NCBI RefSeq assembly: GCF_019649055.1
Contig: NW_026570242.1
Location: 310,001-374,000, forward strand
DNA length: 64,000 nt
Direction of reading: 5' to 3'
Source: Paramacrobiotus metropolitanus
Taxonomy: Eukaryota; Tardigrada; Eutardigrada; Parachela; Macrobiotidae
Below are positions 1-64,000 of the stretch, piece after piece (within the stretch, counting starts at the first letter, position 1; every line of letters begins with the position of its first letter). Under the pieces are notes generated by a model that was not told the origin of the DNA, did no database searches, and worked only from the letters and a program-made list of their open reading frames with translations. Both the position numbers and the translations under genes were made by a program.

Positions 1-388
1 GTTCAGTTTGGTAACTTCGGTTTGCTGAGTCTGGTTTCGAAACGTCACAAAATCGTGATTTTAAAAACAAAAAGCAAGGATCTCCCTTTCCCCTTTAATA
101 TTGTTGTGTATAATTATTTCCGAATTGCAGCATTTGCTATTGTAATAAGAACTGTTAAGTAATAGATTTCCAGTCAATAACCTCACGGAGTAATTGTAAC
201 TCGGTGGATAATGTCGCAGGAGGGGCTAATCACTTTGCTCAGTTTGCTGATTAACGATTGATATAATTAAGTATCAACTTGCACGACAGTACGAGTATCA
301 GCCTGGCTGCTTGGAAGTAAAATCCCGTTTTGTTTTATAACTTGTTACTTGGGCTTTTATGACTTATGATCTGGCGCAATCAAGAGTT

Positions 389-3300
389 ATGTCGGGAACG
401 TTTCAAGATCTCAAGGTAAAAAAAACTGTGAAGTACATAGTACTGTAAATTAAACAAGAACCGTTTTATCTTTGAATGGTCTACAATGTGAGATTTTCAT
501 TTGTCACTCAGTTTGTGGACAGTATTTTTACTCGTTCAGTCGTTCGTTGTTGATTTTACCCAGAACTGACGAGGTTCATTGTTCCACGATTTAATTCTTT
601 AGCTCAAGTTCTTGTCTTGACAGCAAAATTTCGAAACTGCAAAGCAGTTGACTGTCGTGTACTAGTATCAGTAGTATGTGATTGCTTGCAGATATCGGAC
701 TTCGTTGACAAGCTGGCGTCGACAATGCGCGGATTGCGAGCGCTTGAATCTCGTTTAATCGACATTACAACTGCCGAAGCGGGAAGAAGTGGTGTTGGAG
801 AAGATTCTGGCGAAGAAGCTGCCAGTTCCTCTCTGAACACTATTAACGGTGAATTGGTAAGTCGGAAATGTCAACTGACTGCCATTTCAAACACCTATCG
901 TGGATGTCTTCCACTACGTATTTCATAACGTATAAGTAATTCTTTAATAGGGAGTAGCCAGCAAAATTCAACACGCGATAGTTCACACTAATTCACAATC
1001 AAAACGCGCAACGCAGAATTATTTCAGTTGTTTAGATCTCGTGCAGGCAGGCGGTACAGCGGGGTAATCGGGGGTATGCGGTCCAGTGGTATTTATTGCG
1101 GCTAAGCCGCAGAGGTTGATAAACAGTTAAACAGAAACAGTGTGAATAAATTCCCTGACGCGTGCGAAATATATTTGGGATGTCGTACATAATCATTAGT
1201 ACCTGTATTTCTGCGTCTACGTGGTATAGATTTAATGTTTGCGGAATGGTGTGGCTTTTTGGTTTTACTGGATCGGGTTTATCTTCAGATAGTTTGCAAA
1301 TTGTGCGTAGAATACTCGTACAGTAATAATAATACAAAGAGATTTGTGAAAGATAGTCACTGTAGTATCATTAATCTATCGCTTTGTTTGGTTTTTGTGG
1401 GGGATTGTGGTTTTCAGACGAATGACAGTAGCAGTTTTCTTAATGCATTAATATTTACAGCTCCAAGCAGTCGCGGTTGTATACGCGCTTCTATAGCAGT
1501 TGACACCAGCCTTGTGAGAAATTAATAATTTTTATCAGTTATTTGTTGCGAAGATCTACACCAAAGTTTCAAACATATTGAATCCCATGTTGCAATCAAG
1601 ACAATCAAAGACCACAATAAAAGAACTTAATCGACGTCTTACCCTAATCAATAATCTTTTTAGATTTAAAAAAATTGCGCAGATACCATAGCTGCCATAC
1701 AGTGAGGCCGCACAGCATGCCCATTCCCATCACGGACACCCACAGAAACATGGACTCAGTCTGCAGACGGTGCGACCGCATCTTATACTGCACTTCGTTC
1801 ATGTGCGTCATGGAAAAAAAGAGGATTTGTGAGAATTCTTGCAGTATAAGCAGCTCTTTCTCCACGGTGGTCAGATTGAAGGCCATCCAGTCGCGTTGGC
1901 GCTGATCGCGATGAGCATTAAAGCTGAGCGTGTTGGTTAGGGTCAGATTAATGCGCCTGTCTGTTTTTTCGCGCAGATTGCTCCCGTGCACGGTTACGGG
2001 TTCGGTGGGTAGGGTACTTTCGAAACAAACTGAATACCTGTCGTCTTTGTCGACGACAAACACGAATTTCCCATTGGTTACAGCGCTCTTCCAGTAGACG
2101 ATCTGTCCCTTTGAATCGGTTACCCGTAAGGAGGTGGGTACGTATGGGAGACCTTTATCCGTGGCTGGTGTCACGTTGTAGAGTCCGTTGATAAATATGT
2201 GGGCTACAACGTCATCGTGTATGCATCGGGGTTTGCTGACTTGCAGGTTGAATTCCAGTGCCAGGGAGGGGATTATGATTGCAAGAAACGTTAAAATGTA
2301 AATACACACGGCACATTTAAGAACTACTTCCCGAGCTATTTTGATTAAATTTCTAATCGCCATTATATTTACTTGGATAATTAAAATTTAGAGAAAGCAG
2401 TAAAAGCAACAGAAATTTGGATGAGTGCGTAAATACGTAAAAGTGTGGCCTTAAACATGTGTGAATGATGTACACCCAGTAGAATTTATAATCGAACATG
2501 GTTTCCAGGCAGAAACAGTGCTTCTCCTCGTACTTTGGGAAGGCTTAAAATTACAGAGACTGATGAGTTTGTTTGTGTACTTACTTACTAATTCTACTTG
2601 GTGCAATTTCAGTTTTGGACGTTTGTTATCGCGAACACTCGAATTATTTTTATTTTTGAGCTGGCCGGCAGCGCGGCTCCGGTCGATTAATTTTTTAAAG
2701 TACATAGGTATCTGTATCGGCAAACCATGGGAAGTTTTGTATGCATATTGCATGTATAATCGTTGATAACTAAAAGCACATAGTATCAAAAGCTCTTGGA
2801 TGTGTAATGGGTTTACGTAGGTAATTTTCTGGATTCGGTATAGCGGTAATTACTGCATTTCTTTCCGAAATTCTCATGCAGTACCGAAATTTCAGTATAA
2901 TGGTACTAAATTAAAATATAAGCTAATTTGGGTACCAGAAACATATCAAGTAAAATTAAATGTCTAGTAAAAGTTTGAATGATAGAAAAAGTACATTCAT
3001 ATCGTTGAGGTAGACAGCGGCATTTCGTGGCACCAAGTGTGCACATTAGTATAATGTGCACACTTGGTGCCACGAAATGCCGCTGTTTACCTCAACGATA
3101 TGAATGTACTTTTTCTATCGTAATTTATTGTTTGTAATTTATTGTCGTTTATTGTCGTTTATCGTATTTATTGTTTGTAAGCTGTTTGAAATCCCCTGAA
3201 CTTGTTACTGTATCTTGCGCAGGTTTCTTTGCTGTCTGATCTTACTCTGGTCACGAGTTAATAACGAGCGAATAAAGTGATAATGAGTAGTTTTTGCGCA

Positions 3301-4052
3301 TCTACACGGAAGATTCGATACATTTCTTTGATTTCTCGTGTTTTTTGCAGGAAGATCTGGAAATTATGACCGGCATACTTGCCAGCAAAGAAGTTATTCT
3401 ACGGATTCAGCAAATATTACGGGAGAAAAGGAACAAACGGCGCAAATTTGTCTCTAAAAAGGTCGAATCGTGTTCGTCGATTCCCATCGACAGTACCATA
3501 ATTCGAAAAGTTCCTGCTGGAAGTTTTAGCCACCTCAGCAGAGAAGTGAACAAAGCGGCAGAACAGCAGCCTACAAGCAGATCAGCCAAACGGCGGCAAC
3601 GGAGACTGCAACGGATTGCTCAGCTGTATGAACGGATGCAAAATTGTCGCAAGTTGTATAATATACGAGCTGCCGCAGCTGTGGACCAGTCTGGCTTTTT
3701 GACCAACTTGGATGATATGGAGAAGAAGTTGAAATATTTAAGGGAAAAAATAAAGAGACCAAAGAAACCCGATTGTGTGAATGTAAATGTGGATATCGCG
3801 AGTATACCTTTGCCTAGCGAACCATTTGAAGAGCAGTGGAGATCAGAAATCACGGCTGTACTTTTTGGAATGGATGAAGATGCATTTCGCTCGTTCTCCG
3901 CGTTGCAGTCAAGAACCGTTGGACAGTTATTGGATGTTCGAAGGCAATGGGATGCATATGTTACCGGCAATGAGAAAGGGTCGTCCATACCGATTTGCTA
4001 TTTCCTTCCTCCTTCGAATCCAGTGAATGGCTGGGCAGCATACAATTCGTAA
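389..4052 (+). CDS. PDCD7: PDCD7-like U11/U12 snRNP 59K subunit
   Basis: Exons read as 389-415, 692-856 and 3351-4052, all joined in phase 0 at GT-AG sites (gtaaaa/cttgcag and gtaagt/ttttttgcag), giving about 297 residues. The last exon has a basic coiled-coil stretch and then the C-terminal PDCD7 signature: an LFG-D/E element, a 'VRRQWDAYV' segment, an 'IP..(Y/W).LPP' loop and a final 'NGWA' close to the stop. Human PDCD7 ends in the same order of elements. In known animals this protein is the 59K component of the U11/U12 di-snRNP of the minor spliceosome, acting in the nucleus. The protein is shorter than the human one and lacks its proline-rich N-terminus. The second intron (857-3350) is unusually large for this window and contains the antisense TMED10 gene, so a missed exon is possible. 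The family call rests on the C-terminus; the upstream exons are less certain. Confidence 0.7.
1644..2363 (-). CDS. TMED10: p24 family cargo receptor, TMED10-like
   Basis: A single uninterrupted frame of 239 residues. It has an N-terminal hydrophobic signal segment (about residues 15-36), a GOLD-type lumenal domain with the two family cysteines (in 'PRCIHDD' and 'SVCFES'), a membrane-proximal helix, a transmembrane segment near residues 203-225, and a short cytosolic tail ending 'FFKSKKIID'. The tail matches the aromatic and di-lysine signals of p24 delta proteins (human TMED10 ends in a very similar KKLIE). p24 proteins cycle between ER and Golgi in COPI/COPII vesicles and select cargo such as GPI-anchored proteins. 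The gene lies on the opposite strand inside the large intron of the PDCD7-like gene. The absence of introns, unlike its neighbours, could mean a retrocopy, but the frame is intact and all motifs are present. Confidence 0.88.
   Translation of the reverse strand: MAIRNLIKIAREVVLKCAVCIYILTFLAIIIPSLALEFNLQVSKPRCIHDDVVAHIFINGLYNVTPATDKGLPYVPTSLRVTDSKGQIVYWKSAVTNGKFVFVVDKDDRYSVCFESTLPTEPVTVHGSNLREKTDRRINLTLTNTLSFNAHRDQRQRDWMAFNLTTVEKELLILQEFSQILFFSMTHMNEVQYKMRSHRLQTESMFLWVSVMGMGMLCGLTVWQLWYLRNFFKSKKIID
2981..3119. repeat. Near-perfect palindrome, 68-bp arms
   Basis: Bases 2981-3048 and 3052-3119 are reverse complements with only one mismatch seen (gtagac against gtaaac), separated by the 3-base spacer gta. 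It lies in the intron of the PDCD7-like gene, between TMED10 and the last exon. It looks like a fold-back MITE or a recent inverted duplication. The 3' flank to about 3180 carries short direct repeats of ttattgtttgtaa / ttattgtcg type. Confidence 0.9.
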
Positions 4053-4781
4053 AATGCAGCGATGTGTTATTGTACTTAACACTATAATACGGTTACTTTC
4101 GTCATCTGCGATGAAGAGTGTAATGGTTATATAGTGGAAGAAAGCATATGGCTTATGGAACTTTGGATTTATCTACGTAATAAAAACAATTCACTCCAAC
4201 AAAAAATCAATATTCTAGCGGATGGAAGTATGTATTTTCAGCACAATAGTATTTCAGAATCTTGAATTCTTAATTCACAGTATACTGTTTGTTGTCCTCT
4301 AATTCCTCTCCGACACAAGTTAGAAATATCGTTCTTTTAATCAAGAAAGCTTATAAGCGATTTTTACGTTTCGTAAACCGCAATACAGAATAACGATGCA
4401 ATTCTTAATTGGAAAGCATGTTTTTTGTCGCCATGAATCATTCAAGATCGCGCTTCACAGAAAATATTGATACGATACATACCTTATAAAAATAACAACA
4501 CAGAATAATTCCCGTCGGCTCCTCCCAGAACCTTAGTACCTTGACAACAAATGTTGGGTTTTGATAATTCAAACGTTGGCAAAATTTATTTTAACTGCTT
4601 GCTAAGCGTGACTAATCATCATGTTATTGACCGAACAGCGTTGAATGCGCCACCATGAGTAAGAGAAACTGACCGCATTTTGTTTTCAAGGTAGTCTTTT
4701 TTGGTTTTGACCACTGACCTTTGGCCTACACACACACGGTACTCGGTTTCTGCGTTCCCTATTCGTCCAACAACTTGCTAA
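4053..4781. other. Intergenic, nothing recognised
   Basis: AT-rich sequence between the PDCD7-like gene and the coiled-coil gene. No convincing frame, RNA gene or repeat seen. It presumably holds the 3' UTR of one and the promoter and 5' UTR of the other. Confidence 0.5.
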
Positions 4782-6409
4782 ATGGGGGACAATGGCGCCC
4801 GCTTTGCCAATTTCAGTGTGAATCAACGGTGGCCAAATCATATTAATATCGATGTGTTCCGTCAGACCTTGTGTCAGGCATCGGATGGCGATCTCTTTCT
4901 GCGCTGCAACGAGCTGCAGGAGCGCTACTCGCGCCTCAACTGCGCCATCCGCGAGGGAAAGGCCCTGAAAGTGGAACTGACCCGTCGCTGCAGCGACCAC
5001 ATCCAGCATTTGGAGGTGTTTGAGGAAGAAATACGACATCTGGAAGCGGCCGCTCATGACAAGCAGATCAAGATGGAGGAGAACCAGCACACGGCGACGC
5101 AGTACAGCTGCGAGGCAGCGCTGCTCATGAACCAGGCCGCGCCGAAACTCCCACCGGTCGCCGAGGAGACCGCCATCGCCGGGGATCTGGCTAAGCTGAG
5201 TGATCAGATCTTTGAGATGTATGCGGCGCTGCTGGTGTTGCGCGCGGGCGAAATCATCCTCTTCGAGGATATGAAGAGTAAGCTGGAGAAGCGTCCGGCG
5301 TGCACTCGCAATGTCAAGCACCAGGTGAAGGAGCTGCGGAAGAAGATTCGCGAGTATGAACACACGATACTGAATTTGACGAACGAGCAGAAGAAATGGA
5401 AGGGGACATTGAAAGCGGGCAAGCTGAATATTTGTCGCCGTGCCCGCCAGCAACACAATGGACTGAAGGAGGAAGCAGGCAAGCTGAAGCGAACGATAGA
5501 CCTGTTCAACGAAGAAAAGGAGAAGCTGGCGGTCATTGCCAGAAACCTGGAGGACTCGCTCAATACGACGCTAGGTAAATTAAATGACGAAACGGACTTA
5601 TTTACGGACAAAATAGATCCATATTTACCAAAATTATAACAGTTACTTAAAATAATAAGGTCATACAGCGACAGATCTTTATTTTTTTTACTAGTGAGTT
5701 TTGCAGCGTAGTGTACTGTAGCCTGTACGTCTGTAACATCCGTTTTTTGACATAAACAAAGCTGATTTTACGAAAATTTATTGACATCTTAAAAAAATTC
5801 AAATATTCTGCAAAGACATTTGGTGCGCTAGAACTAAAACGGCCGAAGATCAGGAAATTGAATGACGTTTGATCAGAAATACCGCACTACATATATAAAC
5901 CTGAAACAAGCGATTATTATTTTGCAGGAGAACACGAGCTTGCCGAACTCATGGAGCATTTCGAGCCATTGGTGGATCCGAATAATCAAATCCACACAGC
6001 AGGCGAACAACCCGGCGCCAATTTAAGAAACATGTTCAAACCCAAACCGGCGGTGTCCACAATGTCCGGCATGCGCCGTGTCTCCGGGGTGGCAGCCACC
6101 TCCGTGGAGCAGGCCGACAAGGTCAACCAGCTGCAGAAACTCTGGTTGGACAGCGTAGCTACGAAAGTGAAAATGGACGGCAACATCATTCGGGCCAATT
6201 TCGATATTGAATTGCTGGAGGCGGCGCTTACTGCGGAGAGCTATTATGACAATAAGCGACCGGAATGTGAGCGCAAGCGCATCGTCAGGACTATTGTTCA
6301 CTCGGTGGCTAGCGATGAGTTGATGGGATTCAAGGATGCTGATTTGGGCGAGTACTTCGATCCGGATGTGAAGTTCCCTGGCAGGAATCGATGCTTAGAA
6401 GTGAACTAG
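4782..6409 (+). CDS. Coiled-coil protein of unknown function
   Basis: Two exons, 4782-5574 and 5928-6409, joined in phase 1 (CTA G | gtaaat ... ttttgcag | GA GAA), about 425 residues. The start is the first ATG after an upstream stop-rich region. Residues about 35-265 are heptad-rich and charged, with long runs of E/K/R/Q and regular leucines, so an extended coiled coil is likely. The second exon encodes a more mixed region with an acidic C-terminus and no recognisable catalytic motif. GC-rich codon use against AT-rich flanks supports real coding. I do not recognise the family; centrosomal, cytoskeletal or kinetochore scaffolds are possibilities but unsupported. No transmembrane or signal segment is seen, so a soluble intracellular protein is inferred. 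Confidence 0.75.
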
Positions 6410-7044
6410 TGCCGCTCGGGTACTGATGTGCCCAGGATCAAGGTTTTATTTGCTAGCGCACATTTCTTTTTAATTATTTTATCAGTGACAATTGGCAGAA
6501 CTGCGTAATTTGCTTATCATTAGTTTTTATTGCATCGAAATTGTTGGTGGCTCTTGATACGTTTCTTTGTCTTTTACGAAGTTGATCCTGTTAACTTAAC
6601 TTTTTCTTAACAAGCCTGAGGACTTAAATTTTTGTTTAATTCCGGATGAACGACAAGTCGACAACACAGTAGTACCTCTAATTATGTATGCCCTCTCCAT
6701 TTTTAATTAGTACGTTATTAAGGCGCGGTGCATCCTAATGATATATTAATTTGTAGGACCGCCAAGTACATACATTTCTCAGCGATTCCCCATTTTTATT
6801 CTGAACGGAAGCGTAATTTCTCATATGCAAAAATTGATTCTAAAATCCAGAAGTCAGAAAAACAACATGTTAAACAATAAAACCTCCTGATTGACAGGCC
6901 AAACAGTTTATAGGTACCATATCACAGTGATTTGGCCACTGGAATGAAAGAGACTGAAAGAACTTGAGGATTCAAAACACAAATACCACACGCAGAGGTG
7001 TGAAGCGTCAAGAAAATGCAGGCACAATTAGGAACATGCGCAGA
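6410..7044. other. Intergenic between convergent genes
   Basis: AT-rich; the coiled-coil gene and the ERR gene converge here. Likely the two 3' UTRs (an aataaa is visible near 6877). No other gene seen. Confidence 0.5.
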
Positions 7045-8190
7045 TCACCAGTGCGTTTTCTGCGCTGATTCCAGCATCTCCAACAAAAGCTTCGGCACGG
7101 TGACCTTTCCAGCTTCTTTGAGTATGAGCCAAAACCGCCTGGTCATACCGTCCAGTTGTCTCAAATGGGGCAACAGCATCAAAAGACTTCCGATTCTACT
7201 GATATTATTGACATACTGACACAAAGTTTGCATAACCATCTCCCTGAGTAAATTGCGATTGTTGGGATTCTCCAGTGGACACCCACCGTTGAGCAGCACC
7301 AGGCATTTCATCAAGACGTACTCTTCTCGTGTTAGCCTGTATTCATTGAAATATTCTACCAACTGAATGGTCTTTGTATATACATCCTCAAAGCACGCCT
7401 CTGTGGCCATATTTGATGTGAGCATCAAGTTGGTCGCAAAGGTCAGCGATTTGCAGTTGGGAGAACTGCTCTCCATGGAGCGTGCGGCGAAACTGAAGAT
7501 CACGATTTCACACCATGTTGTTTGCAGCAAATGCATCTGATCGTTGAGCGGCAATTCCAGAAATCCCGGTACTAGTTTGGCCCAGCTGATAACGGCCACT
7601 AATTCTCGATCAACAGCATCCAGGATGGCTGTCTGAACTTTTGATCCGTTATCCAATGGCTCGGATATTGCTGCCGCTAAAGGTGCGGGTTCATTAGACA
7701 ATAAAGTAAACAAAAGTCCATCCAGTTCTGCGGTCGGATTTCCTACAAATATGGTTTAAAAACAGTGCCTTGCATTCTTCGCTACTTTGCAGTGCGCGGT
7801 AATGAATTTTATCACCTCTGGTGTTATAGGGATTTTTGGGAGGGAGTGGTCTGGAGGTTGTCGGCTCGGTGGAAGTCGGCTCGCCGTGAACATTTCGTTT
7901 GTATTTTTGACGGCCGCCTCGAACCCTGTCGAGTCTGACACCTTCCTTCAACATCCCAACAGAGAGACATTTTCGATATCGACAGGCTTGGCAGGCTTTT
8001 CGTTGGCTTTTGTTTATGGGGCAATTTCTGCTCTTTCCGCATTTGTACTCAATACTGCCTTGGATGGTCCGCTTGAAAAATGCTTTACAAGCTTCACAGG
8101 AATTAACGCCATAATGATAACCACTGCTAGCGTCCCCGCAAACCAGGCAGTGTTTTTTATCGTCCAGTTTGGTAGAGGATAGGTAGTAAA
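7045..8190 (-). CDS. Estrogen-related receptor (NR3B) type nuclear receptor
   Basis: At least two coding exons: 7747-8190 (DNA-binding domain) and 7045-7676 (ligand-binding domain), joined in phase 1 across a roughly 70-base intron. The zinc-finger domain has all eight cysteines and the P-box 'CEACKA', which is typical of ERR. It is followed by the ERR-diagnostic extension '[21 protein letters not shown]' up to its last residue. The ligand-binding domain has 'VDRELV..I.WAK..PGF' (helix 3), 'DQM.LLQ' and a C-terminal 'LLLEMLES' activation helix. ERRs bind TNAAGGTCA-type sites as orphan receptors and in flies switch metabolism to glycolysis. The ligand domain is clearly divergent outside helices 3-5 and 12. 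The 5' coding exon was not resolved; the start given is the splice acceptor (ttggtgcag), and there is no convincing ATG in this exon. Confidence 0.85.
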
Positions 8191-9593
8191 CTGCACCAAA
8201 AAGTTGGTGCACAGAGGCACGGACTTGCTCAGTGAAATCGTGAGTTGTCAATACAAACCCACAGATCGCCAAATAAACATGCGGCACCAAAGCCTCACAT
8301 TCAAGAGATATGGCGAAAACTGCGGTGGGGGTTTGAAGTTTCGGCCAACGATAAAAACAGTTCTTGTAGTCGCATCATTAGCTACTGTATTTAATTTCTG
8401 GGCTGCGTACAGTTCAGAAATCTTGAATTTCTGTACATAATATTAGTGCATTCAGTTGCAAGGTAACATGATCTGTATGAAGAGGCTACTTGTAAATATT
8501 TTGCATCTACCGGTAAGTATTAGTCCGGCAATATCAAATCTAAAACATGAATTTACCTGTATAGTTTATCTGTATAATTTACCTACTAATAAATTACCTG
8601 TGTTTGCTGATAAAAATTTACACACGTTTCTGTCAGTCGGCCGATAACTTTGGTTCTGCCGAAAACTGACTTCACCGAAAATAAGCTGCAAACGTTTTTC
8701 CGGTAAATAAAGTGAGCAAACAGTTTGCTCACCATTTTTTTTTCCCATGCCCGTACAGCGAGTTTTAGCACATTTTTGCTTTTCAAGGTTCTGAAACGAA
8801 ATACAAATACACTACATACATAGTTATCCTTTCATAACGTTTTTACTCTAGAAGGAAGAATTCCCGGCCTCCCGCAAACCGAAGGTGAACACTAGCGCCA
8901 AATTTCAATCGTTGTTTAAACTTACTACGTACTTCCGGTCGTAATTTGTTGTTCTCTCTTTTTGTGTTGCGGCGGAGCCGTGCTCGTACAGCAATAATTG
9001 TAGCTGCAATAATATTATTACGTAGACTGTTACTCTAACAATGTAAGTCTTTGACTACAAATGCCGAATATCCTGCAGCTGTAATAACCACGAAAATTAA
9101 ATGCGGGTTGGCCACTTAAAAAGTAATTTTATTCGCTATTCAAAGCTCAAAGGATAAACTTGCCAAAAAAACAGAGCACAAGAAATACGCCACAAATTTA
9201 TATACAAAGCATTTCTTACGTAGAATAACTAGATGAGCATACTAACCAACGAGCAGCAGCAACTCGCAAGAGCCAAAACACTAATGAGAGCATCAATCTC
9301 GGTTCAGATTCAAAACGTAATCAACACAGCAACACTGCAAATGCTAAAGCTGTACAAAAGATACAGCAACTACATCTTCGCCATTGTCTTAGACAGTTGC
9401 CGTTTTCGAAAGCAGCTCCTTTTATCACTGGCAAAGTAAGGGGCTGTTTTTAATTTGGGTATACTCATAATCCGATTTATAGTCAACCGACTCAAAAGGC
9501 TTCGGCATTGAGGTCATCCAAAAACCGGCATTCTGTCAACCTACAAGCAGATTAAAAACGGAATGTGTGCGAAACTGATTGTGATAGGCGTAC
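8191..9593. other. Gap upstream of ERR, unassigned
   Basis: Should contain the 5' exon and promoter of the ERR gene, which I could not place. A 68-codon frame at 9233-9439 (+) begins with ATG, but its A-rich composition and lack of similarity make it doubtful. No RNA gene or repeat recognised. Confidence 0.4.
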
Positions 9594-12500
9594 TCAGCCT
9601 ATTTGTGGAGGTCGCGATGGTGGGTACTGTGGCCCTTGGCAAAGCGGATTCTGGAGCCACTTCGGACAGCAGAACCAAAAGTAGCTGGGAGATTTTCTGT
9701 CAGCGGCCGTCAGATGTCTACATGTGTCGATTGGACTGTCAAACATATCCGGATAGATGTAGCAGTTCGCATTCATAATACTAGTGGGAGGAGGTGGATG
9801 CGGCACCATTGGAAAAGGATAAGGAAGAGCACATTGTGGCGGTAGAGTTGTTGTGGTTGTGCGGGTTGTCCTCGTCTACAGAAAATTCTAACGGTTAGTA
9901 TACTAAGTTACTGATCCTCTAATTAACAAATTCATATTTACAGACGACCGCCTGTGAAAAATACGACAGGGTGATCGAAAACCTTTTGTAAGTACTTCAT
10001 CATTCGTAGATTGCTAACTGGTCTGCTCGCAGGCAACGAAATCTGAATTACCGTCGTTAAAGGTATTATTGTAGTTGTGGTATGAGTCGTCAAGGTGGTG
10101 GTAGGCGTTGTGGTGGATTTAATGGTTGAAGTGGTAACGGGAGGGATCGAGAAGGTTATCGAAGTGGCTGCTTTTGCAGTCATGGAATTGGCAGATTCCG
10201 CTGTCAACTGCAACTTTTCTGTCATGACAGGCAAGGCTCGGTTGCTGACTACAGTCGATGGGGCTACAGCTGTAGCGGGACTTGGCAGGACAACTGGTTG
10301 TATTGTCGCATTTCTAGTCGTCACACCCGCTGAATTCATAACCGCACCCGATGACGTGGGCGTAGAAATGGGTGCGGCGTATCTGTCAGTCGTTGATGCT
10401 GTGGCAGCAGCTGTCGCGAATGGCGTACTAACCATGACAGGGGTTTCAGTGGGGATACTTACTGACACAGTCGCTGTAAAGAAGCGAGGAACTATAGTGC
10501 TTGTAGTAGCGCTGTTGTTCGGCTGGATAACAGCCACAACTGAGTTGACTGGTGGGGTTGGAGTGGCTTCCATTGACCAATTAGTTCTAGCCGTAAACGA
10601 TGCCATGGGGGATTGTTCTGAAGTCGTCCAAGCAGGTCTCGTGGTGGCCGGCCTTGTGGTTGTTGTCACAGTCATAGCTGAAGTGATTGGTATGGTAGTC
10701 GTTGCGATAGTTGGGGTAGTCGTCGTAGCCGGTATCATTGCGGTCGCCTTAGTGGACGTTGAAACCGTTGCCATGGTGGTGGGCAACATGGTTGCGGGCA
10801 ACGTGGTCGTGGTAACCGGTGTAGTGGTTGTCGGTTCGGAGGTCATCGTAGTGGTCGGCTCCATGGTCGTCGTAACCGGCGTCGTTGTGGTCGGTTCGGA
10901 GGTCACAGTAGTAGTCGGCTCCAAGGTCGTCGTAACCGGCGTCGTTGTGGTCGGTTCCATGGTCGTTGTAACCGGCGTCGTAGTGGTCTGCTCCATGGTC
11001 GTCGTAACCGGCGTCGCAGTGGTCGCCTCCATACTCGTCGTAACCGGCGTCGCTGTGGTCGGTTCGGAGGTTGCAGTAGTGGTGGGCTCCGTGGTTGTCG
11101 TAACCGGTGTAGGGGTTGTCGGCTCGGAGGTCGTCGTAGTGGTCTGCTCCGTGGTCGTTGTAACCGGCATCGTAGTGGTCTGCTCCATGGTCGTCGTAAC
11201 CGGCGTCGCAGTAATCGCCTCCATACTCGTCGTAAACGGCGTCGCTGTGGTCGGTTCGGAGGTTGCAGTAGTGGTCGGCTCCGTGGTTGTCGTAACCGGT
11301 GTAGGGGTTGTCGGCTCGAAGGTCGTCGTAGTGGTCTGCTCCGTGGTCGTTGTAACCGGCGTCGTAGTGGTCTGCTCCATGGTCGTCGTAACCGGCGTCG
11401 CAGTGGTCGCCTCCATACTCGTCGTAACCGGCGTCGTTGTGCTCGGCTCCGTGGTCGTCGTAACCGGTGTCGTTGCGGTTGGCTCAGTGGTCGTCGGAAC
11501 CAGTGTAGTGGCTGACGGTTCGGAGGTCGTCGTAGTGGTCGGCTCAGTGGTCGTTGTAACCGGCATCGTAGTGGTCTGCTCGATGGTCGTCGTAACCGGC
11601 GTCGCAGTGGTCGCCTCCATACTCGTCGTAAACGGCGTCGCTGTGGTCGGTTCGGAGGTTGCAGTAGTGGTGGGCTCCGTGGTTGTCGTAACCGGTGTAG
11701 GGGTTGTCGGCTCGGAGGTCGTCGTAGTGGTCTGCTCCGTGGTCGTTGTAACCGGCATCGTAGTGGTCTGCTCCATGGTCGTCGTAACCGGCGTCGCAGT
11801 GGTCGCCTCCATACTCGTCGTAAACGGCGTCGCTGTGGTCGGTTCGGAGGTTGCAGTAGTGGTGGGCTCCGTGGTTGTCGTAACCGGTGTAGGGGTTGTC
11901 GGCTCGGAGGTCGTCGTAGTGGTCTGCTCCGTGGTCGTTGTAACCGGCGTCGTAGTGGTCGCCTCCATGCTCGTCGTAACCGGCGTCGCAGTGGTCGCCT
12001 CCATACTCGTCGTAACCGGCGTCGTTGTGCTCGGCTCCGTGGTCGTCGTAACCGGTGTCGTTGCGGTTGGCTCAGTGGTCGTCGGAACCAGTGTAGTGGC
12101 TGACGGTTCGGAGGTCGTCGTAGTGGTCGGCTCAGTGGTCGTCGTAACCGGCGCCGTTGTGGTCGGTTCGGAGGTCACAGTAGTGGTCGTCGGAAGCGGT
12201 CTCGTAGATGTCCTGTGCGTGGTCGTTGTAACCTGCATCGTAGTGCTCGGCTCCGGGGTCGTTGTGACCAGTGTCGTTCTGGTCGGCTCCCTGGTCGTCG
12301 GAACCGGTGCAATGGTTGTTGGCTCCATGTTCATGATAACCGGTGTTATGGTAGTTGGCTCAGTGGTTGGTGGTGTATTTAGGGTCATGACGATATCGGG
12401 TACTTCTGTTGATAGCGGTGTCGCTGTGACCACTGGATCTAAAGTAAAAAATACAACATTTTCATTTGAGTACTGATTTTCTTTGTCAGCTGGGGGGGGG

Positions 12501-13166
12501 GGCACGACGTTATAACACTCGAGCCAGTTTAGGTCGGTTTTCTTTGTGAAAAAAAAACCTTTCATGTAACTGCAGCGATGTTTGGGACTACAGGTAATTG
12601 CGCATATCAACTGCATGTGGTGTACACGTGAATAGTGGCGACAATACTGACACTATCTGCACTTATCGAATATGGAACGCTCTGGTCAGGTAAAATTGAT
12701 TCGCTTTCTGAACTGTCTAAAGCCGCCTCGCTCGCTGCGTAAACAGTTGTTCCTAGAGTGGCGTAATCCAAAGAGAAGGGTACTCCCTTCGAATAATACC
12801 GTTCGGTGGCACCTCAACAAAAGCCGATGATGGCGTCGATATTGCACTGGTTAATATACTGTCCAGGGAGGTCGTGGTCAGGGTTCTGAACAAACTTGAT
12901 AATGCTGTAATTCTTCCGGTTTCAGTGGCTGATGCATCCGTAAACGGGTTAGTCCGAAAGGTCGATCTGTAACAAACTCCAGCAATACATCTTCCCAGGC
13001 AGCGCCCATGGCATGTAACGGGCTCATCTGTGGTGGTGCGTGTTGATGGCTGTAAGTCATCATAACCATAAGCTCCTGCAGATTTTTTAAACCGATGTTG
13101 AGAAAGAAAATTAGTGTTGCCTCTCGCTGAACCTGTTGCCGTTAACGAACCGAACAATGTTTCGTC
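9594..13166 (-). CDS. Mucin-like Thr-rich secreted protein A
   Basis: Exons read in transcript order: about 13166-12753 (a Cys-bearing region with 'CHGRC', 'GRC' and 'AGVC'), 12438-10052 (about 795 codons, nearly all Thr, Pro, Val, Glu, Met) and 9875-9594 (C-terminal module). The repeat exon is a TTTT/EPTTTTPVTTT array with a 64-residue (192 bp) higher-order period, expected to be densely O-glycosylated. The last exon opens 'TRTTRTTTTTLPP', then a six-cysteine module with spacing C-x22-C-x13-C-x16-CC-x8-C around 'PPPPTSIMNA', 'CYIYPD' and 'CRHLTAAD'. The same last exon and intron position occur in gene B (14688-16910), so these are tandem paralogs. The signal-peptide exon and the junction between the first two exons were not resolved. 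A cuticle, gut-lining or mucus role is inference only. Confidence 0.7.
11059..12150. repeat. 192-bp higher-order tandem repeat in mucin A
   Basis: The anchor string tcggttcggaggttgcag recurs at about 11059, 11251, 11647 and 11839, giving spacings of 192, 396 and 192 bases. A second block beginning gttgtgctcggctccgtgg recurs at about 11434 and 12028 (594 apart). Units are built from a basic coding period of about 11 codons, all in frame. Confidence 0.85.
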
Positions 13167-14687
13167 CTAAAATTAAAATATTAACACTTTGATGCAAACC
13201 AGAAACGTAAACATCTTAGAACGTATGCGGAACAAGCGAAACAAGGCTGTACCGCGTGCGCGGAAGGCGGATTCATGGATAAAAATTCCATGGGAACAAA
13301 GATTAAAAATATCGTTTGTATCACATGCATCCATGCGGTGGTGATAATAGTAACTCACTGATGGCTTTTTTATTGCACATGATAACTTTACGGGAATGAG
13401 GTTGGTACAGTTCACACTTTTGTAAAGTAAACTTAAACTCTTAAGAAAAAGAGTGATGGATCCAATGGGTAAGTGTGAAAGTTTTGGAGAGTACGCACGC
13501 CAATATGTATTTACGGTTTGCGTTGCTAAAGAAATGACTAAATTATTTGTTTGGCATTAATTTTTTGTTTCTGCTTAGGTGGGAAGTTAGTTAGGTAGAA
13601 GGTATGGTAGGGAAGTTCAAAATTTTATAAACACGGATTTAAAGTTTTCATGTTTTTATTTCACCAAAAGGAAATTAATCTCTTTTCTTTCGCTTCGGTC
13701 AGGGCCCCACTCAGTAGTAATGAGCGAAATCTGAGCCTTCGTTCAGTGCAGTCTTGACGTAAATCATTGTTAGGCATTTAGTACGTCAGTATGATCACAT
13801 TATCTTGCACCACGGCGGTACGAGTGCCTTTTTCTTTTCTTTGTATCTGTACTCCTGAATAGCAATGCACGTTTTCGTCCATTTTTTGTGACCTTTCCGG
13901 TACTATATATACTTGCGCCTTTCACTCAATAATTTACATTCGTCATTAGAGTTTTTGCGCACAGAAATCTTAATTTCGGATCACAAAAGACTTATGCATG
14001 CCGTTATGTTACGTTATGCAGGTCACGATATGCGGTAGATACCACCATGCAGGTTTTGCATGCATAAACCATAGTGCCGAATGGTAGCGGGATGAGAAAA
14101 AGGCAGTGCCGGTAACAGTTGCGTTTATGTTGAACTTTAACGTGTCCGATCACCGAAAATTATATTGTATCGACCTACTGTATTGTACATATGTAATTAG
14201 TCTTTTTGACTGCATACAATTTCAGCCGAACTGTTCTTTCACTTTTGTTTGCCAAATCGCTGAAAATGAGAGTTGAAAATTGCTGTTTTGATGCGCTTAC
14301 CGGCAGTGACTCTTTGTCAGTTATACGCTGCAGTGCGGTACTAAAGGTAACGCAGGCCACAATAACGGCTCTAGAAGTCAATGTATTTGCAGACAAGTTC
14401 ATCGACGCATAGTAACTACCGATTACTGAAATTCCCAGTAATTAATTTTTGTAGATAGATCATGCTTTCGTATGTGGATTTTACTATACGAGTAGGCAAA
14501 TAGTTTTTGTTGACAAATTCCAGTGCTCCGCCAACATAACGGGTCGTCGGACGTCGAAACTATCGGAACACTGTATACTGTTCGCGGATATTCTGGTAGC
14601 ATTTAATAGTAGTGAATGTTTTCCGGTTCGAGAATTTATTTTCTCAACTCGAGGTAGCATTGACATCCTTGGATTCTACAAAATCTG
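13167..14687. other. Gap between mucin genes
   Basis: Should hold the 5' exon and promoter of mucin A (minus strand). Frames at 13173-13415 (-) and 14175-14412 (both strands) are short and mutually overlapping, with no support. A tatatata box near 13905 lies on the plus strand with no gene following it. Confidence 0.4.
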
Positions 14688-16910
14688 TTATCCGGTCTTT
14701 AATGGTTTCGCAGGGGGATACTGAGGTCCTTGGCAATTAGGATTTTGAGACCACTTGGCACAGCACCACCAGAAATAGCTTTTGTCTGGTTTGTCGGCGG
14801 CTGTTAAATGTCTGCAAGTGTCAAGTGGGTTGGCATACGTATCCGGATAGATATAACAGCCCGCGTTCATAATACTAGTGGGAGGCGGTGGATTTGGTTT
14901 CATTGGGAACGTATATGGCTGCGCGCACATTGGAGGTAGCGTTGTGGTTGTTGTTCTGGTTGTCCTTGTTGTCTACAACGTGCTCTTTCCCAGTAAGTGG
15001 TTACCTTGTTAGCAAACTGCGCATAATAATATTAAGGCAAACAGTTACTAACAAAATTGCAAGGACTTGCACTTTACTGTACGGTTATATGTATTTTTAT
15101 ATACGTTTACGAAAGGTGATTATTCGTTTGTGCTTTCCTTTCCTTGTTTAACGAGAAAGTAACACAAATTACCGTTGGCGTTGTTGTTCGCAGCGTTGTA
15201 GTAGTTGGTTTCGTCGTAGTTGTTGGTGTCGTTGTTCTCGTAGTACTTGTGGAGGTTGTTGTCGATGTCCTGGTAGTGGGTGTTGTGGTCGTTTTTGGTG
15301 TGGTTGTTGGCGTTGTCGTTGTCATTGTTGTAGTCGTCGTTGGTGTAGTTGTGGTTGTCGGTGTTGTGGTTGTAGTGGCTTCCGTAGTGGTAATTGGCTC
15401 TTCTGTTGTCGTAGGTTCTTCTGTAGTTGTCGTTTCTGGAGTAGTCGTCGTGGTGGGCGTGGTTGTTGTCGGCTCTGTTGTTGTACTGGTAGAAGTAGTC
15501 GTGGTCGGTGTTGTGGTTGTTGGTTCGGTAGTTGTCGAAGTCTCCGTGGTTGTGGTAGGAGTTGTGGTCGTTGTCGTTGTGGTGGTCGTAGTCGGTGTTG
15601 TGGTTGTTGGTTCTGTGGTGGTCGTAGTAGGCGTGGTCGTTGTCGTCGTGGGTGCTGTTGTTGTGGTAGTTGATTCGGTAGTGGTAGTAGTAGGCGTGGT
15701 CGTTGTCGTAGTTGTCGTGGGTGTTGTTGCAGTAGTTGATTCGGTGGTGGTAGTAGTAGGCGTGGTCGTTGTCGTGGGTGTCGTTGTGGTAGTAGGTTCG
15801 GTTGTGGTGGATGTGGTGGTAGTGGGCGTTGTTGTAGTCGATGTGGTAGTCGTAGACGTAGTTGTTGTTGTCGGAACGGTCGTTGTACTGGTGGACGTTG
15901 TGGTTGTTGTCGTACTTGTGCCCGCGGATGTCGTGGTCGGCGTTGTCGTCGTGATGGTCGTTGTCGATTCAGCTAAGCGATTAACCAACAAAATTTAACT
16001 ATCATGGCTAAATTCTCGTAAAAACAATCTCGTAAAACCAACCTAGCAAATAATTTTCATTGCAAAATCTTTTAACAGTATTTTAAAAGTGTTACTCAGT
16101 ATACTGTTAACGCCACTCTGTACTTGGTGCTCGGGTCCATGTTGGTGGAGTCGCCGCCTTTGTTCTGAACTGCTGCTGGTCGCAGCATGGTCCTGGTACG
16201 CATACACCTGCTTCGATGTAGGTCAGACCGGTATTGTTGTAATTTCCATCCAAATACAGTGCTCCTCCAGTGATACCGTCGTCCGTTTCCAGCTCAGAAC
16301 CATAGTCCCACGGAGTTCTGTTCGTGCCGGCACTGTTATACTCGATTCTGCTACACTGACAAACCGTTAAATAACCCCAACGTTCCCACTGAAATCTGTC
16401 ATCCGCTACAGCACAAGAACTGTGCTTATTGGAGTCCGCTCCATATACAACAACACGGTCATCTAGAAACATTGTATAGAAAATATTAGAAATAATAGCA
16501 ACTCCAATGGCTTTGGTGGTGAATTTTCGTGGTCTCCTTACAAAGGAACCTTTCTTTTAACTTGCTTTAATATTACTTTATTTAGTAGATGTAATTTACG
16601 ATATAACTGTTTTAAACCGCATTGAGCTTTATGCAGTAAATCGTTCTGTTTCAAACTACGGTCAGGAAGTGGCCGATGAGATGTGAGCGACGATAAGTTG
16701 GACGACATCCCTATTTATAAAATAATAGTACTTGAGAAATTAAGCCAACTTGCACCAACCTATGTCCCCACTAATTACAGGCTCTGGCAGAGTTATTATG
16801 GAAGCAGCAGGAACCCCCACGCTTTTTGCTTGAGCGACTTGAGCATCAAACTGACCAAAACTCGGCGCAGCTAAGGATAAAATTGCCAGACACCACAAGA
16901 AAAATCTCAT
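14688..16910 (-). CDS. Mucin-like Thr-rich secreted protein B
   Basis: Exons in transcript order: 16910-16779 (signal peptide, 44 codons), about 16470-16112 (Cys-containing N domain ending with 'GVCVPGPCC'), 15972-15173 (about 267 codons, almost pure TTTT/PTTTT/EPTTT) and 14972-14688 (C-terminal module). The signal peptide has a hydrophobic core ('FFLWCLAILSLAA') and a plausible cleavage after 'SFG'. Junctions two and three are phase-consistent (C|CT and phase 0); the junction after the signal exon is off by one as read, so a small exon may be missing. The last exon carries the six-cysteine module with exactly the spacing of gene A (C-x22-C-x13-C-x16-CC-x8-C) and about 60% visible identity. 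The repeat exon is far shorter than in A and lacks the 192-bp superstructure. Secreted, heavily O-glycosylated protein inferred; family not recognised. Confidence 0.75.
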
Positions 16911-17606
16911 ATTTAGTGCACCAGCTTTTGATAAACACAGAAACTTTCGTGCAACTCAAGCCAAGAATCAGCAACAGGATTCTTCATAATCTGGTAGTCA
17001 GTAATACGAGCATGGTTTGTAATCTTCGAGAATGGTGCTGGTATGTCCAAAAATACTTCGCTTGGAGTAACACAAAGTCGAACGAACTTGCTTCAAAATT
17101 GATAGAGTATCACGGTGAAAACAAAGTACCGGAAGTATGTAAAGGGTTCTGGAGGTCAGGCCAACAATAGAAAAGCGGGCCTGTGTGCTTTCCAGTGCTT
17201 GGTAACTTGATACGAGATTAATGAACGTTTCCGTTGCGCGTTAGTAAACTGCTGCTGGAAATGTTTTATAAAGCTGTTATTATGTTCTATTAAGTATTAT
17301 AGATTGGCATCTACCATCAGAGTTCTGAACTTCTGTGTTCCGAATGCGCGGCCTAAATTGCTGGGCGCGCAGCTAGCGATTTTGAAGTTATTAACTGGTT
17401 GTACAGTAAATAGCATGCTTTTGTGCAGAAAGCACTTTGGAAATCTTTGCTATTTCAGTCAATACCAAAAGACAATTTTTTTAATTCATTTCTACATACA
17501 TAAGACATAACGTTGTGCAAATGATACTAACGAGTAACAATTTTTGCGCGACTTTATACCAAGTGCCAGACTGGCCGCTGCTGACTACATAACTCGCAAA
17601 AAATCT
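16911..17606. other. Upstream region of mucin B
   Basis: Presumed promoter of the minus-strand mucin B gene. No frame with support and no repeat recognised. Confidence 0.4.
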
Positions 17607-17676
17607 GCCGATTGCGGGAATCGAACCCGCGTCCTCTGTACTCTAAGGCCGAGAGAGGCACCACTAGGCTATCGGC
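17607..17676 (-). tRNA. tRNA-like Pol III gene, isotype unresolved
   Basis: Read on the minus strand this is 70 bases with a 6/7 bp acceptor stem (GCCGATA with AATCGGC), a perfect 5-bp T-arm around TTCGATT, an A-box TAGCCTAGTGG and a B-box GGTTCGATTCC, followed 3 bases later by a T6 Pol III terminator. The middle does not fold into a normal cloverleaf. One reading gives a 4-bp anticodon stem with GCC in the loop but no U33. Another gives a perfect 5-bp stem with a 16-base loop and no D-arm. It could be a decayed tRNA, a tRNA-derived SINE head or a non-canonical tRNA. An 8-bp hairpin (17684-17703) lies just upstream. Confidence 0.6.
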
Positions 17677-17954
17677 GTACAGCAGAATATCGTAAGATAT
17701 TCTCCGTACAGCCGGCAACCTAACGAACAGAGCCACGCTCCTAACACAAGGTATTCGATGGTGACAATACTGGGACGGGATAGTCAAGCAAGCTTGCTTC
17801 GCTCGCTTGCGTTTCGTAGAAATGGTTCGAAATCATTGTACCGCAGTGTATTGCCTGACCGTAAGCATTGTGTCGTTTGACCATACTGTTATAAGCATAC
17901 ACTTTTTTCAACGACGCTGTGCGAAAGACGTTAACTTAAAATAGGTATTTCGAA

Positions 17955-20900
17955 TCAGTGGTTTAATTTAGCTTGGATGATTCGCGCTCGAACATGTTCA
18001 TCCTCAGCTGGATCCTTGGGAATAAACTCGTCCACATTAATTTCCTTGAGTGTCACCACATCATCCCGATCATTTTCCTTTTCTCCAGTAGTGTGCGCCG
18101 TTAAGGTCACAGCCGACAGTTTGCTGACCATATCCACGTCATACAGCGATACGGTGTTGCCTTCGATATGCACCGGTGGTTGCGGCAACGTCGACCTCAG
18201 GGGCGGAAGATCGTAAGGGCGAACTTGATTTTGGCGATAGATGTCGACCTGCTCCTGCAACCAGTCGTTCGTCTGGTCCACCAGTGCCGATGCTTTCTCA
18301 CGTGCGTTTTTGCGCTTCTCTTGAGCAACGCACTCTTGTTGCGATTCACTCAGTTCTGGAGCTTCTTCTGCAAACATTTCTTCGATGACTGCTTGCTGTG
18401 TGTCGTTTAGCTGCGGATTAGGATCGTCGGCAATTTCCATTAAACGCGCTCTGTCTATTCGATCGAATCGGTGGTGGTAGCGAGGTCGCTTCCTCCGCAG
18501 AATTCTCTTCCTTCTGAGTCCTGAACTGCGCGCTTGCTTTTCCACAATGATATTGACGGCATGTTGCAGCCTTTGCAACCCAACTTGGCATTGGCGTTTG
18601 CGCAGGTCGCGAGGATATTTCGCTCGGAAATAATCCGTCAAAGGATGGAATATTTCCACACCATGGGCGAAATTATACTCGACATCCATTGCACGCATCA
18701 TCCCCAGACGTCGTTTGATGTACGTCTGGTACGCTCTACCGTGCCTATCGAGACGGTGAATCGGAGGAGTGATAGTTGGCAAGATTTTTGGATGTTGGAG
18801 ACGGTATTTCGCATCTTTCGGTGTTTCCGTGGTTGGCGTTTCTGTCGACTGGCGTTGCATAGTCGTTGTCAGTTGCGACATGGCTCCGAACAACGTATCA
18901 TGGATAGACATCCGTCGGCTTTCCATGGCCAAGTTCTCTGTATAACAAATCATAATGAGATAGTTTATGCAGCTTTTGGGAACCGTGTGCACTTACGATG
19001 TTCTCGTAAAATACGGCGGTGAACATCGGGTATGAGAACGCTGTAAACCATGGAAGCAATAAAGGTTTCCTTCTCCTGTTGAGTCATCCTAGACATCAAA
19101 CAAAAAATATCAAGGTCACGACAGAATATACATCGTCAGCTGTTACTGGGTATGCAAGTTTACTCACGCTCTTGTGAAATGCGCTTCTGCGCTGACAATA
19201 TTTTCCCAAGTGGATTTCTGTTTATTAATAAAGGTTTCCTTGGCTAAATGTTGTTCAGCACGGTGTACAGCACTTAACACTGCTCTTTCGGCCGGTATAT
19301 GATGGTTTTGTTGGAACTGTGGAGACAATCAGCTGATGCAACAAATAAGTGAAACAACATTACTACCGGCTACTGACCAATTGAACTGTGGCTTCCTGTT
19401 CCATGTATCGTCGGTAATCCTGTTGCCTTCGTCCAGCTTCGTGGGACTCTCGCATTCGCCGCTGAGTTTCCGCGAAACGTTTCCACCGATCGACGGCATT
19501 GAACTCCAACTGCCGTACCAGCTCGTAGTGTTTTTCTCTCAAAACTTCTGTGCCAATTTGCGCTTCCAGTGATGACAAGAAACTTTCAATAAAGTGCATC
19601 TGCAAATGAAGTACACTATGTATTACACAGAAAATGTTTTTAGTTGTGATTTCAAAGTTTATTCAAACTCTGTAGCGATGGAACATAATGGCACGGCCCC
19701 GCTCCTGCATTTCTTCGTAGCGTTGTTTCATCTCGATCTTGGCGCGGTCGGTCAGGGCTACGTTGCCGCGCACTTCGTCGATTAAAGCCTTTCGTAGTCG
19801 TATTCCGGTTTGTATCTGTTTCAGTAAGCTTGATATATTGTAGTGCACTTTAAAAACTGTTTTATGTGTTTTTACCATTTTCTGCATAGTTCTGCCTTTG
19901 ACCAGCTTCTGTATAATTACAGCGGCTCGGAACGTCTCAATCTGGTCAACATCCAAAGGCGGCACGGACAACATGGGGCGTGGTTTTTCGGGAACGGCTT
20001 TTGGGCGAAGTAAAGCTGGGGGCTTACGTTTTTTCTTCTTGTCGATCAGGTCAACATTAGAGTCATCCAGACTTCCCCCTGTACTCCGCTCTTTTTATAT
20101 TCTTATTTTTTAAGGAAAATTTACTGTTAGGCCGATCTTACCAGCTAGATCAAATGATATCGCTTCGAACCTTGCCGCTTCCTTAAACTTCCTCTTCACA
20201 TAACCTTTGGGTCCGTAAATGTTATCCTTTCTTGGAAGATAGATATCAGCGCGGATGTTAGAAGGATCCATGTCTTTCAGAACTTCTGAGAAGCCCTGCC
20301 AGGTATCCATGTAGTAATCTGGCTTGTTGTCCCAGGTTAAATTTGTCACAATGTCCCCCTGATTGGCTTTTGGAAAGTAGCGTCGGGCATCATGACCAAA
20401 CGCTTCTGAAGCTTGCTTCATCAAATCCACATCGGCTGGGTTGGTCTGCCATTTGTAGATCGTGCGCTCCATGAATCGGTGTTTCCAGTTGTAGTATCTT
20501 CGCCCTGAATCCGGTACCGGTTAACCAATGAGAGCGTAGAACGTTGCAGTTAAAACTCACAGATATGAACATCGTACCAAATAACGGACATTTCGGCATC
20601 AAACCGCTGCTGCTGATTGGATTCCAATGACTGCTTCGCTTCGTCGATCCTTTGTGCCAAATACTGTTGGCTTTGCTGGATAGTCTCTATAAAGGCCTCC
20701 TTCTTGTCCTCCATATGCCTGTTTTAAATAATAAAGTGTTTAGTTTCACGGCAGATCTCAGCTTCCTAAGCCTATTGTGTGTTAAATATTTAACATACTC
20801 TTGCATCTCTTTCCCAAGATATTCCCATTTTTCATGCTCCAGTCGTTCGAACTGTTTCATTTGTTCTTCGGGTGCATCGTATTGACCGCTACCTTTAAAC

Positions 20901-21954
20901 AGCTTCTGCATCTCTTTTCGCCGCAGTCCTCGTTTGACAAGGTTCATTGTCTTGTTGGTAAACGGCTTATAGTTTTTCGGATACACTGTATCAAAGTAAT
21001 GATAGACTTCCTTCATTTTGGTGCCCAGTTCCGCTGGGTCGGTCTGAGCAGACTGGGCGCGGTAGTCCGTTTGACAAGCGATGTGCCGCGAATTTTGGGC
21101 TTGGAAATTCAGTCCGTCTGTGGCGGCATTTGTTGACAACTGCGCATGATCTTTGACTTCTCGGGACAATGGATAGTTGTAATCTAAATACTGGATGTCC
21201 CCATCAAAGTGAGGAATGTTGGGGCTACATATGAAAATGAATTATTACGAGTAAAATAGCCAGTGACAAAACAGCAGACCATTAAAGTTGAATGTTCGCC
21301 AGGTTACCGTGTATAAGTTTCCCAGCGATCACGCCCACGCACAGTCGCTGCTAAGCTGGTGGCATTTTTTCCCAGTGGTCTGCACAAAACTCGAATTGGT
21401 GGTTTGCGTAATTTAGTTTCATGGTGAAACAGTGTTTTCGCTCACTTGCTCACTTTGGATAACCGAAGTCCATGTGATAGGGATATCGGGCACCATCTTT
21501 GAACTCAAAGTGTCCGCGCTGAGTACGCGGGAGCCCGGAGAATATATGTGGATAAATGGCCACGTATTGCTGCAATGATTCGATAGGGTAATCGATGATG
21601 AGGAAGAATTCGTACACCATTAGTACAAGTTAGTCATGAAACGAGACATTACCAAATCGTTGGGTTGCGAACGCGCTTTTGCAGCATTGTGGTAGTGCGT
21701 CTTAAGACTGCTGGAATGATTCGTTGGATCTAAGGAATAAGTTGCAATTTATGAAGTGTAACAACAAAAAAATACTGCGTGACCTCTCGGGTTTCATTAG
21801 CACAAAATCAGTACTAGGGATATTACGAAGTACTGTACGTGATCCGAACGTCAGCAGGGAAATATCTCTAAGATTTACCGTAAAGAAAATCGAACGGTCG
21901 GGTATTTGCCACATGCGATCTTCTTATGGGCCCAAACGACTTGTACGGAGCCAT
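17955..21954 (-). CDS. CFAP91: Cilia and flagella associated protein 91 (MAATS1)
   Basis: Multi-exon gene. The first exons are 21954-21879, 21729-21653 and 21569-21454, with consistent phases (1, 0, 2). Further exons follow near 21223-20800, 20690-20470, 20470-20110, 19974-19663, 19605-19363 and about 18950-17955. The start exon encodes 'RPFDFLYG', followed by 'FEFKDGARYPYHMDFGYP' and the hallmark pair 'ACQTDYR...AQTDP', which recall MAATS1/AAT1 proteins. The rest is helical and highly charged (K/R/E/Q), ending in an acidic region. CFAP91 is a calmodulin-associated component at the base of radial spokes of motile axonemes and is needed for sperm tails. Its presence implies flagellated sperm or motile cilia. 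Middle exon borders are approximate. Confidence 0.75.
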
Positions 21955-23857
21955 TTTGCGTGAGTCTTGGTCCGCAGTATTCCAGAATTCAAATCACCAA
22001 CCAGCCAACTAACAATACGTATTTGTACCGCGTCTAAAATCGAGGCGCTATTTAGTACTTAATGATAGATGGTCTATAACCTCGCAGTTGCGTTTCGGAG
22101 GGCTCTTATCGTTATCGTATAGCTCAAGAAATAAGATACAAATAATTACTACATGTAGTTGCAGATTAGCAACAGAATCGCTTAATCGCTTTCGAAGCCT
22201 TGTACGAAAATATCAGAGTATTCTAACTGTAATAATTAAAAGGAGAGGGGCCGAAGTCCTGGCACAGATGATCAGTATTCATCTAATTAATCAATGTTTT
22301 TTACTGTTTAATGCTTATACAGAATACAGATCGTCCACGAAGGGAAGGCAACTTGACCTCCAGGATGATAGCGGATGAGAGCGGTCGCCGTCAAAAGCAC
22401 AATACTGAAGTGCAATACTAAAGTCTAAATACAGTAATCAGTTTACTATACTTACATGCTTTTTTGTATGTTACAGCAACTGAAAAAAGTCAAACGGCAT
22501 AGAAATATTCTATTCATTCGATTCTACAAATTTGTACTGAGCGCAGCTAACCTATACATATACTGAGAAAATTAATAAAAGCTCATTCTATTCTATAATA
22601 ACTTACACATGCCCGTTACGGCATTGTATTAAATGTACAGTAAATTATCACACATAAATTTTGATGACCATAAGAAGTTCGCGTTATAAAGTAACCCTAA
22701 TCCGCTTTCCAAAATTGCCACTTCCTTAATTTCCACGATAGCAGCTACTGATCTACCTATCAATAAGCTTTGTTTATCTGTACATGAATTGTAACACTTT
22801 TTTCTGAATGTTTAAACCATTTATCGCAATTTATTTCGAAACGTGCCTGTCTCCATGTCTTGTATACAAGACATGGAGACGTAAATTACGTAATTTATGC
22901 TTTCACTATGTATTAAACGATTAAAGGAGACTGGCTGGAAATTTTCGTTTTAATAAAGTACTATTTAATTAGTACTTTTATTTAGTCATTACACTGATTA
23001 CAGTTAGCTGATCGGATGAACAGTTCAACTGAGCGTCTACAAATCGCATAGCACTCAAATAAAAAATAACAATCCATTTTATCCCGTTCACAGAAGAAAA
23101 CAAAACAGTGAAGGTATAAATAGATTATGCTGATGTAAGATTAATAAAATGCGCAACACGAATCCAAAATCCAGGAGTTTAAAACTGGTTTGAGTGGTGA
23201 GCGTTTCTGCAACGGAAGAATGTTGTTGTTTAAACACGGTCGTAAGTAAACCGTAGCAGATTCGGTTGATATCTTAATTAAATAAGGCATTTGCCGCGAT
23301 CTCTCATCAGAGAAAGAGCAGCATCACACTTCGTTTCAATTATGCAAAGGAAGTGCGACGTTGTATCGAAATTTTTCAGCTGCGGCAAAACACCAAAGTT
23401 AACAAATCCTAAAGGAAAAAGAATCCCATGCCAAATATTTTGCGAATGGGCGTGTATGCGTCATAGCAGCCAAGCTGAAATTATGGAGCGTAGCGTACAG
23501 CGGGCACCTTGTAAGCAAATTGGCAGCGGCAGCAGAAAGAGAAACGGACGACATAGCAGCTGTTTCAGATCATGTCAGATACGAAGAATCGTCAGCTTTC
23601 AGCGGTGCAACGATACGGGGATTTAAATTTAGAAGTTTTTACAGTCATTAACTGAGCGGCAGGATGACGCGGCAGTCGGATTTGAATAACATGCAGAGTT
23701 TTAACTGCTGCATGCATTAGACCGGCATGCGCTGCTTACGATTAGCTGGGTATCTTTGGTATTTTGCCGTTATTACTGTTCACAGCTATTTGTTTTATGA
23801 AATAGGTTTTGTGATACGACGTTAAAGGAGCGTAAAAATTACAAAGGTGCACTACAC
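21955..23857. other. 1.9-kb gap with a palindrome
   Basis: Upstream of CFAP91 and downstream of the muscle LIM gene. Holds a 32-base perfect palindrome at 22849-22880. It also has a Met-less open frame at about 23402-23641 (+) containing 'KLAAAAERETDD', which may be a stray exon or chance. No other gene seen. Confidence 0.4.
22849..22880. repeat. 32-base perfect palindrome
   Basis: gtctccatgtcttgta followed directly by its reverse complement, with no spacer. A second small palindrome (acgtaaattacgt) follows immediately. Isolated in intergenic DNA. Confidence 0.9.
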
Positions 23858-24529
23858 TTACGTCATTTCGGTGTTTCGGTTTCCGAGATGTTCACCGACA
23901 TCCATGGACAGTGCGCCAGCTCCGCCTCCGAAACCGACACCCTTAGGTCCGAACTTGCGGCCATAGCACTGTTTGCAAAACAGCTCTCCGTGGTGTTCGG
24001 TCACGTTGGTAGAGTCCAACAATTTGTTGCAGAGTCCTGTAATTAAAATGCCGCTTTTATAACGCATAATTACAGTTTGAGCGGCATTCCGAACGTCACA
24101 GCTCTAGTGAGCATCATAAAACGAACAATTATACTGTATTTATACAAACTGCAACAAAAGATGCGGGCATTCATTGTAGTATATAGCAAACTAGCAAATA
24201 CAGCGATCTTAACGATTGTATTATTTGTATTAAAACATCGTTCACTAATGCATTTCTTGGTTATTGATTACGGTGACTGACATTAAAATGAATCGCCTGA
24301 ACGGTAAAAACACGGATTTTCAACAATAACAAAATGCACGCATGATAAGGGAAATTTACTGCGAGTCGTAGTACGCAGCGCATGTATTACAATATTTTTT
24401 GTCCTATTGCTTACCGCATTTGAAGCAGGTCTTGTGCCATTTTCCACTGGCGGCAATTCGCTCTTCGGCGGGATAGACGCTCTTGCCGCACTTGGGGCAC
24501 TTGTTCTGTTCTGCTGGGACGAAAGGCAT
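23858..24529 (-). CDS. Mlp60A: Muscle LIM protein, single LIM domain
   Basis: Two exons, 24529-24415 and 24036-23858, joined in phase 1 (TGC G | gtaagc ... attacag | GA CTC), 97 residues. The start 'MPFVP' and a LIM domain with ligands in 'CPKC', 'WHKTC', 'CFKC', 'GLCNK', 'FCKQC' and '[10 protein letters not shown]' are followed by the glycine-rich '[13 protein letters not shown]' and a short tail. Length and order match arthropod Mlp60A and the CSRP family, adaptor proteins of the sarcomere Z-disc and nucleus in differentiating muscle. The reading frame ends after one LIM domain with a proper stop, as in the short fly isoform. Downstream LIM exons of a longer isoform were not seen. Expression in muscle is inferred from the family. 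Confidence 0.9.
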
Positions 24530-26606
24530 TTTCTACGATATTAACAATAATATCCGTTAAAAATGCCGGTTGTGGAATATGCATCGCCTTGTTGAGCGGC
24601 ATCCGGAGATAAGGTCGTGCCAGTTCTACCTTACCGATTAATCTGGCGGGGATGGGAATTGAAAAGAATGGAGATCTGCACCGATGCGGATAACTGTATA
24701 AGGGCGATACCGTCCAAATCTCGGATCCAAATCACTCAAAATGCCAACTGCACAACTGAATGACTCCCCAAACTAATAACCAGTGCTACCGATTGAAGCA
24801 AAGATTTTGGCGTATATCCTCCGAGTTGCGGTGCGAACAAGCTGAGACGGAATTAGAATCGCGCCGTTTCTGTATTAAATGCACTATAGTCGGCCGCAGC
24901 TGACTCATATGCGCCCGCCTTCTCGTCCGAGAAGCGGCATCTGCCATGTAGCACCTTGTACGAAAGGATGCAAACGTGATCCGTTAGCATTTGTGTATAG
25001 TAACGTTGTTTGTGTGTATGTGTAAGCGCGCATCGATGACTATTTTTGCATACGAAACACAGCTTGCCTGCACATTTATGGGCACCCAACACGCACGCCG
25101 ATTCATTTCGACGCCCCTTTTTATGTATGCAAAAGTCAGCGTTTTGAAAAGTTTTTAGCTGGAGCAATAATTATATGACTCCATACGCTGCATGTTCAAT
25201 AGATCTTAGTATGGATTCACGGGTGCGCTGCATTTCCGAAAGCGTTAATGTAGAAATTCCGTGCGAAAGCGAACAACAAAAATGTTCTTAATAACAGTTA
25301 TAAAATCGGTCCGAGCAGGAAATATTATGCGTATTCAATATTCTACGCATTAGCTGTTGCCGTTAGTGTGCATGTGTTTGTTATGATCGCGCTATTTGTA
25401 TTAGGCGCTTAAGTTATTAATCTATTGTACAGATACTGCAATTGCATTCTTACAAGAGCACAACATTAAAACTAATTTTCTGACTGATGTAAAAAAAGCT
25501 GTAAGATAACATTTAATGTCACATTACTCGTAGCGACTGCATACGTGGGCTATAATTATACCGGTACTAGCTCTTGGCTAGTGGTCTGTGTTACATACTG
25601 AATTACTGATACTATGCGGTCTGTAATTTTAGGTGCTTCGAATTTAGAAGGCTCTTGGTAGGTGTTGTATGTGCCCTTTTTCGTATATATGCAGTATTAC
25701 TTTTGTTGTGAAAAACTGGATCGGCATGTAAGAGATTTTGAAGAGGTTTTTATAAGTGTTTATGGTTTTCCTTCTTTGTACAAACTCATAGACTTACGGT
25801 ATTGAAAGAGTTAGCAACGTACAGTACATGCACGATTACCGTGTATAAATTTAAAGAGCTTCAATACCTACACCGGTATCCATAATAAATAATTACGCTT
25901 TTTGACCTGTTTTCCCGCGTTTGACGGGTTCGGTTTGCAGGTTTTCGCAAAAAAACAATTTGTTGAAACCATACCATATCATAATAATTATGATACATAT
26001 ACTTCTCGAAGTACCTAACTTGTTGAAACTCGACGATACACTGGCTGAGTAATTCACATGCGTGCGGAGAGCGTCTTAGAGAGACTCGGGTATTAAACAC
26101 CTCCGAAAATATTCGATGATTAACGTCTTCGGCCACTTTTGCCGAATGACAACTGCAAAAGGCCCGACAGTGTACGTGGAACTCGTCACACCTTATGGTT
26201 GCAGTAGTATAAATCACAACTTACCGTACGAGTACAAACAATACAGGCAACATATGCAACGTTTTAACTTTTTTACCGTCATCAACGCGTGCGACCTCAC
26301 CGTGTAAAACTGGAATCATTTTGGAATTCCAATGCGTTTGTCATTGTGATGTTACGTTAACAAACAGTCGTTTCGACCGATATACGAGCTAAAAGACTCG
26401 TAATCATCTGAAAACAGAGATATTCTTAAGCATTTTACGCTCACTATCTGTACTTATTTTCTTAATCAAAACTATACTGCAGAGCTTGATTTTATCCATC
26501 AAACTGTAATAAAGAACATACATACTTGTACAAAAATATCTATACATTAATGGCCGCGCAGTGTTTGGATATATAATTTATTCTGAGATTGCATTTTTAC
26601 GTCGAA
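24530..26606. other. 2-kb intergenic region
   Basis: Divergent promoter region of the muscle LIM gene (minus) and the first LITAF gene (plus). AT-rich, with short spurious frames (24853-25167, 25861-26217) that lack support. No repeats or RNA genes recognised. Confidence 0.4.
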
Positions 26607-27815
26607 ATGACACGAACGTCTGGAGTACCCTCGACAAATGATCCATCCGCAAGTAAGCTGAATAACAAAAATTACAAATATGTCTGACAAATGATAATGT
26701 TTTAATAATCATTATAAAGGCTTTGGCCGCAGAGCCCTTTCCTTCTTCTCACGAATCCAGCATGCCAGGGCAGGTGCCGGTTGCTCCCGTAGTGCAGATG
26801 GTGCAACTTCCGGTGTATGCTCAAGCTCCAGCTCCAGGAGTAATGATCTATCCCGACCCATTAACTACAACGTATGCTAAATGTAGATACCAAATGATAC
26901 TTGTATAAAGACCAATCAAACCTATAAGCGGAATTTGTTTTCTTTCATGCATTCGATTGTTTTATTTTTGGGAAGCTTCTTAAAATTATAACATCAAATC
27001 TCGGGTTGGTCTGTAATTTGGCTATACGTACAGTACACTTGCAATTAGTCAAACCCTCGTGGCATTACATATTATGTTTTCATTGTGCAGATGTCCTCAC
27101 TGCAACCAGACAGTTACCACCGTGGTTGAATATCGCAGCGGCTCGCTGACATATATTTGTATGGGCATAATAGCGTTCCTTGGTAAGTTTGACATACGAG
27201 TATAACGAAATAATAGCATTAATTTAACTCTGTCGTCATAATAATTATCGTTGCAACGCTACCTGTAAACCACGCGTCAAAGCTTCTTTGGGCGTTAATT
27301 GAAAACATCTTGTTATATACACAATTTAATTATTTTGGTGTCTGGGTTCAAAACTAAAACTTAGAAGAGCTCCATAAAACCTGAAAATAATTGAGCTTCT
27401 TGCCACTGGCCGTAATAGGTACGAAGAACGTATACATCTATTGAGCAAAATTTGTACGTAGCGTGATTTTCATTTTATTATTTTATTCTACACCGTTTGC
27501 AGGAGGTATTTGCGGATGTTGCTTGATTCCGACATGGTAAGTAATCGTAGACCGATTATACCGTAATACGGTACTTACATTTGGCAATTGTAGATAATTA
27601 TTGGTACAACACCGCACTTCATAAAACTGTATCAATTGTGCTTTACTGAATCACGTATTCAGGTAGATTATTGACTCGAGTTGCTAACTGTGTATTTTAA
27701 ACCATTAATTTTTAGTATCGATTCTCTCAAAGATGCCTACCACTACTGTCCAAGCTGCCAACAGTACATCGGCGTGTACAAGAGACCTCTGACCCGGCGT
27801 TACCATTACTATTAG
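26607..27815 (+). CDS. LITAF-domain membrane protein, copy 1
   Basis: Five exons: 26607-26652, 26733-26871, 27091-27182, 27503-27536 and 27716-27815, phases 1, 2, 1, 2. A short Pro-rich N-terminus (no PPxY motif seen here) is followed by the LITAF (SIMPLE-like) domain: 'CPHC', a hydrophobic stretch that dips into the membrane ('YICMGIIAFLGGICGCCLIPTC'), and the second zinc-binding pair in 'YCPSCQQYIG'. Proteins of this type (LITAF, CDIP1) sit on the cytosolic face of late endosomes and lysosomes as monotopic membrane proteins. A tail 'RRYHYY' replaces the usual 'KRL' end of the other two copies. First of three tandem paralogs. The exon 2 acceptor (gccgcag) was chosen to keep phase. Confidence 0.88.
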
Positions 27816-30800
27816 TGCTTATTTTCTGTCTTCCATATGCACCATTCAATAATGTTATTATTTCTGTTTTCTGTCCCGGAAAGTATGTTACTTATCTGCC
27901 GAAACTCCACAACCCCTTGATATAGTATTTATGATATTTTAACGTAACTTCGGCGAAAATCTATTCTGCAGCTAGGTACTTTGGTACAACTGTATACTGT
28001 ACACTAACGTTCAGGTGTTTTGTGTTTTAATTTTTAAATAAATGTTCGAAACTAGTAACAATGTAACGCTTACGTAAAACTACGTACGGTACTTCTTTTT
28101 TTGCTCGTATCAAGCGACCTCTCGCAAATAAAAATCAGGGGTAAAACGAGACTTTACGAAATAATCAGCCGCATCAACTGACATACGCCATGACCTCGGG
28201 AGAATTACCCGTAAACTGCGATACTCTTGGTAAGATACTGTTAGCCAGAGGGCATCAGTGACACCTTTAACCACTCCACAAGCAAATTTATATTATTTAG
28301 GAGTTTTAGAAAGCAAATGCTGTATACCGCGATGCGTACTTAAAACCGACTTCGGAACCCTGAGCACTATAATTCCGGCTCCTACTGCAGTCCGTAAACA
28401 GTACCTATATAGAAGCTAATTGTTGCAACATCAAAGCGCATATTTGAATGTTATAATTCTAAAACCACAATGTTTATAACAGCTGCTGGAATGTCTCTTG
28501 AGAAGCTATAGGAAATGTGGTGCTATAGGAAAGGCCGAAAGAAAAGTCGCCGGGAACAAAGGCAGGAGTTCTCCAGTGAGACGGGACTTCTTGCTCACAT
28601 CGCATCTCTGATATGTTCTCTTATATCTCTACAACATATCTGTGCTTACCATCAGTATTGTAGTGATTATGGTGCCCAGTGACCACTCTGTTCACAACCT
28701 ATCACAATCTTTCGCTCGGTTCACCACCTTTTGCACTACCTTTCACTCCGTGTTTTGCCTTTGAGCGCACTATCTTGTGTATGTGTATCGTTAACTTCTT
28801 TTTCGTTATTTACTTTCACGTTCTCTCATGAGAATAGGTGGGAGAAAAACTTACAATTTATTTCCCGCACCATAATTCTGCGAAACTGCTTATTTAATAA
28901 TATTGTACATAGACCTAGATTCTGGATCCACACCTGCCAGTAAACACACTTAACGATTACGCACATCACGCAGTGCCGAAAAAGGTTGTCCAGGGCATGA
29001 AGATAATACGAAAGGTCAATTACGATCTCGCCGGGCTGATCTTTTTTCGGTTCCATGTTGAACAGCTTGCGAGAGACGGTACTTCATAAAGCTTAAACCT
29101 TGAAGTTATTTAACGAACTGAAGTTCATTAATCAGTTTGGGGTTCAGACTTTACTGCCATTATTCAAGATCTGAAAGTGGAAAACCGCATTAGCACACAG
29201 CAGCAGCGATTTGCTGATTACGAGCGCTTTTTTTTGGTGGTCTGTTTAACCCGTTGACGGGCATTGGCGTCAGGGCGCAACATGGTGTTCAGAATTTTTT
29301 TCCAAGTGATCGCGAACAGTTAATTGATATCCCTTTGCATAATTAGCAACAAGGGACCTTAAAGCAGCAGTAACAACAGAACTCAAACTTGTATCTTAAG
29401 ATAATTACAAACTACAGGTGTCCAAAAATGACCAATTTCGGACTTTCTGATCTCTCGCAGATCTTGCTAATTAACTAATTAGTGGATGAGTAATTAAACC
29501 GGAGATAAATCAGCAAGGTACAAATGACAACGCTTTATTCAAAAATGTCTAACGCAGATTCTATAAGTTGAACCATAGATGACCGCAGTCCGTCAAAAAC
29601 GTGTGTTGCGTGCCAACACCATTGCCCATGAAGGGTTGTGAATACACGGGCGGGTGCACTTTCGACAGATTCTTATCACTACGTAACCGGAATAACTTAA
29701 TATCGGTTCGGACGCCAAACATGCGCCATGCGGTTTGGTTGTAGGAGGTTGGCAAAACATGGGGTTGCTGAACACCACCCCGGGCGGTCGGCATTGTAGA
29801 TGAGATTCTAATTCTACCGTCAGTGTATAATTGTAGCTCTGTGAATTTAAATGGCAGCACAACACTGCTTTCTGCCACGTTCCACCTTCGATACCGAATA
29901 CCGATGCACCGCTTGGGCAAGCAAAGCTGTGAAGCCACGTAGCCTTAAAAAACATGCAAATTTTGAGTTTTGACCAGTCTCGGGCAACTGCGAACTGTAA
30001 TGATAACATTAGTGATGTTAACGTTTCCGAACAGCCTTATATAGGTCACATCCGGTTACTAATGAATTTCGTTCGAAAAAGTGCTAGTGACAACTAACAT
30101 TTGGTTCGGCGCCAATCGCATTTGCATCTGAACCATTTCCGCCGCTTTCCCCATACCGGCAACTGCGGCCACATCCAGGAAACGTGCAAAGCAAAACAAT
30201 GCACGCAGGTAACTCGGTGTGTCAGAAATGAAGAAGTGCAATGTTAAATTGCACAAAGACTGCTTCGTTTAGTACGATGGGAGAGACTGATAAAAGTTTT
30301 GGGAAGGATTAGTCTCAAAATCGCTTGTTTCCAATGTTTTTTATATGTAGCAGTGGTCAAAATGCAAGAAAACGGGTTTTGGCAGTTTTTAATTTTTTAC
30401 TGACCAGTGGTCAAATTGTTGACCACTTCTATACTTCTGTTTTAAAGTACTTTTTTTGTGCTATTTAATGAAGTAAGTGCTTTTACTTTATTCCTGTTAG
30501 CCTAATTATTACAAAAATAAGCATTTATATGCTGTAGACCGTCCATGGGCATTGGCGTTGGCAAACACCCTAGTCACCACCGCTGACCTATGGTCAGCAC
30601 AAGCTCACAAAAAATTCCCTATCTTAATTGATTTTTTTCATCCGTAAATCCCGATTTTCAAAAGAAAATTCGCACTCCTTCGGGCACCGCCCGCTGGAGG
30701 GTAGGTTCTTACGAGTAGGTTCTTACTCGATTGTACCGAGGGTAAAGTGCACCTGCAAAGACAGTTCCAGGCATGATATGAGCGCATGATATGAGACTTA

Positions 30801-31122
30801 CGCATGATATGAGCGCTAGTGCTAAGGAAGTCCTTTACGATCATGCTAACGGAAGATCATGATCATGATTACGATCATGATTTTTATAACGGAAGAGAAA
30901 ATCCGGCATGGGCGAAATGTTTGTCAACACAATCGGTGCTTTTGTGTAATTATATTATTGCAGACCTGCGGTAAAATTAAACACGTATTTTTTTGTATGT
31001 GAGGGCGTACATATTATACTTCACTATCAGCTGTTTGTGAATAGGTAATCTTGCTGTGAATATTCGACGACAAAGTCATAGATTTGATTGATACTAAAAG
31101 GTATTCCTTCACAAAACCAAGA
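27816..31122. other. 3.3-kb spacer inside the LITAF array
   Basis: No firm gene. Contains an orphan exon-like piece at 28190-28229 (13 codons, ATG start, phase-1 donor, like LITAF first exons). It also has overlapping minus frames at 29561-30009 and 28826-29056 with no family match, and short repeats at 30771-30890 (three copies of gcatgatatgag and nested gatcatgat). Confidence 0.4.
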
Positions 31123-32378
31123 ATGGAAAAATCTGAGCGTAAGTGTGACCTATCTTGTTTCAAATAAGACTTTAGTCTAACGAAAAATCAAGCTGAATCT
31201 GAACTAACGTTTTTATGAAATTTTGTTATCAGGCAGTAACATTGATAGTTTAATGACCAAATATATGAGGTTAGGATCTGAATTCGTTTTCTTAAACTAT
31301 AATTTATTTTACCGCTGTTGGCAGCCGTTTGTAATAGGGAATATGCCATAAAATTTATCATTAATGCCGTAGTTTCGCCTCCGCCGTACAGCTCTGGGGA
31401 ATCATCTATCCCAACAATCCCGATTCCAGTTTTAGACCAACCAAGAACGATTCCAGTGCAAATGGCACCACCAGCGTATGCGCAAACCGTTTTCGTACCG
31501 GTACACGCAGCACCGGTGACAGCTGTCGGTTTCCCGGTCCCAGCAATGTAATTATACGAAACTATAATATTAACTGTTTACATTGAATTAAATGCCATTA
31601 ATTCCATTAGTGTATTAATTTTGATTGTTGTCAATAAGTTTTTTCGTGAGAAATTAGCAGTTTTACGTGTCCGTATTACAGGCATGGCACATGTTTAATG
31701 TCATTATATTCACCATTGCATTTTTTAGTTCTTCTTGCGTTAACTGTTATTAGTTGTTCCTCACATATTTTTTAGCTGCCCTAGATGTAATCAGTCTGTG
31801 ACCACACGCGTGGAATATGAAAGTGGTGCCCTTACCTGGATCCTTGTGGGTGCCCTGGCATTTGTTGGTGAGTTGGCGTCTGATACAAATCATACAATCA
31901 CATTTATTTTTGCATCGCCGGTTATTACAATCTTTAAACTGGTTATATTTCAGTTGTTACAAACATACAGTACAGCACTGTACTAAAACTTCACATTTTG
32001 TGCGGGAAATATTCTAACCATAAGTGCATAGTCTACAAAGAAAAGTGTCAAAACATATGACGAAGCCGGCATTTTAATTTAGGTTGCATATTTGGATGTT
32101 GCCTAATACCTTTCTGGTATGTATGTATACGAATGGATAGTTCTTGTTTGTTTATTAAAATACACGTCTCTACCCATAACTAAAAATATTCACAGCAATG
32201 AAGCAATAAAAAATTACCAAAAGCAGGAAAAGTTAAAAGCTAGTATTGTGAACAAGAAATAGATCTAGAAGTGCTATAACTTATTGTAAATGTTTTGTTT
32301 AGCATCGATTCATGCAAAGACGCCGTCCATTCCTGCCCAAACTGTCAACACTACTTTGGAAAATACAGACGGTTGTAA
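31123..32378 (+). CDS. LITAF-domain membrane protein, copy 2
   Basis: Five exons: 31123-31138, 31373-31547, 31776-31867, 32083-32116 and 32303-32378, with the same phases as copy 1 and identical lengths for exons 3 (92) and 4 (34). The N-terminus is Pro-rich with 'SPPPYSSG', a PPxY-type site that could recruit NEDD4-family ligases as known for human LITAF. The domain has 'CPRC', a hydrophobic hairpin 'WILVGALAFVGCIFGCCLIPFC' with two residues beyond the usual core, then 'HSCPNCQHYFGKYRRL' to the stop. Very short first exon (MEKSE). Confidence 0.9.
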
Positions 32379-33627
32379 TGAAGATACCTATTTTTATGTT
32401 TTCCGTGCTCTTGCAGTGATTTGTGCCTTTTTGCTGTTTTGAGACAATGATAGAACCATTGTACTCTGTTTTTACCTCCACGAATTCTGTTTTTCCATTA
32501 CCGTTGCTACATACTAGTTTTCCCTTAATTCAGTGTAACGCTCGTGAATCAGAACTTTCTTGCAACTTTTCCCTGCTTATTTTATTTATCAGGTTTTCTT
32601 AAACCATACTCGTAGCTGACAAAATTATTCATTGACGTTTCGTGCATATGTGTGGATACGTACGGTTTATACAGGTTAGCCCACCCCAAAATTTTACACA
32701 TACATCTGCAGAAATAAAATTCAGACTGATTGCTTACAGATCGTATTTAACAACTTAACAAATCTAAAAATAGTAAATTTCATATTTGATACACGAAAGC
32801 ATTAATTAATGAATTATTAAGTATTATTGTTAATTATTATATATTAATTTCCAAAAGGTAACAGCCAACCCAGCTGCAATAAGTAATGATCACGCTTGCG
32901 CAGAACGGAAGTTTGAACTGCAGATGATACAAACTTGCATCTTGCATCTTGCTAGCGCAACAAGTGCATTGAGCTCAGATTGTTAAAAAAATCCTTTAGA
33001 TTTTGTAAAAAAATTCTTTCTCGCGGGCGCACTCCAGTACGCATGTAAATACCATGCACCTTCATGCAGCCATCCTATTGTAATAATAATGGCATTTCAA
33101 AATTCATGTTGCGCTGACCTTACGTACAGATATGTATTACTGGACCACAATGCACAAGAGTCTACCTTTTGGTATGCAAAATTTTTATTTGACAGAAGTG
33201 CCAGAAAATTAAGCATTTAAAATCCTGATGATGATGTAGTGCAGTGCGCGACGTGCGGAAAATTTATTATCTCATTGTTGACCGTGCTAGCCGGTCGCAG
33301 GTCAGAGTACATAAATTTCTTTGTGCTGCAGCATGAGTCGGTATAATAATTTTATTTATACGGTGCAGCATCGACGATTCAGCGTTTGTAACAATAAATA
33401 CATCAAAACTTCAACAAGTATTTGTATATCCAACTTTTCTGAGGCTTATCCGTAAGTACATGGCTGGTGATTGTCGACACTACTAACGTAAAAACCAGCT
33501 AATTTTACATTGAAAAGTGTACCGGTACGTTGGTACCGTAATGCGCAGTGCAGGTTAATCAGCCATATCTATTAATTAACACCATTCGTTTGTTTGCAGC
33601 CGGTATTTGTCTGGACGCTGACGTGAA
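32379..33627. other. Spacer between LITAF copies 2 and 3
   Basis: AT-rich; no supported gene or repeat. Contains presumed 3' UTR of copy 2 and promoter of copy 3. Confidence 0.4.
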
Positions 33628-36129
33628 ATGGAACATACCGAAAAAACTGAAGGTGAGTACAATCAAGAAAGGTTGGTTATAAAAGTTTCCAGTGCGACAG
33701 AATTTGCGCTAGTTTCATTGTGCATATTTTTTATGTCTAAATAGTACAGAGTAGAGTGAAAAAGGAAAAAAGCGATAATTGCAAACCTCGTTTATTGTAA
33801 ACTGGGAATGGACACCACTGTCTTCGAAATTTTAAATACATGAATCTTGATACACCACCTAATACAGCTTTAAAATATTAGTTTCGAATCCCGGAAAACA
33901 TAAGTACTATTCTAAAATTACAATTTGTCATTGTACGGCTTCTAATTAAGTCATCGTTTCCTTGTGTACGCGTCATGAAGCTTGAAAAAGTGGGACATAA
34001 CAAAATCGATATTAAGCAGTCGGGATACATTTGCTAATTATTATCAATGCGCCTTTTATTGTCTCAAAATTCGGTGTCCTATTTGTAAACGTATTAGTTA
34101 GTCAACCAAAACCCAACCTATTGGTGACTAAAAAAAAACTAAATCAAAAACGGTTTGTCTTAATCTACTTACAGTATCTGTATTTTATATCAAATTGCTT
34201 AAGTACGCTTCCAGTGCCACACAGTTCTTCTGTTCCACTGAAGCAACTTTTTTGAAACAGAGAAGTAGAAAATGCCGAATGACTGCAGCGTCTTATCTTT
34301 GACTAATTATGATATCGGACAACTGCAGTCTGAATATGTCTCCATCAGCCCTTGAATACGCATCAATTTTCCCCCTTAAAACAAATGTTTGTTTTTAATA
34401 AACAAATTTTCAAGGGTAGTTGCAATGCCGAATTCTGTTTATTTTTCACACAGTGAAACTAGATTTATTGCTATCCATAATTTTTCATTGCGTCATATGA
34501 CAAACAACTGAACTGGGACATTAAAACTCAGCAATCAATGCATAAAATGTTAATGTCCCGTTACACTGTCAATTTCGGCTCTTTAGGAGAAAAAGGAGAA
34601 TCCAGAACTACCCTAGTTGATATCACATCGGGATTGGTACGTTAACAGCGATAGTATTTTGATACTGACGTACTGAACATTTTGATGCACATAGAATTGT
34701 AGTTAATCAGGAAAATTCTGCAGCGACAGTGTAAAAATTAATAAAAACTTGAAAAAAACTCTGTTGCAGTGCCGCTTTAGAAGTAATGTTAAACATTTCA
34801 CTGCTAAAAATTAAACCAAACACCCGTTGGTAATATCTCGAATATTTTCTACTACATAAAACAGTAGTATTCTTTAGTTTTGCTAGCACGCACTCATGTA
34901 TGTTCATCTCGATATATCGCGTATACCAGATTACAAACGATTACACAACAGTCACCATTAAAAATGTCATTATAACCATTCAGCATGCAGTTCGTAGTTT
35001 TACGACTTCCGGTCCACCACCTTACCCCATGCCGGAACCTAATGCGACTTATGCCACTGGACCGGCACTCGCGCCACAGACCGTTTATGTGCAAGCACCG
35101 GCACCTGGAACAATGCTGTCTGCCGAACCGGTCATGATGACGTAAGCAGCTCGAATGGCTAGCTGAACAAATTTATTCTTTTATTGCCAATGTTTTGCGG
35201 GAATATATGTTGCCTGAGCTTATGCCACACAAGTTTGATGATATCAAAATTACGCATAATTTAAATGTAAGGGTGTAAAAGAAGAATTTTTCGTAAAAAT
35301 TTTGCATTTGGATACCATTTGCTGTACGGTAGAGTGTAAATTACCCTTGGAATTGTTAATTTCTACAGTTGTCCGCACTGCAGTCAGCAAATCCAAACCC
35401 GAGTTGTATACGAGAGTGGAGCGTTGACGTGGTTGTTAGTCGGAGGCTCACTCCTGATCGGTATGTATTGTACACAAAAAGTGATTATGATTTTAGCAAT
35501 AAGAGTAATAATAAGCAGCAGGTCTCAGATCATTGACGCTTGATAATATTGGAATCGTGTTTAGCGTACTGCTGTCAACAATTTCCTAACAACAATTTCG
35601 GAGTTAGCGCCTTTATGGCTATTTTTTGTGCACTGGTCAATGGTACACCAGTACCGGTATTGCGCCGTGCTTAAATCACAGCCCGGGATACTGTACGTAT
35701 TTTGGGCTGCGCTTTAATTATTGCAGCAGTTAAAGTGGCGGTATACTCCAGATTTATGAAAACTGCATGCAGAATCAAATCTAGTTGAGTTTTTCTTACA
35801 AATTGGCAACACATGCATGATGAATCGATTCATCCCGAGCGCATGAGGGTCTGTAACGTCAAAATCAGGATGTGACCTGCGGCCGTTTTATTTCTAAATT
35901 CATCTACTGATTACAGGATGCTGGCTTGGATGTTGCTTAATCCCAACGTGGTACGTTTCATTTCATCACGAGTAGTACTGCAAATATTGCATGCTCCAGG
36001 CACATCGACACAATTATAATTATTGTATAAAAATTTTTGTATCAATGTTGCAGCATTGATGCTTGTAAGGATGCTGTGCACACTTGTCCGAACTGCAAAA
36101 ACTTCATTGGAAAATACAAGCGTTTGTGA
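33628..36129 (+). CDS. LITAF-domain membrane protein, copy 3
   Basis: Exons 33628-33652, 34991-35141, 35369-35460, 35917-35950 and 36054-36129. Phases 1, 2, 1, 2 and exon sizes 92 and 34 match the other copies. N-terminus 'SGPPPYPMPEPN' carries a PPxY-like motif. Domain: 'CPHC', hydrophobic 'LTWLLVGGSLLIGCWLGCCL', then 'CIDACKDAVHTCPNCKNFIG' ending 'KYKRL'. The C-terminal exon resembles copy 2 more than copy 1, suggesting copies 2 and 3 share the later duplication. The first intron is long (1.3 kb) relative to the others. Confidence 0.88.
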
Positions 36130-37085
36130 AATCCTATACGGAAAGGTCATCATCACAAGCACTTCGCTGGCGTTTTTACTGATTTTAAGCATTTTGCTAA
36201 CTTAAAAATAAAAGGCATCTTGCACAATATGCTATATGTAAGTTTGTAACACCTGTTGCTCTGCATCGAATAATTTATAGCATCTGTGCCTATATTTTTG
36301 AAGTAATTTTTTTGAAATACTGTAATATTTTCGAAGACAGTTTTAATAGAAACATCAAAATTATTTTTAGTGCGGTCACTTTAACCTTTAGATTCATTTC
36401 TGCAGTGGTTGCTGCAGTGTCCGGCTTTTGCTGACTGTAGTAAATCTAAACTGGGTGCGCTGTTAAAGTGGTTTTACGTAATTTTGCTCTTTGCACTTTA
36501 TATCTTTTTTCGTAAGCGTTTTTTTTGCGCCGGCCTTGCAGATTATTGTCAGACTGTTAAAAGTTAGTTATTGTTAAAAAGCTGTCAAAAGGCTACGGCT
36601 AGCCGATTTTGGCTGCTATTACTGTATAGAGAGCTGTTATTACTAGCTGTACTGTACCTCTTACAATTCATAACATTGAAGCTGTATCAAAATATTTGTT
36701 CGCAAAGACATTGTGCGGCTCACATGATGCCTAGCTCGATTCCAACAAATAAAGCAGTAAACAAGAGTGCCGGTTATCAAACACTGGTGAATTTCATAAT
36801 GCGACAAGTAAATTTGATTTTCCCAATAAGTTTACCAAGATCACCACTTGAAAAAGGGGGCAAAATCTGTGCTGTTTGTTACAAGTTGTCATTAGACTAA
36901 CCCTGTGTTTCGCTTTCTTCATAAAGCGTTCCTTGGTTACTTATATAACTTGCACGGGGTTGAGCCACAAAAAGTTTAATATATATCAATTTTGTAGTTC
37001 GTAACGGATGCAACACTGTGAACCGAAGTTCGATGTCTAAAAACTTCACTTTTGTGACTGAAAAACTGTTAATTTTCAAACTGAC
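36130..37085. other. Intergenic, nothing recognised
   Basis: Between LITAF copy 3 and the phospholipase. A 109-codon frame at 36571-36900 has no support. Presumed promoter of the downstream gene. Confidence 0.4.
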
Positions 37086-39739
37086 ATGATGGCGGAAAAC
37101 GAACGCAAAGCATCGGACGAGCGCCGAGAAACGATCAGCCGTATTCCCGCTATTATTTCTCAAAACCAAAGTCCTTTACACACGGTCAACACTCGTACCG
37201 TGCTGCTTAAGCTAATTTCCGAAGGATGTGACGTCAACGCTACTAACATCCTGGGAGAGACGCCGCTGCACGCGCAGGTCATGCGAAATAACTTTGAATG
37301 CATTATTGGTCTATTAAGCCGCGGGGCGGAGCTAGATCGTCGCGATTACAAAGATAATACCCCGTTGCATGGGGCGATTCTCTATAACGCCAAACCCATT
37401 ATTGCAAAATGCCTGGTGGTGTTCGGCGCTAAAACCACCGCCACCAATCGTGCCGGTGAATCCCCGCTGGGCATCGTGGAGAAATCGATGCCCTCCAAGC
37501 GGCGGGATGAGCTCATGGTTATCCTGAGTATCGGGTCGGGAACTTCGGTGCATGCGACACCGCGCACGCAGCGTATATCGGAGATTCGACAGCAGTTGCG
37601 CGATGAAAGCCAAGCGCAGGGCAAACTGGATGAAGATGAAACGGAAGGGACATCGCAGACGCCAACATCCAGCAAACGGAGAAAGCGGGAAAATGTTTTG
37701 TGTTTGGATGGCGGCGGAGTACGTGGGTGTGTAGTTAATAACAAAGGTCACAAGGTTTCAGCCACGTAAATGCGAAAATGCATGCTTTAATTAAAAACAT
37801 TATTTTTTTAAGATTTTTTTCGACTAGAGTGTGTATCAGATGGCATATTCACATGCCGAAAGCGAGCTTTTTTTACGTTTCATTTGTTTTATCTTGCAAT
37901 AATAATAATGACTGCAATTTTATTAATACTTACTTATTAATAATTTCAGAATACACACGTAATTTTATTAATATGCTGCATTTTCGTAACAAAACGCCAT
38001 TTACAGGATGATACTCATTCAGCAGTTAATGGCCATAGAGGAGCAGCTGGATAAACCAATAATTGAGTATTTTGATTGGGTATCGGGAACGAGTACAGGA
38101 GGAATACTGGCTTTGTGCCTGGCAAAAGGTAACTCTGGGCTCTCATTACCACCATAAGAACGTGGGTTGCACAGAACGAATAGCGCTTTTTAGGCTACAA
38201 CGTCCGCGAATGCATGGCATTGTATTTCCGCATGAAGGATCTGGTGTTCAGTGGGAGACGACCGTATCGAAGCGAACCCTTGGAGGAAATGCTAAAAGAC
38301 CTCTACGGACCGGAAACACCGATGAGCGCAATCGATAAGCCGAAGTATGTTACTTTTGTGTTAAACAGAAGCAAAGGCTAACACATGTAACCGAAGCATT
38401 GTTGTCCCAAGCCATAAATTTTAATTAATCATGTACAAATTTAAATATTTGGTAAGGTAGTTAATACGGCGCTTAAATAGGGTTCTGATTGCTTATTTAG
38501 ACTGCTGATTCCGGCATGCATGGCAGATCAGTTACCGTTAAATCTGCACTTCTTTCGCAACTACTGCCACCCACGCGCAACACGAAGTGTGCATAATCTT
38601 CAGCATTGCTTGCACGGTCCACGGCGCAGCGAGGATGGTACAGTTTAGGAAACTCCTTGTTGAATATTTTGCGGAATAAAAAATTTTTAATCTACTGGTA
38701 TCCATCAGATTGTCACACACAGTTAATGTGGAAAGCTGGCCGAGCCACCGGGGCGGCGCCTACATACTTCCGCAGTTTTTCCAGTTATCTGGACGGCGGA
38801 CTTATTGCAAATAACCCCACACTGGATACAATGACAGAAATTTTTGAGTTTTATCAACATTTAAGGAGTGAGGTAAACGAATTTGGGATACAGCATTCAC
38901 AGAGTATTGTGGCATGTCTATATCATTTTGACGCTATTTCGCAAATGTGTTCCCGGATTGCTAAAACCTCTTTTGTTTCTAAGGGGATACCCGAAATTCC
39001 GGAAATCGGTGTTGTAGTTTCCTTAGGTACAGGGATAGCGCCGCCTGAGTGTGTGACGTATTTTGATGTGTACCGTCCAGAAACTTTTCAAGAACTGAAA
39101 ACAGCGCCGAGGATATTGACTGGGTTTTCGACATTAGGACGGATGATTATAACGCAGGTCATCGAATTAGTTTTAAGTAAAATTATGTCCCGCGTAAAAC
39201 AGCTTGTAGGAAAAACGTTAGTTTAACATTTAAGTATCGCTAGGTGAACGGATGTGTGTCAATTTTAGCCGTTTCCTAACGTTAAGTTAACGTTTTTTTT
39301 GCTAGTTGTTTTTACTCGGGTGTCAGTATCTTGCCAATCTACGTGTGTTTAGAAAAAACTGATGGCATTATCTGCAATAGTAGTCCAAAATGTACGATTA
39401 CCTGGCGGATGCTTGTAGGCCACAGACGCAGATGGAAGAGCTGTGGATCGCTCGCGCGCCTGGTGCGAATCATTAGGAATACCATTTTTCCGGTTCAGCC
39501 CGTTATTGAATCGTTACGTTGCATTAGACTGCACCGACGATGAAATAGTAAGTTTATCCCAAATCGCAGTTAAGTAGCTGTTTTGCCTCACTTCACCGCT
39601 GTGATCACTAAAAGAGTTAACGATTTCCGAAATTTAGCTTATAGAAACACTATGGGAAACCAGATTGTATGTGATCAATCAAGCCATAAAGGTCAAACGT
39701 GTCTCTGACATTTTAAGGAAATCCGTGCAAAGTCAGTGA
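37086..39739 (+). CDS. PLA2G6: Calcium-independent phospholipase A2 beta-like
   Basis: Seven exons: 37086-37726, 38007-38128, 38194-38344, 38501-38637, 38709-39157, 39419-39547 and 39638-39739, all phase-consistent, 576 residues. The N-terminal part has about three ankyrin repeats ('GETPLHAQV', 'DNTPLHGAIL', 'GESPLGIV'). The patatin domain starts 'LCLDGGGVRG' (oxyanion), has the nucleophile in 'SGTSTGG' and the catalytic Asp in 'YLDGGLIANNPT', followed by 'VVSLGTG'. The C-terminus 'DGRAVDRSRAWCE' and 'LWETRLYV' matches PLA2G6. It hydrolyses the sn-2 acyl chain of phospholipids for membrane remodelling. It is shorter than the mammalian enzyme (about 750-800) because of fewer ankyrin repeats. 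The exon 5 donor (gtcatc) is weak and chosen from homology; reading through gives a stop at 39226. Confidence 0.9.
39185..39320. repeat. Intron segment duplicated at 44289-44423
   Basis: About 135 bases at the exon 5/intron 5 edge of the phospholipase gene recur in the same orientation at 44289-44423, with roughly 90% identity by eye (shared core gtgaacggatgtgtgtcaat and taacgttaagttaacgtt). Confidence 0.85.
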
Positions 39740-40429
39740 ACGTCAAACTGTGATAAATTTTGTCTGGTATCGATGTTGTTTGCGTTGTTCGTGTAGGCAT
39801 TTACAATTAGTTCAAGTCCACTTAGTATTTTTGTAAATTACTGGATGATGCTGCCTAACAGCATTGAAGTCATCGTTCCTGAACGCTGTGATCTGTTGAT
39901 GACTGTTTTAATTACCGTAATCAAAATTCGTGCAGGTTTTAGTTTTTCTGCTGTTGCTGTATGCGCCGTCTTGGTAATATTAGGCAGCGCGAAGAAAAAG
40001 AGCGAGAATCTCGAAACGGAGCTTGTGGTTCATTGGGGCTTTTTACAGAAGTATACGCTTGTAGGCTTACTCGTATATGATCACCTTTTTGTGCTTACAC
40101 TGGGTCTCAAAACCTCAAACTGGATAAAAAGTCAACGCTTTATAAGTGCCCGCGAGAAAAACAAGTCCCCGTCGACACTGAAAGTCGTACGGATTTTATT
40201 AAGGCCGTTTTTTAGGTAGTATTCGGCAGATTGCTATTATCGTTGTTCCGAAACTCTATAGGTAGTTAGTACACAATACTTGTCTATTCCGAATCGATCG
40301 TATACTACACGGAGTAGCTCAGGTTTGGTTTTTATATGAGTTGTTGGTTAATTGTATCTTTTGCTGGCAAAATAATATTGTACGGATGTCACACGCATAG
40401 ATGCGATTACAGTACTCAACTTCTCTCTG
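39740..40429. other. Gap between phospholipase and serpin
   Basis: Convergent 3' ends. A 124-codon ATG frame at 39845-40219 (+) has two hydrophobic stretches but no similarity I recognise; probably 3' UTR. Confidence 0.4.
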
Positions 40430-42655
40430 TCAGTCATCACCCATGGTTTCCACGCGCCCCAAACAGATCATCAATCCCGTTCTGTTGTGGCGAACAGCGA
40501 ATAAAAAGGGATGATCCACTTCCACTCGGATACTCTTCGATGTCTTCTCCACGTTAGTTGCCAGCTGCATGGGGGTTCCCGAAAGGGAGGTCACCAACCG
40601 GCGTCCCGCGGCACCGTCGGCCCGGCCCTCAGGCTTAGCGGTCGAGGCGCGTTCAGCACCGGTACCCTTCTCACTCACGCCTGCAATTTGAAGGGAACAT
40701 GTTAGTATTAATTTAATAGCATCTCAAGTTGAGTGAATGTTGTATTTAGATACGTCAAAAGTTGGTCGTATAGAAGACCATCGTGGTAAACTGGATTCTG
40801 GTTAACTCTTTCATTGTATATACAGTAGGAAAGTCAAAGTGTAACTTCCTTGGGACAGTTACGACTGTGATGATGATACCGCAACTTCGTAAAATTACAG
40901 CTAAGTGCCGTAAACATTATTGAACACTTCCCCGTGTAACAATTTTGTAGTCACAGCTGTTTGTTTTGAGATTTCTGTTACTTTTTGATCTACTTACGAA
41001 ATATATCGACGTAGAATTTACCTACGAAAAAATGTATTTACATACGAAAAATCAAAATAGTAATTATGTAGTTATTTAGTAATGCAGCAAATTGGCATCA
41101 TATGTTGTGACTTGGGTATATAACATAGCACTTACTCATATATCCGCTGTGACATAGCGCGGACACCGATTTACAGTTATTGACCGGACTGATTCGACTA
41201 AGGTCAGCTTGGTCCGAGAAAACTTCACGAATGCCGATCTTCTGCAGTGCTGTTTTCATGTCGAGAGTGACCTGGATTTCGAATTTGGGTAAGCTTAATT
41301 CAATGTCCTTCATTCGCTTGCACTGATTCAGCCGGCTGAATCCCTGCGGAGTGAGACTTTTCTGCAGATCTTTTAGGCCGTTTTTCTTTCGCGGGAGTAA
41401 AACGAGGAAACTAGCGGCATTGAACACATACGGCAGCTCCACGTAATGAATATCGAGTTCGGGGTCTTCGCAATAAGGAAGTGCAAAGGCGCCCTGCATG
41501 GTGGCTACTTCTTTGACCGTGTACACCGGCTTATTGCTTAATTCACTCAATATGAACTCTGTCTTGCCATTTGCTGGTGCAGAATAAAATGGCTTTAGTA
41601 TCGTTTTATCGATGTCGAACGGATATTCCCACCTGAAGAAAGACCCGCACGCTCAGGAACAGGAAAGCAAATATAATTTCAACAAAAAATTTAACGAAAC
41701 GGAAGTTGCAATGATAACCTTTTTTGCAAGCAAGTATTTTATGTTGTTGTTTATGTTTGCTCATGTTCATTTGAAAGTTTTACAATTTTGATGGTCAAAT
41801 TACCTTGCTCGGAAACAAATCCCATTTGCGAGAACGATTTGGGTCCTTTGCTAATCGATCCCACCGGGAAACATTCCTTCACTTTCCCGTTCATAACTCT
41901 CTCAATGAATGTATTGATTTCTTCGCGCGCCATGCCTGGACTCTGGACGAAGTCAACGAAACCGATTTCGCCTTTGAGTTTCTGGACGGTTTCGCGAAAC
42001 TCCTCCACAATACTCATTCCCTCTTGTAGGAACAATTTATTAATCCGGAATACTTGAAAAGCTCCATAATCTTCATAGGTTGCCGGGCTTTCGTACTGCC
42101 GGCGTTTATCGTCATCGTCGTTGCTAGCGCGCGATATTGTGGCTAAAACTCTCCTAAAACCCACCAAAACCTCTCTCACACTTTTAAACTCGGATATTAT
42201 GAGCAATAAAATTTAGATTTTGAAAATCTAAATTGAAATTTAGATTCACAGATGACGTTGCTTTACTTCGGTCAAATAAAGCGATACATATATGTCCAAC
42301 TGCAACTGTATTAATTACCTGCTAGACGACTACTACTCTGTACATAATGTAAGTTATTATTATTGCCAACACACAGGTGGTCTGATTCTTTTTATAATTA
42401 CACATATAGTAATTACCGGTAAGCCATTTGGATATCTTGCTCGCTTGCCGGCGGAGCGAATTTATTTTCTTCTTGTAAATGCAGTGCATGCTGCATTTCG
42501 CTTTTGGTCGATCCTTCCGCACCCGACATTAGCAGAATCAGCGCAGCCGATGCCGTCATAGGGGAAAACAATAAATTCCCTTCAGGATTCTGCTTTTTAA
42601 TGGCATCAAACAAGGACAGCGCAAATTTATGAAGAGGTCCACGAAGATGTTCCAT
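40430..42655 (-). CDS. Serpin with atypical reactive loop
   Basis: Exons 42655-42417, 42180-41804, 41632-41136 and 40680-40430. The serpin fold is clear: 'NLLFSPMTASAALILLMSGAEGST' pieces at the N-terminus, an 'INTFIE..MNGKV' helix, 'WEYPFD', 'MQGAFALPYCED', 'YVFNAASFLVLLPR', and the C-terminal 'DHPFLFAVRHNRTGLMICLGRV'. Three oddities: an Asp-rich insertion ('NDDDDKRR') after helix C/D; loss of the nearly invariant NA-x-(Y/F)FKG strand before 'WEYPF', where the exon 2/3 junction is also off by one base; and a reactive loop about 27 residues longer than alpha-1-antitrypsin with a poor hinge ('EKGTGAERASTAKPEG'). No obvious signal peptide on the first exon, so an intracellular form is possible. 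It may be non-inhibitory or decaying. Confidence 0.8.
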
Positions 42656-45600
42656 GATGGCGTCTTTTAAAATTTGTGTTAAATCCCGATAAAATCGTCA
42701 AATTTGCGACAAACACAGGGCCCAGTAAGTACCCAATAAGTAAGTAAGTACTTACCCAATAAATATGCCGGCTAATACGGTAGTATTCAGGTTCTAATAT
42801 GGTAGGAAATTCAGCTGCGCTAATAAATTAGGCATACTGAGTATCTACTGAAATATTATAGCCCCATGGCCCACGCACTATGCATAATAAAATAATATTA
42901 GTCCGAAAATTGGCTGCAATAATTAAGAAGCTATACGAATATATTCAAGACCGTCCGCATCCAGCAATCGCGGGACATCTCAGTGCTAAGCAAATAAATT
43001 ATGCCTTTGCACTAAATGGTGGTTCAAATTACTTGTAATTAATACAGTGGTGCAGAAATTCAGAATTATCGCAGAGGTTTCCGAGCCCAGTACCCGAAAC
43101 ATGCGTACATTGTAAAAATTAATGAATTCGCTGCATAGTTCCATTCCTATTGAGAAGATGCCCTGCAGCAATTCTGAACTGGAATACGAGCTATTTGTTT
43201 CTAATAGTTTATCCCCGTAAGGCTTTCTGCAAGCAAGATTAATTTGAACTACTATAGCCTTTAAACTGTAATAAATAAAACGAAATACAAGTACAGTTGC
43301 ACAGGGCCATTATAACAATCTTCTTATTGGTAGCGGTGTACTTTTGCCAACAGTTTGCTCATGATCATCAGTTGCTCCTACACGAGAGTGCGCTCTGACA
43401 TTTTGTTGCTCGTGTTGTCTAAAAGGTCTGATACTGCCGTACATTCAAACATTAGTATGTTAGTATAATATTAGTATTAGTATGTTCAAGTATTAGTTTT
43501 CTTTATCAAATTCTACGTGATAATGCACAGAATATGTTGGGAACTGATCTTTTAATTATTATGTCAACTAAAACGGATTTTCATCTAGATGTTACTTATG
43601 CAGGCGAAGACATTTGGAAAAGTACAGAATAAAGTCAGTAGCAGTGATAACTTAGTAGTATTGTAATTCAAATTCCGCACTCAAATGTGATACTCGTAAG
43701 CAATTGTGTGCCAGATACATGTAGTAGAAAGAACAGATTGCGAATTGTCGCTTCCGGCCGTAAAGCCATAAATGATTATGATGAAACGCTGGTAGTTTCT
43801 GCCCTGAGCGACTTCTCTCTGTTCAAAACCGAAACGTCAGCATCCGTTGTTTTACGTATAATTGTTTATATACTACTTTTTATTGTACAAATGCGCAAAT
43901 TAACAAATTTTACGATTATTATTGGTTTCTGGAGGATTTTAATGGACACTCTAAGCTGACCAGGGACACTCTAAGTTATAATAGTCTTCGGTCGGTCAAT
44001 TTTGATATTTTCCTTTGTTCTCAATTTGACGCTATATATAGCGTTAACATTTATCCAAGAGTTTGTCTTTTAGTATCCGTATCGTTTTATTTTTAGTTCC
44101 CTTGTTGCCGTTAGAAATAATTCTTCTTGTAATTGCATTTTTTGCTATTGTCATTTTCATTGTCAGAGATGTTTCGGTTCCTCACAAGTTTTTCATATTC
44201 TACTACCGTAGTAGTGTTAAAATAAATGCCTTATGTGAGCTCGTATAAAATAGTGCATAATTATCGTGGTGCAAGGCGCATACGTTACATGTCCGGGTAA
44301 AACAGCTTGTAGGCAAAACGTTAGTTTAACATGTAAGTACCGCTGGTAGGTGAACGGATGTGTGTCAATTTAGCCGTTTCTTAACGTTAAGTTAACGTTT
44401 GTTTTGCAAGTTATTTTACTCGGATGCAAGTTGTTAAACATTTTTTTGCTCTGGAAAATAATCGAGTGCTACTGAATATAGTATTAATACAACTGCCTGG
44501 TTCGCCGAAAAGCTTCTCTCTTCCACGCTGACGGAAGTCTGGGTTTCTGTTATCCCGGATTTAATTGTTAAGTAGATAGACTACTTTATTATCAGATAGG
44601 CCATTTATTAAAATGTATGTAAATTTTAAAGTCAGAAAAAAGGCATAACTGCTGTTCAATAAGTTTGCGTCACAAAGGTCACCATTAATATTAAGCTGCC
44701 TAAAGACCCTCACCCCGCATTTCATACCTTTACAGACAAGCTACTAGACAAGTTGCTCACCTTTTGAATTTAACGTATAAAAAATTTCTTGTTGCTCCAC
44801 ACGTAATAATTTAATGGCAGATTTTGTGATCGAGTCGCACAAGATTCGCATGCACTTAGAGAGTGACATGGAGGAGTGGAATCTCACTTTTTCTGACATC
44901 AAAGTGAGCTGTATCCCGCCCTCCACTGCACACTCCAGTGCCGACTGCACTGACTCCAGCTTCGCAACCATTGTTCCAGGTTCCAGAAGAATCCACGAAA
45001 ATTTATTCGTTCTCAGACGAATTGCAGCAGCATATAATAGTACTGGTACTAGTAACTTAATCACGTAATCACAATTCACGTATATGACCGTATATAATTT
45101 AACGCTTGTTTGGCGATGAAATTAACAAAAGTATCGCAGTCAATCTGGTAGTTACACAGAGACAATTTATATAGCAAAGAGAAAACTGATATGTAACGCG
45201 ATGGCTCGCTTCTTATCAGTGTTGCAGAATGTTTGGTGATAAGGCTTCTTACACAGTAGTTTCGAAATATACAACAGCTACTCCTTATAATTGTTCGTAG
45301 AATTATCTTCCTGCTCGTCTTTTCAGTCAGTAAACAATTGCCGAGTAAAGTTCGTGTGCTTCATTATCTGGATCAAGAATGATATTTCGCAATTGCAGTT
45401 ACTGCTTTCGTAAGCAGGACAATAAATCCATTGGGATAATTCCATTGTCCTATAGTAAAACAGGTGCAGCTTGAGCAACGCATATCCTGACACGATAGGA
45501 TAAGAAGCGATCTTGTTAATTACTGACAGTGGCAAGCTTAGTTACTGCTGAATGATGGCTCGTGATAATTACTTATTAGTTATTACACTTCGGCTACACG

Positions 45601-46280
45601 TAACATCCAAAATTATGAATAACTCGTCGAAAATTTGGGTATACAATTTGTTAAGTGCAGTCAGTATTAAGATCTTCGAAATGACCTATAACCTGCGTAC
45701 GCTACATATAAAAAGTAGTGCAGTACCTGTTTGCAACGCGAAACCGAAGTAAAGCCTTGCGCGTTTTGCCGGGTGATCAAGATACGTAGCGGTTACTACG
45801 AGTGTATTACTTTGAATATCCGTTAGTTAAGTTACATGGTATTATTACTGCTCTATACGTCAACAAGAGTGCAGTGGCATTATCATAGTTTTTAGAACAG
45901 AGTGCAGAGAGGAAAACGCTATTACAGAAAAATGATCCTACTTTGGTCTGAGTTAGCTGACGAAAATCATTTGCGGAAATTGTAATTGCGACAAGTTACA
46001 AGGAAACAAGGTTTTTTTTGCCAGCATACGCACCAGGTTAAAGCATGGCTTAATCATAAGCCAACAGAAAGACATGTTTAAGAACTGACTAGAGTAGGAT
46101 AAGTTACATAGTTCTTCACTGATAGGTAGTGAAGTAATATAGGCAACACTTTCTTGTGCCGGTATATAGCTGCAATATCCAGAGGTTACATTTCAGTATG
46201 GTTTTGTAAGTATTATTTCTTTATTGTTGGATCTCTTTTGCTTTATGTGGTTGTTTCAAGCAAGATAGATTCGTCTTCCG
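42656..46280. other. 3.6-kb gene-poor region
   Basis: AT-rich. Contains the duplicated phospholipase intron fragment (44289-44423). A minus-strand frame at 44744-45079 starts as a hydrophobic segment and ends in a plausible donor (aaag|gtgagc); it could be a lone exon. Nothing else recognised. Confidence 0.4.
44289..44423. repeat. Copy of phospholipase intron fragment
   Basis: Direct duplicate of 39185-39320, including the non-coding read-through after exon 5. No patatin exon was seen beside it, so only this piece was copied or survived. Confidence 0.85.
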
Positions 46281-49200
46281 CTACACCCGCGACCTGGCCA
46301 CTAACTGGGACGCCGACGGATGTGTGGAATTCTGCACTGGGTTAAATCTACTTCTGGCAGCGCTGTTTTTCTGAGCGAATCTTTCGGCTGCTCTGGTATG
46401 CCTAGCGCGTGCCGGTTGTATTTTAGGTGCAGACCCGGATTGTGCTTGAGCGCTGACAATGTTCAGATACAAAGCGATCACGTCCTTCTCTTCCTGCAAT
46501 GCATAAATACTTTTGGCTTACGAAAAAATCATAAATAAAAATACTTATGAGACAAACTTACCAAAGCCAAATGATTTTGTAGTACCGGTGACAGCTCGAC
46601 AAGAGCTCGGTTTTTGTTGTAAAAGTAAAACACCAGGACTCTGCAAAACCCGTATAAAAAATAATTATGTAAAAGTATTTATCGCCGTTACGATATAACA
46701 TGTAAGTTGTAAAAACTCAGCAAAGCGTTCATACCGTACAAGTCTATAAAAATCGTCTACTGGTTTAGCATTTTGTCCATGGACGCTTACAGTAAAAATA
46801 CAATGACAAAAATCAGGACAGGAGGCATGATGAGGATATCCATAATCTCATACAGCAAAGGTACTGTATCTTTGAAACGTATTATCGCTGCCGCAATAAT
46901 GTCGGGCTCCGGACACAAATCCCGAAACGGTCCACAGTCCTTTGATGGGAGCAATCTGGAGTTTCCAAAACACCGTGGACGTTATGAAAAATATCCCCAC
47001 GATTCTTATAATACCAGATATTCGGTTGCTGAAGTTTTACAAAAAGAATGCAACGGTCTGCAAATCTTTTCGCAAACGTTTTCGTTAAAAGGAGTTGATT
47101 AATGATGTTGGAAGTTATACCTATTATATTATACAAAAATCTTAACTGGTTTTCTGATTTACAAATAACTCTTACAATGTAATTACGAACGCCACGGACA
47201 AGGTGCATAAGACAAACGAAAGCAGGAGAGCTGTGCAATAAATGGCATGCGTTCCTTCGTTGCCACTTCCAAGGGGAGCTGATTTATACATCTTCGAATA
47301 CCTTATAATCACCTGCAAATGTAAAACGTATTCGCTTTCGTGTTAATATGCTACAGATGTTTAGATTCTTACTGGTGATTCTACAGAAATATTCTAGACA
47401 TGTATTGTCGTTTGCGCAGTTTACTCCAGGTAGATTTTTCGCTTGTGTGCTTCTTTGTGTTACATAAAAGTATGCAAAGTGATAAAACAATATAAGTACG
47501 GTAATATAAAAATTCAGATAAATCGTAGTACGAAATGAACTTTGAGTATCACATATTAATATTGAAATTACACGAAACGTAATCATTACCGTATCGCGCG
47601 CAAACAAAAGCAGGGTCGTGAGAATGGCGATTGCACACATAATTGGGCTATAATAAGTAGCCAGGAAGGTGATAACTTGCAGATAGATAATTCTTTGGGT
47701 CAACAGATCAGCTCGGAAAACTAATTGTTTACGTGTGAATAATTTTATAATAGGCGATAAGAATAATCCAAGCACCGATATTCCAAGCTCAAATACCAAA
47801 TTCATCACAGCAAGCTGATAAAATTTTTGCGAAAGACTTGTTTCCCAACACGACATTTTCTGAAAAGAGAGAAAATTAGCAAAACCAGTACTAAAATTAA
47901 TCCATACATCTTACTCGCTCAGCCGCACAGTCTTTCTTGTTCTCAAAATTCACCGCCCCAATTGTCTGGCCAGACTCGTTAAGGATCCAGTAATAATATA
48001 ATGTACCAAGGGTACCGAAATTTAAACAGATACCCCTAATAAACAATTCCGATTAAGAATTTGGTATGTAAAGTGATCAGACAAATTTTTGGAGTATTCT
48101 TGTTGTTCGTCAAGCACACTGAGAACTTACTTAGCTAAACTGGAAAGTAATTCCCTTCATAGGTCATATATTTTTCGTATTTGCTGAGTACAGAAAATAT
48201 CACCGGAAAAACAAAATTCAACAGAGTGATGATCATGGCCGGAGAAAGCTCGATTGCGTATTTCTGATGTATATCCAGATCTTCCTAAAACCAGACAAAT
48301 CGTTGTAACGTCAGTGGAAATCTTTACCCGAACTGTAGCAACGACAGGCTGCAAAAGGACACGAAGTATCTTAGTATAGTAACATTTTCATGTATGTTTC
48401 GTTATTGTTAACAGTTTAAACTGCGGCATTTATTACCTTTCTTACAGGTTGGTATGGTTATTTTGTCAGCAACATACCGTAAATGCTGGATTCGAGTAGA
48501 ATAATTAGAACTTAAGCTTCAGCATACGTTTATCTCAAATACACCGGCAGACGAATACCACGTCAAAATAATTGCAACTCACATAAATGATGCGATTCGT
48601 TTCCGGTTGCCTGTTTGTTTTCAAGTTAATTTCAATAAACTCCAGATAATACCACAGACCAGCGCCTAGCCCGGCGGTAAGAAGAACAATGAAGGCATTG
48701 ACAAAAAACCGCCGGATGTAGATGGGTCGCCGGAACTTTTCGATGCGTCTGGCTGTTATTAATTTTTCGCGCAGCGTTGTAAGTAAATCCTGTCGGTTCA
48801 GTTTGATTGCGTCTTCGTCGTAGACAGTGTGCTCCCACATAAAGAAGACGGTATCGCAGTATTTGGGCTTGCCACCCATTGTGGATGTCGAAACAATTTT
48901 CCCATAAGACTGCGTTATCCTACGAAAGAAAAAATAACTATGAACAATCAATCAGTAGTACCGCTAAAAATCAAAATTGAATGCTATATTGTCACACCAA
49001 TATTTAGTAACTTTTTCACGCTACCATACAAAGAACGTGGAAAAATATGAGCGCACGTATGAAGATATATATGCAGCTGATTAAATAAGCAAACTATGTA
49101 TCTGCCATCGTGCATCCTTGAAAATTAGTAGTGTATCATCTGAAAAAAGCAACGGAATACTTACGAGTAAGTTATCACGACAAACTGGAACAGGTAAAAG

Positions 49201-51378
49201 AATCCAAGGGAAAACAGGTATCCCATTGTGCGATCAAACTGCCAGTTTCCAAAAATAGTCGAAAAGTTGGCCAAATAAAATCCATAATGGAAAAACGAAT
49301 CTTGCAGTATTCCCTGACAGAAAATTGAGAAATACAGTACTTTGTAGCTTAAAGCAGAACAAATAAAAATAGTAACAAGCATTACTAACACGACTAACAT
49401 CTTGGAAGCACAAAATATACTGTAATTATATATTTTAAATACATTCGTGCCGTTTACCATGTATTACCTGTCCGGTAAAAATATCCTGCGGAATAAATGG
49501 CTGATCCGGTTTTTCAACAACGGCGAGAGGTTTGTGATCGTTAAGGTCATGCCAGAATATCGAGGGTGCCATGCCGAATAGGAAAGTAACCGCAAATGTC
49601 GCAAAATTTGTTGCGATGATCCACAAAATAAATAAGAAATACGAATGCACATCGGACCCGTAGTGGCTATCCACCCAACGCAACAAACCGGTGAACGGTT
49701 TCAAGGTATCCGCCACATCGCCCAGCGCGCGCCAGAAATTGCGACCGACTTTGGCCACGGTGACCTGCACGGTTTGCGTGACCAACCCGTCAATCTGGTC
49801 TTTCATGTTGTTGTATTCGCGGCGCTTCTCGCTCAGCGGCTGGATTAGCTCACGAAACTGCTCCGGTTGGATAAGCTTCACATCCGCCTTCTGTCCGGCA
49901 GCTTCCTTGTAGTCGTCGACGGTTTCTTTCAGCGGTCTTTCGACAGCTTGCTACAGTATGAAATAATCTTGACGATTCACTGTGAACTGAGTGAAACAAT
50001 ATCCCAGAATTCCATAGCTGCATTAATAGCATTACCACTAAAAAAGAAGTGTGGAAGAAATTCTTATATAGGGGGAAAAATGTGTCTAGCCGAGCCAATC
50101 CCTTGTACTTCTGATGTAAGCCAGCTGGTGGTTTACGTTGTGGCTGCACAGCGTTTTATGTAAAGCGCTGCTATTAAGGCTGTGCGGCATTGACGGTACA
50201 TGTGGTATTAACTGCACCAGGCAGGTCCGGGCTATAATACACTTTTAGCCTATTTACCTGCAGTTGTACGAGTGCTGCTCACCTGTTATCAGTACCTCTA
50301 ATCTTAATAGCAGCGCTTTACATAGAACACTGTCAAGCCACAACGTAAACCACCAGCTGGCTTACATCAGAAGTACAAGGGATTGGTTCGGCTAGACACA
50401 TTTTTCCCCCTATATTTGTTTTGATGATATTACCATCCGAATCTCATTCGGATCGGCTCCTTCGGCATCCACATCTTCCAATGGCGCCACCAGTTCCACT
50501 CGACCGGACTCCGCTTCGTACCGAGCCACTCTGTCCTGACCTTTCCTCCTTTGCATGTTCACTAATATGAAAAAAACCTTCGTTTGCCGATACTTAACTT
50601 ACCATGCCATGTACAGTCATATACATGTACTTGTACATGTAATAGGGCGCACATCAAACGTTATCCTCGTCTATGGTGCCATAGTGCATTACTTGTATTT
50701 TTAATTATAGTATGACATCGCACAGGCGGTTATTTTGTTTTGCTTAAATCAGTAAAGAAATCGAATAAGTATTATTAGAATTTTGCAGGTATCTCATTAG
50801 ACACATTTTTACATTTGCTGGATTTGACGTACAGTAGTTACATCACGTAATGCATACTTGCGTAGTCACGGCCTGTGCAAGTTCATCACTGACAATAAAT
50901 AAAGTGGCAAATGGAACGATTTATCCCAAATCGATGACTTAATTTCGTAATGCATATAATATACCTCGTAAATAACAGTAGCTTACGTACTTACTGGTAT
51001 TATATACAAGGGACTGCAGCGCCTGATGGCCTTTGAACTTCTTCATGGCTTCGATAATGTTGGGCTCCCGCAGTGCATCCGCCTCTTCGAAGTCATAGTC
51101 CGTATCCCGGGAATACTGGCTGCCCCCGTCGACCCGTCGGGTGGGAATTTCGAAACCCGTTGCAGATTCTTCATCGTCGTCATAACGATCCCTGTCCGGT
51201 GCACCTCGTCGACGGTGCATATGCACAGCGAAATCCCTGCCGTTGCCATTTCGTCTGTCGTCGTGCAGGGACACGCTGTAATCGCTCCGCACCGACCTGC
51301 TATCCGGATCGCCGTAATCTCGCTCATCGGATATGCGATCGTCGTGGGGATCGTCAGGATAATCACGCCGTGGATAAC
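46281..51378 (-). CDS. Transmembrane channel-like (TMC) protein
   Basis: Large multi-exon gene; the 5' exon lies above 51378 and was not found. Exons seen in order: 51378-50995 (disordered, D/R/Y-rich), about 50560-50430 (acidic 'EDVDAEGADPNEIRM'), about 49950-49450, 49370-49170, 48920-48580, 48290-48140, 47990-47930, 47870-47300, 47270-47170, about 46945-46780 and 46500-46281. TMC hallmarks: 'FTGLLRWVDSHYGSDVHSYF', 'DSFFHYGFY', 'LSPAMIITLLNFVFPVIF', the signature 'CWET', 'NEGTHAIY', and 'CGPFRDL' before the last membrane segment. TMC1/2 relatives form the pore of mechanotransduction channels; other TMCs are ion channels or modulators in sensory neurons and muscle. A 350-bp inverted-repeat element sits in an early intron. 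Exon borders are approximate. Confidence 0.85.
50066..50415. mobile_element. Inverted-repeat element (MITE-like) in TMC intron
   Basis: Arms 50066-50178 and 50303-50415 (113 bases each) are reverse complements with a few mismatches around a 124-base loop. Outer ends read atataggggg...ccccctatat. No coding capacity in the loop. A fold-back or MITE insertion is the simplest reading; target-site duplication was not clear. Confidence 0.85.
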
Positions 51379-54282
51379 CTAAACATTTAATCAGTTGCAG
51401 TTGGATACTCGAAGTACAAATAAATGCGAGAATAAAATTCAAATCGAAGTTTCGATCTCATTTATTTTAATTTAATTCGAATCAGAGCAGGTAGCCCATT
51501 TCCGGCTAGGATGACAGTCTAGCCTGGGATTTTATATTAAACCTGGCTGGAAAAATGAGCTGCGAAAAAAAGTGAGCTGACAGTGAGCTGCGAAAAATTT
51601 GCTGTACCTACTCATAATTATAGGGAGCTGTCGTGTATGGACACAAATAAATTACATAAAACTATTTGCATAAACGAATCTTTGGATGCAAAGGCACAGT
51701 ATACAGAAATCATTCGTATTATTATACCGCGTGAAAAATGCGCATTTTCAGAAATTTTACAAGCACAATACCTTATGGGTCTATGCGCGTTCTGTGACTC
51801 CTGTCCAGGACAGGAGTCACAAAACGCGCCATGGCTATGTTTGCGTGCGTGAGCGGAAACGGCGGCTATTATCAGAGCGGGCAAAGGTCGTTTGTTAATA
51901 ATAATTATTATTGCTATTTGCTAGCGATAAATACGTGCTTGTTATATACGTAATCAAAAATTGTACCGCTGATGTCACTTGGTACAGTTTGCAGATAGGG
52001 CGCTGTTGTAAAGTGCTATGAAAGCGTAAACTGTTTGTTTATGAAACAAACCAAAGGAAATGGATGGCGGAAAAAGGAAAAATTAATACGAATAACCATA
52101 CTTCTATGGAGAGTACAGAAACACCACTGCATGGTAATTACTTGTAATTAAGTGGGAAGTACGAGACTGATGCAGTCTCGTAGGTTGAATAAGAATCTCT
52201 CTTTAAAGCTCCGACGGTGTACTGGCACAGGAGACCATTACGATTTAATCGTTAATGCTCCTAATAGATATTTCCACATTTACAGTTAGCTGCTCGAAGG
52301 ACGTATCAGCAAAATTCATGTTAATAGAAAGCAATCTGAAGACTACGAATGCGGTTCCGAATACGAATCCCCGCCTCTTTTGCATACGTCATAGCCCTAT
52401 TCGTTTCGTAAACCTTCCGTAAAGCACGAAATTCAAGCTTTGAATCGTAGCGTGTCTCCGGATAGCTGTCGATTCTGCCTGTCTTGATGGAATTCCGTTT
52501 GCTTTGGATTTTAAGTAGAGAAAACATTCCTCTTTTTTATGAGCTAAAAAGTTTTGAATACTCTTTTCACAATTTAAAAACAAATTTTTGATTGACATAA
52601 GGTATCGCGATTGAAATTACGTTAAAAATGCAACTTGTACGAGTCGTACAGGCGTATGCATCGAGCTCTACCGACCAATAGGAAAATTCTAAAAGCAGTT
52701 GGATCGAGTGCAGCTAGTTAGCTGGCAGTCGCCGGCTTGGGCGGTTGAGCGCTTCCGGTCTGAAGCGGTTTTTACCTGACCACTTCGGCCGCGCTACGTT
52801 TCGTGCACTTGTTATGACTTCGGCAACATACAATTCGCCTTGCTCACTTCGGTCCGCCCTCTTTTCGGCCACGTTTATTTTGGCTACATGACATTTTAGC
52901 TTTTATTTTCCTTGTGTCAAGTTGTTACTTAGTGTTTGTTGTAAATTGTAAGCTGCTTACTTACAATTTACAAGAAAACCAGGTCCACGAGGTCGCCACA
53001 ACAATACGGACCATACATGCACAGCTTGACCTGAGACTTTCTAGTTTTTTTAAAAGAGAAACTATTTGTTTTTCTCAGTTTTTTTTAGGTATCTTTGGTT
53101 TCTTAGATCATACGTTTTGGTTTTCTTCTGTTACATTAATTTTGAATATTATTATGAGAGGCTAATGGTGAGCTGAAGCTGCAGGTGAACGTGGCGTAAT
53201 CTGTGTTCTGTTCCAACAAAGTTTGTTTCTTTTTCTGAATGTGAACTGATAAATGATCTGTTATCAAGTAGACACAACGCAACGCAACGCGTCATTACGC
53301 AACCATATATACGCTTAGGTTATTAGATAACAGCTTTATTTCTTGCCTACTTTCCTAATAAAGTAAGTATTGATCAAATTTATAGAAACAGATAAAAGTT
53401 GGCAACAATGCATCGACGCATTCTTTTAATCTTCTTTGTAAATGCAAGTTTGCAAATTTTTTAATTATTGATAATAATTAACACTGGTGGAATTTTGCCT
53501 GAATATACATAATGTGGTCGAATGTGAGTGGTGGCCGAATAAGCGTAACCGAAGTGTAAATGGCCGAAATCATCGGTACCAAACCGTTTCGACATCTGTT
53601 TCGGTCCGAATTTATTGTCAGATCTCGGATGCGGTTACGAACACCATTTCAATCCGTGTTCGTATTCGGTTCCGTATTCGTAGTGTTTAGATTACTTTCT
53701 AATATAAGTACCCATACGACTGCAATGAATACGGGAAAAAATTTCCCACTGTACATGTAGCAAATGCTGTACTATATATATATCTACAATTTCTATACTG
53801 TATAAGAACATGCGACACACAATGTGCTGTAAAAAATTTACTAGATTGCTCGATGAATAATCAAAATACTTTGGACATAAATGTCAGACTAAGCCGAAAT
53901 GGCCGAAATCGCAAGACATAGAAGAAATTTAAGAAATATTGTCTCCAACAGCTGTTGGAGGAAAAAAAGTGAAGTGCACTCCTAAACAATTTTTGTACTT
54001 TTACGTGTTCAGCCTCGCGCTGTGCCGCTTTGTTGACCCTGACAACTGCCAGTTTTTAATAATATTTTAACTTCATATCCTCATTAACTTATGAGTTAGC
54101 ACAGGTATATCCGTATTATTAATAATTATGTACATATATTGTCCAGAACTGGTTACTTATCAGTGCACTGATCCTATTATTATTGTTATTATTATTACGG
54201 CACAAGAGCAGACAACCCCAAGTGGACTTCAAGTCTGGTCGAACAAAAACATTTTTCTGCTAACAAAAACATTTAGGACAGC
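51379..54282. other. Gene-poor region with hairpin and repeats
   Basis: Must hold the missing 5' exon of TMC. Contains a direct repeat of gtgagctg(c)gaaaaa type (51553-51602), a 22-bp-arm hairpin (51785-51829), a pair of inverted 48-base segments (about 52321-52370 and 53657-53706), and stretches rich in ttcggcc/ggccgaa (52740-52880, 53515-53640). No supported frame. Confidence 0.45.
51785..51829. repeat. Hairpin with 22-bp arms
   Basis: gcgcgttctgtgactcctgt..., one-base spacer, then its reverse complement with a single mismatch. It would fold into a tight stem-loop in RNA or single-stranded DNA. Confidence 0.85.
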
Positions 54283-54830
54283 TTAATAGATTTGACGATT
54301 AGCACAAATTTCAAAGAAGGTACAGAATTTCAAAGAAGGTACAGAACTAGCTTCGAGAATTTTAGGATTAACAGCAAGAATTTTATCAAGAAGACGCTTT
54401 AGTCGAATTTCCATAGTCCACCCTCCGATAACTTTCTTTACCCGCATAGCATGGATCCGGGCCGGCTTCCGCAAATTGTAGCGCATGGTGTTATCTTTTA
54501 CTTGAATCATGTCCAGGAGGTAGCCCGGAAGCGAGAACTGATCTTTATTCCAGAACTTGAACAACCACACCGCATCGCTCTGACGCCATCGGTCGAATAT
54601 GTGAAGAATACCCAACTTCTGATACAGTTCCGGAGTTACCGGCATCTTGTAATCAGCGACGGTTTTCAGAGCTTTACGTTGCAGTCCGGCTAGCTTGTCG
54701 AGCTCAGTCGAAGACGCTGCTGACCATACCGGCGACTGGTGTGCGATATACAGTATACTGCCTAAGTGTACTGATCCTATACTGATGTTCATTAATGGCA
54801 TGAAAATCTGGTACTAGTACACATTTTCAA
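54283..54830 (-). mobile_element. LINE remnant, C-terminal end of reverse transcriptase polyprotein
   Basis: A 172-codon minus-strand frame begins with 'SPVWSAASSTELDKLAGLQRKAL' and continues 'ELYQKLGILHIFDRWRQSDAVWLFKFWNK'. This is the usual region after the reverse-transcriptase domain of Jockey/CR1-type non-LTR retrotransposons (Y/SPVW, LQ.KALR, LY.KL.I...D). The catalytic reverse-transcriptase domain and endonuclease are absent, so this is a strongly 5'-truncated, dead copy. A 17-base direct repeat (tttcaaagaaggtacag) lies within its 3' part near 54308-54345. Confidence 0.8.
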
Positions 54831-55428
54831 ATTTGCACTAAAATCGTCGGAAACTGCAATGACAGCGATTTACAAAGCACCAAAAACATTCCCGGTTGAA
54901 AAATTACACTCACTACTCACGGACACACGGTCAGTGGTGCTTAGACTGTTACATTAGTTTTTTGCCCTTTTCTAATCTTTTTGCGGTATATTTTTTTCTT
55001 TGTAGAAATAGCAGTTTCATTTTTTTCTTTGTAGAAATAGCATTTTAATTTTAAATATTGATAATAAATAATATTTATTGCCAATGCGTGGATATGTCAG
55101 TATTTCTTAAAGAGCGCAAAATTTTTATTTGCATGAAGCGCCGTCTACAAAATTTTATTCCGCTTGTCTCTAGACTCTGCCTCACTATTAAAACATTGGC
55201 TTATTTGCGCCGTTTTGAATAACCCATTGGAGGGGATGAATTTTACCGAACCGTTCGGCGCGCATGAATCTAGCTAGACGTTTTGTGTCCCTTTTCTCTG
55301 GGCATTTTTGTCTGTCTTATAAATCAATGGTTACGCGTTCGCGGAATCGACAGTTCTGCAGTTCAGTTGATAATCTGCGGGTTTGCTGTCGCCATATTAA
55401 TTTTGAATAAATTTTTTGTTTCGGCATC
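54831..55428. other. Upstream region of eL41
   Basis: Likely promoter and 5' UTR of eL41; a pyrimidine-rich stretch (tcccttttctct, about 55288) could be a TOP-like start. A duplicated tttttctttgtagaaatagca lies near 54990-55040. Confidence 0.45.
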
Positions 55429-55506
55429 ATGCGAGATAAGTGGAAAAAAAAGCGCATGCGGCGTTTGAAGAGGAAGCGTAGGAAGATGAGGGAACGTTCT
55501 AAGTAG
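55429..55506 (+). CDS. RPL41: Ribosomal protein eL41
   Basis: A 25-codon frame, MRDKWKKKRMRRLKRKRRKM then RERSK and stop, is nearly identical to eL41 of animals and yeast (human differs at about four positions). eL41 is a single basic helix at the interface of the two ribosomal subunits, in the bridge eB14. The frame is complete from ATG to TAG, and the amino-acid conservation over its entire length leaves little doubt. Too short for normal gene callers. A ribosomal-protein promoter is expected upstream; the pyrimidine tract near 55288 is compatible. Confidence 0.95.
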   Translation: MRDKWKKKRMRRLKRKRRKMRERSK

Positions 55507-56919
55507 TCGGCGCAAGAAGAAGCTCCTGTTATCCAGTTTTCAGAATCAATTGAACGCTTGGTCCATGATTGCCGCATCCAGTTCCGCGCTGTGTGGTGGG
55601 CTCGGGCTGAAAACGGAACAGGTATCTGTTTTGAGAATTTCTTATTTAGTTTTCCCAGATTATTGCTAAAAAAGTATTTATCTTGTTAGAATAAAGTGCT
55701 TGAATCAGTATCATTTACACGCTGGAGTTCAGAAATTAGTTAATCATGTTAATGTAGAAAATTCATACTCTCAGAATCATGTAGCCCATAAGTTCTCTGT
55801 ATGCGGCATGAGTTTTCCGTTGTGTGTACTGGAAAGTGCCTTAACCGCCGCAATCTTGTACAAGGTTTTGAGGTACTCGTATTACGGCTTACCGTTAGAT
55901 TTCTTCAGAATTTTGGAAGTTTGCTTGTTGCAGAAATATTACTAACAGCAAGTTTTTATGTGGAAACTTTTAACAGAACGTTTTTTTAAGCGTTTTGGAT
56001 CATGATTTCGAAAATTACTGTCAAAATCTTCTGCATTCTCAGCCATTCTGTATGAAGTTGTTAAATGATTGAGTTCTTATTCTTTTTTTAAATCTTGAAT
56101 ATTAAAGTCCTGTTGAAGCTGAAGGAGTACTTACGCAAACGTGTATAGTTGCAAACTGCGATGTTACATGGCGTTTGTTTGTAGAAACTGGGACCAAACC
56201 CACAGAATCGGCTCCAGGAACCACCAAGTCATCGGTTGTCCTCCGGATTCAGCGCAAGACCGTCTGATTTGTATTCCATTGTGTGTACCGACTGTTTCTG
56301 TTTTCGGATTTAGCTTAGAGTATCACCGCTGGCGTGGACTGGATTCGGCATTCCGTGTAACGAGATTTTAATTGTTTCTGTCTTTTTGGGTGTCACAGCG
56401 AATTGTGTTCCGTTGTTTAATTAAAAAGACGCAAAACGTTACAGCTTCGCAGTTCGCACTCTGAATTTGCAATTTAAACGGCTTAGAAGAGATAACATTT
56501 CAAGCCGTAAGAAGTTCAGTAAAAACAGCGTTTAATAAGAACCGAGACATCGTCTACCGGCACCGGAAATAAATAAACGCAAGTGTATCTACGGACACAG
56601 AAACGCTACTGGTACGAATTCTACGAAAACGCATCCGGCGATGTGACATGCCATAAAGGACCATAATACATACAGTAGGTCAGAACAGGGACTTTTCGCT
56701 GCCTTGTACAGTTGTACCGGCAAATTTGCATCTCTAACTGGGCTAACACAACATCCATTTACTGTACTTTATGCAACTTTCGAGCCTTGCCCGTCGCTTT
56801 TTGAGAACGCTACACACGCTAGGAAAAACAGGAGCGGAAGAATTAACCAGTTTGCTGTTACTAATTCAGCACTAATGCTGAATACAATAATACATAATTA
56901 AAAATTAAACTACCGCGCC
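55507..56919. other. Gap between eL41 and CDKL kinase
   Basis: The 3' UTR of eL41, then AT-rich DNA with small unsupported frames (55700-55989, 56141-56371, 56704-56901). No repeat recognised. Confidence 0.4.
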
Positions 56920-58845
<1,926 letters not shown>

Positions 58846-59373
58846 TTAGCGAAGAATCCTGTCAACGGATATTTCAGATTATTGGGTAATAGTACAACTG
58901 TCCGGTCGGGATGACTGCTAAAAACTGATTTGGCGAGCTAATGTAATGCAAATTTCTAAAAAATATATAACCACTCCAACCAGTAAGCAAATTTCTGTTC
59001 CCATCATTCCGTAACAGCTTTTGGCTTTTTCATTACACCGTGGTTGCTACGGCAGGTTTAGCATAGTGGGAATAGTGCAGTGCGCTAGATGGAAAATTTC
59101 TGTATCGTACTTAAATCAGAAATAAATAAAATTCATAGACATGAAATTTTATTTTAAATCGCAAATAGCCAAATACTGTATGAGATACGTAACAATTTTT
59201 GATTATTCATCGTTCAAGTGCTTTATTGACTAAAAAACGAAACCGAATCGTAATCATTTATAGCATCGCAGCTTAATCCACATCTATGTAGCTCCTTGAA
59301 GGAGTAAATCGAAATTCAGCCGCATAACAACAAAAGTGGAAAGCGTCAAAAGGAACAACCACGTACACAACGA
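58846..59373. other. Spacer between CDKL and ITPA genes
   Basis: Promoter of the CDKL gene (minus) and 3' UTR of ITPA. No feature recognised. Confidence 0.45.
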
Positions 59374-60204
59374 TCACACAGCTGCACCACTCATCAAATA
59401 CGCTTTCAGCTTCTCCAAAGCCTTGCCGCGGTGCGAAACGGAGTTCTTCACGGCTTTGTCCATTTCAGCATACGTCTCTGAGAAGCCGTCCGGCTGGAAG
59501 CAGGGATCCCATCCGAAGTGGCGCGGGCCTCGTGGCGCCACAATCTGTCCGTCCTGTCGTCCGGAAAACAAACGCACTTCGCGTCCTTCCCCTTCGCAGT
59601 ACGCGAACGTGCACAGCGCATACGCGGAGTAGTCCCCGAAGCTATCCAGCATCTTGTGCAGGCCCTCCGGATGGAGTTTGTCCAGAAACCATTTGATGTA
59701 GGGCCCGGGCAGGCCTCCCATAGCGTTGAAACACAGGCACGTGTCTTCGCAGATCACCGGTCCTTTGATCAGCGCGGCTGCCGTCTCGCATTTCTTCGTG
59801 GAGATCTCTTCGGGACAGGCGCCCTGATACTCCGGCAGGTCAATACTTTGGGAAACAATCTGTAAAGTGCAATCGCGAATTAACCTGAAGACTTGCGAAA
59901 GCAAAACACAGAAAGAGTGGCGAAGAACGCTCTAGCAGGCTGCTGTACATTTAAGCAAGCTAACTTGCTTGTTAGCCCAGAATTACCGATGTGAAATGCA
60001 CTCATATTAAACCTGTAACAATTAAAATAATCAGTATTGAGTGTCACAGTTTGCTGCAGTAAATAGTTTAAGTCAGATGTTCATAATGATTGCACAGTAA
60101 CTCACGGAGAAATGCTCCTGTATCGCGGTACCGAGAATGGCCTTAAATTCCTCCAGCTTGCGAGGATTCCCAGTTACGAACGTCAATCGTTTTAAAGAAG
60201 ACAT
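59374..60204 (-). CDS. ITPA: Inosine triphosphate pyrophosphatase
   Basis: Two exons, 60204-60106 and 59859-59374, joined in phase 0 (TCC | gtgagt ... ctttacag | ATT), 194 residues, the same as the human enzyme. Motifs: '[12 protein letters not shown]' (substrate loop), 'DLPEYQG', '[24 protein letters not shown]' (metal and base binding), '[11 protein letters not shown]' and '[10 protein letters not shown]'. It hydrolyses ITP, dITP and XTP to the monophosphates, cleaning non-canonical purines from the nucleotide pool in the cytosol. All active-site residues I can place are present. Confidence 0.95.
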
Positions 60205-61016
60205 CTCTTGCGCAACACTCGAGAAATTAAGACCGTCAAAGTTCTTCAACTTCATAAGTCCGTTCGGGATTATGTTTTGGTGCGAAGACTGGAAGACACA
60301 TACCAAACACAAGTCTGGAATTCGAAAAGTGGTAAAGTGTAAACCGTAAAAAAATGCTGTGATTGTAACAGATTGTTTCCATTGTTTGCTATACACTCTC
60401 GCCATGGTCAATTGCAACCGCTCTACAGGTGGCAGCGGAACACAATACTTTCGCAACTTCCGGCTCCGTCCAGAAACGCAATCACTACGAGCATAGATCC
60501 CTGATCCAGAAGAATATCGGAAGGCAGGCAGGTTAGTAGGATTACCCTTTGTTGATTTTGGCAACAAAAATTTTAAGCAATTGTTTCAATTATTACTAGT
60601 AAGTGCATATTAGAAGTAGCTCAGAATACTGAGATTTGTAGCTTTATTATTGGTAGATAATCACCAAAGTACTGCTTAACCATAAGTAGATTACTTGATA
60701 CTGATTAACGTCCGAGTACGCAGTTTCAACAACCTTTATTGGAGAAGCTAAGTAACAGGTCATGATCAGTGAATTTGGGGAATTAGAAAACATCAAAAAA
60801 GCAATTAATTACAAAAGATCATTCAGCAGCAGCCAAACAGAAAAAGCAGAACGACCAGAAATGGGCCGTTAAGGATACACTTCCGGTTCGACTAGTTCCT
60901 TTTTTGACATTGCATAATAACAACATGTGGGCAGGGGCACGTACTTTTTGACGATATTGCGCATACGTATTAATACGGGTAGGCTGGTAGCGACTGTATA
61001 TTAGTACAATACTCAT
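60205..61016. other. Gap between ITPA and AP-1 sigma
   Basis: Promoter of ITPA and 3' UTR of AP1S. The frame at 60073-60567 is only the ITPA exon read into its upstream region. Nothing else seen. Confidence 0.45.
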
Positions 61017-62215
61017 TCATCCCAGACTGTAATCCAACAGAATTTTCTGTGGTGTCTCATCCTGCAACCAGGCAATTAGCAGTTACAACACAATAAACCA
61101 TAGTGTATTATCTCACGCCATATCCATTTTATTCCACAACTTTACTGTCACCGGGTAAATGCGGCAAAGAGAACACTGTGCAAGCTGCCTACAATGGCAA
61201 TAAAAAGCTAAAACAGTCCGGCAAGCAACATACCGGCACCTTAAACAAAAGACAGGCTATCGCAGTATACAGGCAAAAAATATTCAAACCAAGCAGACAT
61301 TTTCAAAGGACGCCAGAACACGCAACGCGGAGGGAAATGCGGGCATACACGGTACACGAAACGTGTATTCCACTGAGTTTCGCATGGACGGAGCAAACCA
61401 ATCAAACCAAGCCAAATTCTTCCAGAGCGGTGGTTACTGCCTCATCCTTTAAAAACAACAAAAAGAACCCATTACCGAATCAGCCTGGATACTGATGCGA
61501 CACTCAAACAGGGATCAGCGAGGCAACAAAACGCCGGTTAGGCAGTAACCACTTCGTAAGAACTGATACTTTTACTGCACGATAAGCACATTACACAAAA
61601 CATAAAAGATACCAGCGATAACGAAGTTTACTTCATTTTGCTGAACCACATAAAACACTGTACAGCATATCGTACCTCCTGCATCACATCTTGGGCGGAA
61701 ATGGCCTTCAAGACGTTCTTTTTACTCGTTTCCTGCACTTCACCACCGATAATGAATTCGTCCAGGATAAAGTAGGCTTTTTCGAAGTTAAAAATAATAT
61801 CCAATTCGCAAACCGATCCGAAATACTTGTCTAGGAGCTCCACATAGCGATGTATCACTTCCAGCGTCATCAGTTCGTTATCCGTCTCATCGATCGCGCA
61901 ACAAAAATACAAGCTGGCATACCTTCGTTAAGAAACACCGAGAAAATGGTTAAAAATCGATTAGCCAGACAACGCTTTGACTCATCTGTACACAGCGCAC
62001 ACATCACATGCATGGGAATTATGCAATGTATTGTACCTCTTGTAAACAACCTTCAAGTCTTTCCATTCCAGAAAACTGCACATTTTGGCTTTCCGCTGCA
62101 GAACGGCGTTAACAAGTTCGCGGGTGATCCGCTTCTTCTGCTTTTCCGGTTGCGCCACGTACCATTTCTGTAGCCGGAGTTTTCCTTGCCGGCTGAATAG
62201 CAGCATGAACTGCAT
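61017..62215 (-). CDS. AP1S2: AP-1 complex subunit sigma
   Basis: Three exons, 62215-62037, 61922-61676 and 61061-61017, with phases 2 and 0, 156 residues. The start '[19 protein letters not shown]' and '[23 protein letters not shown]' are near-invariant for clathrin adaptor AP-1 sigma. '[22 protein letters not shown]' and '[19 protein letters not shown]' follow. The small last exon adds '[14 protein letters not shown]', matching the vertebrate 'ETPRSVLEEIG' end in position. Sigma 1 stabilises the AP-1 core and binds dileucine signals with the gamma subunit during trans-Golgi and endosome sorting. Animal sigma-1 paralogs are too alike here to choose 1, 2 or 3 firmly. Confidence 0.95.
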
Positions 62216-63737
62216 CTGGATTACAGATAAGGCACTTCAGATGAAACACGCAATAATGGTAACGTTTAAAGTACGACTTTGAAGCAAAATAATGAAAATA
62301 TTATGAAATCAAAATTAAAAAAATAATCAGGTTCACTATCCAGGTAGTATACTGTACTGTGTACTATGAATTATTGTCATCACTCCGGAAGGAGTGTACT
62401 GTACTTCACTAACCATTTTCGGGAATGATGTCGCGAGATCCAAGGTACAAGTCAAATACTGTTAAATGCTAAGTCGAGACGTAGTCAACAATAACAGTGT
62501 TGTGCCAACAACTATTTTATGAACGTCGAAACGCGAAGCTGCGAATAATAATCTCTACCAAACACGGGTAGTCAGTCAAATACTGTCGTCTGACTCGTCT
62601 CCATACTCCGAACTCCGAAGAACACTCAACGTACGGGTACGTAAAGTAAAACTTCAGCGAAAATGATTCAGAAAAGCGAAAAGATTACTGCGAAACCGAC
62701 TAAAGAACAGACAAATACTTTTGAAAAGGAAAAAATAAATTTCATAACATAACATCATAAACTTTCACTTAAAATTTTATGTATTCGTCACTGTAAAAAT
62801 ACTCTTCAATACTGCGCTGCCCTGCAACTTTGTCGCGACTTCCAGGTGGCAAGCCCTTACCTGACAGTTGGCATTTCCATTACACTTATTCACTCTACTG
62901 CATACTGGTTTAAGAAATCGCTGGTATTGGTATTGTTACCAAAGCCGTGGAAAATCTTGTTGGAGTTTTAACGTGGCCTGTGCTACTCTTGAATGTGACA
63001 ACTTTTGATCTTTTGATTTTTTGAAGTTTTTTTAATATCACCACGTCAGCTCGATAGTTATTGATGATGCTTTAACACAAACTCAAAGTTTAGTAGGTCT
63101 CTGGGTCTTTAGCAGACAATTTTTTCGCACCGTTTTACGTTCTTGTCACCTTGTGTAGAAATTACAGTACGTGGCTGACTAATCTCTGCTGGTATTCTGA
63201 ATACATCTCGAACGTTTACAACTTTACTGTTTAGTGTTTACAACTTGGAACTTCCAAGTTGGAAGCTGAGGAAGCGCTTGAAGAAACATCATGAATGATG
63301 AAGATATCGTTGTGCACAATATAGACGCAGCGAAGAACGCTCATAATCTTTGATTTTTATAATCTTATGATTCTTACTGATCCGGATGTGATTCGTTTTT
63401 TGATTCGGAGATTTCTTTTGCCTTGTGACGTTTGCGGAACCGATCATCGGACTGATTTGTGGTCTAATATTCTGTGATTTATTTATCGGAAGACGAAAGG
63501 TACTGGAGACTATCGTAGTTTGTTGGTACGAAAAAGCTCTAATTGTTGCTGGTAATTTTTGACATGCTGATTGTGAGTGTTGGCTACGAATTGGTACTTA
63601 TTGCTTGTGAGTTGTGTATCATGCATCATGCAGTGTGGTATAAGTATAACTGGTACAGAGCAGACTATAGTTTTGGGCTAATATACGGAAAATGTGTTAC
63701 AGCTTAACTCAGCTAATATTGTTCATCCTTTGTGACC
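62216..63737. other. Divergent promoter region
   Basis: Between AP1S (minus) and the terminal gene (plus). AT-rich with no frame of note; a small inverted motif aacttggaa/ttccaagtt occurs near 63242-63262. Confidence 0.4.
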
Positions 63738-63914
63738 ATGGATTCTACAACTATCGATATCAGTGGGAATATGGAAATCCCGAAGAGCACTGGCGGTATG
63801 GGAGCAGCGTCGGGAATGATCCCGGGATCTGCGCCAGCTCCCGCTGCTGATCCTATTGGGAGTCATCCGGCCTTTGCCGCGGCGGGCTTTGCTAACAACG
63901 TGATCGTCAGAAAG
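63738..63914 (+). CDS. First coding exon of an unknown gene, cut by the window
   Basis: ATG in a good context (gaccATGg) opens a 59-codon exon ending 'NVIVRK' at a GTGAGT donor (AGA AA|gtgagt). The sequence is rich in Ala, Gly, Pro and Met and looks disordered ('GGMGAASGMIPGSAPAPAADPIG'). Not recognised. The remainder of the gene lies beyond 64000, so no function can be given. GC-rich coding composition against AT-rich flanks supports a real exon. Confidence 0.6.
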
Positions 63915-64000
63915 TGAGTATCAGCGGTCCAGTAAACATCGCAGTGCTGATCTGAACGATCTCGTAAGATGAGGAATTGTTGATTGATTGCGTAGACTAC

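Follow-up and report, generated by a model that had tools for sequence, protein, structure and literature searches.

Two neighboring genes of the tardigrade Paramacrobiotus metropolitanus each end in an exon that codes for the same six-cysteine module, preceded by a Thr-rich exon. They lie on the minus strand of the stretch of DNA that we analysed (64,000 nucleotides of contig NW_026570242.1, from position 310,001; hereafter the window, in whose coordinates all positions are given). The module belongs to a family with seven loci in the genome and has no counterpart in Pfam. From their sequences, we give an even chance to the proposal that the products of the two window genes are secreted mucins, O-glycosylated and equipped with self-contained disulfide domains that bind an extracellular matrix component or a glycan.

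Two genes with a shared last exon

The last exons of gene 1 and gene 2 both have the cysteine spacing C-x22-C-x13-C-x16-CC-x8-C, and they share the words PPPPTSIMNA, CYIYPD and CRHLTAAD, as an earlier note on this DNA had reported. The two exons are 74% identical at the amino acid level, and within the module part of 79 residues the figure is 71%. The intron ahead of the last exon is in the same position in both genes (phase 0, donor ACG/gtaatt, acceptor tag/AC), again as the note had said. When the gene 2 module was used as a query against the whole genome it hit the gene 1 module with an E-value of 3.4e-35, whereas the reversed gene 2 module, used as a control query, gave only two matches, neither significant (best E = 0.58). 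The likeness of the pair is therefore beyond chance. Judged from sequence comparison, the module is conserved at the protein level: pN is 0.18 and pS is 0.74 between genes 1 and 2, and the corresponding values between gene 2 and the family member C7a are 0.11 and 0.78, with synonymous sites saturated in both comparisons.

The Thr-rich exon that the note had placed ahead of the last exon is also present in both genes (Table 1). In gene 2 the Thr-rich stretch is 280 residues long (71% Thr, 11% Pro), and in gene 1 it is 799 residues long (44% Thr, 13% Pro), made of 12-residue-type repeats with periods of 36 and 192 bases. Both window genes thus have the long, repeated Thr/Pro-rich stretch by which secreted mucins are recognized, with tandem arrays seen.

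Our model of gene 2 has four exons and codes for 524 amino acids. The ATG of its proposed leader exon is at 16910, which is the end coordinate in the earlier note. By our reading, the mature protein that would remain after removal of the leader has exactly 12 cysteines, all of them within its two modules (the second module is described below). The splice sites in both models are phase-compatible, having been picked partly by phase, and the leaders (signal peptides) were judged by eye. Upstream of its Thr-rich exon, gene 1 has a tentative coding stretch (12753..13166) with no paralog in the genome. A match of this stretch to DUF4787 (E = 0.048), which scored 14.3 bits where the cut-off is 27, was rejected.

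Table 1. Coordinates of exons and modules of the two window genes.
Feature	Position	Strand	Remarks
Gene 1 last exon	9594..9875	-	stop included
Gene 1 C-terminal six-Cys module	9639..9833	-	first to sixth Cys
Gene 1 Thr-rich exon	10052..12438	-	donor ACG/gtaatt, phase 0
Gene 1 upstream coding stretch	12753..13166	-	tentative; follows ttttag acceptor; exon end provisional
Gene 1 leader exon (MHVIQT...)	13253..13330	-	tentative, by eye; donor GCG/gtacag
Gene 2 exon 4 (last exon)	14688..14972	-	stop included
Gene 2 C-terminal six-Cys module	14733..14927	-	first to sixth Cys
Gene 2 exon 3, Thr-rich	15173..15972	-	donor ACG/gtaatt, phase 0
Gene 2 exon 2, N-terminal six-Cys module	16124..16462	-	phase 1 on both sides
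Gene 2 exon 1	16760..16910	-	donor ATAG/gttggt, phase 1; hydrophobic leader by eye, about 30 further residues

The module is a seven-copy family

By genome searches we found five further loci in addition to the window pair, and four query searches returned this identical set of seven. All six cysteines are kept in every copy, with a spacing of C-x20-22-C-x13-C-x16-17-CC-x7-8-C, and 12 of the 83 alignment columns are invariant. Aromatic residues lie close to the cysteines–for example, one Tyr is invariant in 7 of 7 copies, and YFW precedes the CC pair in five of them. The note's exact spacing and shared words hold for the window pair, but that spacing and most of the words are limited to the closest copies. 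Likewise, its view that the pair defines the module gives way to a family with variable spacing and at least three architectures, some of which have no Thr-rich part. Three copies (C7a, C7b and C35) are short forms consisting of a leader, identified by eye, and a module, with the appearance of secreted proteins, and two other non-window copies bear Pro-rich or Lys/Thr-rich stretches. In C7b the intron can also be read through, because the frame stays open for 197 amino acids; this reading would add cysteines. Similar introns precede the module at four of the seven loci. Taken together, the loci look like a small family whose members are secreted.

In a tree of the module sequences, a group comprising the window and C7 copies is separated from the other three with 89% support in 200 bootstraps, but nodes inside the group have support of only 50 and 57%, so we do not say in which order the Thr-rich exon was gained or lost. 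Six weaker genome matches to the module queries (E = 0.13–0.72) were fetched and then dropped: three (C21, C301 and C70) are, by reading, within retroelement-like open frames, two (C189 and C74) are in frames resembling C2H2 fingers, and one (C5) is a 64-amino-acid frame lacking the cysteine pattern.

Gene 2 has a second, unrelated module

The two genes are arranged in tandem, as claimed, but they are not equivalent. Gene 2 has a second six-cysteine module near its N-terminus, C-x17-C-x-C-x50-C-x4-CC, to which a genome search found no match at gene 1, so the genes are not simple duplicates of each other. This N-terminal module is also a family of seven loci in the genome (C-x17-20-C-x-C-x41-50-C-x4-CC), a count that omits three weak matches with E-values of 0.44–1.3. 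A common origin of the N- and C-terminal modules has no support (hhalign probability 0.2%). A profile of the N-terminal module hit nothing in PDB at E ≤ 1, its only match in Pfam was a weak one to Lectin_like by one of six members (E = 0.094), and its structural model is poor (pLDDT 53, pTM 0.47).

Searches for a known family or fold

The note knew of no named domain with the spacing of the C-terminal module, which agrees with our searches of Pfam, PDB sequences and Foldseek. None of the seven members matched any Pfam family at E ≤ 10, and a structural model built from the seven sequences, of middling confidence (pLDDT 74, pTM 0.62), had no Foldseek match at E ≤ 10. PDB sequences gave chance-level matches only: those to casein kinase and other proteins (best E = 0.2 and 0.28) were rejected, since the kinase matches span about 31–37 residues around one C..YP stretch. 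One member had a meaningless match in NCBIfam (E = 0.2). A scan of viral contigs produced 38 pattern matches and no relative, and a search of phages found none.

Possible function and alternative explanations

We propose that the Thr-rich stretch, probably O-glycosylated, would form a stiff, hydrated stalk, and that the C-terminal domain would be small, self-contained and closed by three internal disulfides. Because the module seemingly also occurs as a free short secreted protein, we regard it as an independent binding unit rather than merely the end of a stalk. Most likely it would anchor the mucin in a layer outside the cell (cuticle, gut lining, egg coat or mucus), through conserved aromatic residues that may bind a glycan or another matrix component, as in trefoil or peritrophin domains. 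Gene 2, with its unrelated N-terminal module, could bridge two partners. The earlier suggestion of a secreted matrix role is plausible.

Other roles for the module can be envisaged. The position of this Cys-rich domain at the end of mucin genes, and its adjacent CC pair, would suit polymerisation through interchain bonds into a mucin gel or hardened coat, like the ends of gel-forming mucins. We consider this rather unlikely, because an even number of cysteines invariant in all seven copies, the existence of free single-module forms, and the fact that the mature gene 2 protein has cysteines only in its two modules all favor internal bonds. Small Cys-rich secreted peptides often have roles in defence or signalling, and the short copies C7a, C7b and C35 might be taken to mean that the module began as a soluble peptide, whether an antimicrobial, a protease inhibitor or a ligand, and later became attached to mucins. 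This too is unlikely: four of the seven copies are on long Thr- or Pro-rich chains, the module is not strongly cationic (by eye), and it matches no Pfam family.

The module could instead be a trefoil or CBM14 (peritrophin-A) domain diverged beyond the reach of sequence profiles, since it has the trefoil order of cysteines and a similar mucin context. However, its loops are much longer than those of trefoil domains, and the CBM14 register given in PMC4013664, CX13-17CX5CX9CX12CX7C, has no adjacent pair. At E ≤ 10, PF00088 (trefoil) and PF01607 (CBM14) each matched none of the seven members, although the genome contains 12 trefoil matches (E ≤ 1) and at least 140 CBM14 matches, none of which is on a module locus, and as noted the module model had no Foldseek match. 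We regard this explanation as quite improbable. We assign very little probability to the reading in which the frames are not expressed genes at all, with the Thr-rich part being an open simple DNA repeat and the joins being chance splice-like sites. In its favor, the splice sites of the gene models were chosen partly by phase, and further frames, one of them on the opposite strand, likewise stay open across the two repeats. Against this, both repeats use all four Thr codons (ACG, ACC, ACT and ACA occur 126, 100, 63 and 57 times in one, and 47, 41, 33 and 72 times in the other), and the module is conserved at the protein level at seven loci, with the similar introns at four of them.

Comparison with trefoil, CBM14 and mucin proteins

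Our results provide a usable definition, with exon boundaries, of two unnamed Cys-rich domain families with seven loci each in this genome. The definitions would help to annotate orphan secreted tardigrade proteins and to find out by experiment which extracellular layer these proteins build. Should the domains prove to bind chitin or mucin glycan, they would become candidates for parts of the cuticle, egg coat or gut lining of tardigrades. Secreted mucins that carry a small disulfide domain are a familiar kind of protein; the domains themselves matched no Pfam model. More speculatively, and with considerable doubt, the two six-cysteine families might be previously undescribed secreted domains of tardigrades. 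The first would then be a trefoil-like lectin of mucus or matrix, free or fused to a Thr-rich stalk, so that a tardigrade lineage would have assembled a trefoil-and-mucin-type system independently, and gene 2, with a different domain at each end, would be a bivalent matrix linker.

Secreted mucins in general have a leader, a long Thr/Pro-rich stretch and a small Cys-rich end domain. The window genes share the latter two features, but their end domain is a defined seven-copy family, and gene 2 adds its second unnamed module. By analogy, our best reading is that the proposed mucins would work like trefoil or CBM14 mucins without belonging to either. The cysteine order of trefoil domains is C-C-C-CC-C, with a spacing of approximately C-x9-10-C-x9-C-x4-CC-x10-C, and forms fused to mucins exist in frog. 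All seven module copies have this order, and the module resembles the trefoil in being a small, apparently secreted domain that seems to occur both alone and on Thr-rich mucins, whereas its loops are 20–22, 13, 16–17 and 7–8 residues long, compared to about 9–10, 9, 4 and 10. CBM14 is a six-cysteine extracellular domain found beside Thr-rich mucin stretches in ecdysozoans, a context like that of the module, but its register lacks the CC pair that the module has. Trefoil domains act in mucus as lectins with an aromatic/Pro patch (PMC8125380, PMC6769565), and some insect mucins carry peritrophin-A domains (PMC4013664).

A conserved module found beyond the gene pair

The earlier note correctly placed the last exons of two neighboring Thr-rich mucin-like genes (gene 1 and gene 2), which lie on the minus strand, and it gave the cysteine spacing that we found in both window copies of the six-cysteine domain encoded there (22, 13, 16, 0 and 8 residues), which we call the C-terminal module. 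The matching intron and the Thr-rich exon that it placed ahead of each last exon are also present: the intron is in phase 0 in both genes; its donor is ACG|gtaatt, and its acceptor reads tag|ACA or tag|ACG. The two last exons are 74% identical over the exon. A BLASTN comparison of the two 3' regions found one significant alignment, which covers 257 bases at 73.5% (E = 4e-42) and starts where the last exon starts; because no other match falls below E = 2.7, the introns show no resemblance to each other. Unlike introns, and a likeness that starts at the last exon, argue that the duplication is not recent.

Although the pair was described correctly, it does not define the module, which is present at seven loci. 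We searched the genome (169.8 Mb, 533 contigs), in which the window is bases 310001-374000 of contig C22, using four copies as queries (gene 2, C35, C22c and C22d), the other three serving only as targets, and all four returned the identical seven loci. C7b has E = 1.7 with the C22d query, which is not significant, and E = 9.8e-23 with the gene 2 query. A reversed gene 2 module, searched as a control, gave two matches (best E = 0.58). Six extra weak matches, two each from the C35, C22c and C22d queries, were fetched and discarded on reading.

All six cysteines are kept in 7/7 modules, with loop lengths of 20-22, 13, 16-17, 0 and 7-8. The seven-copy alignment has 12 invariant columns out of 83, comprising the six cysteines, two Pro in loop 1, YP after Cys2, Thr before Cys3 and one Tyr ahead of CC. 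The words PPPPTSIMNA and CRHLTAAD, previously noted as shared, are common to the window pair but not invariant across the seven copies. The coding sequences indicate that the module is conserved at the protein level, with pN 0.18 versus pS 0.74 between genes 1 and 2, and pN 0.11 versus pS 0.78 between gene 2 and C7a (synonymous sites are saturated).

Features of the two genes, module loci and other features (positions without a contig name are those of the window)
Feature	Position	Strand	Remark
Gene 2 exon 1	16910-16760	minus	hydrophobic leader, judged by eye
Gene 2 exon 2	16462-16124	minus	N-terminal six-Cys module
Gene 2 exon 3	15972-15173	minus	Thr stretch, 71% Thr
Gene 2 exon 4	14972-14688	minus	C-terminal six-Cys module
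Gene 1 candidate leader exon	13330-13253	minus	by eye, tentative
Gene 1 candidate coding stretch	from 13166	minus	by eye, tentative
Gene 1 Thr-rich exon	12438-10052	minus	open frame
Gene 1 last exon	9875-9594	minus	C-terminal six-Cys module
C7a	C7:989718		C-terminal module
C7b	C7:990884		C-terminal module
C22c	C22:742511		C-terminal module
C22d	C22:744568		C-terminal module
C35	C35:651253		C-terminal module
N-terminal module	C71:360860
N-terminal module	C22:749691
N-terminal module	C106:433447
N-terminal module	C22:1206845
N-terminal module	C39:334173
N-terminal module	C106:387646-387950		match in two pieces
emp24/p24 (GOLD) family protein	1644-2387	minus	E 2.9e-22
PDCD7-like frame	3291-4052	plus	E 1.8e-9
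Nuclear hormone receptor gene	7045-8374	minus	C4 zinc finger E 4.8e-31, ligand-binding domain E 4.2e-22
tRNA-like stretch	about 17600-17680	minus	by reading
Ankyrin repeats, then weak patatin match	37062-39226	plus	GGGVRG motif, by reading
TMC (transmembrane channel-like) domain	47284-47910	minus	E 2.9e-9
Run of CBM14 matches	C30, about 304800-353200

Gene models and architectures

The four exons of gene 2 join into one open frame of 524 amino acids with intron phases 1, 1 and 0; splice sites were picked by consensus and phase, so the phase agreement is not independent proof. By reading, the mature protein after the leader has exactly 12 cysteines, all inside its two modules. The candidate coding stretch of gene 1, searched against its own genome, matched only itself.

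Elsewhere the module has other surroundings. By reading, C7a consists of a leader exon with the donor GAT|gtatgt, a phase-0 intron and a module exon (acag|ACC), the Thr-rich exon being absent, and C7b has the same layout (GAT|gtaagt, gcag|ACA), though an unspliced reading of C7b is possible, its frame being open through the intron (197 amino acids). Leader and module share a single exon in C35; C22c has a leader exon and then one exon holding a Pro-rich stretch and the module; and C22d has Pro- and Lys/Thr-rich sequence ahead of it, with no leader located. The intron immediately before the module was read in four copies, and in gene 1 and gene 2 this intron follows a Thr-rich exon. The tree of the modules is weakly supported and so does not decide between gain and loss of this exon.

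The receptor gene lies downstream of the mucin pair. The ankyrin–patatin gene is presumably a calcium-independent phospholipase A2. The tRNA-like stretch includes a T-arm (GGTTCGATTCCC); neither ARAGORN nor Rfam reported a tRNA gene there.

A second module in gene 2

Exon 2 of gene 2 encodes another six-cysteine domain (the N-terminal module); comparing it with the C-terminal module showed no relation between them. A genome search found six further loci. The C71 match has two internal TAA, and one piece of the split C106 match has one TAG. An alignment of six copies, leaving out the split one, has 14 invariant columns and the spacing C-x17-20-C-x-C-x41-50-C-x4-CC. The copy at C22:749691 lies in a 395-amino-acid open frame (minus strand 3481-4665 of C22:745401-753000, L016) that runs on into Ser/Thr-containing sequence. 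It is 5 to 7 kb from C22d and C22c, on the opposite strand, and the two module families are thus neighbors a second time on contig C22.

Comparison with known families

The earlier note knew of no named domain with the C-terminal spacing, and Pfam indeed matches none of the seven copies at E ≤ 10; among six N-terminal modules, one has a weak match. Sequence-profile searches of the PDB gave only chance-level matches for the C-terminal module and none for the N-terminal module. A predicted structure of the C-terminal module (pLDDT 74, pTM 0.62) has its main helices at 34-40 and 51-61, and Foldseek found no match to it in its PDB copy at E ≤ 10; the model comes from a seven-sequence alignment and does not establish a new fold. 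The titles listed in open-access tardigrade literature on mucin, cysteine-rich, threonine-rich, cuticle and secreted proteins include no such family, which does not show its absence from print. Both words sought for such a family occur only in the reference list of one tardigrade paper (PMC12941274), and the main text of a study of sex-biased expression in P. metropolitanus (PMC11191345) lacks 'mucin'.

Animal genomes commonly contain orphan families of secreted proteins. The C-terminal modules form a small family on proteins that appear secreted, two of them on Thr-rich chains and one of those two carrying the second unnamed module as well, so the feature is more general than the earlier note saw. 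We favor a self-contained domain with internal disulfides, because the six cysteines are even in number and invariant and there are apparent single-module forms.

The genome has 12 trefoil matches at E ≤ 1, none at a module locus, and at least 140 CBM14 (chitin-binding) matches at E ≤ 0.01, none at a module locus among the candidates scored (150 of 177). On contig C30, a stretch of about 50 kb is densely filled with consecutive CBM14 matches and may be a cluster of peritrophin or cuticle genes. The best functional analogy for the C-terminal module is with trefoil peptides, which two papers (PMC8125380, PMC6769565) describe as mucus lectins bearing an exposed aromatic/Pro patch, and with peritrophin-type proteins (PMC4013664). 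The module matches neither group in profile or in spacing, and we think that it may work like these proteins without belonging to them.
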